A DNA stretch of 64,000 nt from contig NZ_VCEK01000004.1 of NCBI RefSeq assembly GCF_005862235.1, forward strand, positions 124,001-188,000, read 5' to 3'. The notes under the pieces were generated by a model. It made no database searches and was not told the DNA's origin. It saw only the letters and a program-made list of their open reading frames with translations. Within the stretch, counting starts at the first letter, position 1. Each line of letters starts with the position of its first letter. Origin of the DNA: Saccharomonospora piscinae (GTDB taxonomy: Bacteria > Actinomycetota > Actinomycetes > Mycobacteriales > Pseudonocardiaceae). This document shows positions 1-64,000 of this stretch, in pieces. The translations under genes and the position numbers were made by a program.

Positions 1-545
1 GTGACCGATCCCGGCACCCTGGCCAGGGCCGCGTACGGGCCGGACCGCAGATCGACCACCAGCTCACCGCCGTCGCCGAAGCGGGCCAGCGCGGGTTCGA
101 GCACGGGCCGCCACCACGACCGCAACGACCCGAGACCCGGCAGTGCCGACCCGCCCGACAGGCGGTAGGCGGGGATCGGGTCGTCCGCTCGCAGCACGCC
201 GAACAGGGCGGAGGCCACCGCCAGCCGGTGCCGGGCGCGCTCGCGGGCGGCACCACGCAGTGAGCGCGCGTCCAGCGTGTCGTAGAGCACGCCGGTGTAG
301 CGCAGCAGCGCCGGTGTCGTGGGCGACGACCACAGCCGGGCGTTGCGCTCCACCTCGTCGCGCTGCCGCTCGGACAAGCCCAGCGCGGACAGGCTTGCCG
401 GAACGTCGGCGGCGAGTTCCGCGAGCGCGTCCGCGAGCTTGCGCCGCGCGGGATTCAGCTCCGGCAGTGACAGCGCGTCGAGGTCCAGGCTGGGGCCGTC
501 GCCACCCGGCGCCTTGGTCTCGGAGGGAGGAAGCAGCACGAGCAC
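1..545 (-). CDS. yaaA: Peroxide stress protein YaaA (UPF0246/DUF328), 3' end outside window
   Basis: The minus strand from the GTG at 543-545 reads V-LVLLPPSETKAPGGD, the diagnostic N-terminus of the YaaA/UPF0246 family. The frame stays open for about 181 codons to the left edge, through a VVDLRSGPYAAL-type segment that is also typical. The family limits iron-driven oxidative damage and binds DNA; that role comes from family knowledge. The start is chosen because it restores the canonical N-terminus and because TACGCT lies exactly 6 nt upstream, which suggests a leaderless transcript. The C-terminus is missing. Confidence 0.85.
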   Translation of the reverse strand, partial: MLVLLPPSETKAPGGDGPSLDLDALSLPELNPARRKLADALAELAADVPASLSALGLSERQRDEVERNARLWSSPTTPALLRYTGVLYDTLDARSLRGAARERARHRLAVASALFGVLRADDPIPAYRLSGGSALPGLGSLRSWWRPVLEPALARFGDGGELVVDLRSGPYAALARVPGSV

Positions 546-551
546 GGCGCG

Positions 552-557
552 AGCGTA
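552..557 (-). promoter_or_regulatory. -10 element of leaderless yaaA promoter
   Basis: TACGCT on the minus strand ends 6 nt before the GTG start. No Shine-Dalgarno sequence is visible between them. Confidence 0.5.
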
Positions 558-611
558 GTTCGGCGAGCGGCTGACGCCGGCCGCCCCCGGACGGTCGGCG
601 TCGCAGGTCAC

Positions 612-965
612 TCATCCGTGGATCGCGATGCAGAACTCGTTGCCCTCCGGGTCGGCCAGCACGGTCCACGCGATGCCGGGGACCTCGTGCTCGGAGCGCA
701 CGGTGGCCCCCAGCCCGACCAGCCGCGCCACCTCGGCACCCCGGTCGTCGGCGGTGAGGTCGACGTGGACCCGGTTCTTGCCCTGTTTGGGTTCCTCGAC
801 GCGCTGCAGTGACAGCGAGGTGCCGCTCTCGTCCTGCGCGGACAGCACGAGCATCTCGCCCTCGAAGTCGACCGTCACCCGCCAGTCCAGGGCCGCGGTC
901 CAGAACTCCGCCAGGGAACGCGGGTCGGCGCAGTCGATAGTGACGTTCTCCAGTACCAGTGCCAT
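612..965 (-). CDS. VOC (glyoxalase/bleomycin resistance-like) family protein
   Basis: This is a 117-aa single-domain protein with the beta-alpha-beta-beta-beta pattern of the vicinal-oxygen-chelate superfamily. It begins VLENVTIDCADPRSLAEFW and ends with WTVLADPEGNEFCIA, the typical DPEGNEF C-terminal motif. One metal-binding-type Glu is visible in that last motif. Members include glyoxalases, dioxygenases and drug-binding proteins, and the substrate here cannot be told. The ATG start at 965 has TAGCGT 6 nt upstream, so translation is probably leaderless. Confidence 0.85.
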   Translation of the reverse strand: MALVLENVTIDCADPRSLAEFWTAALDWRVTVDFEGEMLVLSAQDESGTSLSLQRVEEPKQGKNRVHVDLTADDRGAEVARLVGLGATVRSEHEVPGIAWTVLADPEGNEFCIAIHG

Positions 966-971
966 GGCGCG

Positions 972-977
972 ACGCTA
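972..977 (-). promoter_or_regulatory. -10 element of leaderless VOC-gene promoter
   Basis: TAGCGT on the minus strand lies 6 nt before the ATG at 965. Confidence 0.5.
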
Positions 978-1098
978 GCGGCGAGGTCCGACAAATCCCG
1001 GTTGCGGCCGCTCACGCCGTGCCGACTACCCTTCGAGAACACGTCACCGGCCCGGCTCACCGGTACTTTCCGTGCCAGACCACGCCAAGGAGAACACC

Positions 1099-2847
1099 GT
1101 GATCACCAGGATGTCGTCGCTGTTCCTGCGCACCCTGCGCGAGAACCCGGCGGACGCCGAGGTGCCCAGCCACACGCTGCTGGTCAGGGCCGGATACGTC
1201 CGGCGCGTCGCGCCGGGCGGTTACTCCTGGCTGCCGCTGGGGCTGCGGGTGCTGCGCAACATCGAGGCGATCGTGCGCGAGGAGATGGACGCCATCGGCG
1301 GCCAGGAGATCCAGTTCCCGGCGCTGCTGCCGAAGGAGCCCTACGAGGCCACGGGCCGTTGGAGCGAGTACGGGCCGAACCTGTTCCGCCTCGTCGACCG
1401 CAAGGGCGCCGACTACCTGCTGGGCCCGACGCACGAGGAACTCTTCGCCCTGACGGTGAAGGGCGAGTACTCGTCCTACAAGGACTATCCGGTGATCCTC
1501 TACCAGGTCCAGACCAAGTACCGCGACGAGGCGCGGCCGAGGGCGGGTCTGCTGCGGGGACGCGAGTTCGTCATGAAGGACTCGTACTCCTTCGACCTCG
1601 ACGACGAGGGGCTCGCCCGTTCCTACGCGCTGCACCGTGGCGCCTACCTGCGGATGTTCGACCGGCTCGGGCTCGACTACGTGGTCGTGGCCGCCACCTC
1701 GGGCGCGATGGGCGGGTCGGCGTCGGAGGAGTTCCTGGCCGTGGCCGACACGGGTGAGGACACCTACGTCCGCAGCACGGGGTCCGGCTACGCGGCCAAC
1801 GTCGAGGCCGTGGTGACGCCCGCCCCGCCGGAGCGGCCGGTGGAGGACAAGCCCGCCGCGCAGGTGCACCACACCCCCGACACACCCACCATCGAGACGC
1901 TGGTGGACTTCCTCAACACCCACGGAGCCGGGCGCACCTTCACCGCGGCCGACACGCTCAAGAACGTGCTGGTGAAGACCCGCCTTCCGGGTGAGACGGA
2001 GTGGACGCTGCTCGGCGTCGGCGTGCCCGGCGACCGGGAGGTCGACCTCAAGCGGCTGGAGGCGTCGCTCGAACCCGCCGAGGTGGCGCTGCTGGAGGAG
2101 GCCGACTTCGCCGCCAACCCCTTCCTGGTGAAGGGCTACATCGGCCCGGGCGCGCTGCAGGCCAACGGGGTGCGTTACCTCGTCGACCCGCGCGTGGTCC
2201 GGGGAACGGCGTGGGCGACCGGGGCGGACAAGCCCGACCACCACGTCGTGGACCTCGTGTGCGGGCGCGACTTCACACCCGACGGGACCGTCGAGGCGGC
2301 CGAGGTGCGGGAGGGCGACCCGTCGCCCGACGGCCACGGCACGCTGGTCGCGGCGCGGGGCATCGAGATCGGCCACATCTTCCAGCTCGGCCGCAAGTAC
2401 ACCGACGCCTTCGAGGTCGACGCGCTCGGCCCCGACTCGAAGCCGGTGCGGATCACCATGGGCTCGTACGGGGTCGGGGTCTCGCGGCTGGTGGCGGCGA
2501 TCGCGGAGCAGCACCACGACGAGCTGGGCCTGGTCTGGCCGAGGGCCGTGGCACCGGCCGACGTCCACGTGGTCGTCGCGGGCAAGGACGAGACGGTGTT
2601 CGACGGCGGCGAGCGGCTGGCGGCGGAGCTGTCCGGGCGTGGCCTGCGGGTCATGCTCGACGACCGCAAGGCCACGCCGGGCGTGAAGTTCGCCGACGCG
2701 GAGCTCGTCGGCATTCCCACGATCGTGGTCGTCGGCCGGGGGCTGGCGAAGGGCGTGGTGGAGGTCAAGGACCGCGCGAGCGGAGAGCGCACGGAGGTCG
2801 CCGTGGACTCCGTCGTGGAGCACCTCGTGGAGCTCGTGCGTTCCTGA
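1099..2847 (+). CDS. proS: Prolyl-tRNA synthetase, bacterial type with editing domain
   Basis: The 582-aa class II aminoacyl-tRNA synthetase charges tRNA-Pro in the cytosol. Class II motif 2 is seen around residues 139-165 ([19 protein letters not shown]), preceded by GPTHEE near 109-114. Motif 3 ([14 protein letters not shown]) is near residues 453-466. The segment of about 180 residues between motifs 2 and 3 is the INS editing domain that hydrolyses Ala-tRNA-Pro in this family. The anticodon-binding domain forms the last 100 residues. The start is the GTG at 1099, with AAGGAG 6 nt upstream; an in-frame ATG at 1072 has no ribosome site. Confidence 0.97.
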
Positions 2848-2870
2848 ACGGCCCGCCGCGTGCCGAACAC

Positions 2871-2966
2871 GCCGTGTCCGCAGGCCCCGTAGCCGTGTCC
2901 GCAGTTCCTGTAGCCGTGTCCGCATCGCACGCGGCGGACACGACTACCCAGGCTGCGGACACGGCT
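2871..2966. repeat. 21-bp-period opposed GTGTCCGCA array (locus 1), proS/yjbQ convergent junction
   Basis: Three copies of GCCGTGTCCGCA start at 2871, 2892 and 2913, exactly 21 bp apart. Two inverted copies follow: an 11-nt GCGGACACGAC at 2934 and TGCGGACACGGC at 2954, in register at 21 bp. The array fills the gap between the stop codons of the convergent genes proS (2847) and yjbQ (2966). It can fold into a long imperfect hairpin with a loop of about 9 nt. The same array recurs near 21.9 kb and 30.3 kb. A bidirectional terminator or protein-binding array is inferred. Confidence 0.85.
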
Positions 2967-3376
2967 CAGCCCGCGAGGTAGGACAGCCGCACGCGGCGCA
3001 CGGGGTTGTCTCCGTTGGTGTCGACGAGGCACAGAGACTGCCACGTGCCGAGGGCGAGCGCGCCCTCCAGGACGGGCACGCTCGCGTACGGCGGGAGGAA
3101 CCCGGGTAGCACGTGGTCACGGCCGTGGCCGTGGCTGCCGTGGCGGTGCCGCCACCGGTCGTCGGCGGGCAGCAGGTCGTCGAGCGCGGCGAGCAGGTCG
3201 TCGTCGCTGCCCGCGCCGGTCTCGATGACGGCGAGTCCCGCGGTGGCGTGGGGAACCCACACGTGCAGCAGGCCGTCGCGGGCTCCGGCATCGGAGAGGA
3301 AGCGGCGGGCGTCGGCCGTGAGGTCGTGGACCACCGCCTGTGAGCCGGTCCTGACATCGATCTCCGTGGAGTACAT
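2966..3376 (-). CDS. YjbQ family protein (UPF0047)
   Basis: The 136-aa protein matches the YjbQ/UPF0047 family, often called secondary thiamine-phosphate synthase. Visible are VWVPHATAGLAVIE near residues 40-53, a His-rich segment HRHGSHGHGRDH, and a C-terminal WQSLCLVDTNGDNPVRRV. Conserved histidines in these motifs form a metal site in known structures. The start is the ATG at 3376, which gives the family's usual length; TACCGT lies 7 nt upstream, so the mRNA is probably leaderless. It is convergent with proS across the 21-bp array. Confidence 0.88.
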   Translation of the reverse strand: MYSTEIDVRTGSQAVVHDLTADARRFLSDAGARDGLLHVWVPHATAGLAVIETGAGSDDDLLAALDDLLPADDRWRHRHGSHGHGRDHVLPGFLPPYASVPVLEGALALGTWQSLCLVDTNGDNPVRRVRLSYLAG

Positions 3377-3383
3377 GCTCCCG

Positions 3384-3389
3384 ACGGTA
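3384..3389 (-). promoter_or_regulatory. -10 element of leaderless yjbQ promoter
   Basis: TACCGT on the minus strand is separated from the ATG at 3376 by 7 nt. Confidence 0.5.
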
Positions 3390-3489
3390 GCCGCGTTCGC
3401 GGTATGGCGTGGGTCACGTCCGGCCAATACGGTAGCGGGAGGAGCGGGTTCGCGGTCGTGCCCAGTACTCGCCGCCGAGGAGGTCGCCT

Positions 3490-4605
3490 GTGGCCGAGAC
3501 ACCGACGCCGGCACGCATCGGAGTGGTCGCCGAGACCGCGCCGGCCGAACGGCGGGTGGCGCTCGTGCCCGCCCACGTGGAGCGACTGGTCCGGCAGGGT
3601 GCGCGGGTCGTCTGCCAGCCCGGGGCCGGGGCGGGTGCCTGCCACGGCGACGACGACTACGAACAGGCCGGGGCGGAGATCGGCGACGCCTGGAGCGCCG
3701 ACGTCGTCCTCACCGTCAACCCGCCGGGGCTGACCGATATCGATCGGCTCTCCCGCGGCGCGGTCCTGATCGGGTTCCTCGCCCCCGCCACGAACACCGA
3801 CGGCATCGCCGCGTTGCGCAAGGCGGGCGTGCACGCGTTCGCCGTCGAGTCGGTGCCCCGGATCTCGCGGGCGCAGAGCATGGACGCGCTGTCCTCGCAG
3901 GCCGGGGTGGCGGGCTACCGCGCGGCCCTGCTCGCGGCCGACCGCCTGCCCCGGTTCTTCCCCATGCTCACCACGGCGGCCGGCACGGTGCCGCCTGCCT
4001 CGGTGCTCGTGCTGGGGGCCGGGGTGGCCGGACTACAGGCGCTCGCCACCGCGAAGCGCCTCGGCGCGCGAACCACCGGCTACGACGTGCGTCCCGAGGT
4101 GGCCGATCAGGTCCGCTCGGTGGGCGCCGCGTGGCTGGATCTGGACGTGCTGGACACCTCGGGGTCCGGCACCGGCGGGTACGCGCGCGAGCTGTCGGAG
4201 GCGGAGCGCGCACGGCAGCAGGAGCGGCTCAGTGAGGCCGTGACCAGGGCTGACGTGGTCATCACCACGGCACTCGTTCCCGGCCGCAGGGCACCCACGC
4301 TCGTCACCGCCGAGGCGGTGCGCGCGATGCGTCCGGGCAGCGTGGTGGTGGACCTCGCGGGCGAGGCGGGCGGCAACTGCGAACTCACCGTGCCCGGCGA
4401 GGACGTGGTGGTACACGACGTGACGGTCTGCGCGCCCCTCGACCTGCCGTCCCGGGGCGCCGTACACGCCAGCGAGCTGTACTCGCGCAACCTGCTGGAG
4501 CTGCTGGAGCTGGTGCTCGACGACGAGGGGCGGCTCTCGCTCGACACGAGCGACGAGATCCTCGCGGGCGCGTGCGTCACGGCAACCGACGAGGAGGTCG
4601 ACTGA
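3490..4605 (+). CDS. pntAA: NAD(P) transhydrogenase alpha subunit, soluble part 1
   Basis: The 371-aa protein is the NAD(H)-binding domain I of the proton-translocating transhydrogenase, which transfers hydride between NADH and NADP+ at the inner face of the membrane. It has an AlaDH/PNT N-terminal domain (about residues 5-135, with ERRVALVPAHVERLV) and a Rossmann domain around 150-330 (VLVLGAGVAGLQALATAKRLGA). It lacks membrane helices, which are encoded by the next gene as in split actinobacterial systems. The GTG start follows GAGGAGG. Its stop overlaps the start of pntAB (TGATG). Confidence 0.93.
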   Translation: MAETPTPARIGVVAETAPAERRVALVPAHVERLVRQGARVVCQPGAGAGACHGDDDYEQAGAEIGDAWSADVVLTVNPPGLTDIDRLSRGAVLIGFLAPATNTDGIAALRKAGVHAFAVESVPRISRAQSMDALSSQAGVAGYRAALLAADRLPRFFPMLTTAAGTVPPASVLVLGAGVAGLQALATAKRLGARTTGYDVRPEVADQVRSVGAAWLDLDVLDTSGSGTGGYARELSEAERARQQERLSEAVTRADVVITTALVPGRRAPTLVTAEAVRAMRPGSVVVDLAGEAGGNCELTVPGEDVVVHDVTVCAPLDLPSRGAVHASELYSRNLLELLELVLDDEGRLSLDTSDEILAGACVTATDEEVD

Positions 4606-4934
4606 TGCTGGTCCAGAACCTGGCGGTGCTCGTACTCGCCGGATTCGTCGGCTACCTGGTGATCTCGAAGGTGCCCGCGACACTGCACACCCCGCTGATG
4701 TCGGGTACCAACGCCATCCACGGCATCGTGCTGCTGGGCGGCCTCGTCGTGCTCGGGCTGGGCACGGAGGGCGTGCTCAACAAGCTGCTTCTCGTGATCG
4801 CGATCGCCTTCGGCACCATCAACGTCGTCGGCGGTTTCCTGGTGACCGACCGCATGCTGGGGATGTTCAAGCAGCGACCGGAACCGCCGCCGGAGCGCGG
4901 TGACGACGCGGCGTCGCGGGGAACCGGCTCATGA
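4605..4934 (+). CDS. pntAB: NAD(P) transhydrogenase alpha subunit, membrane part 2
   Basis: The 109-aa protein has about three hydrophobic helices, beginning near residue 3 (NLAVLVLAGFVGYLVI), and the conserved STPLMSGTNAI-like stretch, here HTPLMSGTNAIHGI. It supplies part of the proton channel of the transhydrogenase. The ATG overlaps the pntAA stop by one base and its own stop overlaps the pntB start (ATGA), so the three cistrons look translationally coupled. Confidence 0.92.
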   Translation: MLVQNLAVLVLAGFVGYLVISKVPATLHTPLMSGTNAIHGIVLLGGLVVLGLGTEGVLNKLLLVIAIAFGTINVVGGFLVTDRMLGMFKQRPEPPPERGDDAASRGTGS

Positions 4935-6313
4935 CCACCGTCGCCTCCGTCGGCTATCTCATCGCGTTCTCGCTGTTCATCGTGGGTCTCATGGGCCTGA
5001 CGGGGCCCAGGACCGCCGTGCGGGGCAACGCCATCGCGGCGGCCGGGATGGCCGTCGCCATCGTCTCGACCCTGCTGCTGCCCGGAATGGGGGACTGGTG
5101 GCTGATCGTGCTGGGGCTCGTCCTCGGCGCGGTGGTGGGGGTTCCGGCGGCCCGCCGCGTGAAGATGACGGCCATGCCGCAGATGGTGGCCCTGTTCAAC
5201 GGGGTCGGCGGTGGCGCGGTCGCACTCATCGCCTGGGTCGAGTTCCGTGACACGGCGGGGTTCGCCGCCGAACCGCTGCACGTGGCCGTGACCTCGTTGT
5301 TCGCCGCGATCATCGGCTCGGTGTCGTTCTGGGGTTCGATGATCGCGTTCGGCAAGCTCCAGGAGTGGCTGGCGACCCGGCCGGTGACCCTCGGGGTCAT
5401 CCACCGGCCGCTGACCGTGCTGGCGGTGGCCGCCGCGCTCGCCTACGCCATCACGGTCATGGCGGGAGCCACCTCGGAATGGCTCGTGATCGGCGTGCTG
5501 GTCTCCTCGGCGTTCTTCGGGGTGCTCATGGTCCTGCCGATCGGCGGCGCCGACATGCCCGTGGTGATCTCACTGCTGAACGCGGCCACCGGGCTGTCGG
5601 CCGCGGCCATGGGTCTCGCGCTGGACAACACCGCGCTGATCGTGGCCGGCATGCTCGTCGGCGCGTCCGGTTCCATCCTCACCAACCTCATGGCCAAGGC
5701 GATGAACCGCTCGCTGGTCTCGATTCTCGCCGGCGGCTTCGGCGGTGCGGCCGTGGCCACCGGTGGCGGCACCGACGACCGGCCCGTGCGCAGCACCAGC
5801 GCCTCGGATGCCGCCATCCAGCTCGCGTACGCCAACCGGGTCGCCGTCGTGCCCGGCTACGGCATGGCGGTCGCGCAGGCCCAGCACGCGGTGCGTGAGA
5901 TGGCCGACCTGCTGGAGGGCAAGGGCGTCACCGTGAGCTACGCCGTGCATCCGGTCGCGGGCCGGATGCCGGGCCACATGAACGTGCTGCTGGCCGAGGC
6001 CGACGTGGCGTACGAGTCGCTGAAGGACATGGCCGAGTCCAACTCGCTGTTCCCGCAGACCGACGTCACGCTGGTGATCGGAGCCAACGACGTCGTCAAC
6101 CCCGCGGCCAGGACCGATCCCGCCTCCCCGATCTACGGAATGCCGATCCTCGACGTGGCGGCCAGCAGGTCGGTCATCGTGCTGAAACGGTCGATGGGCA
6201 CCGGCTTCGCCGGCATCGACAACGAGCTGTTCGCGGACCCGAGGACGAGCATGCTGTTCGGCGACGCGAAGAACTCGGTGTCGGAGGTGGTGGAGGAGCT
6301 GAAGAACCTCTGA
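4931..6313 (+). CDS. pntB: NAD(P) transhydrogenase beta subunit
   Basis: The 460-aa protein combines a multi-helix membrane domain (about residues 1-265) with the NADP(H)-binding domain III. The latter carries VAVVPGYGMAVAQAQHAV, HPVAGRMPGHMNVLLAEA and IGANDVVNPAA, all hallmarks of PntB. It completes the transhydrogenase that supplies NADPH for biosynthesis. It starts in a 4-base ATGA overlap with pntAB and ends the operon. Confidence 0.95.
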   Translation: MTTVASVGYLIAFSLFIVGLMGLTGPRTAVRGNAIAAAGMAVAIVSTLLLPGMGDWWLIVLGLVLGAVVGVPAARRVKMTAMPQMVALFNGVGGGAVALIAWVEFRDTAGFAAEPLHVAVTSLFAAIIGSVSFWGSMIAFGKLQEWLATRPVTLGVIHRPLTVLAVAAALAYAITVMAGATSEWLVIGVLVSSAFFGVLMVLPIGGADMPVVISLLNAATGLSAAAMGLALDNTALIVAGMLVGASGSILTNLMAKAMNRSLVSILAGGFGGAAVATGGGTDDRPVRSTSASDAAIQLAYANRVAVVPGYGMAVAQAQHAVREMADLLEGKGVTVSYAVHPVAGRMPGHMNVLLAEADVAYESLKDMAESNSLFPQTDVTLVIGANDVVNPAARTDPASPIYGMPILDVAASRSVIVLKRSMGTGFAGIDNELFADPRTSMLFGDAKNSVSEVVEELKNL

Positions 6314-6360
6314 CCCGCTCGGGTTGCGCGACCCCCGCACGTGGTGTGCCCTCGGAAGGT

Positions 6361-7788
6361 ATGGCTCACGGCACGAACACCACGGACGGCGCGGGCGGTC
6401 TTCCCGACAGCGCCGATGTGATCGTCATCGGCGGCGGTGCGGTCGGGGAGAACGCGGCGGCCAGGGCGGTGCGAGGCGGGCTGAGCGTCCTCCTGATCGA
6501 GCACGAGCGCCTGGGCGGGGAATGCTCGTTCTGGGCCTGCGTCCCGAGCAAGGCGCTGTTGCGCCCCGGCAACGCGCTCGCCGCGGCGCGGCGGGTGCCG
6601 GGGGTGCCGTGCGAGGGTCCACTCGACGCACGCGCTGTCCTCGATCGCCGTGACGCCTTCGTGTCCCACTGGGACGACACCGGGCAGCGGCAGTGGGCGC
6701 AGGGCGCCGGGGTGACGGTGGTGCGGGGGCGGGCCAGGCTCGCGGGCGAGCGCAAGGTCACCGTGGACGATGGTGCCGTGCTGCGTGCCGAGCACGCCGT
6801 CGTCGTCTGTACCGGCAGCGTCGCGGTCATGCCGGACGTCGAGGGCCTGTCGAGCGTGCCGGTCTGGACCTCGCGGGAGGCGACCTCGGCCGGCGCGGTG
6901 CCCGGTTCCCTGGCCGTGCTCGGCGGTGGTGTGGTCGGCGTCGAGATGGCCCAGGCATGGGCCCGCCTCGGCGCGTCGGTGGACCTGCTGGTTGACACCG
7001 ACCGGGTGCTGCCCCGGATGCCCGCCTTCGCCGGGGAGCGGGTGGCGGAGGGACTGCGGGCCGACGGCGTGCGGGTCACGCTCGGCACCACCGCCCGCGC
7101 GGTGTCGCCAGCCTCCGGTGGAGTCCGCGTCGATCTGGGCGAGGCCGGGCATCTCAACGCCGAGCACCTGCTGGTGGCCACCGGGCGCAGGCCCGCCACC
7201 GACGACCTCGGACTCGACACTCTCGGGCTCACCCCGGGGGAGCCGCTCGCCACCGACGACACCGGCCTGGTCACGGGGGTCGGTGGACAGTGGCTCTACG
7301 CCGCGGGGGACGTGACCGGGCGCGCACCGCTCACGCACCAGGGCAAGTACGCCGCCCGTGTGGTCGGCGACGTGGTGTCGGCCAGGGCCGCGGGCCGGGC
7401 AGTCCGGGCCGAACCGTGGACGCACCACGCGGCCACCGCCGACCACCACGCCGTTCCCCAGGTCGTGTTCACCGACCCGGAGGTGGCGTCCGTCGGGCGC
7501 GTCGAACCCGCCGAGCCCGGTCATCGCGCGGTGGAACTGGACATCGCGGTCGCGGGCTCGTCCCTGCACGCCGACGGCTACACCGGCCGCGCCAGACTGC
7601 TCGTCGACACCGAGCGCGAGGTCCTGCTCGGGGCGACCTTCGTCGGCCAGGACGTGGCCGAGCTGCTGCACTCGGCGACGATCGCCGTGGTGGGCGAGGT
7701 GCCGCTGCGGCGGCTGTGGCACGCCGTCCCCGCGTTTCCGACCATCAGCGAGGTGTGGTTGCGCCTGCTGGAGGACTACGGTCTCTAG
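6361..7788 (+). CDS. FAD/NAD(P)-dependent pyridine nucleotide-disulfide oxidoreductase
   Basis: This 475-aa class I flavoprotein disulfide reductase has an FAD GxGxxG motif (VIVIGGGAVGENAA, about residues 20-33). Its redox-active pair is in GECSFWACVPSK (Cys55 and Cys60), and an NAD(P) fold follows near 182 (LAVLGGGVVGVEMAQ). The C-terminal dimerisation domain carries HAVPAFPTISEVW in place of the HAHPTLSE of lipoamide dehydrogenases. It resembles mercuric-reductase/Lpd-like enzymes of unknown substrate; the true E3 is at 39841. The ATG at 6361 follows GGAAGG closely, and an in-frame GTG at 6346 is the alternative start. Confidence 0.88.
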   Translation: MAHGTNTTDGAGGLPDSADVIVIGGGAVGENAAARAVRGGLSVLLIEHERLGGECSFWACVPSKALLRPGNALAAARRVPGVPCEGPLDARAVLDRRDAFVSHWDDTGQRQWAQGAGVTVVRGRARLAGERKVTVDDGAVLRAEHAVVVCTGSVAVMPDVEGLSSVPVWTSREATSAGAVPGSLAVLGGGVVGVEMAQAWARLGASVDLLVDTDRVLPRMPAFAGERVAEGLRADGVRVTLGTTARAVSPASGGVRVDLGEAGHLNAEHLLVATGRRPATDDLGLDTLGLTPGEPLATDDTGLVTGVGGQWLYAAGDVTGRAPLTHQGKYAARVVGDVVSARAAGRAVRAEPWTHHAATADHHAVPQVVFTDPEVASVGRVEPAEPGHRAVELDIAVAGSSLHADGYTGRARLLVDTEREVLLGATFVGQDVAELLHSATIAVVGEVPLRRLWHAVPAFPTISEVWLRLLEDYGL

Positions 7789-7796
7789 ATCTCTGT

Positions 7797-9077
7797 TCAA
7801 TCCAACGGCAGGGTCAGTGCCGCGAACGCCGCGCGCCGCTGGTAGGTGGCGTCGGTCGGCGCGGCTGCCCCGGGCCCGCCCGCCAGCACGAGCCGCACCG
7901 TCGCGCCGTCGCGGGCACTCGCGTACGCCGCGCCCGCGAAGGTCGGGGCGGGAGCGGGCCACTTCCCGTGCTGCGTGGCGGCGTCGGTCAACACACCGGT
8001 ACCGGGCGTGTCGGCCAGGGCCAGGAACTCCTCGGCCGCGCTCGCGTCGCCGAAGGTGACCTCTCCGACGGACACGGCGACCGACCGCCCGTCGAGCGTG
8101 GCGGTGAAACTGCCCCGGCGCAGATCCGTGCAGCCCCGCTCGGTGACATAGGGCCGCAGGTCACCCACCGCGTGCTCGGCGGTGCAGGTGCGGCTGTGGT
8201 CGCGGGCCACGAGAGTGAACTCCATGCCGTCCTTCGTCATGCCGTCCGTCGGCACCGTGGGAGCCGCCGAGTTTTCGGAAAGCCGGGCGGCCGGTGTCGG
8301 AGTGTCCCCGGAACTCACGGCGAGAATCGTGGCGAGGACCGCCGTGACCACCAGGAGCGCGGCCAGCGCCGAGATCACCCGGGTCTGGAGGCGGGGACTC
8401 GGTACCGCCCCGGCGGGTGGTGGTGCGACGGGCGTGGTGCCGGCGGTGTCGGTGCTGAAGCCCTCGGCGGTCAGAGCGGCTTCGTCGAACTCCGCCGCGG
8501 CGGGCGCGAGCCCCCGGAACACGGCGCGGGCCTGGCCGGTCGTCATCGTGCGCGCGGGAACGGGCAGAGCTTCGGTCGCCGCCAGCATCGAGGTCGCCGA
8601 CGGATACACCACCCGCACCGAGCCTGCCGCATCGGACGCGGGCTGCTCGACGCGCTCCACGTACGGTCCGACGGCGATGACGACACCGACGCCGATCGCC
8701 GGATCGATCCCGTGGATCCGATCGGCCACCTGCCCGGCCGCCGCCAGCGCCGCCGTGGCGGGGTTGGGCGATCCGCGTGGACCGCCCGCGTCAGCCGTCT
8801 CGTCCGGCTGGACCAGGGGCCAGCCGTCGGCCACCCACACGCCGTCCAGCGGCGCCGACAGGGTCAGGGCCGGATCGGGCAGGTCGACGCCGACGACGAC
8901 CAGCACCCCGGTGGGCAGGATCAACACGGCGTCGACGTCGACGCCGGTCTCCGGCGGCGTGACTCCCAGCAGCGCGATGCCCCCGGCCACGGCGTCGCCC
9001 CGGCCGAGTGAGGTGAGTGCGGCTCGGACGTCGTCGGAGACGCGGGTGGGTCTGGCCGGGAACCGGACGACTCGCAC
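7797..9077 (-). CDS. Conserved hypothetical single-pass membrane protein
   Basis: The product is 426 aa and the family is not recognised. Residues 1-200 look like a soluble alpha/beta domain, with hydrophobic strands VDAVLILPTGVLVVVGVDL. A Pro/Ala-rich linker, one transmembrane helix (about 233-255) and an extracytoplasmic domain with two Cys (SRTCTAEH and RGCTDL) follow. The topology suggests a cytoplasmic domain joined to an outside domain, as in sensors or envelope proteins. The GTG at 9077 is preceded by GAGGAGGG. It is convergent with the flavoprotein gene, with only 8 bp between the stops. Confidence 0.75.
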   Translation of the reverse strand: MRVVRFPARPTRVSDDVRAALTSLGRGDAVAGGIALLGVTPPETGVDVDAVLILPTGVLVVVGVDLPDPALTLSAPLDGVWVADGWPLVQPDETADAGGPRGSPNPATAALAAAGQVADRIHGIDPAIGVGVVIAVGPYVERVEQPASDAAGSVRVVYPSATSMLAATEALPVPARTMTTGQARAVFRGLAPAAAEFDEAALTAEGFSTDTAGTTPVAPPPAGAVPSPRLQTRVISALAALLVVTAVLATILAVSSGDTPTPAARLSENSAAPTVPTDGMTKDGMEFTLVARDHSRTCTAEHAVGDLRPYVTERGCTDLRRGSFTATLDGRSVAVSVGEVTFGDASAAEEFLALADTPGTGVLTDAATQHGKWPAPAPTFAGAAYASARDGATVRLVLAGGPGAAAPTDATYQRRAAFAALTLPLD

Positions 9078-9447
9078 GGGCCCTCCTCGGCGGGACTGTG
9101 GTTCTGATTGTCGGGTAGCCGACGGGTCGGTGGGGATACCGGTCGGTATAAGCACACGGTAACCAACCGCCGTAAATTGGGTCACTGAAATGGAGCAATC
9201 GCGGCGTTATCCGGCGTGTGATTCCACCCTGTGGACCGTTCGCGGTTCCGGCGTCGCCGAGTACCGCTGGGATCGAATTGCGCACGGCGCACGCCGACAC
9301 AGCCCGGCGGTGTGATTTCTGGTGCTCATGTGGCCAAATGGGTGAGTGCGGTGCAGAATAACGGAGGAGTCACCACGAGTTGATTATTCCGCCTCGGGGA
9401 CGAGGTCGTAGGGGAAGACGCCCCTCGTCGAGTAGCGGAGGTCAGCA
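9078..9447. other. Intergenic region, divergent promoters, lower GC
   Basis: This 370-bp gap separates two divergent genes and is visibly less GC-rich than its surroundings. It holds a perfect 6-2-6 palindrome ATACCG-GT-CGGTAT at 9136-9149, a plausible operator. I see no gene with supporting codon bias; the only ATG reading frame (9190-9315, 41 codons) has third positions unlike the neighbours. Confidence 0.5.
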
Positions 9448-9939
9448 GTGAGCACTCGTGGCGTGGTGTACGTCCACTCGTCGCCGTCTGCGGTGTGTCC
9501 GCACGTCGAGTGGGCTATTTCGGGCACGCTCGGTGGCCGGGTGGATCTGCGGTGGACAGCACAGCCCGCCGCACCCGGCCAGTTGCGTGCCGAATGCGAC
9601 TGGCGGGCGCCCGCGGGCACCGCCGGTCAGCTCGCGACGGCACTCAAGGCGTGGCCGATGGTGCGGTTCGAGGTCACTGAGGAGCCGAGCCCGGGCGTGG
9701 ACGGGCAGCGGTTCTGCTACGCACCCGGCCTTGGGCTCTGGCACGCCCGTACCAGCGCGAACGGCGACATCGTCGTGGGCGAGGACAAGCTCCGCAGCCT
9801 CGCGACGAAGAACCGGGCGGGGGAACAACTCGCCCACGAACTCGACAAGCTGCTGGGCGCGAGCTGGGACGAAGCACTCGAACCCTTCCGCCACGCGGGC
9901 GACGGGGCACCGGTGACCTGGCTGCACCAGGTGGGCTGA
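9448..9939 (+). CDS. DUF3145 domain-containing protein
   Basis: The 163-aa protein matches the actinobacterial DUF3145 family: GVVYVHSSPSAVCPHVEWAI at the N-terminus, ATALKAWPMVRFEVTEE in the middle and a WDEALEPFRHAGDG C-terminus. No catalytic motif, signal peptide or membrane helix is visible, and the function is unknown. The GTG start follows GGAGGT. The stop codon lies inside an 18-bp perfect hairpin shared with the convergent fabF. Confidence 0.88.
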   Translation: MSTRGVVYVHSSPSAVCPHVEWAISGTLGGRVDLRWTAQPAAPGQLRAECDWRAPAGTAGQLATALKAWPMVRFEVTEEPSPGVDGQRFCYAPGLGLWHARTSANGDIVVGEDKLRSLATKNRAGEQLAHELDKLLGASWDEALEPFRHAGDGAPVTWLHQVG

Positions 9940-9967
9940 GCGCCTTCGCGGCGCTCAGCCCACCTGG
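9927..9967. terminator. 18-bp perfect hairpin between DUF3145 and fabF
   Basis: Arms 9927-9944 and 9950-9967 are perfectly complementary around a 5-nt TTCGC loop. The hairpin includes the DUF3145 stop codon and ends 1 nt before the fabF stop. There is no T-run on either side, so it would be a non-canonical bidirectional terminator. Confidence 0.75.
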
Positions 9968-9968
9968 G

Positions 9969-11216
9969 CTACGCGCGGGCGAACAGCAGCGCGGTGTTGT
10001 GTCCGCCGAAGCCGAACGAGTTGCTGATCGCCGCCGTCAGTTCGGCCTTGCGGGCCTCGCCGGACACGACGTCCAGTTCCACCTTCGGGTCCAGGTTGTC
10101 CAAGTTCTGGGTCGCGGGCACGATGCCGTGATACAGCGCCAGAATCGTCGCGATGCCCTCCACGGCGCCCGCTCCGCCCACCAGGTGCCCGAGCGCACCC
10201 TTCGGTGCGGTCACGATCGGGTGGTCCCCGACGGCCTTCCGGATGGCCGCCGCCTCGCCGATGTCGCCGACCACGGTCGACGTCGCGTGGGCGTTGACGT
10301 GCCCGATGTCGCTCTCCGACAACTCCGCCATGCGCAGCGCGTGCCGCATGGCGGTCACCTGGCCGATTCCCTCGGGGTGGTTTCCGGTGATGTGGTAGGC
10401 GTCCGACGTGATGCCGTAGCCACCGAGCCGCGCGTACACCCGGGCGCCGCGCTCGGCCGCCCGGTCGGCGCGCTCCAGTACCACCGCGCCCGCTCCCTCA
10501 CCGAGCACGAACCCGTCGCGGTCGGTGTCGAACGGCCGCGACGCCCGCGCGGGGTCGTCGTTGCGGGTGGACACGGTGCGGGCCTGCGCGAAACCGGCGA
10601 TCGTGATGGGCGCGATGCATGCCTCCGCGCCGCCCGCCACCACGACGTCGGCCCGGCCCGACCGGATCATCTGCATGCCGGTCGCGATCCCCTCGGCGCC
10701 GGACGCGCACGCCGACGCCGGGGAATGCACACCCGCACGCGCCTTCAGGTCGATGCCCACGTGAGCGGCGGGGCCGTTCGGCATCAGCATCGGCACCGTC
10801 AGCGGCGACACCTTGCGGATGCCGTGCTGCTCCAGCAGGTCGTCCTGCCCCAGCAGCGTGAGCGGGCCACCGATGCCCGAACCGATGGACACGCCAAGCC
10901 GGTCGGGGTCGACGTCCTGCCGCTCGTCCGTGGGCGTCTCGAATCCGGCGTCCGCCCACGCTTCCCTGGCCGCGAGCAGGGCCACCTGTTCGCAGCGATC
11001 GAGCCGGCGGGCCTGCACGCGCGGGATCTTCTCCGTCGGCTCCTCGGCGAGCACGGCCCCGATCCGCACCGGAAGGTCTCTCGCCTCGACCCACTCGGCG
11101 TCCAGCGTGCGAACGCCGCTGCGGCCCGCGAGTAGGCCGTCCCAGGTGGACGGGACGTCAGCACCGAGCGGCGTGGTGGCGCCGAGGCCGGTGATCACGA
11201 CGTCGATGTTGCTCAT
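9969..11216 (-). CDS. fabF: Beta-ketoacyl-ACP synthase II (FabF/KasA-type)
   Basis: The 415-aa condensing enzyme elongates acyl-ACP with malonyl-ACP. The active-site Cys is in SACASGAEG, and the two catalytic His are in VNAHATSTVVGD and GALGHLVGGAGA. It closes the minus-strand operon fasR-fabD-fabH-acpP-fabF. Mycobacteria have two adjacent copies (kasA and kasB) at this position, whereas only one is present here. The ATG at 11216 starts 31 bp after the acpP stop. Confidence 0.95.
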   Translation of the reverse strand: MSNIDVVITGLGATTPLGADVPSTWDGLLAGRSGVRTLDAEWVEARDLPVRIGAVLAEEPTEKIPRVQARRLDRCEQVALLAAREAWADAGFETPTDERQDVDPDRLGVSIGSGIGGPLTLLGQDDLLEQHGIRKVSPLTVPMLMPNGPAAHVGIDLKARAGVHSPASACASGAEGIATGMQMIRSGRADVVVAGGAEACIAPITIAGFAQARTVSTRNDDPARASRPFDTDRDGFVLGEGAGAVVLERADRAAERGARVYARLGGYGITSDAYHITGNHPEGIGQVTAMRHALRMAELSESDIGHVNAHATSTVVGDIGEAAAIRKAVGDHPIVTAPKGALGHLVGGAGAVEGIATILALYHGIVPATQNLDNLDPKVELDVVSGEARKAELTAAISNSFGFGGHNTALLFARA

Positions 11217-11247
11217 TGGTGTCTCCCCGAGGTTGGAAAGAGAAGCC

Positions 11248-11493
11248 CTACTTCGCGTTCGCCGCGACGTAGTCGACGGCGTCGCCCACCGTCTTGAGGT
11301 TGGCCAGTTCGTCGTCCGGAATCTTGACGCCGAACTTGTCCTCGGCCTGCACCGCGATCTCCACCATCGACAGCGAGTCGATGTCGAGGTCGTCCACGAA
11401 CGACTTCTCCGCGCTCACGTCGTCGGCGGAGACACCGGCGACCTCTTCGACGATCTCGGCGAGGCCGGACAGGATCTCATCTTTGTTCGCCAC
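11248..11493 (-). CDS. acpP: Acyl carrier protein
   Basis: The 81-aa acidic helical protein carries the phosphopantetheine attachment Ser in DLDIDSLSMVE, near residue 40. It holds growing acyl chains for FabD, FabH and FabF, whose genes flank it. The GTG at 11493 (V-ANKDEIL) follows AAAGGAA and gives the standard ACP length; longer frames upstream would add an unrelated extension. Confidence 0.95.
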   Translation of the reverse strand: MANKDEILSGLAEIVEEVAGVSADDVSAEKSFVDDLDIDSLSMVEIAVQAEDKFGVKIPDDELANLKTVGDAVDYVAANAK

Positions 11494-11569
11494 TGGGGTT
11501 CCTTTCTGGTTTTCGCTTCCGGGTCGCGACGGGCCTTCTGCCGTCGGCGTCAGTGGTATCACGAGTCGA

Positions 11570-12556
11570 TCACGGACAGAGCAGCACTTGCCCCGCGTAG
11601 GACAGGCCCGCGCCGAACCCGATGGTGAGCACGACGTCCCCCCGTTTCACGGAGCCCGCCGCGCGCATGTGGTCGAGCGCGATCGGGATGGAGGCCGACG
11701 AGGTGTTGCCCGAATACCGGATGTCGTCGGCGACGACCATGTCCTCGCGCGCGCCCTTCGTGCGCAGCCGTTTGGCGATGGCCTCGACGATCCGCAGGTT
11801 CGCCTGGTGCGGGATCAGCACGTCGATGTCGGAGAGCGTCAGCCCCGCCAGCTCCACGGCGCGCATCGCCACCGGCGCGACCTGTGTGGTGGCCCAGCGG
11901 AAGACCGGCTGGCCCTCCTGGAAAATATGGCGGTGCTCGCGCATGTAGATCATGTCGACCAGGTCACCCGCGCTGCCCCAGGCCACCGGGCCGATACCCG
12001 GGTCGTCCGACGGTCCCACCAGCGCCGCCCCGGCGCCGTCGGCGAAGATGATCGCCGTCGAGCGGTCGGTGGGGTCGACGACGTCGGTGAGCTTCTCGGC
12101 GCCGATGACGAGCACCTTGCTCGCCGACCCGGCCCGCACGAGGTCCGAGGCGACCCCCAGGCCGTAGCAGAACCCCGCGCACGCGGCGTTGAGATCGAAG
12201 GCCCCGGCTGCCCTGATCCCGATCCGGTCGGCCACCTGGGCGGCGGCGTTCGGGATCGGTGAGGGCATGGTGCAGTTCGGCACGATCACCGTGTCGACCT
12301 CGGACGGGGTGACACCCGCGTCGGCGAGTGCCTTCGCTCCGGCCGTGACGGCCATGTCGACCAGACGCTCGTCCTCCGAGGCGAACCGGCGCTCGATGAT
12401 GCCCACGCGGTCGCGGATCCACTGGTCGTTGGTCTCCATGTGCCGCGACAGCTCGTCGTTGGTGACCACGCGGTCGGGCTGTGTGCTGCCCACACCCAGG
12501 ATGCGGGTGGCCTTCGGGCCGTGTGCCAGCGTGAGCGTCGGCCGGTCTCCGCTCAT
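11570..12556 (-). CDS. fabH: Beta-ketoacyl-ACP synthase III
   Basis: The 328-aa initiating condensing enzyme joins an acyl-CoA primer to malonyl-ACP. The catalytic Cys lies in NAACAGFCYGLG, the His in IPHQANLRIVEA and the Asn in YSGNTSSASIP. The ATG at 12556 overlaps the fabD stop (ATGA) and has GGAGGA upstream, so the two are translationally coupled. The insertion of fabH between fabD and acpP matches Streptomyces order rather than mycobacterial order. Confidence 0.95.
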   Translation of the reverse strand: MSGDRPTLTLAHGPKATRILGVGSTQPDRVVTNDELSRHMETNDQWIRDRVGIIERRFASEDERLVDMAVTAGAKALADAGVTPSEVDTVIVPNCTMPSPIPNAAAQVADRIGIRAAGAFDLNAACAGFCYGLGVASDLVRAGSASKVLVIGAEKLTDVVDPTDRSTAIIFADGAGAALVGPSDDPGIGPVAWGSAGDLVDMIYMREHRHIFQEGQPVFRWATTQVAPVAMRAVELAGLTLSDIDVLIPHQANLRIVEAIAKRLRTKGAREDMVVADDIRYSGNTSSASIPIALDHMRAAGSVKRGDVVLTIGFGAGLSYAGQVLLCP

Positions 12557-13455
12557 GACAGTTCCTCCAGGTGGGCGGGCGTCTTCAGGGCGAACGGTGT
12601 GGTCACGACGCCCTTCAGTTCGCGCTTGACCAGCCCGGTGAGGGTGCCGGCCGGAGGGAGTTCGACCGTCCGTTCCACCCCGAGTGTGGCGAGCCCGCGC
12701 ATCGTGAGGTCCCACCGCACCGGGCGCGTCACCTGGGTGACGAGCCTCGCCAGGTACTCGGCGCCGTCGGCCACGACCTCACCGTCCGCGTTCGACAGCA
12801 ACGGCCGGACGGGGTCGGCCGGGCTCAGCTTCTCGGCGTGTGCCCGCAGCGCCTCCTCGGCCGGGGCCATGTAGCGCGTGTGGAAGGCACCGGCGACCTT
12901 CAGCGGCCGGATCTTCGTCCCGGCGAGCGGCTCCGCCACGATCGCCGCGACGGCTTCGGCCGAACCCGACGCCACGATCTGGCCCGCTCCGTTGCGGTTG
13001 GCGGCCTCGAGGCCCCGCTCGTGCAGCCATTCCACCACGACGTCGGGCTCACCGAGCATGACGGCGGCCATGCCGGTGGGTTCGGCCGAGCAGGCGGCGG
13101 CCATCTCCCTGCCACGCACCGCGGCCAGCGCCACGGCCTCGTCGGGAGCGAGCACGCCCGCGACCGCCGCGGCGGCCAGCTCGCCGACGGAATGGCCCGC
13201 GACCGGCCCGTCCTGCGGCAGGTCCCGGGGCAGATATTCGGCGGCCAGCAACGTCGCGGCGACGACCAGCGGCTGGGTGACGGCGGTGTCCTGGATCTCC
13301 TCGGCCTCGGCGGTGGTGCCCAGCCGGACCAGGTCGAGCCCGCAGTGTTGCGACCACTGCGCGAGCCGGTCGCGCGCACCGTCGAGTTCGAGCCAGGGCG
13401 TGAGCATGCCGGGAGCCTGGGAGCCCTGTCCAGGGCAGAGGAGGGCGGTGGTCAC
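12553..13455 (-). CDS. fabD: Malonyl-CoA:ACP acyltransferase
   Basis: The 300-aa enzyme loads malonate onto ACP. It has the N-terminal LLCPGQGSQAPGM, the catalytic Ser in GHSVGELAAA and the His in AFHTRYM. The GTG at 13455 is chosen because it places GQGSQ at the usual position; the ribosome site is poor. Directly upstream of this start lies TCCCTACA, half of an inverted repeat that may be regulatory. Confidence 0.93.
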   Translation of the reverse strand: MTTALLCPGQGSQAPGMLTPWLELDGARDRLAQWSQHCGLDLVRLGTTAEAEEIQDTAVTQPLVVAATLLAAEYLPRDLPQDGPVAGHSVGELAAAAVAGVLAPDEAVALAAVRGREMAAACSAEPTGMAAVMLGEPDVVVEWLHERGLEAANRNGAGQIVASGSAEAVAAIVAEPLAGTKIRPLKVAGAFHTRYMAPAEEALRAHAEKLSPADPVRPLLSNADGEVVADGAEYLARLVTQVTRPVRWDLTMRGLATLGVERTVELPPAGTLTGLVKRELKGVVTTPFALKTPAHLEELS

Positions 13456-13458
13456 TTC

Positions 13459-13539
13459 TGTAGGGAACACGGCCGGAGGCGCTCCCGGGCATGCCGCCGA
13501 GTCACCAAGTCCGTCCGGTGCTGTTGTGGACTCCCTACA
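13459..13539. promoter_or_regulatory. Spaced inverted repeat in front of fabD (candidate FasR site)
   Basis: TGTAGGGA at 13459-13466 and TCCCTACA at 13532-13539 are perfect inverted 8-mers with centres 73 bp apart, about seven helical turns. The proximal one lies 3 nt before the fabD start. They could be paired activator sites or an RNA stem that hides the start. Confidence 0.4.
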
Positions 13540-13619
13540 AAGAGCGACGGTGTGGGTGTGGGAGGTGGTCAACGATGTGTTCCGCCTCACCGGTCGCGGT
13601 GAGACCTCGCTCACGCCGA

Positions 13620-14858
13620 TCACCACAGCCCGCGCGACCGTGCCAACCGGCCGACCGTCAGCGCGGTCCGCAGCACGAGTGCGTCACGGGGATCCGCCGC
13701 GTTGCGGCCCGTCAGCTCGGTGGCCTTCTTGAGGCGGTATCGCACGGTGTTGGGGTGAACGAACAACTGGCGCGCGCAGGTCTCCAGCACGCCACCACTT
13801 TCCAGGTAGGTCTCGATCGTCTCCAGCAGCGCGGGTCCCGCGTCCTCCAGTGGCCGCGCGATCTGCTCCACGAGCACGCGCTCGGCCTCCGCGTCGCCCG
13901 CCAGTGCGCGTTCCGGCAGGAGGTCGGCCGAGCGGGCGGGCCGGGGTGCCGACGGCCAGCCGACCACCGCGCGCAGCCCCGACAGTGCCTCAGCCGCGCT
14001 GCGATGTGCCTCGGCGAGGCTGCCCACGGTGGGACCGGCGACCACGGGCCCCTCGGCGAACGCGGTGGCGAGCGCGGGCAGGATCTCGGCGTCCTTGGCG
14101 GTGCCGTCGGTGGCGCCCGCGACGACGACCACCAGCCGGGAACCCTGCACCCCGAGCAGTACCGGCCGTCCGATCCGCGCGGCCTTGCTGCGCACCTCGA
14201 ACACGACCGAGGGCGGGTCGTCCGAGGGCGGATTGCCGACCAGCACGGTCGCGTCGGCCGCGGGATCCCAGCCCAGCGCGGCGGCCCGCGACAGCACCGA
14301 CTCCTCCGCGTCACCCCGGACGACGCCGTCGACGACGAGCGCCTCCAAGCGGGCGTCCCAGGCGCCGCGCGCCTCGGCCGCGGCGGCGTAGGAGGTGGCC
14401 GCCGCGAACGCGATCTCCCTGCCGTAGCGCAGGATGCCCTCCCGCAGCGCGGCGCGCTCGCCGTCGTCGGCCGCGAACTGCGGGAGCTGTTCCTCGAACG
14501 TGGCCACCGCGAGCCGCACGATCTCGACGGTCTGCCGCAGGCTGACCCAGCGCGACAGTTCCCTCGGTGCCGACCGGAACGCCTCGGCGGTGAGCTTCAG
14601 CGCCTCCTGCGAGTCGCGCATCCAGCGCACGAACCCCGCGGCTCCCGCCTGGGTGATCAGCAGGACGCTGGCGCGCTGGTCGGCTGGCATCCGCGCGAAC
14701 CAGGGCAGGCGTTCCTCGATGGCCGTCACGCTCGCCTTGGCGAGGCGGCCGGACGCGCGTTCGAGCGCGCGCAACGTGGTCTCGGACAGCTCCTGTCCGG
14801 TGTGTGCGGCGGTGCCGCCGGGAGCGGCAGGCTGGGCGGAGGAGGGTTCGGTGGACAT
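13620..14858 (-). CDS. fasR: PucR/CdaR-type regulator, FasR-like activator of fatty acid synthesis
   Basis: The 412-aa protein has a GGDEF-like central CdaR region and a C-terminal PucR helix-turn-helix, around residues 340-400: ETCARQLFVHPNTVRYRLKKATELTG. A regulator of this family sits immediately upstream of fabD-fabH-acpP-fabF in Streptomyces, where FasR activates the operon; M. tuberculosis Rv2242 holds the same place. The assignment rests on family plus position. The ATG at 14858 is preceded by TAGGAT 11 nt upstream, so the leader is at most a few nucleotides. Confidence 0.85.
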   Translation of the reverse strand: MSTEPSSAQPAAPGGTAAHTGQELSETTLRALERASGRLAKASVTAIEERLPWFARMPADQRASVLLITQAGAAGFVRWMRDSQEALKLTAEAFRSAPRELSRWVSLRQTVEIVRLAVATFEEQLPQFAADDGERAALREGILRYGREIAFAAATSYAAAAEARGAWDARLEALVVDGVVRGDAEESVLSRAAALGWDPAADATVLVGNPPSDDPPSVVFEVRSKAARIGRPVLLGVQGSRLVVVVAGATDGTAKDAEILPALATAFAEGPVVAGPTVGSLAEAHRSAAEALSGLRAVVGWPSAPRPARSADLLPERALAGDAEAERVLVEQIARPLEDAGPALLETIETYLESGGVLETCARQLFVHPNTVRYRLKKATELTGRNAADPRDALVLRTALTVGRLARSRGLW

Positions 14859-14869
14859 TCTGGTGCGCA

Positions 14870-14875
14870 ATCCTA
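14870..14875 (-). promoter_or_regulatory. -10 element of fasR promoter
   Basis: TAGGAT on the minus strand lies 11 nt before the fasR ATG, implying a 5' leader of only about 3-5 nt. Confidence 0.4.
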
Positions 14876-15048
14876 CGCCGGGGCGTCGCAGCGCAGGGCG
14901 CCCCGGCCGCGCGCCGCACCCCGGACGTGACCCCACACACGGAACGGGGCCGCCCGGCGCGCCGTCTGGCGGCTGCGTCGGGCGGCCCCGCTTCCCCGGT
15001 CCCCACCGGTGACTCCACTATGGACTCGGCGGTGACGGTGCGCCACCG

Positions 15049-15068
15049 CACTCACCCGATCGTGAGTG
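15049..15068. promoter_or_regulatory. Inverted repeat between aceE and fasR
   Basis: CACTCAC-N6-GTGAGTG is a perfect 7-6-7 inverted repeat, 55 nt after the aceE stop and about 190 bp before fasR, both on the minus strand. It may be an operator for fasR or the end of the aceE transcript. The rest of the 14859-15122 gap shows no gene. Confidence 0.35.
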
Positions 15069-15122
15069 ACAGTGGCCCAGCCGTGATCCGTCATCCACTT
15101 CGGACGCCGGGCACGGGATGGA

Positions 15123-17939
15123 TCAGGCCACCCCGGAGTCCGAGGTCTGCGGTCCCGCGGCGGTGACGTCGTGGATCTCGTACTTGCGGGCGGCCTCCAC
15201 CACCCGCTCCTGCGGCACCTCGCCGCGACGGGCCAGCATGGTGAGCACGCCGACCACGATCGACTCCGCGTCGACCAGGAAGTACCGGCGAGCGGCGGGG
15301 CGGGTGTCGGAGAAGCCGAACCCGTCGGTGCCGAGCGTGAGCATGTCGGTGGGCACCCACGGCCGGATCAGGTCCGGCACCGCGCGCATCCAGTCCGACA
15401 CCGCCACGACCGGGCCTGCCGCGTCCTCGAGCTGCTGGGTCACGTACGGCACCCGGGGCGAGTCGGCCGGGTTCAGGAAGTTGTCGCGGTCGACCTCGAC
15501 GGCCTCGCGCCGCAGCTCGGTCCACGACGTGGCCGACCACACGTCGGCGCGCACGCCCCACTCGTCGGCCAGCAACTCCTGCGCCCGAAGCGCCTCGGGC
15601 ATCGCCACACCCGACACGAGCACCTGGGCACGCGGCCCCTCGGTCCCGGCGGAGTCGCGGTAGCGGTACAGCCCCTTGAGCACGCCCTCCACGTCGAGCT
15701 GTTCCGGCTCCGGCGGCTGCTGGTACGGCTCGTTGTAGATGGTGATGTAGTAGAAGACGTTCTCACCGTTGCCGTCCGGGCCGGTCTCGCCGTACATCCG
15801 GCGCAGGCCGTCCCTGACGATGTGGGCGATCTCGAACGACCACGCCGGGTCGTACGCCACCACCGCCGGGTTGGTCGCCGCCAGCAGCTGCGAGTGCCCG
15901 TCGGCGTGCTGCAGGCCCTCGCCGGTCAGCGTGGTGCGGCCCGCCGTGGCGCCCAGCACGAAGCCGCGCGCCATCTGGTCGGCCGCCGCGTACAGTCCGT
16001 CGCCCGTGCGCTGGAACCCGAACATCGAGTAGAAGATGTAGATCGGGATCATCGGCTCGCCGTGCGTGGCGTAGGACGTGCCGGCCGCCGTGAACGACGC
16101 CGTGGAACCGGCCTCGTTGATGCCCTCGTGCAGCAGCTGGCCCTGCTCCGACTCCTTGTAGGCGAGCATGAGCTGGGCGTCGACCGACGTGTAGTTCTGG
16201 CCCTGCGGGTTGTAGATCTTAGCCGTCGGGAACATCGAGTCGAGTCCGAACGTGCGCGCCTCGTCCGGGATGATCGGCACCAGCCGGTTGCCGATCTCGG
16301 AGTCCTTGGCCAGCTCCCTGACCAGCCGGACGAAGGCCATCGTGGTGGCCACTTCCTGCTTGCCCGAGCCCTTGCGGATGGCCTCGTACACCTTGTCGCC
16401 CGGCAGCACCAGCGGCTTCGCGGGAGAGCGCCGTTCCGGCAGGTAGCCGCCCAGCGTCTGCCTGCGACCGTGCATGTACTGGATCTCGGTGGAGTCCTCG
16501 CCGGGGTGGTAGTACGGCGGCAGCTTGGGGTCGCGTTCCAGTTCCTCGTCGCTGATCGGGATGCGCTGGGCGTCCCGGAACAACTTGAGGTCGTCGAGGG
16601 TCAGCTTCTTCATCTGGTGCGTGGCGTTGCGGCCCTCGAACGCCGGGCCGAGCCCGTAGCCCTTGATGGTGTGGGCGAGGATCACCGTCGGCCTGCCGTG
16701 GTGCTCCAGCGCCGCCTTGTAGGCCGCGTACACCTTGCGGTAGTCGTGGCCGCCGCGCTTGAGGTTCCAGATGTCGCTGTCGGAGAGGTCCTTGACCAGC
16801 TCCTTCGTGCGCGGGTCGCGGCCGAAGAAGTGTTCGCGGACGTAGGCGCCGTCGTTGGCCTTGTACGTCTGGTAGTCGCCGTCGGGCGTCTGGTTCATGA
16901 GGTTCACCAGCGCGCCGTCGCGGTCGGCGTGCAGCAGCGAGTCCCACTCCCTGCCCCAGATCACCTTGATGACGTTCCAGCCCGCGCCGCGGAAGTACGC
17001 CTCCAGCTCCTGGATGATCTTGCCGTTGCCGCGCACCGGGCCGTCGAGCCGCTGCAGGTTGCAATTGATGACGAACGTGAGGTTGTCGAGGCCCTCGCCC
17101 GCCGCGACGTGAATGAGGCCGCGCGACTCCGGCTCGTCCATCTCGCCGTCGCCGAGGAACGCCCACACGTGCTGGTCTGCGGTGTCCTTGATGCCGCGCG
17201 AGTGCAGGTAGCGGTTGAACCGAGCCTGGTAGATCGCGTTCATGGGGCCGAGCCCCATCGACACCGTCGGGTACTCCCAGAAGTCCGGCATGAGCCGGGG
17301 GTGCGGATACGACGGCAGCCCGCCGCCCTCGCCCGCGTGGGAGTACTCCTGCCGGAAGCCGTCGAGCTGGTCGGCGGTCAGCCTGCCCTCCAGGTACGCC
17401 CTGGCGTAGACGCCGGGGGAGGCGTGCCCCTGGATGAAGATCTGGTCACCGCCGCCGGAGTGGTCGCGGCCACGGAAGAAGTGGTTGAAGCCGACCTCGT
17501 AGAGCGCCGCCGACGAGGCGTAGGTGGAGATGTGGCCGCCCACGCCCACGCCGGGCCGCTGTGCCCTGTGCACCATGACCGCGGCGTTCCACCGGATGAA
17601 CGCGCGGTAGCGGCGCTCGATCTCCTCGTCACCGGGGAACCACGGCTCGTTTTCCGTGGGGATGGTGTTCACGTAGTCGGTCGCCGTGAGTGGCGGTACG
17701 CCTACGTTGCGCTCCCGCGCGCGTTCCAGCATCCTGAGCATCAGGTACCTGGCGCGCTGCTGACCGCCCCTCGCCAGTGCGGCGTCGAAGGAGTCGAGCC
17801 ACTCGGACGTCTCCTCCGGGTCGATGTCGGGCAAGTGCGCCGCCAGGCCGTCGCGGATGACGCGCACACGCGCCGGTGTTCCCTGGCCGGAGGCGCCAGC
17901 GGTGCCGCCGCGCCCGGCGTCGTCGTTCTGGGGGGCCAA
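15123..17939 (-). CDS. aceE: Pyruvate dehydrogenase E1 component, homodimeric type
   Basis: The 938-aa thiamine-diphosphate enzyme decarboxylates pyruvate and passes the acetyl group to the lipoyl domains of the E2 at 37908. Visible are [12 protein letters not shown] and LMLRMLERA near the N-terminus, [10 protein letters not shown]-like [15 protein letters not shown], and the TPP/Mg motif [10 protein letters not shown]. The TTG at 17939 is preferred because GAGGAG sits 5 nt upstream; in-frame ATGs at 17987 and 18017 lack a ribosome site. In M. tuberculosis aceE (Rv2241) also neighbours the PucR gene and DUF3052/ahpE. Confidence 0.95.
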
Positions 17940-17987
17940 GGGATCTCCTCGCCGGTATTCGGGTTGCTTCGAGTTGACGTGTGCCAT

Positions 17988-18003
17988 CGTGTCCGTGGAC
18001 ACG
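17988..18003. promoter_or_regulatory. 7-2-7 inverted repeat upstream of aceE
   Basis: CGTGTCC-GT-GGACACG lies about 50-65 bp before the TTG start of aceE. Its half-sites resemble the core of the 21-bp arrays, but it is a single compact palindrome. An operator role is inferred from position only. Confidence 0.35.
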
Positions 18004-18336
18004 ACGTCCGTCAGCAACTACTGTGCGGTAACATTGAGCTGTTCGTAACACCACGTCACGGTGCGGGCGGTTTCGCGGGTGTTGTCGCGGCAACCGCACG
18101 TTCCACCCTAGTTGAGTGTGGGCGGGACAGGGCCGTCCGGAGTCACCGAAAACCGGCGTCCGGCCTGCGGTGTCCGCCCGCTCGTCCCACTTCGTGGGCG
18201 CCCCGTCGTCCGGCCTCCGGTGTGGACGGTTGCGCTCCGCGCCCCGGCAGTGTTCGCTAGGCCCAACCGTGTACGTGGGTGTGGTCCGCCGACTGCGTCG
18301 CGCCGTGCGAGCATGCTCGGTGAGACACGGACCGCA

Positions 18337-18349
18337 CAACTGTCAGTTG
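18337..18349 (+). promoter_or_regulatory. Short hairpin abutting the DUF3052 ribosome site
   Basis: CAACTG-T-CAGTTG, a 6-1-6 inverted repeat, runs directly into GGAGGAG at 18349-18355. It could be an operator or an RNA structure that affects initiation. Confidence 0.35.
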
Positions 18350-18364
18350 GAGGAGTGAGAAGTC

Positions 18365-18790
18365 GTGGTCGCCGCGGGAGACGCTGACCAGAACAGCGTC
18401 GCCGAGAGGCTCGGGCTCAAGCCGGACATGATCGTTCAGGAGCTGGGCTGGGACGAGGACGTGGACGAGGGAGTCCGCGCCGCCATCGAGGAACACCTCG
18501 AAGGTGAACTGCTCGACGAGGACGCTGACGAGGTCATCGATGTGGTGCTGCTGTGGTGGCGCGACGGCGACGGCGATCTCGGCGACGCGCTCGTGGACGC
18601 CCGGGTACCGCTGGACGAGCACGGGGTGGTGTGGGTGCTGACCCCGAAGACCGGCCAGTCCGGCCACGTCGAGCCCAGCGAGATCGCCGAGGCGGTCCCG
18701 ACGGTGGGCATGTCGCAGACCTCCAACCTGAGCCTGGGCCCCGGCTGGACCGCCACGCGGCTCGTACCGAGGTCCACATCACGCCGCTGA
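18365..18790 (+). CDS. DUF3052 family protein
   Basis: The 141-aa acidic protein matches DUF3052: SVAERLGLKPDMIVQELGWDEDVDE at the start, then a long acidic stretch, DVVLLWWRDGDGDL, and a C-terminal TPKTGQSGHVEPSEIAEAV. The function is unknown. Its place next to aceE and ahpE equals that of M. tuberculosis Rv2239c. The GTG start follows GGAGGAG, and no membrane or signal sequence is seen. Confidence 0.88.
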   Translation: MVAAGDADQNSVAERLGLKPDMIVQELGWDEDVDEGVRAAIEEHLEGELLDEDADEVIDVVLLWWRDGDGDLGDALVDARVPLDEHGVVWVLTPKTGQSGHVEPSEIAEAVPTVGMSQTSNLSLGPGWTATRLVPRSTSRR

Positions 18791-18827
18791 GCCCGGCGGG
18801 CCTCGCCCGCGCCGGGGCATCGCGCGA

Positions 18828-18833
18828 TAGGGT
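18828..18833 (+). promoter_or_regulatory. Candidate -10 element for ahpE
   Basis: TAGGGT within CGATAGGGTTTCGC lies about 97 bp before ahpE and would give a leader of roughly 90 nt carrying the ribosome site. Confidence 0.3.
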
Positions 18834-18929
18834 TTCGCACGGCACGCTGCCCGCCTCCGGTCCCGTCGCGACGACGCGGTCCGGATTCGGACGGGCAGGA
18901 AACCGGACAAGCGAAAGGTTGTCGAGCCC

Positions 18930-19385
18930 ATGGCGGTCGAGGTCGGTACCCAGGCCCCGGACTTCACGCTCAACGATTACAACAAGCAGGAAGTCACGTT
19001 GTCGTCGTTCCGCGGCGACAAGCCGGTGCTGCTCGTGTTCTACCCGTTCGCGTTCAGCGGCGTCTGCCAGGGCGAGCTCTGCCAGCTGCGGGACGAGTTC
19101 GACCAGTACCCCGGCGTCCAGGTGCTCGGCGTCTCGGTGGACACGCCGTTCGCGCTGAAGGCGTGGGCCGAGCAGCAGGGCTACCAGTTCCCCCTGCTGT
19201 CGGACTTCTGGCCGCACGGCCGGGTCGCGCAGGAGTACGGTGTGTTCAACGAGCAGGCCGGACTGGCGCTGCGCGGCACGTTCCTGATCGACACCAAGGG
19301 GATCGTGCGGTTCGCCGAGGTCAACCAGCCCGGCGAGGCGCGGAACCAGGACGCGTGGAAGAAGGCGATCGCCGACCTGGACTGA
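18930..19385 (+). CDS. ahpE: Peroxiredoxin AhpE
   Basis: The 151-aa thioredoxin-fold peroxidase reduces hydroperoxides through the peroxidatic Cys46 in PFAFSGVCQGEL. The rest (DFWPHGRVAQEYGVFNEQAGLALRGTF) matches the AhpE subfamily closely. Unlike the recalled one-Cys M. tuberculosis enzyme, where the matching residue is Asp, position 51 is Cys, five residues after Cys46. This is the spacing of the resolving Cys in BCP/PrxQ enzymes, so it may form an intramolecular disulfide. ATG start; a hairpin follows the stop. Confidence 0.93.
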   Translation: MAVEVGTQAPDFTLNDYNKQEVTLSSFRGDKPVLLVFYPFAFSGVCQGELCQLRDEFDQYPGVQVLGVSVDTPFALKAWAEQQGYQFPLLSDFWPHGRVAQEYGVFNEQAGLALRGTFLIDTKGIVRFAEVNQPGEARNQDAWKKAIADLD

Positions 19386-19397
19386 CCAGGTGGTGAG

Positions 19398-19427
19398 GCT
19401 CCCGGCGCCGAGACGGCGGCCGGGAGC
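19398..19427 (+). terminator. Hairpin after ahpE
   Basis: GCTCCCGGC (19398-19406) pairs with GCCGGGAGC (19419-19427). It lies 13 nt after the ahpE stop and just before tRNA-Val. No T-run follows. Confidence 0.55.
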
Positions 19428-19432
19428 GTGTC

Positions 19433-19504
19433 GGGCGCATAGCTCAGCGGGAGAGCACCTGCCTTACAAGCAGGGGGTCGCAGGTTCGAACCCTGCTGCG
19501 CCCA
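19433..19504 (+). tRNA. tRNA-Val (anticodon TAC)
   Basis: The 72-nt sequence folds into a full cloverleaf. The acceptor GGGCGCA pairs with TGCGCCC, the D-stem is GCTC/GAGC, the anticodon stem CCTGC/GCAGG encloses CTTACAA, and the T-arm is GCAGG-TTCGAAC-CCTGC. The anticodon TAC reads valine codons. The discriminator is A, and the genome encodes CC but not the final A of CCA. Confidence 0.97.
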
Positions 19505-19626
19505 CCGGATCCGGCCGCGGACGTCGCGGCTTCTTTCGGGTTGCTTTGCTGCCCCTCTCCGTAATCAATTCGTGACACTCCGCCGTATCGGTCGCAGGGG
19601 CCAGCGCCTATCCTCGTCGCCGGTAC

Positions 19627-20616
19627 GTGACGTCGACCGCGAAGGCTGCTGTGCACACTGTCGGTGATGCGGCGGAGGAACCCGGCTCGAGGCCCGGGCC
19701 CGTCCGGCCGTACCTGGACGACCTGCCGTTGGAGCTGTGGGAGGCGGACGAGCGGCCCGCACCGGCCCCCCGGCGTCGGCGGAGACGTCCCGGATGGAAC
19801 ACCGTCCTGCCGGTCGTGGTCGCCCTCGCGCTCGTCGGCGCGCTGGTCTTCGTCGTGCCCCTCGGCGAGGACGAGGGCGGGTCGCGGCCCGGTGCCGTAC
19901 CGGCGGAGCCCGAGGTGTCCTCGCTCGCCTCGATCGGCGACAACCCCCTGCTGCGACGCGGGACGAACCTGCCCGACGTCCGCTGCGACCTGCCCGGCGT
20001 CCGCGCCGACCACGGCGCTCTGCACCGCTTCTACAGCGCCGAACTGCGGTGCCTCGACCGGGCGTGGGAACCCGCGCTGACCGGCGCCGGACTGGACTTC
20101 GAGCGGGTCACCGTGGACGTCACCGACGACCCGGCCACCGCGTGCGGCGCGCTGCCGCCTCCCGAGCGCGCCACCGGGCTGTACTGCGCCGAGGACGCCA
20201 CCATCTACCTGCCCCGGCAGCGCACGCTCGACGCGTTCGGGCTGTCCGACGAGGCGCACCTGGCGACGCTGGCTCACGAGTACGGCCACCACGTGCAGCA
20301 CCTCAGCGGCATCCTGTCCGACGCGAACGGGCAGCTCAACCGCTATCCCGCGGGCAGCCCGCCCGACCGGGAACTGGGCAGGCGGGTCGAGTTGCAGGCC
20401 AACTGCTTCGCCGGAGCGTTCTTCTCCAGCGCGTCGGGGCGAGGCTCGATCACCGACGGCCTCGCCGACGACTCGGTGGACGACTTCCGGAACTGGGTCG
20501 ACAGCGACACCCACGGCACCAGCGACACCCAGCGCGAGTGGGCCCTGCGCGGGTACCGGAAGGGCGATGTCGGGACCTGCAACACGTGGCACGCGGCGAG
20601 CGCGGACGTCACCTGA
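19627..20616 (+). CDS. Membrane-anchored neutral zinc metallopeptidase (YpfJ/PF04228 type)
   Basis: The 329-aa protein has a short cytoplasmic part with an Arg-rich stop-transfer (PRRRRRRPGW), one transmembrane helix (about residues 58-78) and an external peptidase domain. The zincin motif HEYGHH is at about residues 218-223, and the downstream ELQANCFAG supplies the third ligand region. Cys residues suggest disulfides outside the cell. The substrate is unknown. The GTG start lies about 12 nt after a TATCCT -10-like element. Confidence 0.88.
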   Translation: MTSTAKAAVHTVGDAAEEPGSRPGPVRPYLDDLPLELWEADERPAPAPRRRRRRPGWNTVLPVVVALALVGALVFVVPLGEDEGGSRPGAVPAEPEVSSLASIGDNPLLRRGTNLPDVRCDLPGVRADHGALHRFYSAELRCLDRAWEPALTGAGLDFERVTVDVTDDPATACGALPPPERATGLYCAEDATIYLPRQRTLDAFGLSDEAHLATLAHEYGHHVQHLSGILSDANGQLNRYPAGSPPDRELGRRVELQANCFAGAFFSSASGRGSITDGLADDSVDDFRNWVDSDTHGTSDTQREWALRGYRKGDVGTCNTWHAASADVT

Positions 20617-20618
20617 GC

Positions 20619-20632
20619 GCCGTGGTCACGGC
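20619..20632. terminator. Small palindrome across the metallopeptidase/2H gene junction
   Basis: GCCGTG-GT-CACGGC fills the 9-bp gap between two convergent genes and includes the stop codon at 20626-20628. It is short, so a role in termination is uncertain. Confidence 0.35.
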
Positions 20633-21150
20633 AGGACCGGCAGCGGCCACGTGCGCCCCGTGGCGCTGTCGATCAGTGCGGCGCTGGTCACGCTCACCGT
20701 GAGCGGCAGGATCTCGTACACGGATTCCGCCACCGCGGGCAGTTGCCGCATCGCCGAACGGGTCGCCACGGACGCATGCGGAACCCAGTGGTCGACGGCG
20801 TAGTGGCGATGGACCCGCGCTCCCGTGCCGCCGACCGCGCGTACGACGGCCTGCTGCCGTGCCAGCAACCTCGCCGACAGCGGCGGGACGAGCGCGACCC
20901 GGCCCCGGCGGAACACGCCCACCGCGTCGAAGCTCAACTCGAACGGGCCGCCGTCGGGCAGGGCGGCTACGGCGTCCTGGACAGCGTCGAGGTGCCATTC
21001 CAGCAGCACCACGTACGACAGGTGGGGATGGTGCCTGCCGTGGGTGTGGCTGGCCGGCGTGGCGACGCCGCGTTCCTCGAGACCCGACCACAGCGCCCGT
21101 AGCGCGCGCTCGGACCGGCGATCGAACAGCAGGCACACGCCCAGGGCCAC
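20626..21150 (-). CDS. 2'-5' RNA ligase family (2H phosphoesterase) protein
   Basis: The 174-aa protein shows the two HxS motifs of the 2H superfamily: HPHLSYVV in the first third and VPHASVATR near residue 135. These residues catalyse phosphodiester hydrolysis or ligation in RNA-ligase and cyclic-phosphodiesterase relatives. The exact substrate is unknown. The GTG at 21150 is preceded by TAGGGT with 7 nt between, so the transcript is probably leaderless. Confidence 0.78.
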   Translation of the reverse strand: MALGVCLLFDRRSERALRALWSGLEERGVATPASHTHGRHHPHLSYVVLLEWHLDAVQDAVAALPDGGPFELSFDAVGVFRRGRVALVPPLSARLLARQQAVVRAVGGTGARVHRHYAVDHWVPHASVATRSAMRQLPAVAESVYEILPLTVSVTSAALIDSATGRTWPLPVLP

Positions 21151-21157
21151 GCCGACG

Positions 21158-21163
21158 ACCCTA
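21158..21163 (-). promoter_or_regulatory. -10 element of leaderless 2H phosphoesterase promoter
   Basis: TAGGGT on the minus strand lies 7 nt before the GTG at 21150. Confidence 0.5.
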
Positions 21164-21255
21164 GGCCGTGCGGGCAACGCCCGCTGTTTTGGCGCACACC
21201 ACCCGGGTATTCGCCCGATTGAGTGGCACTTGCCACACCAGAGGAGGAGGCGGTC

Positions 21256-21825
21256 ATGACTCGCCCGACAGAGGCCGGCCTGCGCCGCGGCGGGCTGCAA
21301 CCCGTCCAGGTCCTCGCCGGTCTGATCGGTCTCGTCTACCTCGCGATCGGGATCATCGGGTTCGTGCAGACCGGGTTCGGAGGCTTCGCCGACGACACGC
21401 ACAGCACGCTGTGGTTGTTCTCGATCAACCCGCTGCACAACACGTTCCACGTGGTGATCGGTGCACTCGGCGTGCTGATGGCACTGAGTTCGGGCCTGGC
21501 GCGGACGTACGGCTGGCTGCTGCTCGCCGTGTTCGGCGTGCTCCTGTTGTGGGGACTGGCCCTGACGGGTGTGTTCGCCGAGAATCCCGTGTCCGGACTG
21601 GGCAACCCGTTCGCGCTGAACACGGCCGACAACTGGCTGCACTTCGGGACGGCCCTGCTCGGCCTCATCGTCGCCGTCATGCCGGCGCGCAAGAAGATCA
21701 CCGCGACGCCGGGTACCCGGGACGAGCCGGGACCCGTCCAGGCCGACGACGCCGCCGCGCGGGGCGGGCGCGAGCACGCGCCACGCGCCGGGCGCAGGCT
21801 CTGGCGCCGGGGCGCGGCCCACTGA
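21256..21825 (+). CDS. DUF4383 domain-containing membrane protein
   Basis: The 189-aa protein has four hydrophobic segments and the DUF4383 signatures LWLFSINPLHNTFHVVIG and NTADNWLHFGTALLG. A charged C-terminal tail of about 45 residues follows. The function is unknown, and members are common in actinobacterial envelopes. The ATG at 21256 follows GAGGAGGAGG. Its stop lies next to the second 21-bp array. Confidence 0.87.
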   Translation: MTRPTEAGLRRGGLQPVQVLAGLIGLVYLAIGIIGFVQTGFGGFADDTHSTLWLFSINPLHNTFHVVIGALGVLMALSSGLARTYGWLLLAVFGVLLLWGLALTGVFAENPVSGLGNPFALNTADNWLHFGTALLGLIVAVMPARKKITATPGTRDEPGPVQADDAAARGGREHAPRAGRRLWRRGAAH

Positions 21826-21827
21826 CC

Positions 21828-21926
21828 GTCGTGTCCGAATCTGACGCAGCCCACGTCGTGGAGTTCGCATCCTGCGGACACGGCGACGCAGGCTGCGGAC
21901 ACGGCTACGCAGGCTGCGGACACGGC
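21828..21926. repeat. 21-bp-period GTGTCCGCA array (locus 2), DUF4383/PP2C convergent junction
   Basis: Three perfect copies of TGCGGACACGGC start at 21873, 21894 and 21915, 21 bp apart, with the linker CAGGC shared between units. One recognisable forward copy (GTCGTGTCCGA, 21828) and degenerate remnants form the other arm. The array lies between the convergent stops of the DUF4383 gene (21825) and the PP2C gene (21935). It is the same element as at 2871 and 30235, but its left arm has decayed. Confidence 0.85.
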
Positions 21927-21934
21927 GGCTGCGG

Positions 21935-22708
21935 TCAGTCCTCGGCGGTGCCGGGGACGACCTGTGCCACGACGCACGTGATGTTGTCCGGGCCGCCGCC
22001 CGCGTTGGCCAGGTCGATCAGCGACTCCACGGCGTCGTCGGGCGTGGTGTGCCCGGCCGGGATGCGCGTGAGGATCCGGTGGAGTTCGTCGGCCTTCACG
22101 ACGTCGGTGAGCCCGTCGGAGCAGAGCAGGTAGATGTCGCCGTCCTCGGCGGTGTCCACCGACACGTCCGGCTCGGCGGCCACCCCGGCGAGCAGTGCCC
22201 GCACGAGCACCGACCGGCTCGGATGCCGCTCGGCGACCTCGGGGGTGAGCCGCCCCTGGTCCACCAGAGTCTGCACCATCGTGTGATCGTGGGTCAGCTG
22301 GGCGAGGGTGTCGCCGCGCAGCCGGTAGCAGCGTGAGTCACCGATGTGCGCGAGCCCGAAGCGGGGGCCGTCCCACAGGATGGCCGTGACCGTGGTCCCC
22401 ATCCCGGTGAGCGCGGGGTCGTCGGCCACCTGGGAGTCGAGCCGCTCTGCCGCCGCCGCGACCGCCCGCGTGAGGGCGTCGGCCAAATCCACCTCGGCCG
22501 GTTGCTCGTCCGCGAGCCGGGTGTCGAGGTCCTCGAGCGCGGCGATGGCCTGGGCGCTGGCGACCTCGCCCGCCGCGTGGCCGCCCATACCGTCGGCCAC
22601 GGCGAGCAGCCTGGCGGTCGCGTAGGCGGAGTCCTCGTTACCGCTGCGGTGTCGCCCGACGTCGGAGCCTGCGGCGTAGCGGAGAGTGAGGGCCTCGTCG
22701 TGTGTCAT
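21935..22708 (-). CDS. PP2C-family Ser/Thr protein phosphatase
   Basis: The 257-aa cytosolic phosphatase shows all PP2C metal motifs: GNEDSAY, VADGMGGHAAGE, MGTTVTAI, HIGDSRCY, CSDGLTDVV and GPDNITCVV. It resembles the catalytic domain of PstP but lacks a membrane helix, so it is likely a soluble partner of Ser/Thr kinases encoded elsewhere. The ATG at 22708 starts the domain correctly; no ribosome site is seen. Confidence 0.93.
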   Translation of the reverse strand: MTHDEALTLRYAAGSDVGRHRSGNEDSAYATARLLAVADGMGGHAAGEVASAQAIAALEDLDTRLADEQPAEVDLADALTRAVAAAAERLDSQVADDPALTGMGTTVTAILWDGPRFGLAHIGDSRCYRLRGDTLAQLTHDHTMVQTLVDQGRLTPEVAERHPSRSVLVRALLAGVAAEPDVSVDTAEDGDIYLLCSDGLTDVVKADELHRILTRIPAGHTTPDDAVESLIDLANAGGGPDNITCVVAQVVPGTAED

Positions 22709-22857
22709 GAGTGCAGTGAACCATTGGTCGGTGCGCGGCGAGGGACAACAGTACGCTAACCGGTCCCGTTTCGCCGCGGAGCCGAGACCGGCACCCGGTC
22801 CCGATGCGGCGTGCGCCACGCCCGGCACGGGTGTCCGGTCCCGATCGTCGCCGGGGC

Positions 22858-22863
22858 TAAGCT
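22858..22863 (+). promoter_or_regulatory. Candidate -10 element for dnaE
   Basis: TAAGCT, 51 nt before the GTG start of dnaE, would give a leader of about 45 nt that contains the GGAGGTT ribosome site. Confidence 0.35.
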
Positions 22864-22914
22864 GACGGCCACGTTTCTGGTCGTCTCCCGGGTGTCTTCG
22901 GAGGTTGTCCGCCG

Positions 22915-25900
22915 GTGTCCAACGATTCCTTCGTCCACCTGCACGTCCACACCGAGTACTCGATGCTCGACGGTGCGGCGAAGATCGCCCCGCTGTTCAC
23001 GGAGGCCGCGCGGCTGGGAATGCCGGCCGTCGGCATGACCGACCACGGCAACATGTACGGCGCCGACGAGTTCTACCAGCAGGCGAAGCGGGCGGGGATC
23101 AAGCCGATCATCGGCATCGAGGCGTATGTCGCGCCGGAGAGCCGCTTTCACAAGAAGCCCGTGTTCTGGGGACAGTCGAACCAGCGAGGTGCCGACGAGT
23201 TCGGTGAGGGCGGTGACGTCTCCGGCGCGGGTGCCTACACGCACATGACCATGCTGGCGGAGAACGCGACGGGACTGCGGAACCTGTTCCGCCTGTCGTC
23301 GCTGGCGAGCATGGAAGGTCACTACCGCAAGCCGAGGATGGACCGCGAGCTGATCGCGGAGCACGCCGAGGGGATCATCGCCACCACGGGCTGCCCGTCC
23401 GGCGAGGTGCAGACGCGGCTGCGGCTGGGGCAGAAGGCGGAGGCCGTGCGGGCGGCGGCCGACTACCGCGACATCTTCGGACCGGACAACTTCTTCCTGG
23501 AGCTGATGGATCACGGCCTGCCGATCGAGCGGTCGGTGCGCGAGGGCCTGCTGGAGGTCGGCAGAACGGTGGGGCTGCGCCCGCTGGCCACCAACGACTC
23601 GCACTACGTGACCAAGGACCAGGCCGACTCGCACTCGGCGCTGCTGTGTGTCCAGTCGGGCAAGACCCTGTCGGACCCGAACCGCTTCAAGTTCGACGGG
23701 GACGGCTACTTCCTCAAGTCGGCGGCCGAGATGCGCGAGTACTGGGACACCGAGGTGCCCGGCGCCAGCGACTCGACCTTGCTGATCGCCGAGCGCGTGC
23801 AGTCCTACGAGGACGTCTACAGCCACAAGGACCGGATGCCGGTCTTCGAAGTGCCCGAGGGCCAGACCCAGGAGTCCTGGCTGCACCACGAGGTCATGAA
23901 GGGGCTGGAGTGGCGCTTTCCCTCCGGAATCCCGGACGGCTACGTGGAGCGCGCCGAGATGGAGCTCGGGGTCATCGCGCAGAAGGGTTTCCCGGCGTAC
24001 TTTTTGGTGGTCGCCGACCTCTGCAACTACGCGCGCAGCGTGGGAATCCGGGTCGGCCCCGGCCGTGGCTCGGCGGCGGGGGCGCTGGTGGCCTACGCCC
24101 TGGGTATCACCAACCTGGATCCGATCCCGCTGGGGCTGCTGTTCGAACGGTTCCTGAACCCCGAGCGCATGTCGATGCCCGACATCGACATCGACTTCGA
24201 CGACCGCAGGCGTGGCGAGATGATCCGCTACGCCACCGAGAAGTACGGGGCGGACAAGGTCGCGCAGGTCATCACCTTCGGCACCATTAAGACCAAGGCC
24301 GCCATCAAGGACGCCGCGCGCGTTCACTACGGGCAGCCCGGATACGCCATCGCCGACCGGATCTCCAAGGCGCTCCCGCCGCCGGTGATGGCGAAGGACA
24401 TCCCGCTGGCCGGCATCGTCGACCCGGAACACGAGCGCCACGCCGAGGCCGCGGAGGTCCGCGCTCTCATCGAGACCGACTCCGAGGTCAAGACGATCTT
24501 CGATACCGCGCGCGGCCTCGAGGGACTGATCCGCAACGCGGGCGTCCACGCCTGCGCGGTGATCATGTCGAGCGAACCGCTGCAGGACGCCATCCCGCTG
24601 TGGCAGCGCGACGACGGTGCCGTCATCACGGGCTGGGACTACCCGTCGTGCGAGGCCATCGGCCTGCTGAAGATGGACTTCCTCGGGCTGCGCAACCTCA
24701 CCGTCATCGGTGACGCCATCGACAACATCCGGGTCAACCGCGGTGTCGACATCGACCTCGACACGCTCGGTGTGGACGATCCGGAGACCTACAAGCTGCT
24801 GGGGCGAGGGGACACACTGGGCGTGTTCCAGCTCGACGGCGCGGCCATGCGGGACCTGCTGCGGCGGATGCAGCCGACCGAGTTCGCCGACATCGCGGCG
24901 GTCAACGCGCTCTACCGCCCCGGTCCGATGGCGATGAACACGCACAACAACTACGCCGACCGCAAGAACGGGCGGCAACAGGTCACGCCGATCCACCCTG
25001 AGCTGGAGGAGCCGCTGCGGGAGATCCTGTCGGAGACCTACGGTCTGATCGTCTACCAGGAACAGATCATGCAGATCGCGCAGAAGGTCGCCGGGTACTC
25101 GATGGGCCGAGCGGACGTGCTGCGCAGGGCGATGGGCAAGAAGAAGAAGGAGGTCCTCGAAAAGGAGTTCGAGGGCTTCGAGGCCGGGATGCGGGAGAAC
25201 GGGTTCTCTCCCGAGGCCATCCAGGCGTTGTGGGACACGATCCTGCCGTTCGCCGGGTATGCGTTCAACAAGTCGCACGCCGCCGGCTACGCGCTGGTGG
25301 GGTACTGGACGGCCTACCTCAAGGCCAACTACACCGCCGAGTACATGGCCGCGCTGCTCACGTCGGTCGGGGACAACAAGGACAAGTCGGCGGTCTACCT
25401 GTCCGAGTGCCGCAGGCTGGGCTCGCGCGTGCTGCCGCCGGACGTCAACGAGTCGGATCGCCGCTTCGCCGCCGTGGGCGACGACATCCGGTTCGGCCTC
25501 GGCGCGATCCGCAACGTCGGTGCCAACGTCGTCGAGTCCGTCATCGCGACCAGGGACAAGAAGGGGAAGTACTCGTCGTTCACCGACTTCCTCGACAAGT
25601 CGGAGCTGGTGGCGTGCAACAAGCGGGTGATCGAGTCGCTGATCAAGGCGGGGGCGTTCGACTCGCTCGGCGCCACGCGGCTGTCGATGATCCGGGTACA
25701 CGAGGACGCCGTCGACGCGGTCGTGCCGCTGAAGCGGCAGGAGGCGATGGGGCAGTTCGACCTGTTCGGCACCGGGGGCGACGGCGGGGACGACGACGCC
25801 GCCACGGCCTCGTCGCCCCTGGCGCACCTGAAGTTCGACGACGAGGAGTACGCGCGCAAGCAGAAGCTCGGCTACGAGCGGGAGATGCTGGGGCTGTACG

Positions 25901-26487
25901 TGTCGGCGCACCCGCTCGACGGCGCGGAGCGCATCCTGCGCAAGCACGCGAGGCGCCCCATCGCGGCGATCCTGGCCGAGCCGCCGAAGGAAGGCGAGAT
26001 CGAGATCGCCGGGCTCATCACGGCGCTGGAGCGGCGGGTGAACAAGCGCGGCGAACCGTGGGCGATCTGCACCGTGGAGGACATGGACGCCTCGCTGGAG
26101 GTGCTGTTCTTCCCGAAGTCCTACGCCCTGTTCGCCGCGGACCTCGTCGAGGACAACGCGGTGGTGGTGAAGGGCAGGGTGAACTGGCGCGAGGACAAGA
26201 TGTCGGTGTTCGCCGCCGGACTCGTGCCGCTGGACCTCAGTGACGTCGCGCTCGGTGACGAGGAGCCCCCGCTGATGCTGCTCGCCTCCGCCGAGAAGAT
26301 CACCCGGAGCGTGGTGACCGAGTTGCGGCAGACCCTGCAGGCCCACCGGGGTGACACACCGGTGCGGCTCAAGCTCGTCGGCTCGTCGTCCGAGACCGTG
26401 TTCGCGCTGTACGACTATCCGGTCAACGTCACCTCGATGCTGATGGGCGAGCTGAAGGGCATTCCCGGTATCGCGGCGGGCAGTTGA
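22915..26487 (+). CDS. dnaE: DNA polymerase III alpha subunit
   Basis: The 1190-aa replicative polymerase begins with a PHP domain ([15 protein letters not shown]). The catalytic Asp cluster PDIDIDFDD is at about residues 422-430, followed by helix-hairpin-helix segments ([19 protein letters not shown]). An OB fold near the C-terminus reads [16 protein letters not shown]. The family is DnaE1, the main chromosomal replicase of actinobacteria. The GTG start follows GGAGGTT. The downstream MFS gene starts 26 bp after its stop but has its own leaderless promoter. Confidence 0.97.
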
Positions 26488-26500
26488 GCCGCGGGCTCAA

Positions 26501-26506
26501 TACGGT
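26501..26506 (+). promoter_or_regulatory. -10 element of leaderless MFS-gene promoter
   Basis: TACGGT ends 6 nt before the GTG at 26513. Confidence 0.5.
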
Positions 26507-26512
26507 GAGGGA

Positions 26513-27985
26513 GTGAGCCCGGAGACCGACGAACCCGATCCGCGGCGGTGGCGGGCGCTGGCCGTCACCCTCACGGCGGGTTTCATGTCGCTGCTCGATG
26601 TCAGCATCGTGAACGTGGCGCTGCCCTCCATCCAGCGGGGACTGGGCGCGTCCCCGGCCGGCATCCAGTGGGTGGTCTCCGGTTACGCGCTGACCTTCGG
26701 ACTCGTGCTGGTCGCGGGCGGGCGCCTCGGCGACGCGCTGGGCAGGCGGCGCATGTTCTTGTTCGCGCTCTCGGCGTTCGTGCTGACGAGCGCTCTGGCT
26801 GGTGCCGCGGTCAACGAGACGATGCTGGTGGTGGCCCGGTTGTCGCAGGGCGTCGCCGCCGGGATGCTGACCCCGCAGAACAGCGGGCTGATCCAGGAGC
26901 TGTTCCGGGGGGCCGAGCGGGGCAGGGCGTTCGGCGCGTTCGGGACCACCGTGTCGCTGTCCACGGCCGTGGGGCCGGTGCTGGGCGGTGCGATCATCGC
27001 CGTGTTCGGTGCGGAGCAGGGCTGGCGTTGGGTGTTCTTCGTCAACGTGCCGATCGGCGTGCTCGCGCTGGTGCTGGCGCTGCGGCTGCTGCCCAAGGCA
27101 CCCCGCAGCACCACCCGGCTGCGGTCACAGCTCGACTTCGTGGGCATCGCGCTGCTCGGGACCGCGGTCCTGGGCCTGCTGCTGCCGTTGGTGCGCTCCG
27201 AGCAGGGCGGGCTGACGGCGCTGTGGTGGCTTCCGCTCCTCGCGGTGGTCGTCGGCCTGCTGTTCGTGCTCTGGGAACGCCGGGTGGTTCGGCGCGGCGG
27301 GTCGCCGCTGCTCGACGTGCGGCTGTTCACCGAGACTCCGGGCTACGCGACGGGCGCGGCGATCGGAACCGTCTACTTCGCGGGCTTCGCGGGGATCTGG
27401 CTCGTGTTCGCCCTGTACTTCCAGCAGGGACTGGGGTACACGCCGCTGGAGTCGGGGCTGGTGGTGACGCCGTTCGCCCTCGGCGCCGCCGTGTCGGCGA
27501 CCGTGGCGGGGCGGCTCGTGCCGCGACTGGGCCGGAAGCTGACGCTCGTGGGCCTGGCGATGGTGGCCGTGGGGCTGGGTGCCGTCGCGGTGGTGGCACC
27601 GCTCGTGTCCGCGGAACTGACCGGCTACGCCGTGGCGGCCCCGCTGCTCGTGGCGGGCCTGGGCGGGGGCATGGTGATCTCGCCGAACACGACCCTGACC
27701 CTGGACCGGGTGCCCACGCGCATGGCGGGCGTGGCCGGGGGCGCGTTGCAGACCGGGCAGCGCATCGGGACCGCGATCGGAGTCGCCGTGCTGGCGTCGG
27801 TGTTCCACGTGGGCATCGACTCGCCCGGCGGTTACGAGGCGGGACTGCGCTGGGCCATGCTGACCGCGGTGGGCATCGTCGCGGTGGCGCTGTCGCTGGC
27901 CGTGCTCGATCTGCGCAGGCGCCCACCCCGCCCGCTGGGTGGACCCCCAAGCAGGGTGACCACCAGCTCTACTCCGATGGAGTGA
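26513..27985 (+). CDS. MFS transporter, DHA2/EmrB-QacA family drug exporter
   Basis: The 490-aa membrane protein has about 14 hydrophobic segments. Family motifs seen are LLDVSIVNVALPSIQ in helix 1, WVVSGYALTFGLVLVAGGRLGD over helices 2-3, and RRRMF after it. Members export drugs and other amphiphiles by proton antiport. The substrate cannot be predicted and no regulator sits next to it. The GTG start has TACGGT 6 nt upstream; GAGGGA, which could be a ribosome site, fills the same interval. Confidence 0.9.
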   Translation: MSPETDEPDPRRWRALAVTLTAGFMSLLDVSIVNVALPSIQRGLGASPAGIQWVVSGYALTFGLVLVAGGRLGDALGRRRMFLFALSAFVLTSALAGAAVNETMLVVARLSQGVAAGMLTPQNSGLIQELFRGAERGRAFGAFGTTVSLSTAVGPVLGGAIIAVFGAEQGWRWVFFVNVPIGVLALVLALRLLPKAPRSTTRLRSQLDFVGIALLGTAVLGLLLPLVRSEQGGLTALWWLPLLAVVVGLLFVLWERRVVRRGGSPLLDVRLFTETPGYATGAAIGTVYFAGFAGIWLVFALYFQQGLGYTPLESGLVVTPFALGAAVSATVAGRLVPRLGRKLTLVGLAMVAVGLGAVAVVAPLVSAELTGYAVAAPLLVAGLGGGMVISPNTTLTLDRVPTRMAGVAGGALQTGQRIGTAIGVAVLASVFHVGIDSPGGYEAGLRWAMLTAVGIVAVALSLAVLDLRRRPPRPLGGPPSRVTTSSTPME

Positions 27986-28299
27986 TGTTCGCGCGCGGTT
28001 CGTTACGCCGTCTGGCGTAGCCTTCGGGATGCGGTGGAAGCTGGGGGGCGCCTTCGACGAACGCGCTCCCGCGTCAGGGTGGGTCTCGGCGACCGCGGGG
28101 GATCGGCCGGGCCCGGCCCCGGAGGTGTCGCGGCCGGGCGGGTCCCGACGGGAAGGGGCGGGGCTCGTCCGGCCGCCGGTCATCGCGGAGGGCTCACGCC
28201 GCCATGCCGCGTCCGGGCGGCTGCCGGGCCCGGTCGGGTTCGACGTACGCGGGCCCGGGTACCAGTGCGGCACACGGGCCGACCCGGGAGGGGACCGCG
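27986..28299. other. Intergenic region before the acyl-CoA dehydrogenase gene
   Basis: This 314-bp gap shows no supported gene. It has a TACGCC-GTCT-GGCGTA inverted repeat (28004-28019), which could terminate the MFS transcript or be an operator. It also has a 14-bp perfect palindrome GGCCGGGCCCGGCC (28105-28118). Confidence 0.45.
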
Positions 28300-30231
28300 A
28301 TGGTGTCGACATCACAACAGCCGACGGTGACCGAGAAGCAGGCACGCCAGGTGGCCGAGGAAGCCAGACAGGGCTGGGACCGGCCCTCCTTCGCGAAGGA
28401 GCTCTACCTCGGGCGGTTCCGGCTCGACCTCGTGCATCCCGAGCCCGCGAGCGGCTCGGTGGAACAGGGGCGGGCCGCGACGTTTTTGGCCCGCCTGCGG
28501 CAGTACTGCGAGACCCTCGATCCCACGATCATCGAGCGGGAGGGCCGGATTCCCGGCACCTACGTCAAGGGACTCGTCGACCTCGGTTGCTTCGGCATCA
28601 AGATCCCGGAGTCCTACGGCGGGCTCGGCCTCGGGCAGGCCGCCTACAACCGCGCGCTGATGCTCGTCGGCTCCGTTCACTCGACGCTGGCGGTGCTGCT
28701 GTCGGCGCACCAGTCCATCGGTGTACCCGAGCCGCTGAAGCTCGCGGGCACACCGGCGCAGCGGGAGACCTACCTGCCGCGTTGCGCGCGGGGCGCGGTG
28801 TCGGCGTTCCTGCTCACCGAACCCGACGTGGGTTCGGACCCGGCCCGGCTCGCCACCACCGCCACGCCCACCGCGGACGGCGCGGCCTACGAACTCGACG
28901 GTGTCAAGTTGTGGACCACCAACGGCGTGGTGGCCGAACTGCTCGTCGTCATGGCGCGGGTTCCGGCGGGCGAAGACCGGCGCGGGGGAGTGACGGCCTT
29001 CGTGGTGGAGGCCGACACCCCCGGGATCACCGTGGAACGCCGCAACGGCTTCATGGGGCTGCGTGGCATCGAGAACGGTGTCACCCGCTTCGACCGGGTC
29101 CGGGTACCCCGCGAGAACGTCATCGGCGAGGAGGGGCAGGGACTCAGGATCGCACTGGCGACACTCAACACCGGCAGGCTCTCCGTTCCCGCTTCCTGCG
29201 CGGGTGCCGCCAAGTGGGCGCTGGGCATCGCGCGCCAGTGGTCGGCGGAGCGCGTGCAGTGGGGCAGGCCGATCGGCGAGCACGAGGCCGTCGCCGGGAA
29301 GATCTCGTTCATCGCGGCGACGGCGTTCGCGCTGGAATCGGTGGTGGAGCTCACCTCCCGCCTCGCCGACGAGGGCCGCCACGACATTCGCATCGAGGCC
29401 GCCCTCGCCAAGCTCTGGGCCAGCGAGATGGCGTGGCTGATCGCCGACGAGCTGGTGCAGATCCGCGGCGGCCGGGGCTACGAGACCGCCGAATCGCTCG
29501 CCGCGCGCGGGGAGCGCGCGGTCCCGGCCGAGCAGCTGCTCCGCGACCTGCGCATCAACCGGATCTTCGAGGGCTCCACGGAGATCATGCACCTGCTCAT
29601 CGCCAGGGAGGCGGTGGACGCCCACCTCGCCGCCGCGGGTGAGCTCGCGGACCCGGACGCCGACCTGCGCGCGAAGCTGCGGGCGGCGGCCGGGGCCAGC
29701 GGCTTCTACGCGCGCTGGCTACCGAGGCTGCTGGCCGGTGCCGGCCTCAACCCGGCGGCGTACCCGGAGTTCGGTGAGCTGGCCCCGCACCTGCGGCAGG
29801 CCGAGCGCCACGCACGCAAGCTCGCCAGGGCCACCTTCTACGGAATGGCACGCTGGCAGGCCCGGCTGGAGCGCAGGCAGGGCTTTCTCGGGCGGGTCGT
29901 GGACATCGGCGCCGAACTGTTCGCCCAGTCGGCGGCCTGCGTGCGCGCGGCGTCGATCCGGGCCGAGGACGAACAGCGGGGCGAGACCGCGGTGGGCCTC
30001 GCCGACGCCTTCTGCCGCCAGTCGAGGCTGCGGGTCGAGCGGCTGTTCGCGGCGCTGTGGACCAACACCGACAGCAGCGACCGCGAGCTGGCGCGCGCGG
30101 TGCTCGACGGCCGGTTCACCTGGCTGGAAGCGGGAGTGCTGGACCCGAGCGAGGGAACCGGGCCGTGGATCGCGGACTGGAGCCCCGGCGCGTCGACCGA
30201 GCCCGACGTGGCCCGCCGCTACGACGGCTAG
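28300..30231 (+). CDS. Acyl-CoA dehydrogenase family protein (long form)
   Basis: The 643-aa flavoenzyme carries the acyl-CoA dehydrogenase signatures LTEPDVGSDPARLATT, WTTNGVVAELLVVMAR and a GGRGYETAESL segment with the expected catalytic Glu. At 643 residues it is about 250 longer than simple members. The extra C-terminal helical part (residues about 430-643) is as in VLCAD-like bacterial FadE proteins. It likely oxidises fatty acyl-CoA in beta-oxidation. The ATG at 28300 follows GGGAGGGG; earlier in-frame starts lack a ribosome site. Its stop touches the third 21-bp array. Confidence 0.9.
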   Translation: MVSTSQQPTVTEKQARQVAEEARQGWDRPSFAKELYLGRFRLDLVHPEPASGSVEQGRAATFLARLRQYCETLDPTIIEREGRIPGTYVKGLVDLGCFGIKIPESYGGLGLGQAAYNRALMLVGSVHSTLAVLLSAHQSIGVPEPLKLAGTPAQRETYLPRCARGAVSAFLLTEPDVGSDPARLATTATPTADGAAYELDGVKLWTTNGVVAELLVVMARVPAGEDRRGGVTAFVVEADTPGITVERRNGFMGLRGIENGVTRFDRVRVPRENVIGEEGQGLRIALATLNTGRLSVPASCAGAAKWALGIARQWSAERVQWGRPIGEHEAVAGKISFIAATAFALESVVELTSRLADEGRHDIRIEAALAKLWASEMAWLIADELVQIRGGRGYETAESLAARGERAVPAEQLLRDLRINRIFEGSTEIMHLLIAREAVDAHLAAAGELADPDADLRAKLRAAAGASGFYARWLPRLLAGAGLNPAAYPEFGELAPHLRQAERHARKLARATFYGMARWQARLERRQGFLGRVVDIGAELFAQSAACVRAASIRAEDEQRGETAVGLADAFCRQSRLRVERLFAALWTNTDSSDRELARAVLDGRFTWLEAGVLDPSEGTGPWIADWSPGASTEPDVARRYDG

Positions 30232-30234
30232 AAC

Positions 30235-30350
30235 ACCGTGTCCGCAGCCTGTGCAGCCGTGTCCGCACTTCCCGTAGTCGTGTCCGCACCGCACGATGCG
30301 AACACGGCTACGTAGGCTGCGGACACGGCTACGTGGGCTGCGGACACGGT
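30235..30350. repeat. 21-bp-period opposed GTGTCCGCA array (locus 3), acyl-CoA dehydrogenase/dedA junction
   Basis: Forward copies of CCGTGTCCGCA-type units start at 30235, 30256 and 30277. Inverted copies TGCG(A/G)ACACGG start at 30297, 30318 and 30339. Every step is 21 bp. The two arms pair into a stem of about 54 bp with mismatches mostly in the linkers. The array begins 3 nt after the acyl-CoA dehydrogenase stop and ends 11 nt before the dedA stop. It is the most symmetric of the three copies. Confidence 0.9.
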
Positions 30351-30361
30351 TGCGGGGGCGG

Positions 30362-31015
30362 TCAGCCTCGGCCGTCGGCCGAGTCCTGCGCGGCGGCGGC
30401 CAGCGCGGCGGCGGCCTTGCGCTTCTTGTAGCGGATGAGGAAGAAGACGCCGACGGCCGCAAGCACGCCCACGACGATCAGGCCGCCGGTGCTGAGCACG
30501 TGTTCCACCCGGCGCGCGGCCTCGCCGAGCGCCGCTCCCAGACTGACGTGCAGCACCGACCAGCAGAAGGCTCCGGACACGGCGGCGGGCAGGAACTTCC
30601 GGTAGGGCAGTCCCGACGTACCCGCCGACGCCGGGGTGAGCGTGCGCACGACCGGCAGGAACCGCGCGAAGAACACCGCCCACGCCCCCCGGCGTTGGAG
30701 GATGCCGGTGGCCTTGTCCCAGGCGTCGGTGCCGTAGCGCTGGATGAGCTTGGTCTCCCGCAGCCGTGGGCCGTACCGGCGGCCGAGGGCATACCCGATC
30801 GAGTCGCCGATACCGGCACAGGCCGTGACGACGAGGACGAGGACCACGAACCGCGGTGCCGTGGTCGCGGTCGTGGCCGCGATGAGCAGCCCCGACTCGC
30901 CGGGGGCGATGAAACCCAGGCCGATCGTGCATTCCAGCAGCACCAGCAGGCCTGTCGCCCCGACGAGGGCCGGTTGCGGCAGGCCTTGCAGCCAGTTGAG
31001 CACGTCGGTTACCAC
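30362..31015 (-). CDS. DedA family (VTT domain) membrane protein
   Basis: The 217-aa protein has the DedA/VTT signatures GFIAPGESGLLIA near residue 35 and FFARFLPVVRTLTPASAG near 115-132, with four or five hydrophobic segments and a Lys-rich C-terminal tail. Relatives act as lipid scramblases or flippases and support proton-motive homeostasis. The GTG at 31015 follows GGGGGAA. It lies downstream of lipA on the same strand with a 143-bp gap that contains a TACCGT -10-like site at 31078-31083. Confidence 0.9.
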   Translation of the reverse strand: MVTDVLNWLQGLPQPALVGATGLLVLLECTIGLGFIAPGESGLLIAATTATTAPRFVVLVLVVTACAGIGDSIGYALGRRYGPRLRETKLIQRYGTDAWDKATGILQRRGAWAVFFARFLPVVRTLTPASAGTSGLPYRKFLPAAVSGAFCWSVLHVSLGAALGEAARRVEHVLSTGGLIVVGVLAAVGVFFLIRYKKRKAAAALAAAAQDSADGRG

Positions 31016-31158
31016 GGGTTCCCCCTGCTTGTCGTCATCGCTGGACCGAGTGATCGGGCGGTCTTACGCGTACGACGACGGTAGCGGCCGGTCGGTTCAC
31101 CCGCTCCAGGGGATTTCCCGGATTTTTTCGTGCGCTCAAAGCCCGAGCTGTTCAGTTG

Positions 31159-32166
31159 TCAGCGCATGCGCGACAGCACGCTGCTGGCCTCCTGGGCGGC
31201 GGGTGCCGCCGCGGCGAGGTGCTGGAGGTTATCCGGCAGGGATTCGCCACGATGGTGCTTGGTCTGGGCGAACAGCTTGCCCGCACGGTACGACGATCGC
31301 ACCAGCGGGCCCGCCATGACGCCCTTGAAGCCCAACGACTCGGCCGCCTTCGTGTGTTCCACGAACTCCTCGGGTTTCACCCACCGATCCACCGGATGAT
31401 GCCGGACCGAGGGACGCAGGTACTGCGTGATGGTCAGAATCTCGCAGCCCGCCTCGACGAGGTCGCGCATCGCGGGCTCGACCTCCTCTGGGGTCTCACC
31501 CATGCCGAGGATGAGGTTCGACTTGGTGACCAGGCCGTAGTCCCGTGCCCGGCGGATGACCTCCAGCGACCGGTCGTAGCGGAAGCCGGGGCGGATGCGC
31601 TTGAACACGCTCGGCACGGTCTCGACGTTGTGGGCGAGCACCTCGGGCTCGGACCCGAAGACCTCGGCCAGCTGGTCGTCGTCGGCGTTGAAGTCGGGGA
31701 TGAGCAGTTCCACACCGGTACCCGGGTTCATCGCGTGGATCTGCCGCACGGTCTCGGCGTAGAGCCAGGCCCCGCCGTCGGGCAGGTCGTCGCGGGCCAC
31801 CCCGGTCACGGTGGAGTAGCGCAGGCCCATCGCCTGCACGCTCTCGGCGACCCGCCTCGGCTCGTCCCGGTCGAGTTCGGCGGGCTTACCGGTGTCGATC
31901 TGGCAGAAGTCGCAGCGCCGGGTGCACTGGTCCCCGCCGATCAGGAAGGTGGCCTCGCGGTCCTCCCAGCACTCGTAGATGTTGGGACAGCCCGCCTCCT
32001 CGCACACGGTGTGCAGGCCCTCGCGCCGGACCAGTCCCTTGAGTTCCGTGAACTCGGGGCCCATTCGCGCGCGGGTCTTGATCCACGACGGCTTCTTCTC
32101 GATCGGTGTCTGGCTGTTGCGGACCTCCAGTCGCAGCAGCTTCCGACCCTCCGGCACCACAGTCAC
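31159..32166 (-). CDS. lipA: Lipoyl synthase
   Basis: This 335-aa radical SAM enzyme inserts two sulfurs into protein-bound octanoyl groups. The radical SAM cluster motif is CTRRCDFC, and the auxiliary cluster cysteines are in [13 protein letters not shown]. It acts after LipB on the E2 protein encoded at 37908. The GTG at 32166 has TAGGCT 6 nt upstream, suggesting a leaderless mRNA. In mycobacteria lipA directly follows lipB, but here four genes lie between them. Confidence 0.96.
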
Positions 32167-32172
32167 GGGCCC

Positions 32173-32178
32173 AGCCTA
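32173..32178 (-). promoter_or_regulatory. -10 element of leaderless lipA promoter
   Basis: TAGGCT on the minus strand lies 6 nt before the GTG at 32166. Confidence 0.5.
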
Positions 32179-32202
32179 CGCCCGGGGTGGTGGTGATCTC
32201 GA

Positions 32203-33159
32203 CTACGCGGGATCGGGGGTGACGCGGGTCAAGTCCGCCGTCAGTTCCCAGAGGCCCCGGCCCGTGTGTGGGTCCAGCGCGCGGCGGGGGACGCGCACCC
32301 GGGTGGGATAGCCCCGGACGCCTCCCGGGCCGTGCGGGCCGAGGTAGTCGCCGCCACGGACGTCGGGCGCGGTGGCGGCGTAGAGCTGGGGCAGCGTCCC
32401 GGTTCGCGCGGGTTGCCCGAGTGCCAGGTCACCGATGCGGGCCCCCGCGCTCATGACCGCCCGCACCAGCGGCTGCGCGTACGCGCCGGCCATGGCGGTG
32501 GTGAGCCCGGTCCTGGTGTAGCCGGGATGGGCGGCGACGCTGCGCACGGTGCTGCCCGCGTCGGTCAGCCGCCGCTGCAGTTCCTGCGCGAACACGATGT
32601 TGGCGAGTTTCGACTGCGCGTAGGCGGTGGCCGGGTTGTACCGGCGGCGGTGGAAGTGGGGGTCCGCCAGGTCGAGGCGGCCCCGGTGGCCGACGAGGCT
32701 GGCGACCGTGACCACCCTGGCCTCGGTGCCACGTCGCAGCGCGGGCATCAGCAGCCAGGTGAGCGCCGCGTGCCCCAGGTGGTTGGTGGCGAACTGGGCC
32801 TCGAAACCGTCCGCCGTCTCGGTCCTGGGCGGTGCCATGATCCCGGCGTTGGAGATCAGGACGTCCAGCCGGTCGTCCGTGAGTTCCCGGGCCCGCTCGG
32901 CGCAGCGGCGCACCGAGTCCAGCGAGGCCAGATCGCAGCTCACGAGTGCGGGCTCGGCCCGCGCGACGGTCCGGACGGCGGCGAGCGCGCGCTGCCCGCG
33001 TCCGGCGTCCCGGCAGGCCAGCAGCACGGTCGCGCCCCGGGCCGCCAGCACCCTGGCGGTGTGCAGTCCCAGTCCGGAGTTGGCGCCGGTGACCAGCACG
33101 GTCCGGCCGCTCTGGTCGGGAATGTCGGCTTCGGTCCACGCACTGCTCGATCGGCTCAT
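32203..33159 (-). CDS. SDR family oxidoreductase
   Basis: The 318-aa short-chain dehydrogenase has the cofactor motif TGANSGLGLHTA, the NAG motif (ISNAGIMAPP) and the catalytic YAQSK with an upstream Ser in VASLVG. It resembles retinol dehydrogenase/WWOX-like oxidoreductases. The substrate is unknown. The ATG at 33159 gives the usual N-terminus; a TTG at 33171 would add four residues. It lies in the group inserted between lipA and lipB. Confidence 0.88.
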   Translation of the reverse strand: MSRSSSAWTEADIPDQSGRTVLVTGANSGLGLHTARVLAARGATVLLACRDAGRGQRALAAVRTVARAEPALVSCDLASLDSVRRCAERARELTDDRLDVLISNAGIMAPPRTETADGFEAQFATNHLGHAALTWLLMPALRRGTEARVVTVASLVGHRGRLDLADPHFHRRRYNPATAYAQSKLANIVFAQELQRRLTDAGSTVRSVAAHPGYTRTGLTTAMAGAYAQPLVRAVMSAGARIGDLALGQPARTGTLPQLYAATAPDVRGGDYLGPHGPGGVRGYPTRVRVPRRALDPHTGRGLWELTADLTRVTPDPA

Positions 33160-33224
33160 CGGATCAGTCAACTACAGTCCGCTGCCGGTTCGCCACGATG
33201 CCAGCCCACGACGTTTGCGCTCGC

Positions 33225-33773
33225 TCACGCCGAGGGCGCCAGCCTGCGCAGCCACCGCCCCACCGACCTGCCCGGCCGCACGCGACGCGGGCGGTCCCGC
33301 TGGTCCAGCAACGCCACGAGCGTGGCGCCGATGCGGGCGAGGTCGTCGGCCCCGTCGTGCGGCTCGCCGAGACCGGAGGTGACCGCGAGCAGGCGCAGTT
33401 CGGCCTGGTGTGCCCGGCGCAGCGCGGGGTGGCGCTGCACGTTCGCCGCCAGGACCGCGTGCAGGTCCGGCTCCGCACGCACGGCGGCGCGCCACGCCCG
33501 CGACACGGTGTCGAGGTGGTCGCCGTGCTCGGCGCTGCGCTCGCCGGGGATCTCGCCCGCGTTCTCGGGCCCGGCCAGCCGGGCGCGAAGGTGCCCGGTG
33601 AGTAGCTGGGTCCAGCGGTGGTGCAGGGCGAGCAGCAGGCGCTCCTCGGTTCCGAACATCGTGGCGGCTCCGTCGACGTGGTCGAACGGGATGCGGTGGT
33701 CGTCGTCGCGTCGCGCCAGGTCCACGGCGTTGTCCATGATCCGGCGGCGGCGGTAGTACTCGTTCCACCCCAT
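33225..33773 (-). CDS. Conserved hypothetical protein divergent from TetR regulator
   Basis: The 182-aa protein begins MGWNEYYRRRRIMDNAVDLARR and is mostly helical, with no membrane or signal segment. The family is not recognised. The ATG follows GGGGAG. It faces the tetR gene across a 138-bp gap with two copies of a CATACC-N3-GGTATG palindrome, so it is the most likely regulated target besides tetR itself. Confidence 0.75.
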   Translation of the reverse strand: MGWNEYYRRRRIMDNAVDLARRDDDHRIPFDHVDGAATMFGTEERLLLALHHRWTQLLTGHLRARLAGPENAGEIPGERSAEHGDHLDTVSRAWRAAVRAEPDLHAVLAANVQRHPALRRAHQAELRLLAVTSGLGEPHDGADDLARIGATLVALLDQRDRPRRVRPGRSVGRWLRRLAPSA

Positions 33774-33835
33774 GGCTGTGTCTCCCCTTTCCGGCCGGTT
33801 CTCCCCCGTGAGCCGGACCTACCCGGAGTCTGTGG

Positions 33836-33850
33836 CATACCCCCGGTATG
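33836..33850. promoter_or_regulatory. TetR operator copy 1 (CATACC-CCC-GGTATG)
   Basis: This perfect 6-3-6 palindrome has its centre 30 bp from an identical-arm second copy, about three helical turns. It lies between divergent genes, on the side nearer the 182-aa gene. Confidence 0.7.
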
Positions 33851-33865
33851 GTCCGCTGAGATCAA

Positions 33866-33880
33866 CATACCATCGGTATG
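33866..33880. promoter_or_regulatory. TetR operator copy 2 (CATACC-ATC-GGTATG)
   Basis: This second perfect copy of the palindrome ends 18 bp before the tetR -10 element, so it overlaps the expected -35 region. That is a classical autorepression layout. Confidence 0.7.
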
Positions 33881-33898
33881 CCCCGATGGGTGAGCGCG

Positions 33899-33904
33899 TA
33901 AGGT
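33899..33904 (+). promoter_or_regulatory. -10 element of leaderless tetR promoter
   Basis: TAAGGT lies 7 nt before the GTG at 33912. Confidence 0.5.
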
Positions 33905-33911
33905 TGTGAGC

Positions 33912-34532
33912 GTGGCGACAGCGAGGTCCAGGCGGGACGACTACTCCGAGTCCACCCGTGGCGCACTGCTCGACAGCGCGGTGGCCCTGTTCACCGAGCG
34001 CGGCTACGCGGGCACGTCGCTCGACGAGATCGCCCGGCGTTCCCGGGTGACCAAGGGCGCGCTCTACCACCACTTCAGCGGCAAGCAGGCCGTCTTCGAG
34101 GCCGCGTTCGACGTCGTGGAGACCGAGGTCAAGGGCAGGCTGGAGAAGACCCTGCGCGGATCGCAACCGCCCTGGGACCGCGCGCTCGCCGGGCTGCGCG
34201 ACTTCATCGCCGCGTGCCTCGACCCGGCCTACCAGCGGATCGCGCTGCACGAGGCGCCCGTGGTGATGGGCTGGCAACGCTGGCGCGACGCCGAGGACCG
34301 GTACAGCTTCGGGTTGATCAAGGAAGCGCTCCAGGACCTGATCGACGCGGGCGACGTGGCGGCCGTACCGGTGGACGTCACCTCCCGGCTGCTGTTCGGG
34401 GCACTGTGCGGTGCCGCGACCGACATCGCGAACTCGGCCGAGCCCGAGCGTGTCGGAGCCGAGATCGAGCAGGTCGTCGTCGCCCTCCTGCACCAGGTGC
34501 GGCTCACCGCGCCGCCCTCGGAATCCGGTTAG
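33912..34532 (+). CDS. TetR/AcrR family transcriptional regulator
   Basis: The 206-aa repressor has the N-terminal TetR helix-turn-helix around residues 12-58: ALFTERGYAGTSLDEIARRS, then TKGALYHHFSGKQAVFEAAF. A variable ligand-binding domain follows. Two perfect palindromes upstream are likely its operators. The GTG at 33912 is preferred because TAAGGT sits 7 nt before it; a GTG two codons earlier (33906) is the alternative. The next gene, an LLM oxidoreductase, starts 10 nt after its stop. Confidence 0.92.
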   Translation: MATARSRRDDYSESTRGALLDSAVALFTERGYAGTSLDEIARRSRVTKGALYHHFSGKQAVFEAAFDVVETEVKGRLEKTLRGSQPPWDRALAGLRDFIAACLDPAYQRIALHEAPVVMGWQRWRDAEDRYSFGLIKEALQDLIDAGDVAAVPVDVTSRLLFGALCGAATDIANSAEPERVGAEIEQVVVALLHQVRLTAPPSESG

Positions 34533-34535
34533 GCT
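34530..34535 (+). promoter_or_regulatory. -10 element of leaderless LLM-gene promoter, overlapping the tetR stop
   Basis: TAGGCT includes the tetR TAG stop and lies 7 nt before the GTG at 34543. The oxidoreductase could thus be expressed apart from tetR. Confidence 0.45.
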
Positions 34536-34542
34536 CGGGCGC

Positions 34543-35478
34543 GTGAAACTCAGGATCTTCACCGAACCCCAGCAAGGCGCGAGCTACGACGACCTGCTGC
34601 GCGTGGCGAGGGCGACCGAGGACGCGGGCTTCGACGCGTTCTTCCGGTCCGATCACTACTTGAAGATGGGCTCCGCCAGCGGACTGCCCGGCCCGACCGA
34701 TGCCTGGATCACCCTGGCCGGGCTGGCGCGGGAGACCTCCCGGCTGCGCCTCGGCACGCTGGTCACCGCCGCGACGTTCCGGCACCCCTCGGTGCTCGCG
34801 ATCTCCGCGGCCCAGGTCGACCAGATGTCCGGTGGCCGCATCGAGTTCGGTCTGGGGTCGGGCTGGTACGCCGACGAGCACACGGCCTACGGCATCGACC
34901 TGCCGCCCACCCGCGAGCTGTTCGACCGGTACACGGAGCAACTTCAGATCATCACCGGGCTGTGGGAGACGCCCGACGGCGAGACGTTCTGTTTCGACGG
35001 CGAGCACTACACCCTCAGGGAGGCTCCCGGCCTGCCCAAGCCCGCCCAGCGCCCCCGTCCGCCGGTCATCCTCGGCGGCACGGGCAAGAAGCGCACCCCG
35101 GCGCTCGCGGCTCGTTACGCCGACGAGTTCAACGTGCCGTTCAACGACATCGAGACCGCGCGTGCGCAGTACGAGCGCGTGGCCGACGCCGCGGAGGCCG
35201 AGGGCCGCGGCCGCGACGCCATCATCCGGTCGGCGGCGCTCGTGGTGGCCGTGGGCAAGGACGACGCCGAAGTCGCCCGCCGTGCCGCCGCCATCGGCCG
35301 CGAGCCGGACGAACTCAGGGCGAACGGGATCGCGGGGTCCGTGGCCGAGGCCGTCGACACGATCGGCCGCTGGCGCGAGCGCACCGGTGTCACCCGGCTC
35401 TACCTCCAGGTGCTCGACCTCTCCGACCTCGAGCACCTCGACCTGATCGCGTCCGAGGTGGCGCCGCAGCTGGCCTGA
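34543..35478 (+). CDS. LLM class (F420-dependent type) oxidoreductase
   Basis: The 311-aa luciferase-like TIM-barrel protein shows RLRLGTLVTAATFRHPSVLA, GGRIEFGLGSGWYADEH and the C-terminal AEAVDTIGRWRERTGVTRLYLQ. The family (TIGR03560-like) uses F420 or FMN, and a cofactor choice cannot be made from sequence alone. The GTG at 34543 gives the canonical KLRIFTEPQ start. It is convergent with lipB across a 13-bp hairpin. Confidence 0.88.
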   Translation: MKLRIFTEPQQGASYDDLLRVARATEDAGFDAFFRSDHYLKMGSASGLPGPTDAWITLAGLARETSRLRLGTLVTAATFRHPSVLAISAAQVDQMSGGRIEFGLGSGWYADEHTAYGIDLPPTRELFDRYTEQLQIITGLWETPDGETFCFDGEHYTLREAPGLPKPAQRPRPPVILGGTGKKRTPALAARYADEFNVPFNDIETARAQYERVADAAEAEGRGRDAIIRSAALVVAVGKDDAEVARRAAAIGREPDELRANGIAGSVAEAVDTIGRWRERTGVTRLYLQVLDLSDLEHLDLIASEVAPQLA

Positions 35479-35481
35479 CGG

Positions 35482-35522
35482 CGCCGGGCCGGTGGCCCCG
35501 CCGAGAGGTCACCGGCCCGGCG
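35482..35522. terminator. 13-bp perfect hairpin between LLM gene and lipB
   Basis: CGCCGGGCCGGTG (35482-35494) pairs perfectly with CACCGGCCCGGCG (35510-35522). It fills the 48-bp gap between convergent stops and has no T-run. Confidence 0.7.
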
Positions 35523-35526
35523 ATGC

Positions 35527-36276
35527 TCAGCCGCGGGGCAGCGCGAACGTGACGCCGGGTGCCTCCGGCTGCGCCGGCCGGGGAAGCCACCGGTCGTCGC
35601 GCACCGGGAGCGTGCCGTCCAGCGCGGCGAGCACGGTGTCGCGCACCACGGGCAGAGCCTCGTCGACGGTCACCGTGCGGCCGAGTTCCTCCGTCAGCGA
35701 CGTGGTCCCCGCGTCCCGGATGCCGCAGGGCACGATCCGGTCGAACGCGGAAAGGTCGGCGTCGCAGTTCAGTTCGAAGCCGTGCATCGTGACCCCACGC
35801 TGTACCCGGATGCCCACGGCCGCGATCTTGCGCTCGGGCCTGGTCCCGTCGTCGGGCACCCACACGCCGCTGCGGCCCTCGACCCGTCCGGTGCGCAGGC
35901 CGAAGCCCTCGCAGACCGTGATCAGAGCCTCCTCGATGCGCCGCACGTAGTGCACCACGTCGATCGGATCGGCGAGCTTCACGAGGGGATAGCCGACGAG
36001 CTGGCCCGGCCCGTGCCAGGTGATGCGCCCGCCCCGGTCCACGTCCACGACCGGCGTGCCGTCCGTGGGCCGGTCCTCCGGCTGCGTGCGCTTGCCCGCC
36101 GTGTACACCGAGGGATGCTGGAGCAGCAGCATCGTGTCCGGCCCCTCGCCGTCGGCGCGGGCGTTGGCCACGTCGCGTTGCAGGTCCCAGGCTTCGAGGT
36201 AGTCGATGGTGCCGACGTCCCGCACGTCCACGGGCTCGGTGGACACGCGGCAGGAACGGGTCGCTGTCTCGCTCAC
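35527..36276 (-). CDS. lipB: Lipoyl(octanoyl) transferase
   Basis: The 249-aa enzyme moves octanoate from ACP to the lipoyl domains of E2 proteins. The motifs are [11 protein letters not shown], the catalytic Lys in [11 protein letters not shown] and the catalytic Cys in [10 protein letters not shown]. The GTG at 36276 overlaps the stop of the PAP2 gene by 4 bases (GTGA), showing translational coupling in the operon TIGR01777-PAP2-lipB. Confidence 0.95.
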
Positions 36277-36941
36277 GACGACGAGGCTACGCGCTCGGCG
36301 CCCCGGGGCGGCAGCAACCGCAACGCGGGCGCGACGAGCAGGCCGACACCGGCCACCACGAGCACGGCGCCGAGCACGTCGGTGAACCAGTGAACCCCGA
36401 AGGCCACCCTGGCGGCGCACGCCAGCACGGTGGCGGCCACCGCCACGCGGCGCACCCGCGCCACCAGCCGGGGCGCGAGCCACAGGCAGAGCACCACGGC
36501 CGCGAAACCGGCACTCGCCACGGACGACACGTGCCCGCTGGGGTAGGCCCAGTCGCCGTACTCGCGCGGGCGCTCCCTGGCGAACAGGGGCTTGCCGGCC
36601 AGGCTGATGAGCCGGCAGGCACCCAGCAGGATCAGGACCCGCAACGTCACCCACGCCCGAGGGTCGCCCCGTCGGCGGAGCACGACGGTGGCCACGATCA
36701 GGCCCACCCCGAGCAGCACCGGCAGCACCGGGCCGAGCACCGCGCCCGCCAGCAGCGCGGCAGTCCCCAGCGCGCCTTCCCAGCGAGTGCCCACGGCGTC
36801 GCGCAGGGCCGCGTCCGCGGCCGTGGGTTGCTCCTGTGTCAGCACACCCAGTGCCACGAACCCCGCGACACACAGCGCCCCGGACAGCATCGCGATCCTG
36901 GTCATGGTCGCGGGTACCCGGGAGGCGGCGCGGGGTCTCAT
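36273..36941 (-). CDS. PAP2 superfamily phosphatase, integral membrane
   Basis: The 222-aa protein has about six hydrophobic segments and the three PAP2 motifs: [20 protein letters not shown] and [15 protein letters not shown]. Members remove phosphate from lipid phosphates such as phosphatidic acid or undecaprenyl diphosphate on the outer membrane face. The ATG starts 1 nt after the TIGR01777 stop. Its presence inside a lipB operon is unexpected compared with mycobacteria. Confidence 0.9.
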
Positions 36942-36942
36942 G

Positions 36943-37827
36943 TCACAGCGCCGCCGCCAGCGTCTCGTCGAGGTTCAGCTGCGAGTACGGGAAGCCCGCC
37001 GACGTCAGCACGCCCGGTACGGCCCTGGGCCCCGCGAGCAGCATCTCCTCCGCCGCGTCACCCAGCGCCGCCCGCAGCACCGGTCCGGGAACGCGCCACG
37101 GTGCCGGGCGGCGCACCGCCCGGGCCACGGCGCGGGTGAACTCGGCGTTCGTCGGAGGGTCCGGCACGGTCGCGTTCACCGGCCCCGCGACGTCGTCGTG
37201 GGTCAGGCAGAACCGGATCACGTCGACGAGGTCGGTCAACCCGATCCACGGCAGGTACTGCCCGCCGCTGCCGAGCCGGGCGCCGAGGCCCAGCCGGAAC
37301 ACCGGAGCGAGCAGTCGCAGCATCCCGCCCTCGCCGGTGAACACCGGCGCCGTCCGCAGCAACACGACGCGGCTGCCCGCCCGGCGCGCCGGAGTCGTGG
37401 CAGCCTCCCAGTCCGCGCACAGCGTCGCGAGAAAGCCGTGTCCCGCGGGGGCGGACTCGTCGACCTCGACGTCACCCGTGTCGCCGAAGTAGTTGATGCC
37501 GGAGCCGTTCACCAGCACCGGGACCTGGTGCTCGGCGACCGCCTCGGCGAGGACCTCCGTCGGTTCGAGGCGCGAGTCGCGCAACAACTGCTTGCGCGCC
37601 GCGCTCCACCGGCCCGACGCGAGCGGGGCGCCGCACAAATTCACCACCGCGTCCACGCCGTCGAAGGCACCGTCGTCGATGCGGCCGGACGGCGGATCCC
37701 AGCCCCGTTCGTCGGAGCGGGCCGGTGCGCGCCGCACCAGCCGCACCACCTCGTGCCCGTCCTGCTTCAGCCGCGAGCGCAGGGCAGTGCCGATCAGGCC
37801 GCTGGAACCGGCGATGAGAACCCGCAT
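36943..37827 (-). CDS. TIGR01777 family oxidoreductase (SDR, YfcH type)
   Basis: The 294-aa extended SDR protein starts with MRVLIAGSSGLIGTALRSRL (NAD(P) motif) and has INYFGDTG and PWIGLTDLVDVI. It ends with the DUF1731 segment (ALGDAAEEMLLAGPR). The function is unknown. M. tuberculosis Rv2216 lies between dlaT and lipB in the same way. The ATG at 37827 has TAAGGT 6 nt upstream, so the operon start is probably leaderless. Confidence 0.92.
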   Translation of the reverse strand: MRVLIAGSSGLIGTALRSRLKQDGHEVVRLVRRAPARSDERGWDPPSGRIDDGAFDGVDAVVNLCGAPLASGRWSAARKQLLRDSRLEPTEVLAEAVAEHQVPVLVNGSGINYFGDTGDVEVDESAPAGHGFLATLCADWEAATTPARRAGSRVVLLRTAPVFTGEGGMLRLLAPVFRLGLGARLGSGGQYLPWIGLTDLVDVIRFCLTHDDVAGPVNATVPDPPTNAEFTRAVARAVRRPAPWRVPGPVLRAALGDAAEEMLLAGPRAVPGVLTSAGFPYSQLNLDETLAAAL

Positions 37828-37833
37828 GCGCCC

Positions 37834-37839
37834 ACCTTA
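37834..37839 (-). promoter_or_regulatory. -10 element of leaderless TIGR01777 promoter
   Basis: TAAGGT on the minus strand lies 6 nt before the ATG at 37827. It sits between the sucB terminator and the gene. Confidence 0.5.
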
Positions 37840-37852
37840 GATCCGAGACGAC

Positions 37853-37888
37853 ACGGGGGCGTCCACCGCATGCGGTGAACGCCCCCGT
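37853..37888 (-). terminator. Strong hairpin after sucB
   Basis: ACGGGGGCGT and ACGCCCCCGT form the outer arms, and CACCGC/GCGGTG the inner arms, giving 16 pairs with one G-T wobble. It begins 20 nt after the sucB stop and separates that transcript from the TIGR01777 promoter. Confidence 0.8.
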
Positions 37889-37907
37889 ACCTACCGTGAC
37901 GACCGGG

Positions 37908-39761
37908 TCAGAGCCCCAGCTCGTCCTCGAAGTTGCCTTCCTCAAGACGCTGCTTGATCGTCGTGAGAAAGCGTCCCGCGTCGGCACCGTCGACGAGCCG
38001 GTGGTCGTAGGTCAGCGGGAGGTAGGCCATCGACCGGACGGCGATGGTGTCGTTGCCGTCGGCGTCGGCGGCCACCACCGGACGCTTCACGACCGCGCCG
38101 GTGCCGAGCATGCCCGACTGCGGCTGCACGATGATCGGCGTGTCGAACAGGGCACCGTTGCTGCCGATGTTCGTGATCGTGAACGTGCCGCCCGTCAGCT
38201 CGTCCGGCGTCACCTTGTTGTTCCGGGCCCGCGTGGCGAGGTCGGAGATCCGGTGGGCCAGGCCCGCGAGGCTCAGCTCACCGGCGTCGTGGATCACCAC
38301 GGAGAGCAGGCCGCGCTCCGTGTCCACGGCCACGCCCAGGTGGACGGCGCCGTGGTAGGTGATCTCCTTGGTGTCCTCGTTGTAGGAGGCGTTGACGTTC
38401 GGGTGCTGCTTCAGCGCCTCGACCGTGGCCTTGGCGAAGAACGGCAGGAACGTCAGGTTGACGCCCTCGCGCTCGCGGAACGCGGCCTTGGCGCGCGACC
38501 GCAGCTGCGCGATCTTGGTCACGTCCACCTCGTGGACCTGCGTCAGCTGCGCCGAGACCTGCAACGACTCCCGCGTCTTCACGGCCGTGATCTGCCGGAT
38601 GCGGCTGGCCTTCTGCACCGTGCCGCGCAGTGCCGCCTTCTCCGAGTCGGAGACCGGCTCCGGTGCCGCCGCGCGCTGTGCGGGCTGCTGTGTGGCCTGC
38701 GGTGCGGACTCAGCGGGCGCCGACTGTGCCGGCTGTGCTGGCTGTGCTGCTGGCGCCGGGGCCTGCTTCTGCTTGGCCTCGGCGGCGGCGAGCACGTCCT
38801 GCTTCCGGATGCGTCCGCCCACGCCGCTGCCCGACAGCGTGTTCAGGTCGATGTCGTGCTCGGCGGCGAGCTTGCGCACCAGCGGAGTGACGTACGGCGA
38901 GCCCGCACCGTCCCGCTCGGCAGCCTGCTCCGTGGCCGGTGCCTGCTGCTGGGCAGGTGCCTGCTGCTGCGCCGCCGGTACCGGAGGGGCGGGCTGCTGT
39001 GGCTGCTGCGGCTGGGCCTGCGGCTGCGGCGCCGGGGTGCTGGGCGCCTGCGGTTCCGGCTCGGGCTGCGGGGCAGGCTGGGCCGGCGGTGCTTGCTGGG
39101 CGGGAGCCTGCTGGGCGGGAGCGGCGTCGGCGGAGCCCACGACGGCGAGCTGAGCACCGACCTCCACGGTCTCGTCCTCGCTGGCCGTGATCTCCAGCAC
39201 CGTGCCGGCGACCGGGGAGGGGACCTCGGTGTCGACCTTGTCGGTGGAGATCTCCAGCAGTGGCTCGTCGACCTCCACCGTGTCACCGACCTGCTTGAGC
39301 CAGCGGGTGACCGTGCCCTCGGTGACGCTCTCACCCAGCTCGGGCAGCGTCACGGGAGTACCGGACTCGTTGGAGGACGGTTGTGCCTGCTGTGCCGCGG
39401 GCTGGGCCTGCTGGGCGGCGGGCTCGGGCGTCGGCTGCGCCTGCTCCTGGCGCGGCGCCTCGGCCTGCGGCGCGGGCTGGGCGGCCTCGGCCTGCGGCGC
39501 GGACTCGGCCTCGCCACCTCCGGAGCCGTCGTCGATCACGGCGAGTTCGGCGCCGACCTCCACGGTCTCGTCCTCACGCGCCACGAGCTTGCGCACCGTG
39601 CCGGCGACCGGGGAGGGGACCTCGGTGTCGACCTTGTCGGTGGAGATCTCGAGCAACGGCTCGTCGACCTCCACCGTGTCACCCTCCTGCTTCAACCACC
39701 GGGTGACGGTGCCCTCCGTGACGCTCTCCCCGAGCTCCGGCAGTGTGACGGAGTACGCCAT
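37908..39761 (-). CDS. sucB: Dihydrolipoamide acyltransferase (E2), two lipoyl domains
   Basis: The 617-aa E2 core of a 2-oxoacid dehydrogenase has two lipoyl domains with Lys43 and Lys175, each in [10 protein letters not shown]. Long Ala/Gln/Pro linkers, a peripheral-subunit-binding domain (about 292-326, [14 protein letters not shown]) and a catalytic domain ending with [13 protein letters not shown] follow. In mycobacteria the positional equivalent (DlaT) serves pyruvate dehydrogenase. The ATG at 39761 is 79 bp after lpdA on the same strand. The two lipoyl coding segments share a 58-nt identical stretch. Confidence 0.95.
39197..39254. repeat. 58-nt direct repeat within sucB, copy in lipoyl domain 2
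   Basis: This is base-for-base identical to 39593-39650 and encodes the segment around the lipoylated Lys. It shows recent duplication or gene conversion between the two lipoyl domains. Confidence 0.85.
39593..39650. repeat. 58-nt direct repeat within sucB, copy in lipoyl domain 1
   Basis: This is the partner of 39197-39254. The copies are 396 bp apart and in frame, so recombination between them would delete exactly one lipoyl domain and linker. Confidence 0.85.
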
Positions 39762-39840
39762 CGTTTGCTGACTCCCTTGTGTGTGCTGGTGTGGTCCCGT
39801 TTGCTGCGTCGGCGGTGCCGGCTGGTGTCGCTGTGTCAGC

Positions 39841-41214
39841 TCAGCCGTGTACGTGCAGCGGCTTGCCCGCGAGGGCGAGGTGCGCTTCGCCGAGAGCCTC
39901 GGTCTGGGTGGGATGGGCGTGGATCAGCGGGGCGACGTCCTCGGGGAACGCCTCCCAGTTGTAGATGAGCTGAGCCTCGCCGATCAGCTCGCCGACGCGG
40001 TCGCCGACCAGGTGGAGTCCGACGACGGGGCCGTCGGGGGCCTTGATGAGCTTCACCGCACCGGAGGTCTTGAGGATCTGGCTCTTGCCGTTGCCGGCCA
40101 GGTCGTAGGTGAAGGTGGTGATGTCGGGACCGTACTTCTCCTTGGCCTGCGCCTCGGTGAGACCCACGGACGCGACCTCGGGGTGCGAGTAGGTCACCTT
40201 GGGGATGCCGGCCTCGTCGATGGGCTGCGGCGCGAGGCCCGCGATCTCCTCGGCGACGAAGACGCCCTGCTGGAAGCCGCGGTGGGCGAGCTGCGGTCCC
40301 GGCACGATGTCGCCGACGGCGTACACGCCGGGCAGGTTGGTGCGCAGGCGCTCGTCGGTCGGCACGAAGCCGCGGTCCATGCTCAGCCCGGCCTCGTCGT
40401 AGCCGTGTCCCGCCGTGTTCGGACCCCGGCCCACGGCGACGAGGAGGACGTCCGCCTCCAGCGTCTCGCCCGATTCCAGCGACACGGTGACCCCGTCGCC
40501 GTCCTGCTTGGCGCCGGTGAACTTCACGCCGGTCTTGAAGCCGATCTTGCGGCGGCGGAAGGCGCGCTCCAGCTGCTTGGAGGCGAACTCGTCCTCGGCG
40601 GGCACGAGCCTCGGCAGCGCCTCGACGATGGTGACCTCGGTGCCGAACGAGGCCCACACACTGGCGAACTCGACGCCGATCACACCGCCGCCCAGCACGA
40701 CGGCCTTCTTCGGCACGAAGTCGAGGGTCAGCGCGTCCTCGCTGGTGAGGATGCGGCCACCGAGTTCGAGACCGGGCAGGGTCTTCGAGTAGGAGCCGGT
40801 GGCCAGCACGAGGTTCTTGCCGGTGTGGCGCGTGCCGTCGACCTCGACGGTGGTGCCGCCGACGAACGTGCCGGTGCCCTCGACGTAGTTGATCTTGTGG
40901 CTCTTGGCCAGGCCCTGCAGCCCCTTGTACAGCCGCGTGACCACCGTGTCCTTGTACTTGTGGACACCGTCCATGTCGACGCCCTCGAGCGTGGTCCTGA
41001 CGCCGAACTGCTCACCGTCCCGCGCGGAGTCGGCGACCTCGGCGGCGTGCAGCAGCGCCTTGGTCGGGATGCAGCCCCGATGCAGGCAGGTGCCGCCCAG
41101 CTTGTCCTTCTCGACGAGCGTGACGGATAGGCCCAGTTCGGCGGCGCGGAACGCCGCGGCGTAACCACCGGATCCGCCACCAAGGATTACCAGGTCGGCT
41201 TCAGCGTCGGTCAC
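39841..41214 (-). CDS. lpdA: Dihydrolipoyl dehydrogenase (E3)
   Basis: The 457-aa flavoprotein reoxidises dihydrolipoyl groups of E2 with NAD+. FAD motif [14 protein letters not shown], redox Cys43/Cys48 in [20 protein letters not shown] motif [16 protein letters not shown], and C-terminal [15 protein letters not shown] with the catalytic His-Glu pair. The GTG at 41214 follows GAGGAG. It lies immediately upstream of sucB, so E3 and E2 are co-transcribed. Confidence 0.96.
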
Positions 41215-41418
41215 TTCTCATACTCCTCGGCAGGCGATGTCAGTGTCTCGATACGGCAGTCGTGTCCGATCGTGTCCACGGGCGCGTCACGGCGCTCATG
41301 CCACCTCATCTTGTCACTTCGCCCGATCGGCGTGCGACCTAGTGCGGGTGTGACGCGGTCGGGGGCATTGCGTGATCGGGATAATGCATGGTGCGAGGTC
41401 GGAAGGAGTGTGGTCGAG

Positions 41419-41793
41419 GTGGGCCTGTTCGACGGTTTGCGCAGGCGTCGGCGGCGAGGCAAGAAGCAGAAGGACCGTCCCGGGACGTTGCGCGGTGCGA
41501 GTTCCGCCGACACCACGTACCTGGACCAGTGGGCCGCCACGCACCGTGGTGTCGAGGCCTTCGTGGAGCCCCGCACCAACGTCACCGAAACCACGGTGGT
41601 GCTGGTCGCGCACGACGGGGAGTGGACGCGGCGCCGTATCGGCAGCCTCGACGCCGCGCAGCAGTTCGGCCGCAAACGGTCCATCCCCGTCTACGAGGTC
41701 GCCAAGACGGGTTACCCCCGGCGGATGCGGGAGTACACCGAGCGTCAACGGGTGCTGCGCAAGAAGGCGCAGCGGGAGCAGGACAGTGCCTGA
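41419..41793 (+). CDS. Conserved hypothetical basic protein
   Basis: The 124-aa protein starts GLFDGLRRRRRRGKKQKDRPGT and contains VEAFVEPRTNVTETTVVLVA, HDGEWTRRRIG and IPVYEVAKTGYPRRMREYTE. It is basic at both ends, with no membrane helix. The function is unknown and I know it only as a conserved actinobacterial type. The GTG at 41419 follows AAGGAG with about 10 nt spacing. The stop is inside a four-copy 8-bp tandem repeat. Confidence 0.8.
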   Translation: MGLFDGLRRRRRRGKKQKDRPGTLRGASSADTTYLDQWAATHRGVEAFVEPRTNVTETTVVLVAHDGEWTRRRIGSLDAAQQFGRKRSIPVYEVAKTGYPRRMREYTERQRVLRKKAQREQDSA

Positions 41794-41818
41794 CTGCCTG
41801 ACTGCCTGACTGCCTGAC
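41787..41818. repeat. Four perfect tandem copies of TGCCTGAC at a stop codon
   Basis: The 32-bp tract spans the stop codon of the 124-aa gene and ends exactly where the stop codon of the convergent SUKH gene begins. Each unit contains TGA, and because 8 is not a multiple of 3, successive units place stops in all three frames. Confidence 0.95.
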
Positions 41819-42877
41819 TCAGCCGGCCGCGTCGAGGAGCCGCCGGTGCTCGGTGAGTAGTGCGTGGATGCCGGTGTGACACGTGACACCGAACACCGGA
41901 TCGTCCTCCAGCACCTCGCCTCCCGGGCACCGCAGCGTCAGCACGGCGGGCTCGGAGATCACGACCAGGCCCGCGCGGACTGTCAGCTCCGCCGCGCCGA
42001 GCAGCCGGGGAAACACCACGTCGGCGGGCAGGCCGTCACAGGTCAGCAGGAATCTCCGGTAGGAGCCGGGCAACGCCGTGCCGAGCCTGCGTTCCGCGTC
42101 GTCGAGCGCGGTGTGACTCGCCGGTGGTGGTGCGGCGTCCGCGGTCCCGCGCAGGCGCAGGACGGCGGCCACCAGTTCCGGCCACGAGGCGTCCTCCCGC
42201 CCCGAGGGCTCGCGGGCGGCGTCCCGGGCGTCCAGTGCCGCCACGAGGGCGTCGGCGAGACCGTCGGCCCAGCCCTGCGGCATCGTGAGCGCGTTTCCGG
42301 GCTCGGCCACGAGCAGCGCCGCGACCGAATCGCAGCCCGCGAGCGCCGCGACCGGCGGTTTCGGTAGCTGCCGCGCCCGCTCACCCCACTCCCGCAGCGC
42401 GGCGCGGGCTCCCTCGGCATCGCCCGCGTCAGCGAGGTCCCAGGCGTGCAGGGCGAGATCCGCGAGGTGCGCACGCGCACCGCCACCGTCGCGCAGCGTG
42501 TTCAGATGGCGACGCTGCGCGACTCTCTCGGTGGCGGGATCGCGCGGGGTCAGGCCGTCGGCCCAGTCCGGCACGGAACCCCGCGCCGACCGGGCCGACA
42601 GCACCGCGGCCCATGCCCTCGCCGTCGTGGCGTCGCTCACCAGCCGGTCCACCGGCCCGCCGGTGAGCCGCCACCACCGGCGGACGAGCCGGTCACCCGC
42701 CGCCGGAGCACCGGAACAGCACAGCAGCAGCGCCGCGTGCGAGACCTCGGCGTCCACGGTGTGCGTGTCGGGCTCGGCCGCTGTCAGCACCGTGCGGACG
42801 GCGGCCTCGACCGCGTCGGCGGGTTCGGCGGGACCGAGCCGGGGCTCGTCCGGCCACGGCGGGAGGACCGGCTCCAC
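41819..42877 (-). CDS. SMI1/KNR4 (SUKH) domain protein
   Basis: The 352-aa protein has a helical N-terminal region of about 240 residues of unknown type. The C-terminal SUKH-like domain contains LDDAERRLGTALPGSYRRFL followed by LTCDGLP. SUKH domains occur in immunity proteins against toxins and in intracellular regulators. No toxin gene is adjacent, so the role is open. The GTG at 42877 lies 20 bp after pepA on the same strand, so it is likely co-transcribed with it. Confidence 0.78.
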   Translation of the reverse strand: MEPVLPPWPDEPRLGPAEPADAVEAAVRTVLTAAEPDTHTVDAEVSHAALLLCCSGAPAAGDRLVRRWWRLTGGPVDRLVSDATTARAWAAVLSARSARGSVPDWADGLTPRDPATERVAQRRHLNTLRDGGGARAHLADLALHAWDLADAGDAEGARAALREWGERARQLPKPPVAALAGCDSVAALLVAEPGNALTMPQGWADGLADALVAALDARDAAREPSGREDASWPELVAAVLRLRGTADAAPPPASHTALDDAERRLGTALPGSYRRFLLTCDGLPADVVFPRLLGAAELTVRAGLVVISEPAVLTLRCPGGEVLEDDPVFGVTCHTGIHALLTEHRRLLDAAG

Positions 42878-42897
42878 GGGTTTTCCGCGACCCGTGC

Positions 42898-44394
42898 TCA
42901 GCCGTTGTCGGCGATGTCGGCGAGCACCGCGGCGATGGTGCGTACCGGCACGCCCGTGCCGCCCTTGCCGGTGTAGCCCCACGGGCCGCCCGAGTTGTAC
43001 GCCGGGCCCGCCACGTCGAGGTGCGCCCACGGCACGTTCTCGGCCACGAACTCCCGCAGGAAGATGCCGGCCGCGAGCATGCCGCCCCACCGCTGACCGG
43101 TGACGTTGGCGAGATCGGCCAGCTTCGAGTCCAGTTCGGAACGCAGTTCCTCCGGCAGCGGCATCGGCCAGCCGTTCTCACCCGTGGCCTGGGCGATCGC
43201 GGCGACACGGTCGCGGAACTCGTCGGAGCCCATGATCCCCGGCGTGCGGTCGCCCAGCGCCACCTTCTGCGCACCGGTCAGCGTGGAAGTCTCGATGACG
43301 TAGTCCGGCTGCTCCTCGCAGGCGCGCGTGAGCGCGTCGGCCAGCACGAGACGGCCCTCGGCGTCGGTGTTGAGCACCTCGACCGTCCTGCCGCCGTACA
43401 TCCGCAGCACGTCGCCGGGCCGGTACGCCGTGGCGGACGGCATGTTCTCGGCCAGCGGGATGTGCGCCACGACCTCAAGCGGGTACTTGAGCTTCGCGGC
43501 CAGCACCACCGAGGCGAGCACGGCCGCCGCGCCCGCCATGTCGGAGGTCATGTCGTCCATGCCCGCAGCGGGCTTGAGGGAGATCCCGCCGGTGTCGAAC
43601 GTGATGCCCTTGCCGACCAGCGCCACGCTCTTCTTCGCCTTCGCCCCCCGGTAGGCCACGCGCAGCAGCCGGGGCTGGCGGGACGAGCCGCCCCCCACGC
43701 CGAGGATGCCACCGAAACCCTTGCGCTTGAGTGCCTTCTCGTCGAGGACCTCGACGTCGAGCCCCTCGGCGCCGGCCAGTTCCCTGGCCCGGTCGGCGAA
43801 CGAGGCGGGGAAGAGATCGTTCGGGGGAGTGTTGACCAGGTCACGGGCCACGATGACGGCCTCGGCGATGGCGCCGGCGGCCTTCAGCGTCGCCTTGTGG
43901 GCGCGCGTGGTGCCCTCGGCGGGCGCGGCGACCTCCAGTGCGGCCGGTGGCGTGTCACCCGGCTCCGACTTGTAGGCCGTGAAGCCGTAGGAGCCCAGCA
44001 CCGTGCCCTCCACGGCGGCCTGGAGGTCGAGTGCGGACAGGGTCGTCAGGACGCGCTTGCGGCCCGACAGCGCCCGGCCCGTGGCGCCCGCAGCACGGCG
44101 CACCCGCTCGGGGGTGAGATCGTCGGGTTTGCCGAGTCCCACCGCGAGCACCACTCCGGCGGACAGCCGGCCCAGGCTGGGCACCCGGACCGTCTCCTCG
44201 GCCTTGCCGGTCGCGCCGAGGGTGGTGAGCACCTCGGCGAGCGTTCCGTCGAAGGCCGCGTCCACGGCCTCGGCGCCGTCCGCCAGCTCCGGCCCGTCGG
44301 GGCCCTGCACGGTACCCACGATCACGACCTCGGCGCGGGTCTTGGCCAGCGCCGCCTCGGAGTTGTCGGACAGGGACAGCTTCGGCACGCTCAC
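42898..44394 (-). CDS. pepA: Leucyl aminopeptidase (M17)
   Basis: The 498-aa di-metal aminopeptidase has the M17 signatures [17 protein letters not shown] and the metal-binding [14 protein letters not shown]. The catalytic domain (about 190-498) follows an N-terminal macro-like domain. It trims peptides in the cytosol. The GTG at 44394 follows GAGGAG. In M. tuberculosis pepB (Rv2213) lies near dlaT in a comparable place. Confidence 0.95.
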
Positions 44395-44525
44395 GTCAGG
44401 CTCCTCTGTGTTATCGCGTCCTGCTCCGGCGGGCGGGTGAGCCCACCGGGGTCCTCGGTCTCCCCCGGACCTGTCCCGCCATGCTATTGGCGGAGTCGCT
44501 GTGAGCGTGGAGGTAGGTCGGCGGG

Positions 44526-45395
44526 ATGTCGCTGGGAGCCGGACTGTTCGTGGTGCTCGCCGTCGCCGCCTCGGCCGCGGGCTGGTGGTCGCTGGCGGCC
44601 CCGGTGCTGGCGGGCGCACTCGCGTGGGTGGTGTGGCGCGGGCCGCTCACCGAGCGGGGCAGGGTGGGCGCGGCGCTGGCCGGGGCAACCCAGTGGGCGC
44701 TGCTGGCGGTGTCGGCGGTGGTCGCCGCCACCTACCTCGTGCCGGGTTCGGCCTCGACGGGTGCGGCGGGGCCGGTCTTCGCCGTGGTCGCGTTGGTGGT
44801 CGTCGCCGTGGCGGTGGCCGCCGACGCGGCGGGCGCGCGCGTCGGCGACCGGATTCCCCGCTGGTACGCGGTGCTGCTGGGGCTGGCGGCGGTCGCGTTC
44901 GTCGCGGTCTGCGTGGCGATCGCGCCCGCCGGTGATGTGGCCGATGCCGGGACCGGCGCGCTCCCGCCTCCGGGACTGGTCGTCGCCGTGCTGGTGTACC
45001 TGCCCCTGGTGGCGGAGCTGCGCGGGTGGCGCCTGATCGTGGGCGTCGCGGCGGCGGTGACGGTGGCGGGCGCCGCGCTGTACCAGGTCGGTCCCGTCCG
45101 GCTGGGCCTGTCGGCGGCGTCGTTGCGCGACGTGCTGGCCGCCGCCGACGCGACGGCACTGACCCCGATGCTCGTGGCCGTCGCCGCGCTCGCGGGTACC
45201 GCCTCGGCCGTGCGGTGTGCGGGACGGTTGCGGCGGGCGAGTGGCCGTCCCGGCTGGAGCGCGTCCGCGCTCGCCGCCGCGGGCGCCGCGGGCGTCGCGG
45301 CAGCGGTGCTGGGCCCGCAACCGGTGCTGCTGCTCGCCGGTGCGGTGGCGCTGGCCGACTCGGCCCACGCGGTCGGGCAGCGGGTCGCGCGGTGA
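44526..45395 (+). CDS. Conserved hypothetical polytopic membrane protein
   Basis: The 289-aa Ala/Val/Leu-rich protein has about eight to nine hydrophobic segments and few charged loops. The family is not recognised and no transporter motif is visible. The ATG follows GGAGGTAGGT. It diverges from pepA and is convergent with the small membrane protein gene, with 16 bp between the stops. Confidence 0.7.
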
Positions 45396-45411
45396 GACCC
45401 GGCTCCCGGGC

Positions 45412-45717
45412 TCAGGCCATCAGCGCGGCGAGCCCGAACAACACCGCACCGGCCACCGCGAGTCCGGCCAGCGACTTTCCGGGGACGTCGCGCGGCAGCA
45501 TGCTCTTGTGCTGCTCCTTCCACCACATCAACCCGAACGCGATGCCAATGATCGCGAGGATGACGCCGAAGACGCCCACCATGACGTAACCGATCAACGC
45601 CAGCATGCCGGACGTGAACGTCAGCAGGACGGCGGTCGCGAACGCCTTCGCGTCCGAGGCCCCTCCGGCGGAGACGCGGTTGTACACGGGCTGGTACTGG
45701 GACTGCTGGGAGGTCAC
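45412..45717 (-). CDS. Small hypothetical membrane protein
   Basis: The 101-aa protein has a polar N-terminus ([14 protein letters not shown]), two adjacent hydrophobic helices (about 22-64), a [13 protein letters not shown] loop and a final helix. The function is unknown. The GTG at 45717 is chosen because TAGGAT lies 7 nt before it, fitting a leaderless transcript; an ATG three codons earlier (45726) overlaps that -10 element. Confidence 0.75.
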
Positions 45718-45724
45718 CCGCGTC

Positions 45725-45730
45725 ATCCTA
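45725..45730 (-). promoter_or_regulatory. -10 element of leaderless small membrane protein promoter
   Basis: TAGGAT on the minus strand lies 7 nt before the GTG at 45717. It is divergent from the ilvE promoter 48 bp away. Confidence 0.55.
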
Positions 45731-45777
45731 GACGCACGAGCGGCCCGTGAGGCTCTGGTTTCGCGCATCGGGCCGGA

Positions 45778-45783
45778 TATGCT
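45778..45783 (+). promoter_or_regulatory. -10 element of leaderless ilvE promoter
   Basis: TATGCT lies 7 nt before the ilvE ATG at 45791. Confidence 0.55.
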
Positions 45784-45790
45784 GGCGGCC

Positions 45791-46894
45791 ATGACTACGA
45801 CGATCCCGTTCACCAGCCGCCACAGCCCCACTCCCGCCTCGGCGGAGCGGGTAGCCGAGGTACTGGCGAAGCCGGGATTCGGAGTCCACTTCACCGACCA
45901 CATGGTCACGGTGACGTGGACGGCGGAGCGCGGGTGGCACGACGCGGAACTGCGGCCGTACGAACCGGTCACGCTGGACCCGGCCACCGCCGTGCTCCAC
46001 TACGGCCAGGCCATCTTCGAGGGGTTGAAGGCGTACCGGCAGCCCGACGGGACCGTGAAGGCGTTCCGCCCCGACGCCAACGCGGCCCGCTTCCGCCGCT
46101 CGGCCCGCCGGATGGCGATGCCGGAACTGCCCGACGAGTTGTTCCTCGGCTCGATCCGCGAACTGCTCGCCGTGGACGAGCGGTGGGTTCCCACCCGGCA
46201 GGGAGACTCGCTCTACCTGCGGCCGTTCCTGATCGCCACCGACGTCGGGCTCGGGGTGAACCACCCGTCGCGCAGCTACCTCTACACGCTGCTCGCCTCG
46301 CCCGCGGGCTCCTACTTCGCGGGCGGGGTCAAGCCGGTGAGTGTCTGGCTGTCCACCGACTACACGCGGGCGGCACCGGGCGGTACCGGCGAGGCCAAGT
46401 GCGCCGGCAACTACGCCGCCTCGTTCGTGGCCCAGGCGCAGGCCGTGGAGCAGGGCTGTGACCAGGTGGTGTGGCTCGACGCCGCCGAACACCGCTACGT
46501 CGAGGAGATGGGCGGGATGAACCTGTTCTTCGTGTTCGGTTCGGGTGCGGACGCCAGGGTGGTCACGCCCGAGCTGAGCGGGGCACTGCTGCCCGGGATC
46601 ACCCGGGACTCGCTGCTGCGGGTGGCGTCGGACTTCGGCTACCGGGTCGACGAGCGCAAGATCACCACCGACGAGTGGGAGAGCGCGGCGGCGTCGGGCG
46701 AGCTGACCGAGGTCTTCGCGTGCGGCACCGCCGCGGTGATCACCCCGGTGGGCCGCGTCAAGCACCCCGGTGGTGAGTTCCGCGTCGCCGACGGCGAGCC
46801 GGGTGAGGTGACCATGCGGTTGCGCGCCGAGCTGACCGGGCTGCAGGAAGGCACCCGGCCCGACCCGCACGGCTGGATGCACACCGTGCGCTGA
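45791..46894 (+). CDS. ilvE: Branched-chain amino acid aminotransferase
   Basis: The 367-aa PLP enzyme catalyses the last step of Val, Leu and Ile synthesis. It has the fold type IV signatures [15 protein letters not shown], the PLP Lys in [12 protein letters not shown], and [12 protein letters not shown]. The ATG at 45791 has TATGCT 7 nt upstream and no ribosome site, so the mRNA is probably leaderless and no attenuator leader exists. It is convergent with cobT. Confidence 0.95.
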
Positions 46895-46906
46895 GTGCGA
46901 CGGCGA

Positions 46907-46936
46907 GGGCGGCGTCCGCCGGTCCGGGCGCCGCCC
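46907..46936. terminator. Hairpin between ilvE and cobT
   Basis: GGGCGGCG (46907-46914) pairs with CGCCGCCC (46929-46936). It fills the 48-bp gap between convergent stops. No T-run. Confidence 0.6.
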
Positions 46937-46942
46937 CTTCCG

Positions 46943-47914
46943 CTACTCCGCGAGCCGCGCCGCCATCGTCAGCAGCGGCAGCAGGGCCGCCGCGCCGGTG
47001 CCGGAGCCTTCGGCGAAACCGAGATCGAGGACGGGTTCCAGATCGAGGTGTTCCAGCGCCAGCGCGTGGGCGGGCTCGGTCGTGAGGTGGGCCGCGGCCC
47101 ACCAGGACCGCGCACCCGGGGCGAGTTCCTCGGCCAGCAGCGCGGCGGCACACACGACGAGGCCGTCGAGCAGGACGGGGGTGCGGCGCACGGCGGCCTG
47201 CGCGAGGAACCCGGCGAGCGCGGCGACATCGGCCCCGCCCACGGTTCGCAGCAGGTCCATCGGGTCGGTGAGCACGGGCCGCGCCCGCCGCAGCGCGTCG
47301 CGCACCGCGCGGGTCTTGCGCATCCAGGCGTGGTCGTCGATGCCGGAGCCACGGCCGACGACGGCGACGGGCTCGGTGCCCGTCAGCGCGGCCACCAGCA
47401 CCGAGGCGGGGGTGGTGGCACCGACACCCAGTTCGGCGGGCACGAGCAGGTCGGCGCCCGAGTCCACCTCGTCGTCGGCGACTCGCGCACCCGCCCGCAC
47501 GGCCCGCTCGGCCTCGTCGCCGGTGAGCGCGTCCTCGGTGTCGATCGCCCCCGAGCCGCGCCGGACCGTGAACTCGCCGGCCTCGGCGGCCTCGGCACTG
47601 TCGATGCCGACGTCGACCACCCGGATCGCGGTGCCGCTCACGTCCGCCAGCACACCGAGGGGCGTGCCTCCCTGCTCGAGTGCCGCGGCCAGCGCCGGGG
47701 TCTGTCCCGGTGTGCGCGCGGAGACGCCGCGCGCCGCGATGCCGTGGTCGGCGGCGAAGACGACGATCCGGGCGCGGCGCGGCGGGGTGGCGTGAGTGGC
47801 TCCCTGGCGGGCGGCGAGCCAGTCCCCGAGCGCGTCGAGCGCGCCGAACCGGGGCCGGGTGGTGCTGCGGGGCGTGTCGTCGGGCTGGGTGATCTCGGCG
47901 AACTCGATAGGCAC
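46943..47914 (-). CDS. cobT: Nicotinate-nucleotide-dimethylbenzimidazole phosphoribosyltransferase
   Basis: The 323-aa enzyme activates the lower ligand base for cobalamin assembly. Typical stretches are FAADHGIAARGVSARTPGQT near residue 52, LGVGATTPASVLVAAL in the middle, and EGSGTGAAALLPLL at the C-terminus with the catalytic Glu region. The GTG at 47914 has TACGGT 6 nt upstream, so it is probably leaderless. cobS is not adjacent here, unlike in mycobacteria. Confidence 0.92.
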   Translation of the reverse strand: MPIEFAEITQPDDTPRSTTRPRFGALDALGDWLAARQGATHATPPRRARIVVFAADHGIAARGVSARTPGQTPALAAALEQGGTPLGVLADVSGTAIRVVDVGIDSAEAAEAGEFTVRRGSGAIDTEDALTGDEAERAVRAGARVADDEVDSGADLLVPAELGVGATTPASVLVAALTGTEPVAVVGRGSGIDDHAWMRKTRAVRDALRRARPVLTDPMDLLRTVGGADVAALAGFLAQAAVRRTPVLLDGLVVCAAALLAEELAPGARSWWAAAHLTTEPAHALALEHLDLEPVLDLGFAEGSGTGAAALLPLLTMAARLAE

Positions 47915-47920
47915 CCGCTC

Positions 47921-47926
47921 ACCGTA
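47921..47926 (-). promoter_or_regulatory. -10 element of leaderless cobT promoter
   Basis: TACGGT on the minus strand lies 6 nt before the GTG at 47914. Confidence 0.45.
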
Positions 47927-47982
47927 CCGAGCGCGCCGGGTGCCACCGGTGCCGCGCGGGCACCGAGCCCCGGCGGGAGTTC

Positions 47983-47988
47983 TAGGAT
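47983..47988 (+). promoter_or_regulatory. -10 element of leaderless ispD-like gene promoter
   Basis: TAGGAT lies 6 nt before the ATG at 47995. Confidence 0.55.
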
Positions 47989-47994
47989 CGCGGG

Positions 47995-48717
47995 ATGGCG
48001 GAACGGGTTCCGGGGGCGGCGGGTGTGGTGCTGGCCAGCGGTGCGGGCACGCGTGTGGGTGCCGCGACCAACAAGGTGTACCTCCCGCTGGCGGGACGCG
48101 CGGTCGTGTCGTGGTCGCTCCGGGCGTTCGCGCGGGTGGCCGGACTCGACACGCTGGTGCTGGTGACCCGGCCGGACGACGACGACCTCGTGCGGCGGGT
48201 GTTGCGCGAGGACTTCGACGGCGACATCGAGGTCGAGGTCGTCCACGGTGGATCGACCCGGCAGCGGTCCGAGCTCGCGGCGCTGCGGCACCTGCGTGGG
48301 CGCATCGAGTCGGGCGCGATCGACGTCGTGCTGCTTCACGACGGCGCCCGCCCCCTCGTCGGCACCGGGCTGATCGCGGAGGTACTCCGCGTCGCGCGGG
48401 AGCACGGGGGTGCGCTGCCCGCTCTGCGCGACGACGACCTCGTGGCGCTGGCCGGTCAGGGTGGGCAGTCGGTGACGGCGGTGGGCGACGACACCCTGGT
48501 GCGGGCACAGACTCCCCAGGGCTTCCGCGCCGCCGCCGTACTGGCCGCCTACGAGCGCGCGGAGGCCGAAGGGTTCGTGGGCACCGACACGGCCTCCTGC
48601 ATGGAGCGCTTCGGCGGGCTGCCGGTGCGCTGGGTGGCGGGCGAGGAACGCAACATCAAGGTCACCTACCCGCACGACCTGGCGCTGGCGGAGCGCGTCC
48701 TCGCCCCGGGGGAGTGA
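47995..48717 (+). CDS. IspD/TarI-like cytidylyltransferase
   Basis: The 240-aa nucleotidyltransferase has the IspD features ASGAGTRVGAATNK (CTP binding), VLLHDGARPLV, AQTPQGFR and NIKVTYPHDLALAE. IspD makes CDP-methylerythritol in isoprenoid synthesis. The usual TD(D/E)AS motif is TDTAS here, and neither ispF nor carD is next to it, although actinobacterial ispD normally lies between these. It may therefore be a second copy or a TarI-like enzyme, and the gene symbol is withheld. Leaderless ATG start. Confidence 0.8.
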   Translation: MAERVPGAAGVVLASGAGTRVGAATNKVYLPLAGRAVVSWSLRAFARVAGLDTLVLVTRPDDDDLVRRVLREDFDGDIEVEVVHGGSTRQRSELAALRHLRGRIESGAIDVVLLHDGARPLVGTGLIAEVLRVAREHGGALPALRDDDLVALAGQGGQSVTAVGDDTLVRAQTPQGFRAAAVLAAYERAEAEGFVGTDTASCMERFGGLPVRWVAGEERNIKVTYPHDLALAERVLAPGE

Positions 48718-48735
48718 GCGGCGCCCCGGGGCGAG
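48700..48735. terminator. 12-bp perfect hairpin over the ispD-like gene stop
   Basis: CTCGCCCCGGGG (48700-48711) pairs with CCCCGGGGCGAG (48724-48735), with the stop codon in the loop. It lies before the convergent aldo/keto reductase stop at 48743. Confidence 0.7.
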
Positions 48736-48742
48736 GCGGCAC

Positions 48743-49741
48743 TCAGAGGACCGGGCTCCTGGTCAAACCCGGGTCGCGGGTCACGACACCGTCCAGCGCG
48801 TCGTCGATGGCTCGCAGCAGGTCCGCCTCGAGCGTCACCCCGGCGGCCTTGACGTTCTCCTGCACCTGCTCGGGACGGGAGGCGCCGATAATGGCGGAGG
48901 CCACGTTGTCGTTCTGCAGCACCCACGCCACCGCGAGCTGGGACAGGCTCAGTCCCGCCTGCTCGGCGAGCGGTCGCAGCGACTCCACGGCCTCCAGCAC
49001 GGGATCGCGGAAGAACGACGACCGCTCGACCATCCGCGCGCCCGTCTCGTCGGCGGCCCTGGACCCGGCGGGCGGCGGCTGTCCCGGCCGGTACTTGCCG
49101 GTGAGCACGCCCTGCGCGATGGGCGACCACACGATCTGGCTGAGGCCCTCCCGCTCGCAGGCCGGCACGACCTGCTCCTCGATGACGCGCCAGAGCATGT
49201 TGTACTGCGGCTGGTTCGAGACGAACGGGATACGCAGCTCGCGCGCGAGAGCGGCGCCACGGGCGATCTGCTCGGCGTTCCACTCCGACACTCCGATGTA
49301 GAGCACCTTGCCCTGCCGGACCAGGTCGGCGAACGCCGTCATGGTCTCCTCGAGTGGCACGGTGTGGTCGAAGCGGTGGGCCTGGTAGAGGTCGAGGTAG
49401 TCGGTGCCGAGCCGGTCCAGCGAGGCGTGCGCGGACTCCATGATGTGTTTGCGCCCGAGGCCCTTGTCGTTCGGGCCGCCCGGCCCGGTGGGCCAGAAGA
49501 CCTTGGTGAAGATCTCCAGGCTTTCCCTGCGCTGCCCCGCGAGCCCCCGGCCGAGCACCGATTCCGCCGCGGTGTTCGCGTAGACATCGGCCGTGTCGAA
49601 TGTCGTCACGCCCGCGTCGAGCGCGGCTCTGATGCAGGCGTGGGCCTGCTCCTCCTCCACCTGGGACCCGTGGGTCAGCCAGTTTCCGTACGAGATCTCA
49701 CTGACGGAGAGGCCACTGCGGCCGAGACGGCGAAACTTCAT
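48743..49741 (-). CDS. Aldo/keto reductase (Kv-beta-like)
   Basis: The 332-aa TIM-barrel NADPH reductase shows the AKR tetrad: Asp/Tyr in FDTADVYANT, Lys in IFTKVFWP and His in YQAHRFD. The C-terminal SAIIGASRPEQVQEN binds the cofactor. It is close to YghZ/Kv-beta-type reductases acting on small aldehydes. The ATG at 49741 (MKFRRLGRSG) has TAGGCT 7 nt upstream. Confidence 0.92.
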   Translation of the reverse strand: MKFRRLGRSGLSVSEISYGNWLTHGSQVEEEQAHACIRAALDAGVTTFDTADVYANTAAESVLGRGLAGQRRESLEIFTKVFWPTGPGGPNDKGLGRKHIMESAHASLDRLGTDYLDLYQAHRFDHTVPLEETMTAFADLVRQGKVLYIGVSEWNAEQIARGAALARELRIPFVSNQPQYNMLWRVIEEQVVPACEREGLSQIVWSPIAQGVLTGKYRPGQPPPAGSRAADETGARMVERSSFFRDPVLEAVESLRPLAEQAGLSLSQLAVAWVLQNDNVASAIIGASRPEQVQENVKAAGVTLEADLLRAIDDALDGVVTRDPGLTRSPVL

Positions 49742-49748
49742 GCCCGTC

Positions 49749-49754
49749 AGCCTA
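49749..49754 (-). promoter_or_regulatory. -10 element of leaderless aldo/keto reductase promoter
   Basis: TAGGCT on the minus strand lies 7 nt before the ATG at 49741. Confidence 0.5.
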
Positions 49755-49902
49755 ACCACGATTCATTTCGCAAAGCTAACGACTTGCCACCCGTTCGATG
49801 AGCGCGACCGGCGCGGTGGCCGGGGCCGGTCTACGCTCCGCTGCAAATATATCACGCACAGTGCCCGAACGGTGGCGGTGTGTTCTACGTCAGGAGGTTC
49901 AC

Positions 49903-50385
49903 ATGACTCGGCTGCGTGCCGCGCTCACCGCCACGGTTCTCACCGCGTCCGCGCTCGCGGGCGGGCTCGGCGTCGCCTCGGCGGCTCCCGAACGGCCCGG
50001 TGGCGCCGACGGTTCCCTCACCGCGGCGGGGGAGACGTGCCGGTTCGGCGGTGCGCGCACGAGCGGACGCCCGCCCTCGGCTCTCACCCTCGACGCGGCC
50101 AGCGTGAACCGCACGATCCGCTGCAGCGGCGGTGCCAGGGTGCGGCTCGACCGTAGCCCCCGTTTCCTCTTCCACGACGGCTCGGGCAGGGCGACGGTCC
50201 GGAACGTGCGGGTGAGCGTGACGGCGATGGGCGTCACCTGCACCTACGCGACACCCCGGCTGACGGCGGGGCGCCAGGGCGGCTCGCGCACCTACGTCGC
50301 GCGCGGGGTCAGGGTCGGCAACGTGGGCGGCGGCTTCGTCTGCCCCGGCTCGGCCACCGCCGACGTCCGGTTCAGCTTCCGCTGA
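49903..50385 (+). CDS. Secreted hypothetical protein
   Basis: The 160-aa protein has a Sec signal peptide (MTRLRAALTATVLTASALAG, cleavage likely after ASAAP-type residues near 29). The mature part has four Cys (TCRFGG, TIRCSGG, VTCTYAT, FVCPGS) that can form two disulfides. It is rich in Gly, Arg and Ser. The family is not recognised. The ATG follows CAGGAGG. An AT-rich stretch AAATATAT at about 49842-49849 may hold its promoter. Confidence 0.75.
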   Translation: MTRLRAALTATVLTASALAGGLGVASAAPERPGGADGSLTAAGETCRFGGARTSGRPPSALTLDAASVNRTIRCSGGARVRLDRSPRFLFHDGSGRATVRNVRVSVTAMGVTCTYATPRLTAGRQGGSRTYVARGVRVGNVGGGFVCPGSATADVRFSFR

Positions 50386-50395
50386 GCGGCACCAC

Positions 50396-51067
50396 CTAGT
50401 CGATCTTCTCGCCCGGCTTCACCCGCGGCTTGGGGACGCGGAGCTTGCGGAGCTGGCTGGCCCGGACGAAGGAGTACCAGCCGATCGAGGCGCCGCGCAC
50501 GTTCTCCTTGGGGAACTTCAGCCGCACCTGCTTGGCGATACGCCTGCCGTTGAGGAAGCCCTCCACGATCATGCCGAGCAGCATCACCGTGGTGAGCAGC
50601 GTCGCGTACTGCTGCACCGCCACGACCGGGATCAGCAGGGTGATGAACACGAGGATGGCCAGCGGCATGAACAGGCCGAGGACGTTGCGCCGTGAGTCGA
50701 CCAGGTCGCGCACGTACGCCTTGACCGGCCCCCGGTCCCTCGGCAGGAGGTAACGCTCGTCACCCGCGAGCATGCGTTCCCGGCGTTCGCGCGCGGCGGC
50801 GCGGCGCTCGTTCTTGCTCACGGGGTTCTTCTTCCGCAGCTCCCGGCTGCGCCGGATGGCCTCCCTGGTCGTCCGGGGCGGAGGCGCGACCGGGCCGCGC
50901 CGCCTGCCCTCGGCCTCCCGCCGCCGCGGCGTGGGGCGGCCCTTGCCCGGGGTGTAGCCCTTGTGGGGCGACGACGCCGAGTCGGTGTCGACGTCAGTGC
51001 CGCCACTGTCGCCACCGACCTCGGTGACGTCGGCCTCTTCGGTGCTGGAACGACGCAGGAACCTCAC
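50396..51067 (-). CDS. DUF3043 domain-containing membrane protein
   Basis: The 223-aa protein has a long, charged, disordered N-terminus (about residues 1-115, with GYTPGKGRPTPRRREAEGRR), two membrane helices (about 130-170) and a basic C-terminus. This matches DUF3043, an actinobacterial family of unknown function. The GTG at 51067 has TACCCT 6 nt upstream, so it is probably leaderless. It is divergent from erpA. Confidence 0.88.
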   Translation of the reverse strand: MRFLRRSSTEEADVTEVGGDSGGTDVDTDSASSPHKGYTPGKGRPTPRRREAEGRRRGPVAPPPRTTREAIRRSRELRKKNPVSKNERRAAARERRERMLAGDERYLLPRDRGPVKAYVRDLVDSRRNVLGLFMPLAILVFITLLIPVVAVQQYATLLTTVMLLGMIVEGFLNGRRIAKQVRLKFPKENVRGASIGWYSFVRASQLRKLRVPKPRVKPGEKID

Positions 51068-51073
51068 TTCACC

Positions 51074-51079
51074 AGGGTA
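51074..51079 (-). promoter_or_regulatory. -10 element of leaderless DUF3043 promoter
   Basis: TACCCT on the minus strand lies 6 nt before the GTG at 51067. Confidence 0.5.
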
Positions 51080-51203
51080 TTGCAGCGCACACTCCGCATG
51101 TTCATCCGGGCGGAAAATGTGTCACCATGGACTGTGGGAACAGAACGGGTGTCCGGTGTGTTGGAGCCGGTACCCGCCTGAACCAAGACCGTGAGGGAGA
51201 GTC

Positions 51204-51581
51204 ATGACGACCGCTGAGCAGACCGGCAACACCTCCGCCGACGCCGGCGAGGCCACCCACGGCGTCATCCTGACCGACGCCGCGGCCTCCAAGGCGAAGG
51301 CTCTGCTCGACCAGGAGGGCCGGGACGACATGCACCTGCGCATCGCCGTGCAGCCCGGCGGCTGCGCCGGTCTGCGCTACCAGCTCTTCTTCGACGAGCG
51401 CACCCTGGACGGCGACCTGTTCCGGGACTTCGGCGGCCTGCAGGTGGCCGTGGACCGGATGAGCGCACCGTATGTCGAGGGCGCGCAGATCGACTTCGTC
51501 GACAGCATCGAGAAGCAGGGCTTCACCATCGACAACCCCAACGCGGGCGGCTCGTGCGCCTGCGGTGACTCGTTCCACTGA
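51204..51581 (+). CDS. erpA: Iron-sulfur cluster insertion protein (HesB/ErpA type)
   Basis: The 125-aa A-type carrier transfers Fe-S clusters to target enzymes, which could include LipA. The three cluster Cys are seen in QPGGCAGLRYQL and GGSCACGDSFH. The ATG follows GAGGGAG. In M. tuberculosis a HesB gene (Rv2204c) also lies near adoK and asnB. Confidence 0.93.
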   Translation: MTTAEQTGNTSADAGEATHGVILTDAAASKAKALLDQEGRDDMHLRIAVQPGGCAGLRYQLFFDERTLDGDLFRDFGGLQVAVDRMSAPYVEGAQIDFVDSIEKQGFTIDNPNAGGSCACGDSFH

Positions 51582-51607
51582 GCCGGGCCACACCGGTAGT
51601 CAACTGA

Positions 51608-52702
<1,095 letters not shown>

Positions 52703-52754
52703 CGGCGGGCCCGTGCCGCGCGACTTTGCCCCGGATCAGGGGCGAGGAGGCACG

Positions 52755-54161
52755 ATGTCGCATCCGCTCGAACCCGCCGCCGTGGCGCCGCTGCGCGACC
52801 GCCTGAGCGGTCCCGTCGTCACTCCGGCCGATGCCGGGTACGAGGACACCCGCGCGGTGTTCAACTCCATGGTCACCGCGCGGCCCCAGGCCATCGCGCG
52901 GTGTACGAGTCCTGGCGATGTCACGGAGGCGCTGGCCTTCGCCCGGGAGACCGGCCTTGAGGTCGCGGTCCGCGGCGGCGGGCACAGCGTGTCGGGCGCC
53001 AGTCTGGCCGACGGTGGGCTGGTACTCGACCTGCGCCCGCTGAACCGGGTGAGCGTGGATCGCGAGCGTGGTCTCGCCGTGGCGGCCGGGGGCGCGAACT
53101 GGGGCGATTTCGACCGGGCGACCCAGCCCGACCACCTCGCCACGACCGGTGGGCGGGTGTCCACCACCGGCGTGGCCGGGCTCACCCTCGGCGGCGGGTC
53201 CGGCTGGCTGGAACGCCGGTTCGGCCTCGCCTGCGACAACCTCGTCGCCGCGGAACTGATCACAGCCGACGGCCGCCACGTCCACACCGACGAGCGGAAC
53301 CGTTCCGAGCTGTTCTGGGCGCTGCACGGAGGCGGGGGCAATTTCGGGGTGGCGACCGAGCTGACCTTCGCGGTGCATCCCCTGCCGGAGTTCGCCATCG
53401 CCATGCTGCTGTGGCCCGCCGAGGACGGCCTGGAGATCGCCCAGCGTTACCGGGCCCTGCTGACCGGCGCACCGGACACCGTGGGCGGCGGGCTGGTGTT
53501 TCTGACCGGGCCGCCCGAGGATTTCGTGCCGGACGCGCTGGTGGGCAGGCTCTGTTGCATGGCACTGCTCACCTATGCCGGGCCGGAGACCGAGTTGCGG
53601 GAGTTCGCCGCGCCCCTGTTCGCCGCCGAGCCACGCGGGCAACTGGTCACCGGCCTGCCCTACGCGGAGTTCCAGCACATGCTCGACGACCCGCCCGGCC
53701 AGCGCAACTACTGGTCGGACGAGAACCTGACCTCGCTGCCGGACGAGGCGCTGCGGCGCTTCTGTGACCACGCGAGGGACATGCCGGTGCCGTCGGCGTC
53801 GCAGCAGTGGCTCTTCCCGTGGGGCGGAGCCGTGGCACGCGGCCAGGAGTGGCCGGGCTTCGACCGTGGCGCCGCGTGGGCGGTCCACCCCTTCGGCGTC
53901 TACGCCGATCCCGCCGACGACGCCAGGGTGCGCGCGTGGTCGCGCGAGCTGTGCGCCGCCGTCCGGCCCTGGGGAACGGGGGATACCTACCTCAACTTCA
54001 TCGGCGACGAGGGGCAGGACCGGATCGTCGCCGGATACGGTGAGCGCAACTACCGCAGGCTCGCCGAGGTCAAGGCCGAGTACGACCCGGACAACGTCTT
54101 CCACCGGTGGCACGCCATCGTGCCCGCCACCGGGGGTACGGCGTTCGCGGGCACGCGGTGA
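52755..54161 (+). CDS. FAD-binding oxidoreductase, BBE-like
   Basis: The 468-aa flavoprotein has a PCMH FAD domain (about 35-210) with VRGGGHSVSGASLADGG, where the His is the usual covalent FAD anchor, and TLGGGSGWLERRFGLACDNL. The C-terminal BBE segment is YDPDNVFHRWHAI. Such enzymes oxidise sugars, alkaloid-like or polyketide substrates. The ATG at 52755 follows GAGGAGG. It begins the accessory insert between the adenosine kinase and asnB. Confidence 0.9.
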   Translation: MSHPLEPAAVAPLRDRLSGPVVTPADAGYEDTRAVFNSMVTARPQAIARCTSPGDVTEALAFARETGLEVAVRGGGHSVSGASLADGGLVLDLRPLNRVSVDRERGLAVAAGGANWGDFDRATQPDHLATTGGRVSTTGVAGLTLGGGSGWLERRFGLACDNLVAAELITADGRHVHTDERNRSELFWALHGGGGNFGVATELTFAVHPLPEFAIAMLLWPAEDGLEIAQRYRALLTGAPDTVGGGLVFLTGPPEDFVPDALVGRLCCMALLTYAGPETELREFAAPLFAAEPRGQLVTGLPYAEFQHMLDDPPGQRNYWSDENLTSLPDEALRRFCDHARDMPVPSASQQWLFPWGGAVARGQEWPGFDRGAAWAVHPFGVYADPADDARVRAWSRELCAAVRPWGTGDTYLNFIGDEGQDRIVAGYGERNYRRLAEVKAEYDPDNVFHRWHAIVPATGGTAFAGTR

Positions 54162-54170
54162 GCCCGCCGT

Positions 54171-55253
54171 TCATAGGACGCCGCACCGTACGGGGTCTGC
54201 TGGACGGGCACGGTCGCGCAGGATCGCCCGGTGTATCCGCCGGGCCGCGGCCCCGGGCTCGACACCGAGGTCCGTCGCCAGCGCGCGGCGCAGGCGGGTG
54301 AACGCCGCGAGCGCGTCGGCGCTTCTGCCCTGCTCGTGCAGCGCCCGCATCAGCAGGGTGACCACCGGCTCGCTGTGCGGGAACAACGCCGCCGAGGACT
54401 GGAGTTCGTCGACCGCCTCGGCCTGCCTGCCCAGGCTCAGCTGGAGTTCCGCCTTGCGCTGCGACAGCGCACTGCGGCGTTCGGTGAGCCGCAAGCGCTC
54501 CAGCTCCGCGAACGGACCGGGCAGCCCGGCCAGCGGCTCACCGCGGAACAGTCCCAGCGCACGGGAGTACTCGGCCACCGCGGTCGCCAGATCACCGGCG
54601 CGCAGCGCGGCGCCGGCCTCGGCCACCACCGCGTCGAGCCGCGTGGTGTCCAGCCGGACATCCGCTCCGAGCAGGCGGTAGCCGCAGCGATCCCGCGCGA
54701 TCACCGACTCCGCCGCCCCGTTCCCGCAGCGCAGGCCACGGCGCAGCCGGTAGACGTAGACCGGCACGACGTTGCCGAGCGGTGGTTCCGTGCCCCAGAC
54801 GTCGGCGAGCAGCGTTGCGCTGCTGACGGTGTGGTCGCAGCGGGACGCCAGCGCGGCCAGCACCGCCTGCTGCCGCAGCGGGCCGAGATCGAGTGTGACC
54901 GAGCCCGACCGCGCGTGCAGCGGGCCGAGCAGCCCGAGTTCGAGGCGGGGCCCCGTGACCTCAGCGGGGCGCGATGACACCGTGTCGCGGGCGAGGGCGG
55001 CCCGGTGGCGTGGCGTCACGATCCCGTGGTCGAAGGCGTACACGATGGCGGCACACCGGTCCCGCAGCCCGAGCACGTCGAGAACTGCCCGCACATGCCG
55101 GGTGACGGTGTCGCCGGAGAGACCGAGCGCCGAGGCGATCTCCTGATCGTCGAGCCCGCGCCCCACGGCACGCAGCACCGCGAGCTGCCTCGCCGAGAGG
55201 GAACGCCGCGCGGGCGATGCTGACGGCGTCGGGCTTGCGAAACTGAGCGACAT
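54171..55253 (-). CDS. LuxR-type HTH fused to SARP regulator (wHTH-BTAD)
   Basis: The 360-aa protein appears to hold two DNA-binding domains. Residues 18-80 form a GerE/LuxR helix-turn-helix (LSARQLAVLRAVGRGLDDQE, then IASALGLSGDTVTRHVRAVL). Residues about 103-190 form an OmpR-like winged helix (LGLLGPLHARSGSVTLDLG), followed by a bacterial transcriptional activation domain to about 350 (RRALATDLGVEPGAAARRIH). SARPs activate nearby pathways. The ATG follows AGGGAG. It diverges from the NACHT gene, and its stop is 9 bp from the flavoprotein stop. Confidence 0.83.
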   Translation of the reverse strand: MSLSFASPTPSASPARRSLSARQLAVLRAVGRGLDDQEIASALGLSGDTVTRHVRAVLDVLGLRDRCAAIVYAFDHGIVTPRHRAALARDTVSSRPAEVTGPRLELGLLGPLHARSGSVTLDLGPLRQQAVLAALASRCDHTVSSATLLADVWGTEPPLGNVVPVYVYRLRRGLRCGNGAAESVIARDRCGYRLLGADVRLDTTRLDAVVAEAGAALRAGDLATAVAEYSRALGLFRGEPLAGLPGPFAELERLRLTERRSALSQRKAELQLSLGRQAEAVDELQSSAALFPHSEPVVTLLMRALHEQGRSADALAAFTRLRRALATDLGVEPGAAARRIHRAILRDRARPADPVRCGVL

Positions 55254-55346
55254 AGCGGTCTCCCTGCGTCACCGGCCTGCCGTGCCGGACGGTGCGGCAC
55301 GTGTCACCGAGGGTGGGTCCGCGCCGGGCGGAGGAACAGGCCAGTG

Positions 55347-55366
55347 ACCGGCCATTGGTGGCCGGT
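55347..55366. promoter_or_regulatory. Perfect palindrome over the NACHT-gene promoter
   Basis: ACCGGCCA-TTGG-TGGCCGGT is an 8-4-8 inverted repeat ending 7 bp before the -10 element at 55374-55379, so it covers the -35 region. It is a likely operator, perhaps for the gene's own XRE domain or for the LuxR-SARP protein. Confidence 0.5.
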
Positions 55367-55373
55367 GACGCGC

Positions 55374-55379
55374 TACTCT
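55374..55379 (+). promoter_or_regulatory. -10 element of the NACHT gene
   Basis: TACTCT would start transcription near 55386, which leaves a 30-nt leader containing GAAAGG before the TTG at 55416. Confidence 0.4.
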
Positions 55380-55415
55380 TCGTTCTCCTCCGGCTACGCG
55401 GAACGAAAGGTCGCC

Positions 55416-57761
55416 TTGTCCAGCAACTTCGGTGCCCAGCTCCGGTCGCGGCGGCGCGAGGCCGGGCTGACCCAGGAACAGTTGTCGGAACGTTCGGGCG
55501 TCGGTGTGCGCACGATCCGCAGGCTGGAGACGGGGGAGCGGGCGGCACCGCGCACGAACACCGTCCGGCTGCTCGCCGACGCGCTCGGGCTGCCCGCCGC
55601 CGGTCGCGACGCGCTCCTGGCCGCCGCGCTGGGCACCGAAGCCCCCGCTGCGGAGCCCTCTGAGGCACCCCCGGTTCCGGCGGAGCCCGCCCCGGAGCGG
55701 GGTGCTCCCACCACCACGCCACACCGACCACGCCCCGCACCGCCCACCGCGCTGGCCGAGGCGCTGAGCGAGCTCGCGGCAGCGGTGGGCAGCCGCTGGC
55801 GTCGCGAGGAGGAGCAGCGCCAGGTGCAGGACCCGTTCCCCCTGCCGGTGCGGTGGGAGTCGGCGGCAGAGGATCTCAGCGACCACTCGGCCAACGTCCA
55901 CCGCGTCCCGCCCGGCGAAACGGCACCGCCCGTGGTGCTGCACGGTGGGCTCGCGGACGTGGCACCGGTCTACCGGGGCCTGCCGTCGGGCAGGCTCGTG
56001 GTGCTCGGCCGCGAAGGGTCGGGCAAGACCATCCTCACCCTGCGCCTCGCGCTCGATCTGCTGGCGGCCCGGGAACCCGGCGACCCGGTGCCGGTCGTGG
56101 TCGGGATGAGCTCGTGGGACCCGACGGCCCAGGCGCTGCGGGACTGGCTCACCGAGCAGCTGCTCCGGGACTTCCCGGGCCTCGCCGGAAGACACGGTGG
56201 GAGCACGCTGGCCGGCGCACTGGTCGAGGCCGATCTCGTGGTGCCCGTGCTCGACGGGTTCGACGAGATCGGGCAGGGCCTGCGCCGGACCGCCCTGCGC
56301 GAACTCAACGCCAGCCCGCTGCCACTGCTGCTGACCAGCAGGCCCGCCGAGTACGCCGACGCCGTGGCCGGTACCGACGTGCTCACCTCCGCCGCCGTGA
56401 TCGAGCTGCGGGACCTCGACGTGGCCGACGTGGCGAACTACCTGCCCCGCACCGCACGTAAGGCCGCCGACGGCGGCACCGTCTGGGAGCCCGTGCTGGG
56501 GCGCCTGCGCGAGTCGCCGCCGGATCACGCCGCGGCCACCCTCGCTGCCGTGCTGAGAACGCCACTGATGGTGGGGCTCGCCCGCACCGTCTACAGCGAC
56601 GGTCCCGGCCGCGACCCGGCGGAGCTGCTGGACAGCACACGCTTTCCCGACGCGGCGACCCTCGAAGCGCACCTGTTCGACAGCTACCTGCCCACCGTGT
56701 ACCGCGACCGGCCAGAACAGGCGCGGCGGCGGCGCTGGGACGGCCGCCGGGTGCCGTACTGGCTGGGCTACCTCGCGCACCACCTCGACCGGCTCGGCAG
56801 GCGGGACCTCGCCTGGTGGCAGCTCGCCGACAGCCTCGGAACGTCGTCGCGCATGTTCGTGATGGGAGTCGTGACCGGTGTCGGCGTGGGGCTGGTGGAG
56901 TGGGTGTTGTCGGGCATCATGGGCGTCCTCTATCTCGGCTCGGCCTACACCCCGGCACTGTTCTTCGGCGCCGAGTTCCAGGACGCGGTCCACGTCATGC
57001 TGGCCGCCGGACTGACCTTCGCGGTGATCCACGGCCTGGCGGTCGTGTTCGGCCGGGCGAACCTCGCGCCCCACCGTGCGCGCGTGCGCATTCGGGGGGC
57101 GCCCGCACGCGACATCGCGACAGTGCTGGCGCGAGTCCGGCTCGGCCTGCTCGCCGGGCTCGCGTTCGGGCTCGGTTCCGGGGTGATCTGGGGCGTCATC
57201 ACGTGGGTCGGGTCGGGCAGCCGCGAGTCGCTGCTGGCCGGGCTGATCAACGCCGTGGTGATGGCCGTCGCGTTCGCCCCCGCGGCGGGGCTGGCCTTCG
57301 GACTGGCCGCGACGCTGGAGAGTCCGCTCGACCTCACCTCCGCGGCCAGGCCGGGGGAACTCCTGCGCACCAACCGCGGCACGGTGCTCGGTCTGGTCGG
57401 ACTCGTGGCGCCGGTGTTCGGACTGGCCGTGGCGCTGGGAGGCGGAGCCGCGGTGGCCCTGTTGGAAGGCCCGCTCGGCACCTTGAACTACCGGTTCGAG
57501 CACGCACTGCTCTGGGGCGTGGTAGGCACCGTCGGCGGGGGCCTCGGCTACGCGCTCTGCCTGACGGCCTGGGGGCAGTGGCTGATCTTCGCGCGGTTCT
57601 GGCTGCCCCTGACCGGTCGGCTGCCGTGGGGGCTGTTCGCGTTCCTCGACGACGCCTACCGGCGGGGCGTGCTGCGCCAGGCCGGTGCCGTCCACCAGTT
57701 CCGGCACGCCACACTGCACGACCACCTCAGCCGGGTGTACCGGGAGCGAGAACGCTCCTGA
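55416..57761 (+). CDS. XRE-HTH / NACHT NTPase / multi-pass membrane protein
   Basis: The 781-aa protein joins an XRE helix-turn-helix (about 4-60, GLTQEQLSERSGVGVRTIRR), a Pro/Ala linker, a NACHT-type STAND NTPase and about six to seven membrane helices (480-730). The NTPase has Walker A GREGSGKT (198-205), Walker B VVPVLDGFDEIG (275-286) and LTSRPAEY. The tail GVLRQAGAVHQFRHATLHDHL recurs in actinobacterial NACHT-membrane proteins, as I recall them. NACHT proteins sense signals and oligomerise, and some bacterial ones block phage. No ligand-binding repeat or effector nuclease is seen. The TTG at 55416 follows GAAAGG; GTG at 55344 is upstream of the likely transcript start. Confidence 0.85.
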   Translation: MSSNFGAQLRSRRREAGLTQEQLSERSGVGVRTIRRLETGERAAPRTNTVRLLADALGLPAAGRDALLAAALGTEAPAAEPSEAPPVPAEPAPERGAPTTTPHRPRPAPPTALAEALSELAAAVGSRWRREEEQRQVQDPFPLPVRWESAAEDLSDHSANVHRVPPGETAPPVVLHGGLADVAPVYRGLPSGRLVVLGREGSGKTILTLRLALDLLAAREPGDPVPVVVGMSSWDPTAQALRDWLTEQLLRDFPGLAGRHGGSTLAGALVEADLVVPVLDGFDEIGQGLRRTALRELNASPLPLLLTSRPAEYADAVAGTDVLTSAAVIELRDLDVADVANYLPRTARKAADGGTVWEPVLGRLRESPPDHAAATLAAVLRTPLMVGLARTVYSDGPGRDPAELLDSTRFPDAATLEAHLFDSYLPTVYRDRPEQARRRRWDGRRVPYWLGYLAHHLDRLGRRDLAWWQLADSLGTSSRMFVMGVVTGVGVGLVEWVLSGIMGVLYLGSAYTPALFFGAEFQDAVHVMLAAGLTFAVIHGLAVVFGRANLAPHRARVRIRGAPARDIATVLARVRLGLLAGLAFGLGSGVIWGVITWVGSGSRESLLAGLINAVVMAVAFAPAAGLAFGLAATLESPLDLTSAARPGELLRTNRGTVLGLVGLVAPVFGLAVALGGGAAVALLEGPLGTLNYRFEHALLWGVVGTVGGGLGYALCLTAWGQWLIFARFWLPLTGRLPWGLFAFLDDAYRRGVLRQAGAVHQFRHATLHDHLSRVYRERERS

Positions 57762-57795
57762 CGCGCGGGTTCATCGGCATTTCATCGCTCCGGTC

Positions 57796-57801
57796 TAGCC
57801 T
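57796..57801 (+). promoter_or_regulatory. Candidate -10 element for the cutinase-like gene
   Basis: TAGCCT lies 35 nt before the ATG at 57836 and would leave a leader of about 28 nt with GGGGAGG. Confidence 0.35.
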
Positions 57802-57835
57802 CAGCCGCACTCGACCGGGCCTGGGGAGGACGTTC

Positions 57836-58780
57836 ATGCGAACCGTCACCACACGCGCGCTGACCGCGCTCACCGCCGTCCTGCTCGCGGGCCTCGGCGC
57901 GGTGGCCGGAGCACCGGGCGCTGGTGCCGCGCCCGTGCCGGACTGCCCGGCCACGATGCTGTTCGAGGTCGGCGGAGCGGGCGACGGGCAGGGACTGGTG
58001 TGGGACACCGTCAACGCCGCGCTCCCGGAGGCCGTCGAGGCCGAGAAGATCGTCTACCCGGCCGAGATGGCCCCGTTTCCCGGTCACACCCGGTCGATGG
58101 ACGAGTCCGTGGCCGAGGGGATGGCGACGCTCGACGCCGCCGTGCGCGACGTCCACGCGCGCTGCGCGGACTCCGACATCCTGGTGACGGGATACTCACT
58201 CGGCGCGCTCGTCGCGGGCAACGCACTGGAGGCGCTGGCCACCGACGGCGCCGTCGCCCCCGAGCGGCTGCGGGGCGTGCTCTACGGCGACCCCCGCAGG
58301 CCCGGCGATCCGTCGGCGGGGCCCAACGGCAGCGGCGACGGCGGTGCGGGCGGTGTGGCGACCACCATCCCCACGTTCGCCGCCGGCCTGACACTGGAGG
58401 GCCCCCGGCCGGACTACGGCGACGTGATCGTGCGGCAGGTGTGCAACCAGAACGACGGCATCTGCACCTCGGCCAACCCGTTCACCAACGCGCTGGCCTT
58501 CGCCAACGGCTGGGCCGGATACCTGGGCGGGGACCACCGCTACGACCTCGACCCACTCCGCGACGTGGCCTTGCCGGACCAGTTCCACCGGCAGAGCCCG
58601 AAGGTGCCGTACGGCCCACCACTGCCCCTCGACCTGCCCAATCCGCGCGAACTCGCGAACGGGAACCCGGAACTGTCCCGCCAGATCGTCGATCAGCTCC
58701 GCGACGGACTGCGGACCGCCCTGGGGCCCGCGTTGTGCGAGCGGCTCGCCGAGCGGCTGCCCTGGCTGGTGCGGCTCTGA
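57836..58780 (+). CDS. Secreted cutinase/PE-PPE-type alpha/beta hydrolase
   Basis: The 314-aa protein has a Sec signal peptide (about residues 1-31, ending GAGAA-P) and an alpha/beta hydrolase core with the nucleophile Ser in VTGYSLGALVAG. VRQVCNQNDGICTSANP and DHRYDL supply Asp/His candidates. Paired Cys suggest disulfides, as in cutinases. The mycobacterial relatives are lipases or esterases of the envelope. The ATG follows GGGGAGG. It lies 74 bp after the NACHT gene on the same strand. Confidence 0.85.
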   Translation: MRTVTTRALTALTAVLLAGLGAVAGAPGAGAAPVPDCPATMLFEVGGAGDGQGLVWDTVNAALPEAVEAEKIVYPAEMAPFPGHTRSMDESVAEGMATLDAAVRDVHARCADSDILVTGYSLGALVAGNALEALATDGAVAPERLRGVLYGDPRRPGDPSAGPNGSGDGGAGGVATTIPTFAAGLTLEGPRPDYGDVIVRQVCNQNDGICTSANPFTNALAFANGWAGYLGGDHRYDLDPLRDVALPDQFHRQSPKVPYGPPLPLDLPNPRELANGNPELSRQIVDQLRDGLRTALGPALCERLAERLPWLVRL

Positions 58781-58809
58781 CGCCTGGCCCGGTGCTGCCG
58801 GGAGCGGCC

Positions 58810-59061
58810 GTGGGCGCCGTGCTGGGAGTGCCGCTGTTCGTCGGCGCCCTGCTCGCGGCCCGGTTCCTGCGGGAGGGCCGCACGGCGCTCGGCCTGCTGT
58901 TCCTGCTGGTCGCGCTGGCGCCGCTGGCCTACGTGTGCTGGGATGCGCTCGGCGCGCGCCGACGCTCGCGGGGCGAGCGCACCGCGAGCCCGGCCTGCGT
59001 GGTGGCCGCCGTTCTGCTGGCGGCGGCCACCGTCGCGCTCGTCGTCGCGGTGTTGACCTAG
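58810..59061 (+). CDS. Small hypothetical membrane protein
   Basis: The likely 83-aa product has two to three hydrophobic segments (VLGVPLFVGALLAARFL, GLLFLLVALAPLAYVCW and a C-terminal VVAAVLLAAATVALVVAV) separated by an Arg-rich loop. The family is not recognised. The GTG at 58810 follows GGGAG, and an in-frame GTG at 58792 is possible. Its TAG stop overlaps the asnB stop on the other strand in the shared tetramer CTAG. Confidence 0.55.
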   Translation: MGAVLGVPLFVGALLAARFLREGRTALGLLFLLVALAPLAYVCWDALGARRRSRGERTASPACVVAAVLLAAATVALVVAVLT

Positions 59062-60986
59062 AGCTTCACCGGGTAGTGCGGCTCGGGCACGTCCGGCTTG
59101 ATCCGGTGCTCGATGAAGATGCCGTGCCAGATCATGAACACGAGCAGTGCCCACAGCCTCCTGCTGTGGTCGAGGGTGCCGTCGCGGTGCTCGTCCAGCA
59201 TGGCCAGCACGGCGCGCTTGTCGAGCAGCTCGTCGGTCTTCGAATCGGTGATGATCCCGCGGGCCCAGTCGTACATGTCGGTGCGCAGCCAGTGCCGGAT
59301 CGGCACCGGGAAGCCGAGCTTGCGCCGGTTCAGCACGTGCGCGGGCACGATCCCGTCGAGGGCCCGCCGCAGCGCGAACTTGGTGGTCTCCCGCGTGATC
59401 TTCTGGTCGAGCGGCACACTCGACGCGACCCGGAACACCTCGGAGTCCAGGAACGGCACCCGCAGCTCCAGCGAGTTGGCCATCGTCATCTTGTCGGCCT
59501 TGACGAGGATGTCGCCCCGCAGCCACGTGAAGAGGTCGACGTGCTGCATCCGCGCCACCGGGTCCCAGCCCTGGGAGAGCCGGTACCACGGCTCGGTGAC
59601 GTCACGGTGCCCGACGCCGTCGCGGAACGTCCGCAGCAGCGGGCGGAGCTGGTCGTCGCGGAACAGCCGGGCGTTGCCGTAGTAGCGCTCCTCCAGCGAC
59701 AGCGCGCCCCGGCGCAGCAGGTCCTTGCCCCGCGTGCCCTCCGGGATCATCGTCGACGCCTTGCCGATGAGCTTGCGGACCCCGCCCGGCACCTTCTCGA
59801 AGGGAGCGAGCGACAGCGGCTCGCGGTAAATGGTGTAGCCGCCGAACAACTCGTCCGAGCCCTCGCCCGACAGCACCACCTTCACGTGCTTGCGGGCCTC
59901 GCGCGCGATGAACCACAGCGGGACCAGTGCCGGGTCGGCCACCGGGTCGTCCAGGTACCACACGATGAGCGGAAGTGTGTCCATCATCTCCTCGGCGGAG
60001 ACGGTGCGGACCACGTGCTTGACGCCGATCGCGGCGGCGGACTCGGCCGCGACGTCCACCTCGGAGTAGCCCTCGCGCTCGAACCCGGTGGTGAAGGTGA
60101 TCAGGTTCGGGTTGTGCTCCTTGGCCAGCGCGGCGATGGCGGTGGAGTCGATGCCGCCGGACAGGAACGCGCCCACCGTCACGTCCGCGCGCATGTGCTT
60201 GGCCACGGAGTCGCGCATCACCTCCGCGATCCGCTCGTGCAGACCGGCCACCTGCGCGGGGCCCGACACCGGCTCGGCGCGGAACTCGGGGGAGAAGTAC
60301 CGCTCGGTCTTCAGCTCGCCGCCGGGCGCGACGGTGAACGACGTGCCCGACTCGATGCGGCGCACGCCCTGGTGCAGTGACTCGGGCTCCGGCACGTACT
60401 GCAGCGTCAGGTAGTGCTGCAACGCCGTGCGGTCCAGCTCCTCGGCCACTCCGAGCGTGGCCGACAGCTCCAGCAGGCTCTTCTTCTCGCTGGCGAACGC
60501 CACGCCGTTCGGGCCGGTCGAGTAGAACAGCGGCTTGATGCCGAACGGGTCGCGCGCGCCGAACAGCACGCCGCGTTCCGAGTCCCAGATCAGGAACGCG
60601 AACATGCCGCGCAGCCTGCCGACGGCGGCGGGGCCCATGTGGTGATAGGCCGCGACGATCGCCTCGGTGTCCCCCTCGGTGGTGAAGGTCGCACCGTGCT
60701 CGCGCGCCAGCTCCTCGCGCAGTTCGAGGTAGTTGTAGATCTCACCGTTGAAGTTGATGGTGTAGCGGGTGGGGTTGTCCTCGGGACCCCACGTCAGCGG
60801 CTGGTGGGAGTGTTCGAGGTCGATGATGGCCAGCCGGTTGAAGCCGTAGACGATCTCGCCCGAGGCCCAGGTGTCGGTCTCGTCGGGACCACGATGCCGC
60901 TGGCAGCGCAGCGCTCGACCCACGGCGTCCCTGGCGTTCGCCGCGTCTTGTTCACTGCCACAGACCAGTCCAAGCAGGCCGCACAC
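59058..60986 (-). CDS. asnB: Asparagine synthase (glutamine-hydrolysing)
   Basis: The 642-aa enzyme makes asparagine from aspartate, ATP and glutamine. The N-terminal glutaminase domain starts with the nucleophile Cys2 (MCGLLGLVCG) and has HRGPDETD and INFNGEIYNYLELR. The synthetase domain has the PP-loop FLSGGIDSTAIAALA. The GTG at 60986 must be the start because Cys2 follows; GAGAAGG lies upstream. M. tuberculosis Rv2201 lies next to ctaC in the same way. Confidence 0.96.
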   Translation of the reverse strand: MCGLLGLVCGSEQDAANARDAVGRALRCQRHRGPDETDTWASGEIVYGFNRLAIIDLEHSHQPLTWGPEDNPTRYTINFNGEIYNYLELREELAREHGATFTTEGDTEAIVAAYHHMGPAAVGRLRGMFAFLIWDSERGVLFGARDPFGIKPLFYSTGPNGVAFASEKKSLLELSATLGVAEELDRTALQHYLTLQYVPEPESLHQGVRRIESGTSFTVAPGGELKTERYFSPEFRAEPVSGPAQVAGLHERIAEVMRDSVAKHMRADVTVGAFLSGGIDSTAIAALAKEHNPNLITFTTGFEREGYSEVDVAAESAAAIGVKHVVRTVSAEEMMDTLPLIVWYLDDPVADPALVPLWFIAREARKHVKVVLSGEGSDELFGGYTIYREPLSLAPFEKVPGGVRKLIGKASTMIPEGTRGKDLLRRGALSLEERYYGNARLFRDDQLRPLLRTFRDGVGHRDVTEPWYRLSQGWDPVARMQHVDLFTWLRGDILVKADKMTMANSLELRVPFLDSEVFRVASSVPLDQKITRETTKFALRRALDGIVPAHVLNRRKLGFPVPIRHWLRTDMYDWARGIITDSKTDELLDKRAVLAMLDEHRDGTLDHSRRLWALLVFMIWHGIFIEHRIKPDVPEPHYPVKL

Positions 60987-61033
60987 GCCTTCTCACACAC
61001 CTTTTGTTCGTCAACGCCGGAGTCCTCAGTCGC

Positions 61034-61039
61034 AAAGTA
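61034..61039 (-). promoter_or_regulatory. Candidate -10 element of asnB
   Basis: TACTTT on the minus strand lies 47 nt before the asnB start and leaves a leader of about 40 nt with GAGAAGG. Confidence 0.4.
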
Positions 61040-61079
61040 TGCCGGGGAAGGCGGTGACGCCGCCGTCCCGGGTCTGGGC

Positions 61080-61085
61080 TAGAGT
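61080..61085 (+). promoter_or_regulatory. Candidate -10 element of ctaC
   Basis: TAGAGT would start the transcript near 61092, after the upstream ATG at 61089 but before the GTG at 61125. This supports the GTG start. Confidence 0.45.
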
Positions 61086-61124
61086 CCCATGCGTTGGAAG
61101 GATCGGGCGAGGAGGCATCACGGA

Positions 61125-62072
61125 GTGGGCGTTCCACAGCGCACCCGGGGCACACGACGGGGCAGGGCAGGCAAAATCGCCGCGCTCGGTGGCCTCGTCG
61201 CACTGACGGCGACCGGTTGTTCGGGCGAGGAGATCCTGCGATTCGGCTGGCCCGGCGGGGTGACGCCGGAAGCCGAGCAGATGCGCAACCTCTGGACCTG
61301 GTCGGTCGTGGCCGCGCTGGTCGTCGGCGTGATCGTGTGGGGCCTCATCTTCTGGACGATGGCGTTCCACCGCAGGAAGAAGGGCTCGACCGAGGCGCTG
61401 CCGAGGCAGTTCCAGTACAACGTGCCGCTCGAACTCTTCGTCGTCGTGCTGCCGATCGTCATGGTCTGCGTTCTCTTCTTCTTCACCGTGGTCACCGAAC
61501 AGTCGGTGCTCGCGGAGGAGGAGGACCCGGACGTGGTCGTCGACGTGACGGCGTTCCAGTGGAACTGGGAGTTCGCCTACCCCGACGCGGAGACGCCCGA
61601 CGGGCAGCCCGTCAACACGGTCGGCAGCTCCAGCGAGATCCCGCTGCTCGTGCTGCCCACCGACCGGCGGATCCAGTACAACCTGGAGTCCACCGACGTC
61701 ATTCACTCCTTCTGGGTGCCGGAGTTCCACTTCAAGCGTGACGTGATGCCGCACCCGGACAAGAACAACCAGGACAACACCTTCCAGAACACCATCGACA
61801 GGGAAGGTGCCTTCGTCGGCCGCTGCGCCGAGCTGTGCGGCAGCTACCACTCGATGATGAACTTCGAGGTCAGGGCGTTGTCCCCGGACAAGTTCGACCG
61901 CTACCTCGAACTGCGCACGCAGGTGAACCCCGAGACGGGCCAGCCGAACTCGGCGGCGCAGGCGCTGAGCATCATGCAGGGCGAGGGTTGCGACGAGCAG
62001 CTGTGCGACCCGTTCGCGACGACCACGAGCCCGTTCTCGACGGACCGCACGGCGCGCACCGCGTCCGGCTGA
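61125..62072 (+). CDS. ctaC: Cytochrome c oxidase subunit II
   Basis: The 315-aa CuA subunit of the aa3 oxidase has a lipoprotein signal with lipobox LTATGC. Two membrane helices follow (NLWTWSVVAALVVGVIVWGL and ELFVVVLPIVMVCVLFFF), then a cupredoxin domain with FQWNWEF and the CuA ligands in CAELCGSYHSMM. A Cys pair in GCDEQLCD is at the C-terminus. The GTG at 61125 has GGAGG 9 nt upstream. It heads a ctaC-ctaF pair divergent from asnB. Confidence 0.95.
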   Translation: MGVPQRTRGTRRGRAGKIAALGGLVALTATGCSGEEILRFGWPGGVTPEAEQMRNLWTWSVVAALVVGVIVWGLIFWTMAFHRRKKGSTEALPRQFQYNVPLELFVVVLPIVMVCVLFFFTVVTEQSVLAEEEDPDVVVDVTAFQWNWEFAYPDAETPDGQPVNTVGSSSEIPLLVLPTDRRIQYNLESTDVIHSFWVPEFHFKRDVMPHPDKNNQDNTFQNTIDREGAFVGRCAELCGSYHSMMNFEVRALSPDKFDRYLELRTQVNPETGQPNSAAQALSIMQGEGCDEQLCDPFATTTSPFSTDRTARTASG

Positions 62073-62120
62073 GCGGCGTCGAGAAGTGACCCAGCGATCG
62101 AGTAAGAAGGACACACGCTC

Positions 62121-62540
62121 ATGAAGGTCGAAGCCCGGGTTTTCGACATCGTCGCGATCTTCGGTTTCGTCGTCGCGATCATCTATGCGGTGCTCACCGG
62201 CAACATGACCGAGGACGGGGTCGAACCCATCGGTACGGTGGCGCTCATCCTGTCGGGTGGGCTGGCGCTGCTGGTCGGGAGTTACTTCCGGTTCGTCGCC
62301 CGGCGCATCGAGCCCCGGCCCGAGGACCACGAGGACGCCGAGATCAGCGACGGCGCCGGGGACCTGGGTTTCTTCAGCCCCGGTAGCTACTGGCCGGTCG
62401 GGGTCGCCGCCGCCGCCGCGCTGGCCGGTGTCGCACTGGCGTTCTTCCAGGTGTGGCTGATCATCGTCAGCGGTGTCGCGCTGCTCATCGCCATCGGCGG
62501 CCTGGTGTTCGAGTACCACACCGGGCCAGGCCACCACTGA
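62121..62540 (+). CDS. ctaF: Cytochrome c oxidase subunit IV (actinobacterial)
   Basis: The 139-aa protein starts MKVEARVFDIVAIFGFVVAI and has four membrane helices around an acidic loop (RPEDHEDAEISDGAG). This matches the actinobacterial small oxidase subunit encoded after ctaC. It stabilises the aa3 oxidase, which in this phylum forms a supercomplex with the bc1 complex. The ATG follows AGAAGGA, 48 bp after ctaC. Confidence 0.94.
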   Translation: MKVEARVFDIVAIFGFVVAIIYAVLTGNMTEDGVEPIGTVALILSGGLALLVGSYFRFVARRIEPRPEDHEDAEISDGAGDLGFFSPGSYWPVGVAAAAALAGVALAFFQVWLIIVSGVALLIAIGGLVFEYHTGPGHH

Positions 62541-62552
62541 CCGTCGTTTTCC

Positions 62553-62598
62553 GCACGAAGGGCGGGGTTTCCGGTTCGCCGGTCCCCGCCCTTCGTGC
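62553..62598. terminator. 15-bp perfect hairpin between ctaF and trpD
   Basis: GCACGAAGGGCGGGG (62553-62567) pairs perfectly with CCCCGCCCTTCGTGC (62584-62598). It lies between convergent stops at 62540 and 62611. A CGTTTTCC stretch precedes the left arm, which gives a weak A/U tract for the minus-strand transcript only. Confidence 0.8.
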
Positions 62599-62610
62599 GT
62601 CGTGCCAGGG

Positions 62611-63636
62611 TCAGGCGCGTGCGATCCAGCGGCCGAGCAGCTCGGCGGTGGCTCCGGAGTCGACGGCCGTTGTGGCCAGCTGTAGCCCCGCACGCAGGTC
62701 CTCGGTGAGGTCACCGGAGAACCCCGCGTACGCGGCGAGGGCGCCTGCGGCGTTGAGCAGGACGGCATCCCGAACCGGGCCCGGCTTGCCGTGGACCAGG
62801 TCCCTGACGACCTCGGCGTTGGCCGCCGCGTCGCCACCACGTAGTGCGTCGGGGTCGGCCGCCGGGATACCCAGGGCGGCGGGATCGACGGTCTCGGTGC
62901 GGATCTCACCGCCGGAGACGAGCCAGGCGGTGCTCGTGGTGGTCGTGGTGAGCTCGTCGAGGCCGTCGTCGCCCCGCACCAGCAGCACGCTGTGGCCGCG
63001 CCGGGCGTAGACCTCGGCCAGCACCGGCGCCTTGTCCGCGTAGGCGCACCCGATGAGGCCCGCGGTGGGTTGCGCGGGGTTGGTCAGCGGACCGAGCAGG
63101 TTGAACGCCGTCGGTACGCCCAGCTCGCGGCGAGGTGGCCCGGTGTGCCGGTAGGCCGGGTGGAAGGCGGGCGCGAAGCAGAACCCGATGCCGAGTTCCT
63201 CGACACAGCGCCGCACTTCCTCGGGCGTGGCCTCGATGGTGACGCCGAGTTCCTCCAGCACGTCGGCGGCGCCGGACTTCGACGAGGCGGCCCGGTTCCC
63301 GTGCTTCACCACAGGGGTTCCGGCGGCGGCGACCACCAGCGACGTCATGGTGGAGATGTTCACCGAGCCCTTGCGGTCGCCGCCGGTTCCCACGATGTCG
63401 ACCGTGCGTACGGCCAGCTCGACCCGGTTCGCGTGCGCCAGCATGGCGCGTGCCATCCCCGAGATCTCGGCGGCGGTCTCGCCCTTGGCGCGCAACGCCA
63501 CCGCGAACCCCGCGATCTGGGCCGGGGTGGCCTCGCCGGACATCACCCGGTCCATGGCCCACGCCGTGGCGTCCTCGGACAGGTCGGTGCGCTCGATGAG
63601 CTGGTTGAGGACGGTGGGCCAGGTGTGTTCAGCCAT
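62611..63636 (-). CDS. trpD: Anthranilate phosphoribosyltransferase
   Basis: The 341-aa enzyme catalyses the second committed step of tryptophan synthesis. It has DIVGTGGDRKGSVNIST for PRPP binding, VVKHGNRAASSKSGAADVLE, and FCFAPAFHPAYR in the hinge region. No other trp gene is adjacent, and its placement opposite ctaF and ctaC is as in mycobacteria. The ATG follows a GGAG 6 nt upstream. Confidence 0.95.
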   Translation of the reverse strand: MAEHTWPTVLNQLIERTDLSEDATAWAMDRVMSGEATPAQIAGFAVALRAKGETAAEISGMARAMLAHANRVELAVRTVDIVGTGGDRKGSVNISTMTSLVVAAAGTPVVKHGNRAASSKSGAADVLEELGVTIEATPEEVRRCVEELGIGFCFAPAFHPAYRHTGPPRRELGVPTAFNLLGPLTNPAQPTAGLIGCAYADKAPVLAEVYARRGHSVLLVRGDDGLDELTTTTTSTAWLVSGGEIRTETVDPAALGIPAADPDALRGGDAAANAEVVRDLVHGKPGPVRDAVLLNAAGALAAYAGFSGDLTEDLRAGLQLATTAVDSGATAELLGRWIARA

Positions 63637-63752
63637 GGTGGTCTCCGGGCCGCCGGGCGAGCGGCTCGTCCGGCGGGTCGTCTGCCGGGGCGCTGGGGCT
63701 CCGGTGAGTCGTGATCGTCACAGTTCGGGGCTTGTCGGGCCCCGGTTCGCGC

Positions 63753-64000
63753 TCAGCGGCCGAGCCCGCCCGGCACGGCGACGCCGGTGTTGCGCAACAC
63801 GTCCGCCACCGTCTCGGCTGCGGTCAGCGGGTCGAGCGGGTGAACCAGCACGGCCTCGGCCTGTGACCAGGTGGCGAGCCACTGGTCGTCCCTGCGCCGT
63901 ACGGCCACCACGATAGGCGGGCAGTCGTCCAGTTCGTGCTTGAGCTGGCGGGTGAGACCCATGCCACCCGTGGGCTGCGCCTCACCGTCGAAGATCCCGA
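63753..64000 (-). CDS. Conserved hypothetical protein, C-terminal part only
   Basis: The minus-strand frame is open from the right edge (GIFDGEAQPTGGMGLTRQ) to the stop at 63753-63755, giving about 81 residues. The segment CPPIVVAVRRRDDQWLATWS resembles the end of a CheY-like receiver fold found upstream of trpD in other actinobacteria; this is recalled only loosely. The internal ATG at 63962 is not needed as a start because the frame continues upstream. The N-terminus is outside the window. Confidence 0.6.
   Translation of the reverse strand, partial: GIFDGEAQPTGGMGLTRQLKHELDDCPPIVVAVRRRDDQWLATWSQAEAVLVHPLDPLTAAETVADVLRNTGVAVPGGLGR

Follow-up and report, generated by a model that had tools for sequence, protein, structure and literature searches.

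An apparently undescribed family of intergenic 21-bp repeats keeping a possible protein-binding site in a group of actinobacteria

Introduction

What kind of element is built from six copies of a short word at exact 21-bp steps, three forward and then three inverted, and placed between the ends of two genes that run toward each other? The question is raised by positions 30235..30350 of a 64,000-nt stretch of the Saccharomonospora piscinae genome (the whole stretch is hereafter called the window). A sequence-only reading of the window had suggested that a protein might bind such an array repeatedly on one face of the DNA, or that its RNA might form the same hairpin from either strand. To better understand the nature of this element, it is important to know how widely it occurs, where it lies relative to genes and which of its parts are conserved. 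Here, we have examined these aspects in S. piscinae (genome G000) and in other genomes of its genus, family, order and class. On the basis of the current results, the array seems to belong to an intergenic repeat family, as yet undescribed, that keeps a possible protein-binding site and occurs in a group of actinobacteria.

Anatomy of the array and its neighbourhood

A core search of the window placed the three forward cores at 30238..30246, 30259..30267 and 30280..30288 (+ strand) and the three inverted cores at 30297..30305, 30318..30326 and 30339..30347 (- strand), with core-to-core steps of 21, 21, 17 (across the centre), 21 and 21 bp. The proposed register of six cores was therefore confirmed: five are exact GTGTCCGCA, and the innermost core of the right arm (30297..30305) is GTGTTCGCA, with one mismatch. 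The same C-to-T change at position 5 is also found in the innermost cores of several other arrays. Between this core and the innermost core of the left arm (30280..30288) lies an 8-bp centre, CCGCACGA (30289..30296), of the NCGNNCGN type that is common in other mirrored arrays. As a whole, the array is an imperfect palindrome whose inverted arms, 30235-30291 and 30294-30350, are each 57 nt long and 79% complementary.

Gene calls agreed with the proposed distances from the flanking stop codons. On the left, an acyl-CoA dehydrogenase gene (28327..30231, + strand; Pfam PF00441, PF02770 and PF02771; start codon uncertain) ends with a TAG at 30231, 3 nt upstream of the array start at 30235. On the right, the stop codon of a gene for a VTT-domain (DedA-type) membrane protein (30362..31015, - strand; PF09335) occupies 30362-30364, 11 nt past the array end at 30350. 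The suggestion that a hairpin could form from either strand also held, since folding potential was strong on both: compared with dinucleotide shuffles, the predicted RNA fold had an energy of -89.3 kcal/mol (z -10.85) for the + strand and -95.2 kcal/mol (z -11.06) for the - strand.

Two further arrays were found in convergent gaps of the window. The one at 2874..2962 has the order +++--, with one mismatch in one core, and is flanked by a class II tRNA synthetase gene and a UPF0047 gene, whereas the one at 21873..21923 (---, - strand) lies between a DUF4383 gene and a PP2C phosphatase gene and is accompanied by a decayed forward core at 21831.

Occurrence of the repeat in S. piscinae and other bacteria

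The 4.9-Mb genome of S. piscinae contains 599 exact cores (304 and 295 on the two strands) and 321 core pairs at 21 bp (157 and 164), compared with 39 (20 and 19) and 0, respectively, for the reversed pattern. Such counts, far above the controls, indicate that the array is not a product of chance. A three-core pattern searched in named records gave at least 53 stretches among the matches listed: at least 34 in Actinomycetes bacterium DX1.bin91 (a metagenome genome), at least 5 in Saccharomonospora sp. NB11, at least 7 in Sandaracinus sp. NAT131 and at least 7 single records from other taxa. DnaE was 92% identical to that of the window in strain NB11 and 91% identical in DX1.bin91 (over 529 residues only).

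Not all of these records belong to the family. The NAT131 arrays (L010, L020, L035, L042, L044, L045 and L048) have the 9-mer core in common with the family, mostly at a 21-bp step too, and were left out because the exact-core arrays are all unidirectional and have different linkers; these NAT131 arrays carry the word GTGTCCGCAGGAC, and several are located at contig ends. The single records, which come from Dorea, Planctomycetaceae, Prevotellaceae, Oscillatoria, Azoarcus, Streptomyces and Rhodospirillales, resemble unrelated tandem repeats of 21 bp in which the core is contained.

Scans of sequenced genomes showed a narrow and uneven distribution. Exact cores were detected in 8 of 12 genomes of the genus and in none of 49 outside it, and a degenerate core raised the number to 9 of 12, although G006 had only one match per strand. 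The three genomes without arrays (G007, G008 and G011) are placed in the same genus, yet they are distant members because their DnaE is just 68% identical to that of the window. When two mismatches were allowed in 120 genomes of the family, with the reversed pattern as control, four genomes of other genera stood out (G020 with 154 matches, G031 with 129, G095 and G065 with 44 each); the remaining 111 genomes from outside the genus had 0-6 matches, and the reversed control 0-5. Among 397 genomes of the order (a draw that did not include G095 and G065), GTGTYCGCR pairs were found in 26, of which 18 had one or two; those with more than two were the five genus members drawn, G020 (145), G031 (44) and G398 (7). 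None of 118 genomes of the class had more than two matches besides G000, which was the sole family member drawn. Taken together, the family, order and class scans point to a repeat that occurs in a small number of related genera and is patchy within them; its architecture, spelt differently in each lineage, recurs in a handful of other genera in the family and is hardly found elsewhere in the sampled genomes.

In G398, which belongs to another genus, all seven listed core pairs lie within 2.6 kb (L162:9383-12010), around a desaturase/reductase gene, a GMC oxidoreductase gene and a NUDIX gene. This stretch seems to be a segment obtained from a relative that carries arrays. A search of 200 family genomes for a parent operator, in the form of the exact mirrored pair, yielded 11 genomes without known arrays, with 1-3 matches each; none of the eight such array-free genomes listed had the NCGNNCGN centre. 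An apparent replichore bias of the cores was present only among the matches listed and was dropped.

Repeat unit, register and centre

The repeat unit consists of GTGTYCGCR and a 12-bp linker, together 21 bp or two helical turns. In stretches from six genomes, successive same-strand cores no more than 60 bp apart were mostly separated by 21 bp (195 cases), with 10 cases at 42, 3 at 19-20 and 1 at 60. The phase is also kept between opposed cores. In 654 kb of G000, facing cores were 8, 29 and 50 bp apart in 13, 26 and 26 cases, respectively, against 0-4 cases for any other gap up to 59 bp; these counts are not independent because one array can supply several gaps, and a few of the cases at 8 bp look like chance. 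All three peaks correspond to 8 bp plus whole 21-bp units. The same peaks appeared in G001, G009, G020 and G031, and cases were too few to judge in G010, G005, G003, G095 and G398.

The 8-bp centre was NCGNNCGN in 40 of 68 exact mirrored pairs among the matches listed in array-bearing genomes. It predominated among the listed pairs of G000, G003 and G031 (9/10 each) and G002 (5/8) and was less frequent among those of G001 (4/11), G009 (2/10), G005 (2/7) and G095 (0/2); centres ending in AGGC, or others, were common among the listed pairs of G001, G009 and G005. The exact mirrored pair was absent from array-bearing G004 and G065. Innermost cores were frequently GTGTTCGCR. The linker consensus is typical of each lineage, ending in GTAGCC in G000 and in GCACGC in G001 and G009.

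These features bear on two explanations. First, the arrays could be satellites produced by unselected tandem duplication and intergenic by happenstance. Linkers are identical within some arrays, for example across eight units in G003, as such duplication would leave them. However, the exact register is held over unlike linkers, the facing arms are in register, the cores change slowly and the arrays are placed at stop codons (see below). Tandem duplication without selection is disfavoured, and we regard it as quite improbable.

Second, the arrays could be clusters of DnaA boxes that titrate the initiator or control replication. The core is a non-palindromic 9-mer with C or T at position 5 and is identical at 7 of 9 positions to TTGTCCACA, which we take to be the actinobacterial DnaA box; position 5 of that box is also variable. 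On the other hand, TTGTCCACA itself is rare in the G000 genome (22+22 vs 10+7 for the control), a stretch with four exact TTGTCCACA boxes, not identified as oriC, contains no GTGTCCGCA, and many genomes of neighbouring genera have no arrays. Judged by these word counts, a role as DnaA-box clusters would be extremely unlikely. It should be noted that two TTGTCCACA words are located directly beside an array in both G001 (L150:6092-6240) and G009 (L158:5110-5190).

Placement of arrays relative to genes

We then located 91 arrays relative to genes called by a script trained on codon-position GC (not taken from annotation). They came from stretches of nine genomes: G000 (35), G009 (21), G001 (14), G020 and G031 (7 each), G095 (4), G003 (2), G010 (1) and G005 (none). 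One G000 stretch (L133) was dropped because it repeats part of L096. Many stretches had been picked for holding arrays, and none for gene orientation.

Only one array, in G031, was inside a called gene, and this gene call is doubted. The others occupied 40 convergent, 40 co-oriented and 8 divergent gaps, with 2 at stretch edges. A nearly position-blind set of 619 kb of G000 contained 23 arrays, of which 7 were convergent, 11 co-oriented, 3 divergent and 2 at an edge; at some 37 arrays per Mb, about 180 would be present genome-wide by extrapolation. The view that the array belongs between convergent genes was not borne out, and an element restricted to such genes can be rejected. Nevertheless, convergent gaps were just 78 of the 426 gaps in the first 459 kb, so they are over-represented among arrays, yet not exclusive; most of them have no array. 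The two outcomes named beforehand as refuting this view thus diverged: arrays lie inside genes hardly ever, but between co-oriented genes as often as between convergent ones.

What did hold is that arrays are intergenic and lie at the 3' ends of genes. Among the arrays of co-oriented gaps, 36 were closer to the upstream stop codon, 3 to the downstream start codon and 1 was equidistant (sign test, p 3.6e-8). The preference was retained without G009, which has loci in common with G001 (28 to 3, p 4.6e-6), and in G000 alone (16 to 0). In the 25 co-oriented gaps with at least 100 bp free, 21 arrays were no more than 50 bp from the upstream stop, compared with a uniform expectation of 6.1, and none was that close to the downstream start. 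Several G000 arrays even overlap the gene end by 19 bp, with a linker spelling that fits an internal TAG as the stop codon. A coding repeat was ruled out by eye, the linker changes not being codon-like. The 3'-end preference could in part reflect selection against promoter damage.

With regard to architecture, 54 of the 91 arrays are one-armed and 37 two-armed, and the order of blocks is + then - in 32 arrays and - then + in 2. One-armed arrays in co-oriented gaps were sense in 17 cases and antisense in 9, a weak bias at most.

Gain, loss and divergence of arrays

Comparison of orthologous sites revealed that arrays come and go. Among five relatives, G010 is the sole one in which both neighbour genes of the array at 30235..30350 are adjacent; they are convergent there, only 9 bp apart and without an array between them, which indicates that the array is dispensable at that locus. 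The site of the array at 21873 could be compared in four of the five relatives, none of which has an exact array and three of which have apparent decayed cores. G009 and G010 have one array position in common, in a divergent gap. Many arrays lie at the same place in G001 and G009, and two G009 arrays are without a G001 counterpart, a proportion that is not a rate because the stretches were chosen around arrays.

At the loci common to G001 and G009, cores had diverged at 22 of 391 positions (6%) and linkers at 106 of 381 (28%; p 1.7e-17), based on 18 anchored comparisons with short alignments and with both directions pooled, which are not independent because loci are shared. Half the linker rate is a fair null here because anchoring used exact cores. 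Against it, core divergence was still low in the pooled data (p 1.4e-4), and the four subsets gave p values of 0.05, 0.32, 0.01 and 0.11, so mixed that only the pooled tests are clear. At four loci judged by eye to be one-armed in both species, 5 of 132 core and 44 of 157 linker positions differed (p 1.1e-8, or 0.004 against half the linker rate); this comparison omits L158, a split array with two blocks, and L144, whose counterpart is two-armed. In middle units not used as anchors (n=93), identity was 97-99% at core positions 1-4 and 6-8, 96% at position 5 and 86% at position 9. Cores could also be kept constant by the machinery that spreads them, or by arrays exchanging sequence, instead of by a host function.

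The first of these possibilities amounts to a selfish miniature mobile element, similar to a REPIN or MITE, whose cores are kept just for the machinery that spreads it and serve no host function. Gain and loss at orthologous sites, the spelling of linkers and core position 9 by lineage, the patchy occurrence across close genera and a block of about 83 bp that is 93% alike at three places of G031 are all consistent with it; two of these three places adjoin additional sequence of about 90% similarity. However, cores stay while linkers drift at common loci, and filled and empty sites, few in number, compared by eye and with flanks too diverged, revealed neither target duplication nor fixed outer ends. 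Furthermore, the RAYT (Y1 transposase) domain PF01797 was matched in 4 of 12 genus genomes (G000, G003, G004 and the array-free G007) and unmatched in the array-bearing G001, G002, G005, G009 and G010. Its absence from five array-bearers and presence in an array-free genome mean that RAYT does not track the arrays, and a RAYT-driven REP can be ruled out. On balance, a purely selfish element seems doubtful to us.

In G031, a nearly identical array is present in two stretches (L169:10608 and L170:9545) whose sequences are about 90% alike over 0.3-0.7 kb, and the gene beside one of them resembles, by eye, an HNH endonuclease of the DUF222 type. In G009, four ++ arrays, three with the same linker, follow each other at steps of about 3.5 kb (L157:2276-12897), as if a gene and its array had been tandemly duplicated.

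Hairpin or DNA-binding protein

An RNA hairpin, acting through a long transcript stem as a bidirectional terminator or as a 3' stabiliser of mRNA, is suggested by the position of arrays just past stop codons, the predominance of facing blocks and the very stable folds on both strands of 30235..30350. The 3' ends of genes in three genomes agreed with this as far as two-armed arrays are concerned: their median fold z was -4.59 (44 ends), compared with -0.27 for 80 sampled controls. For one-armed arrays, which make up 54 of the 91, the improvement over control was only modest (median z -0.95 for 25 sense and -1.52 for 17 antisense ends), yet such arrays keep their cores. A z below -2 was reached by 86% of two-armed, 36% of one-armed sense, 35% of one-armed antisense and 15% of control ends.

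Other observations argue against the hairpin as the functional form. First, the earlier statement that mismatches fall in linkers while cores are conserved was upheld with one reservation. Cores are kept and the arm mismatches do lie in linkers, but the innermost linkers of opposed arms are no more alike than re-paired ones: in 24 two-armed elements they matched at 7.58 of 12 positions, compared with 7.90 for arms re-paired within the genome (p 0.94). Without such covariation, the stem may be no more than a side effect of mirroring units that have a common consensus. Second, TTTT was found within 14 nt of none of 56 two-armed array edges, which, together with the one-armed majority, excludes a U-tailed intrinsic terminator. 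Third, the majority of sampled convergent gaps have no array, and a polar terminator would not predict the at most weak orientation bias of one-armed arrays. The terminator reading for convergent genes is supported only in part, and we consider an RNA hairpin element a rather unlikely explanation.

Constraint on the cores without pairing, combined with the exact two-turn step, favours a protein on DNA. Judging from the sequences, a protein on one helix face appears to fit better than the hairpin. We therefore prefer, with a probability of about 0.4, the interpretation that the arrays are a dispersed REPIN-like repeat without a REP transposase, whose phased candidate protein sites punctuate gene ends. 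Established parts of this interpretation are the family itself, its phase, its position directly past stop codons, the differences between species through gain and loss of arrays, and the slower change of cores than of linkers. Binding, function and mode of spread are what we infer: a sequence-specific DNA-binding protein would sit on one helix face at each core, rows of cores at gene ends would act as punctuation, either a roadblock or an insulator against read-through, and the transcripts of two-armed copies might additionally form a long hairpin.

A more specific version is that a dedicated protein polymerises on the phased 21-bp sites after stop codons, growing inward from each arm of a two-armed array, and halts or insulates transcription with no RNA hairpin required; as members of a repeat family, the sites would at the same time be spreading and turning over. 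In this complete form, the idea is unlikely.

In any case, our data add a repeat family of unusual build, with direct 21-bp arms that often face each other in register, and it marks the ends of many genes in one actinobacterial clade. If the phased candidate sites are bound by a protein, they would represent a new way of ending or insulating transcription in high-GC bacteria; if the repeat is selfish, it would be an analogue of REPINs that lacks their known transposase.

Comparison with known systems

The sequence-only reading knew of no named element with this form, and none was found in the element libraries searched or among the open-licence papers listed; in particular, we found no description of facing arms of direct 21-bp units in those papers. 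Membership in an Rfam family was rejected: the sole match of covariance models in the window at the gathering threshold was a tRNA, and on the array 30235..30350 two microRNA models matched far below their cut-offs. Thus, the 21-bp arrays are real and are a form of dispersed intergenic repeat not described in the literature searched.

Several known systems resemble them in part. ERIC sequences are imperfect intergenic palindromes of about 100 bp from other bacteria and, unlike the 21-bp arrays, have no internal 21-bp periodicity. The binding sites of BldC differ from the arrays in both sequence and spacing. A REP is a palindrome of 20-40 bp tagged GTAG or CGTC, whereas the 21-bp unit consensus has no internal stem by eye; GTAG occurs in the linker consensus of G000, but not in that of G001 and G009 or of G020, G031 and G095.

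REPINs, REP doublets and BIMEs are described as high-copy, extragenic inverted doublets able to fold as hairpins (PMC3116915, PMC3733652). An inverted pair able to form a hairpin is present in 37 of the 91 arrays and absent from the 54 one-armed ones. The difference is that the arms of the 21-bp arrays are direct repeats at a strict step, the single unit having no stem. Tandem REP arrays of SBW25 have a much longer spacing (PMC3116915).

In marine Beggiatoaceae, the short conserved word TAACTGA forms about 170 sets, each of 2-6 copies and most of them intergenic, which have been reported as candidate binding sites; these direct repeats of a 7-mer mostly lie immediately before start codons, and most have a single orientation (PMC4679880). 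In contrast, the 21-bp arrays have 12-bp linkers, a 21-bp step and often mirrored arms, and they follow stop codons: a position before starts was not found in co-oriented gaps, where 36 arrays were nearer the upstream stop and 3 the downstream start.

BldC of Streptomyces is reported to form head-to-tail multimers on direct repeats, with sites of varying length (PMC5859096). It offers an actinobacterial precedent for direct-repeat binding, and the 21-bp arrays carry no evidence of binding by BldC itself. Of the systems compared, REPINs are the nearest in form, the TAACTGA sets are the nearest as many arrays of a short word, and BldC is the nearest precedent for binding to direct repeats.
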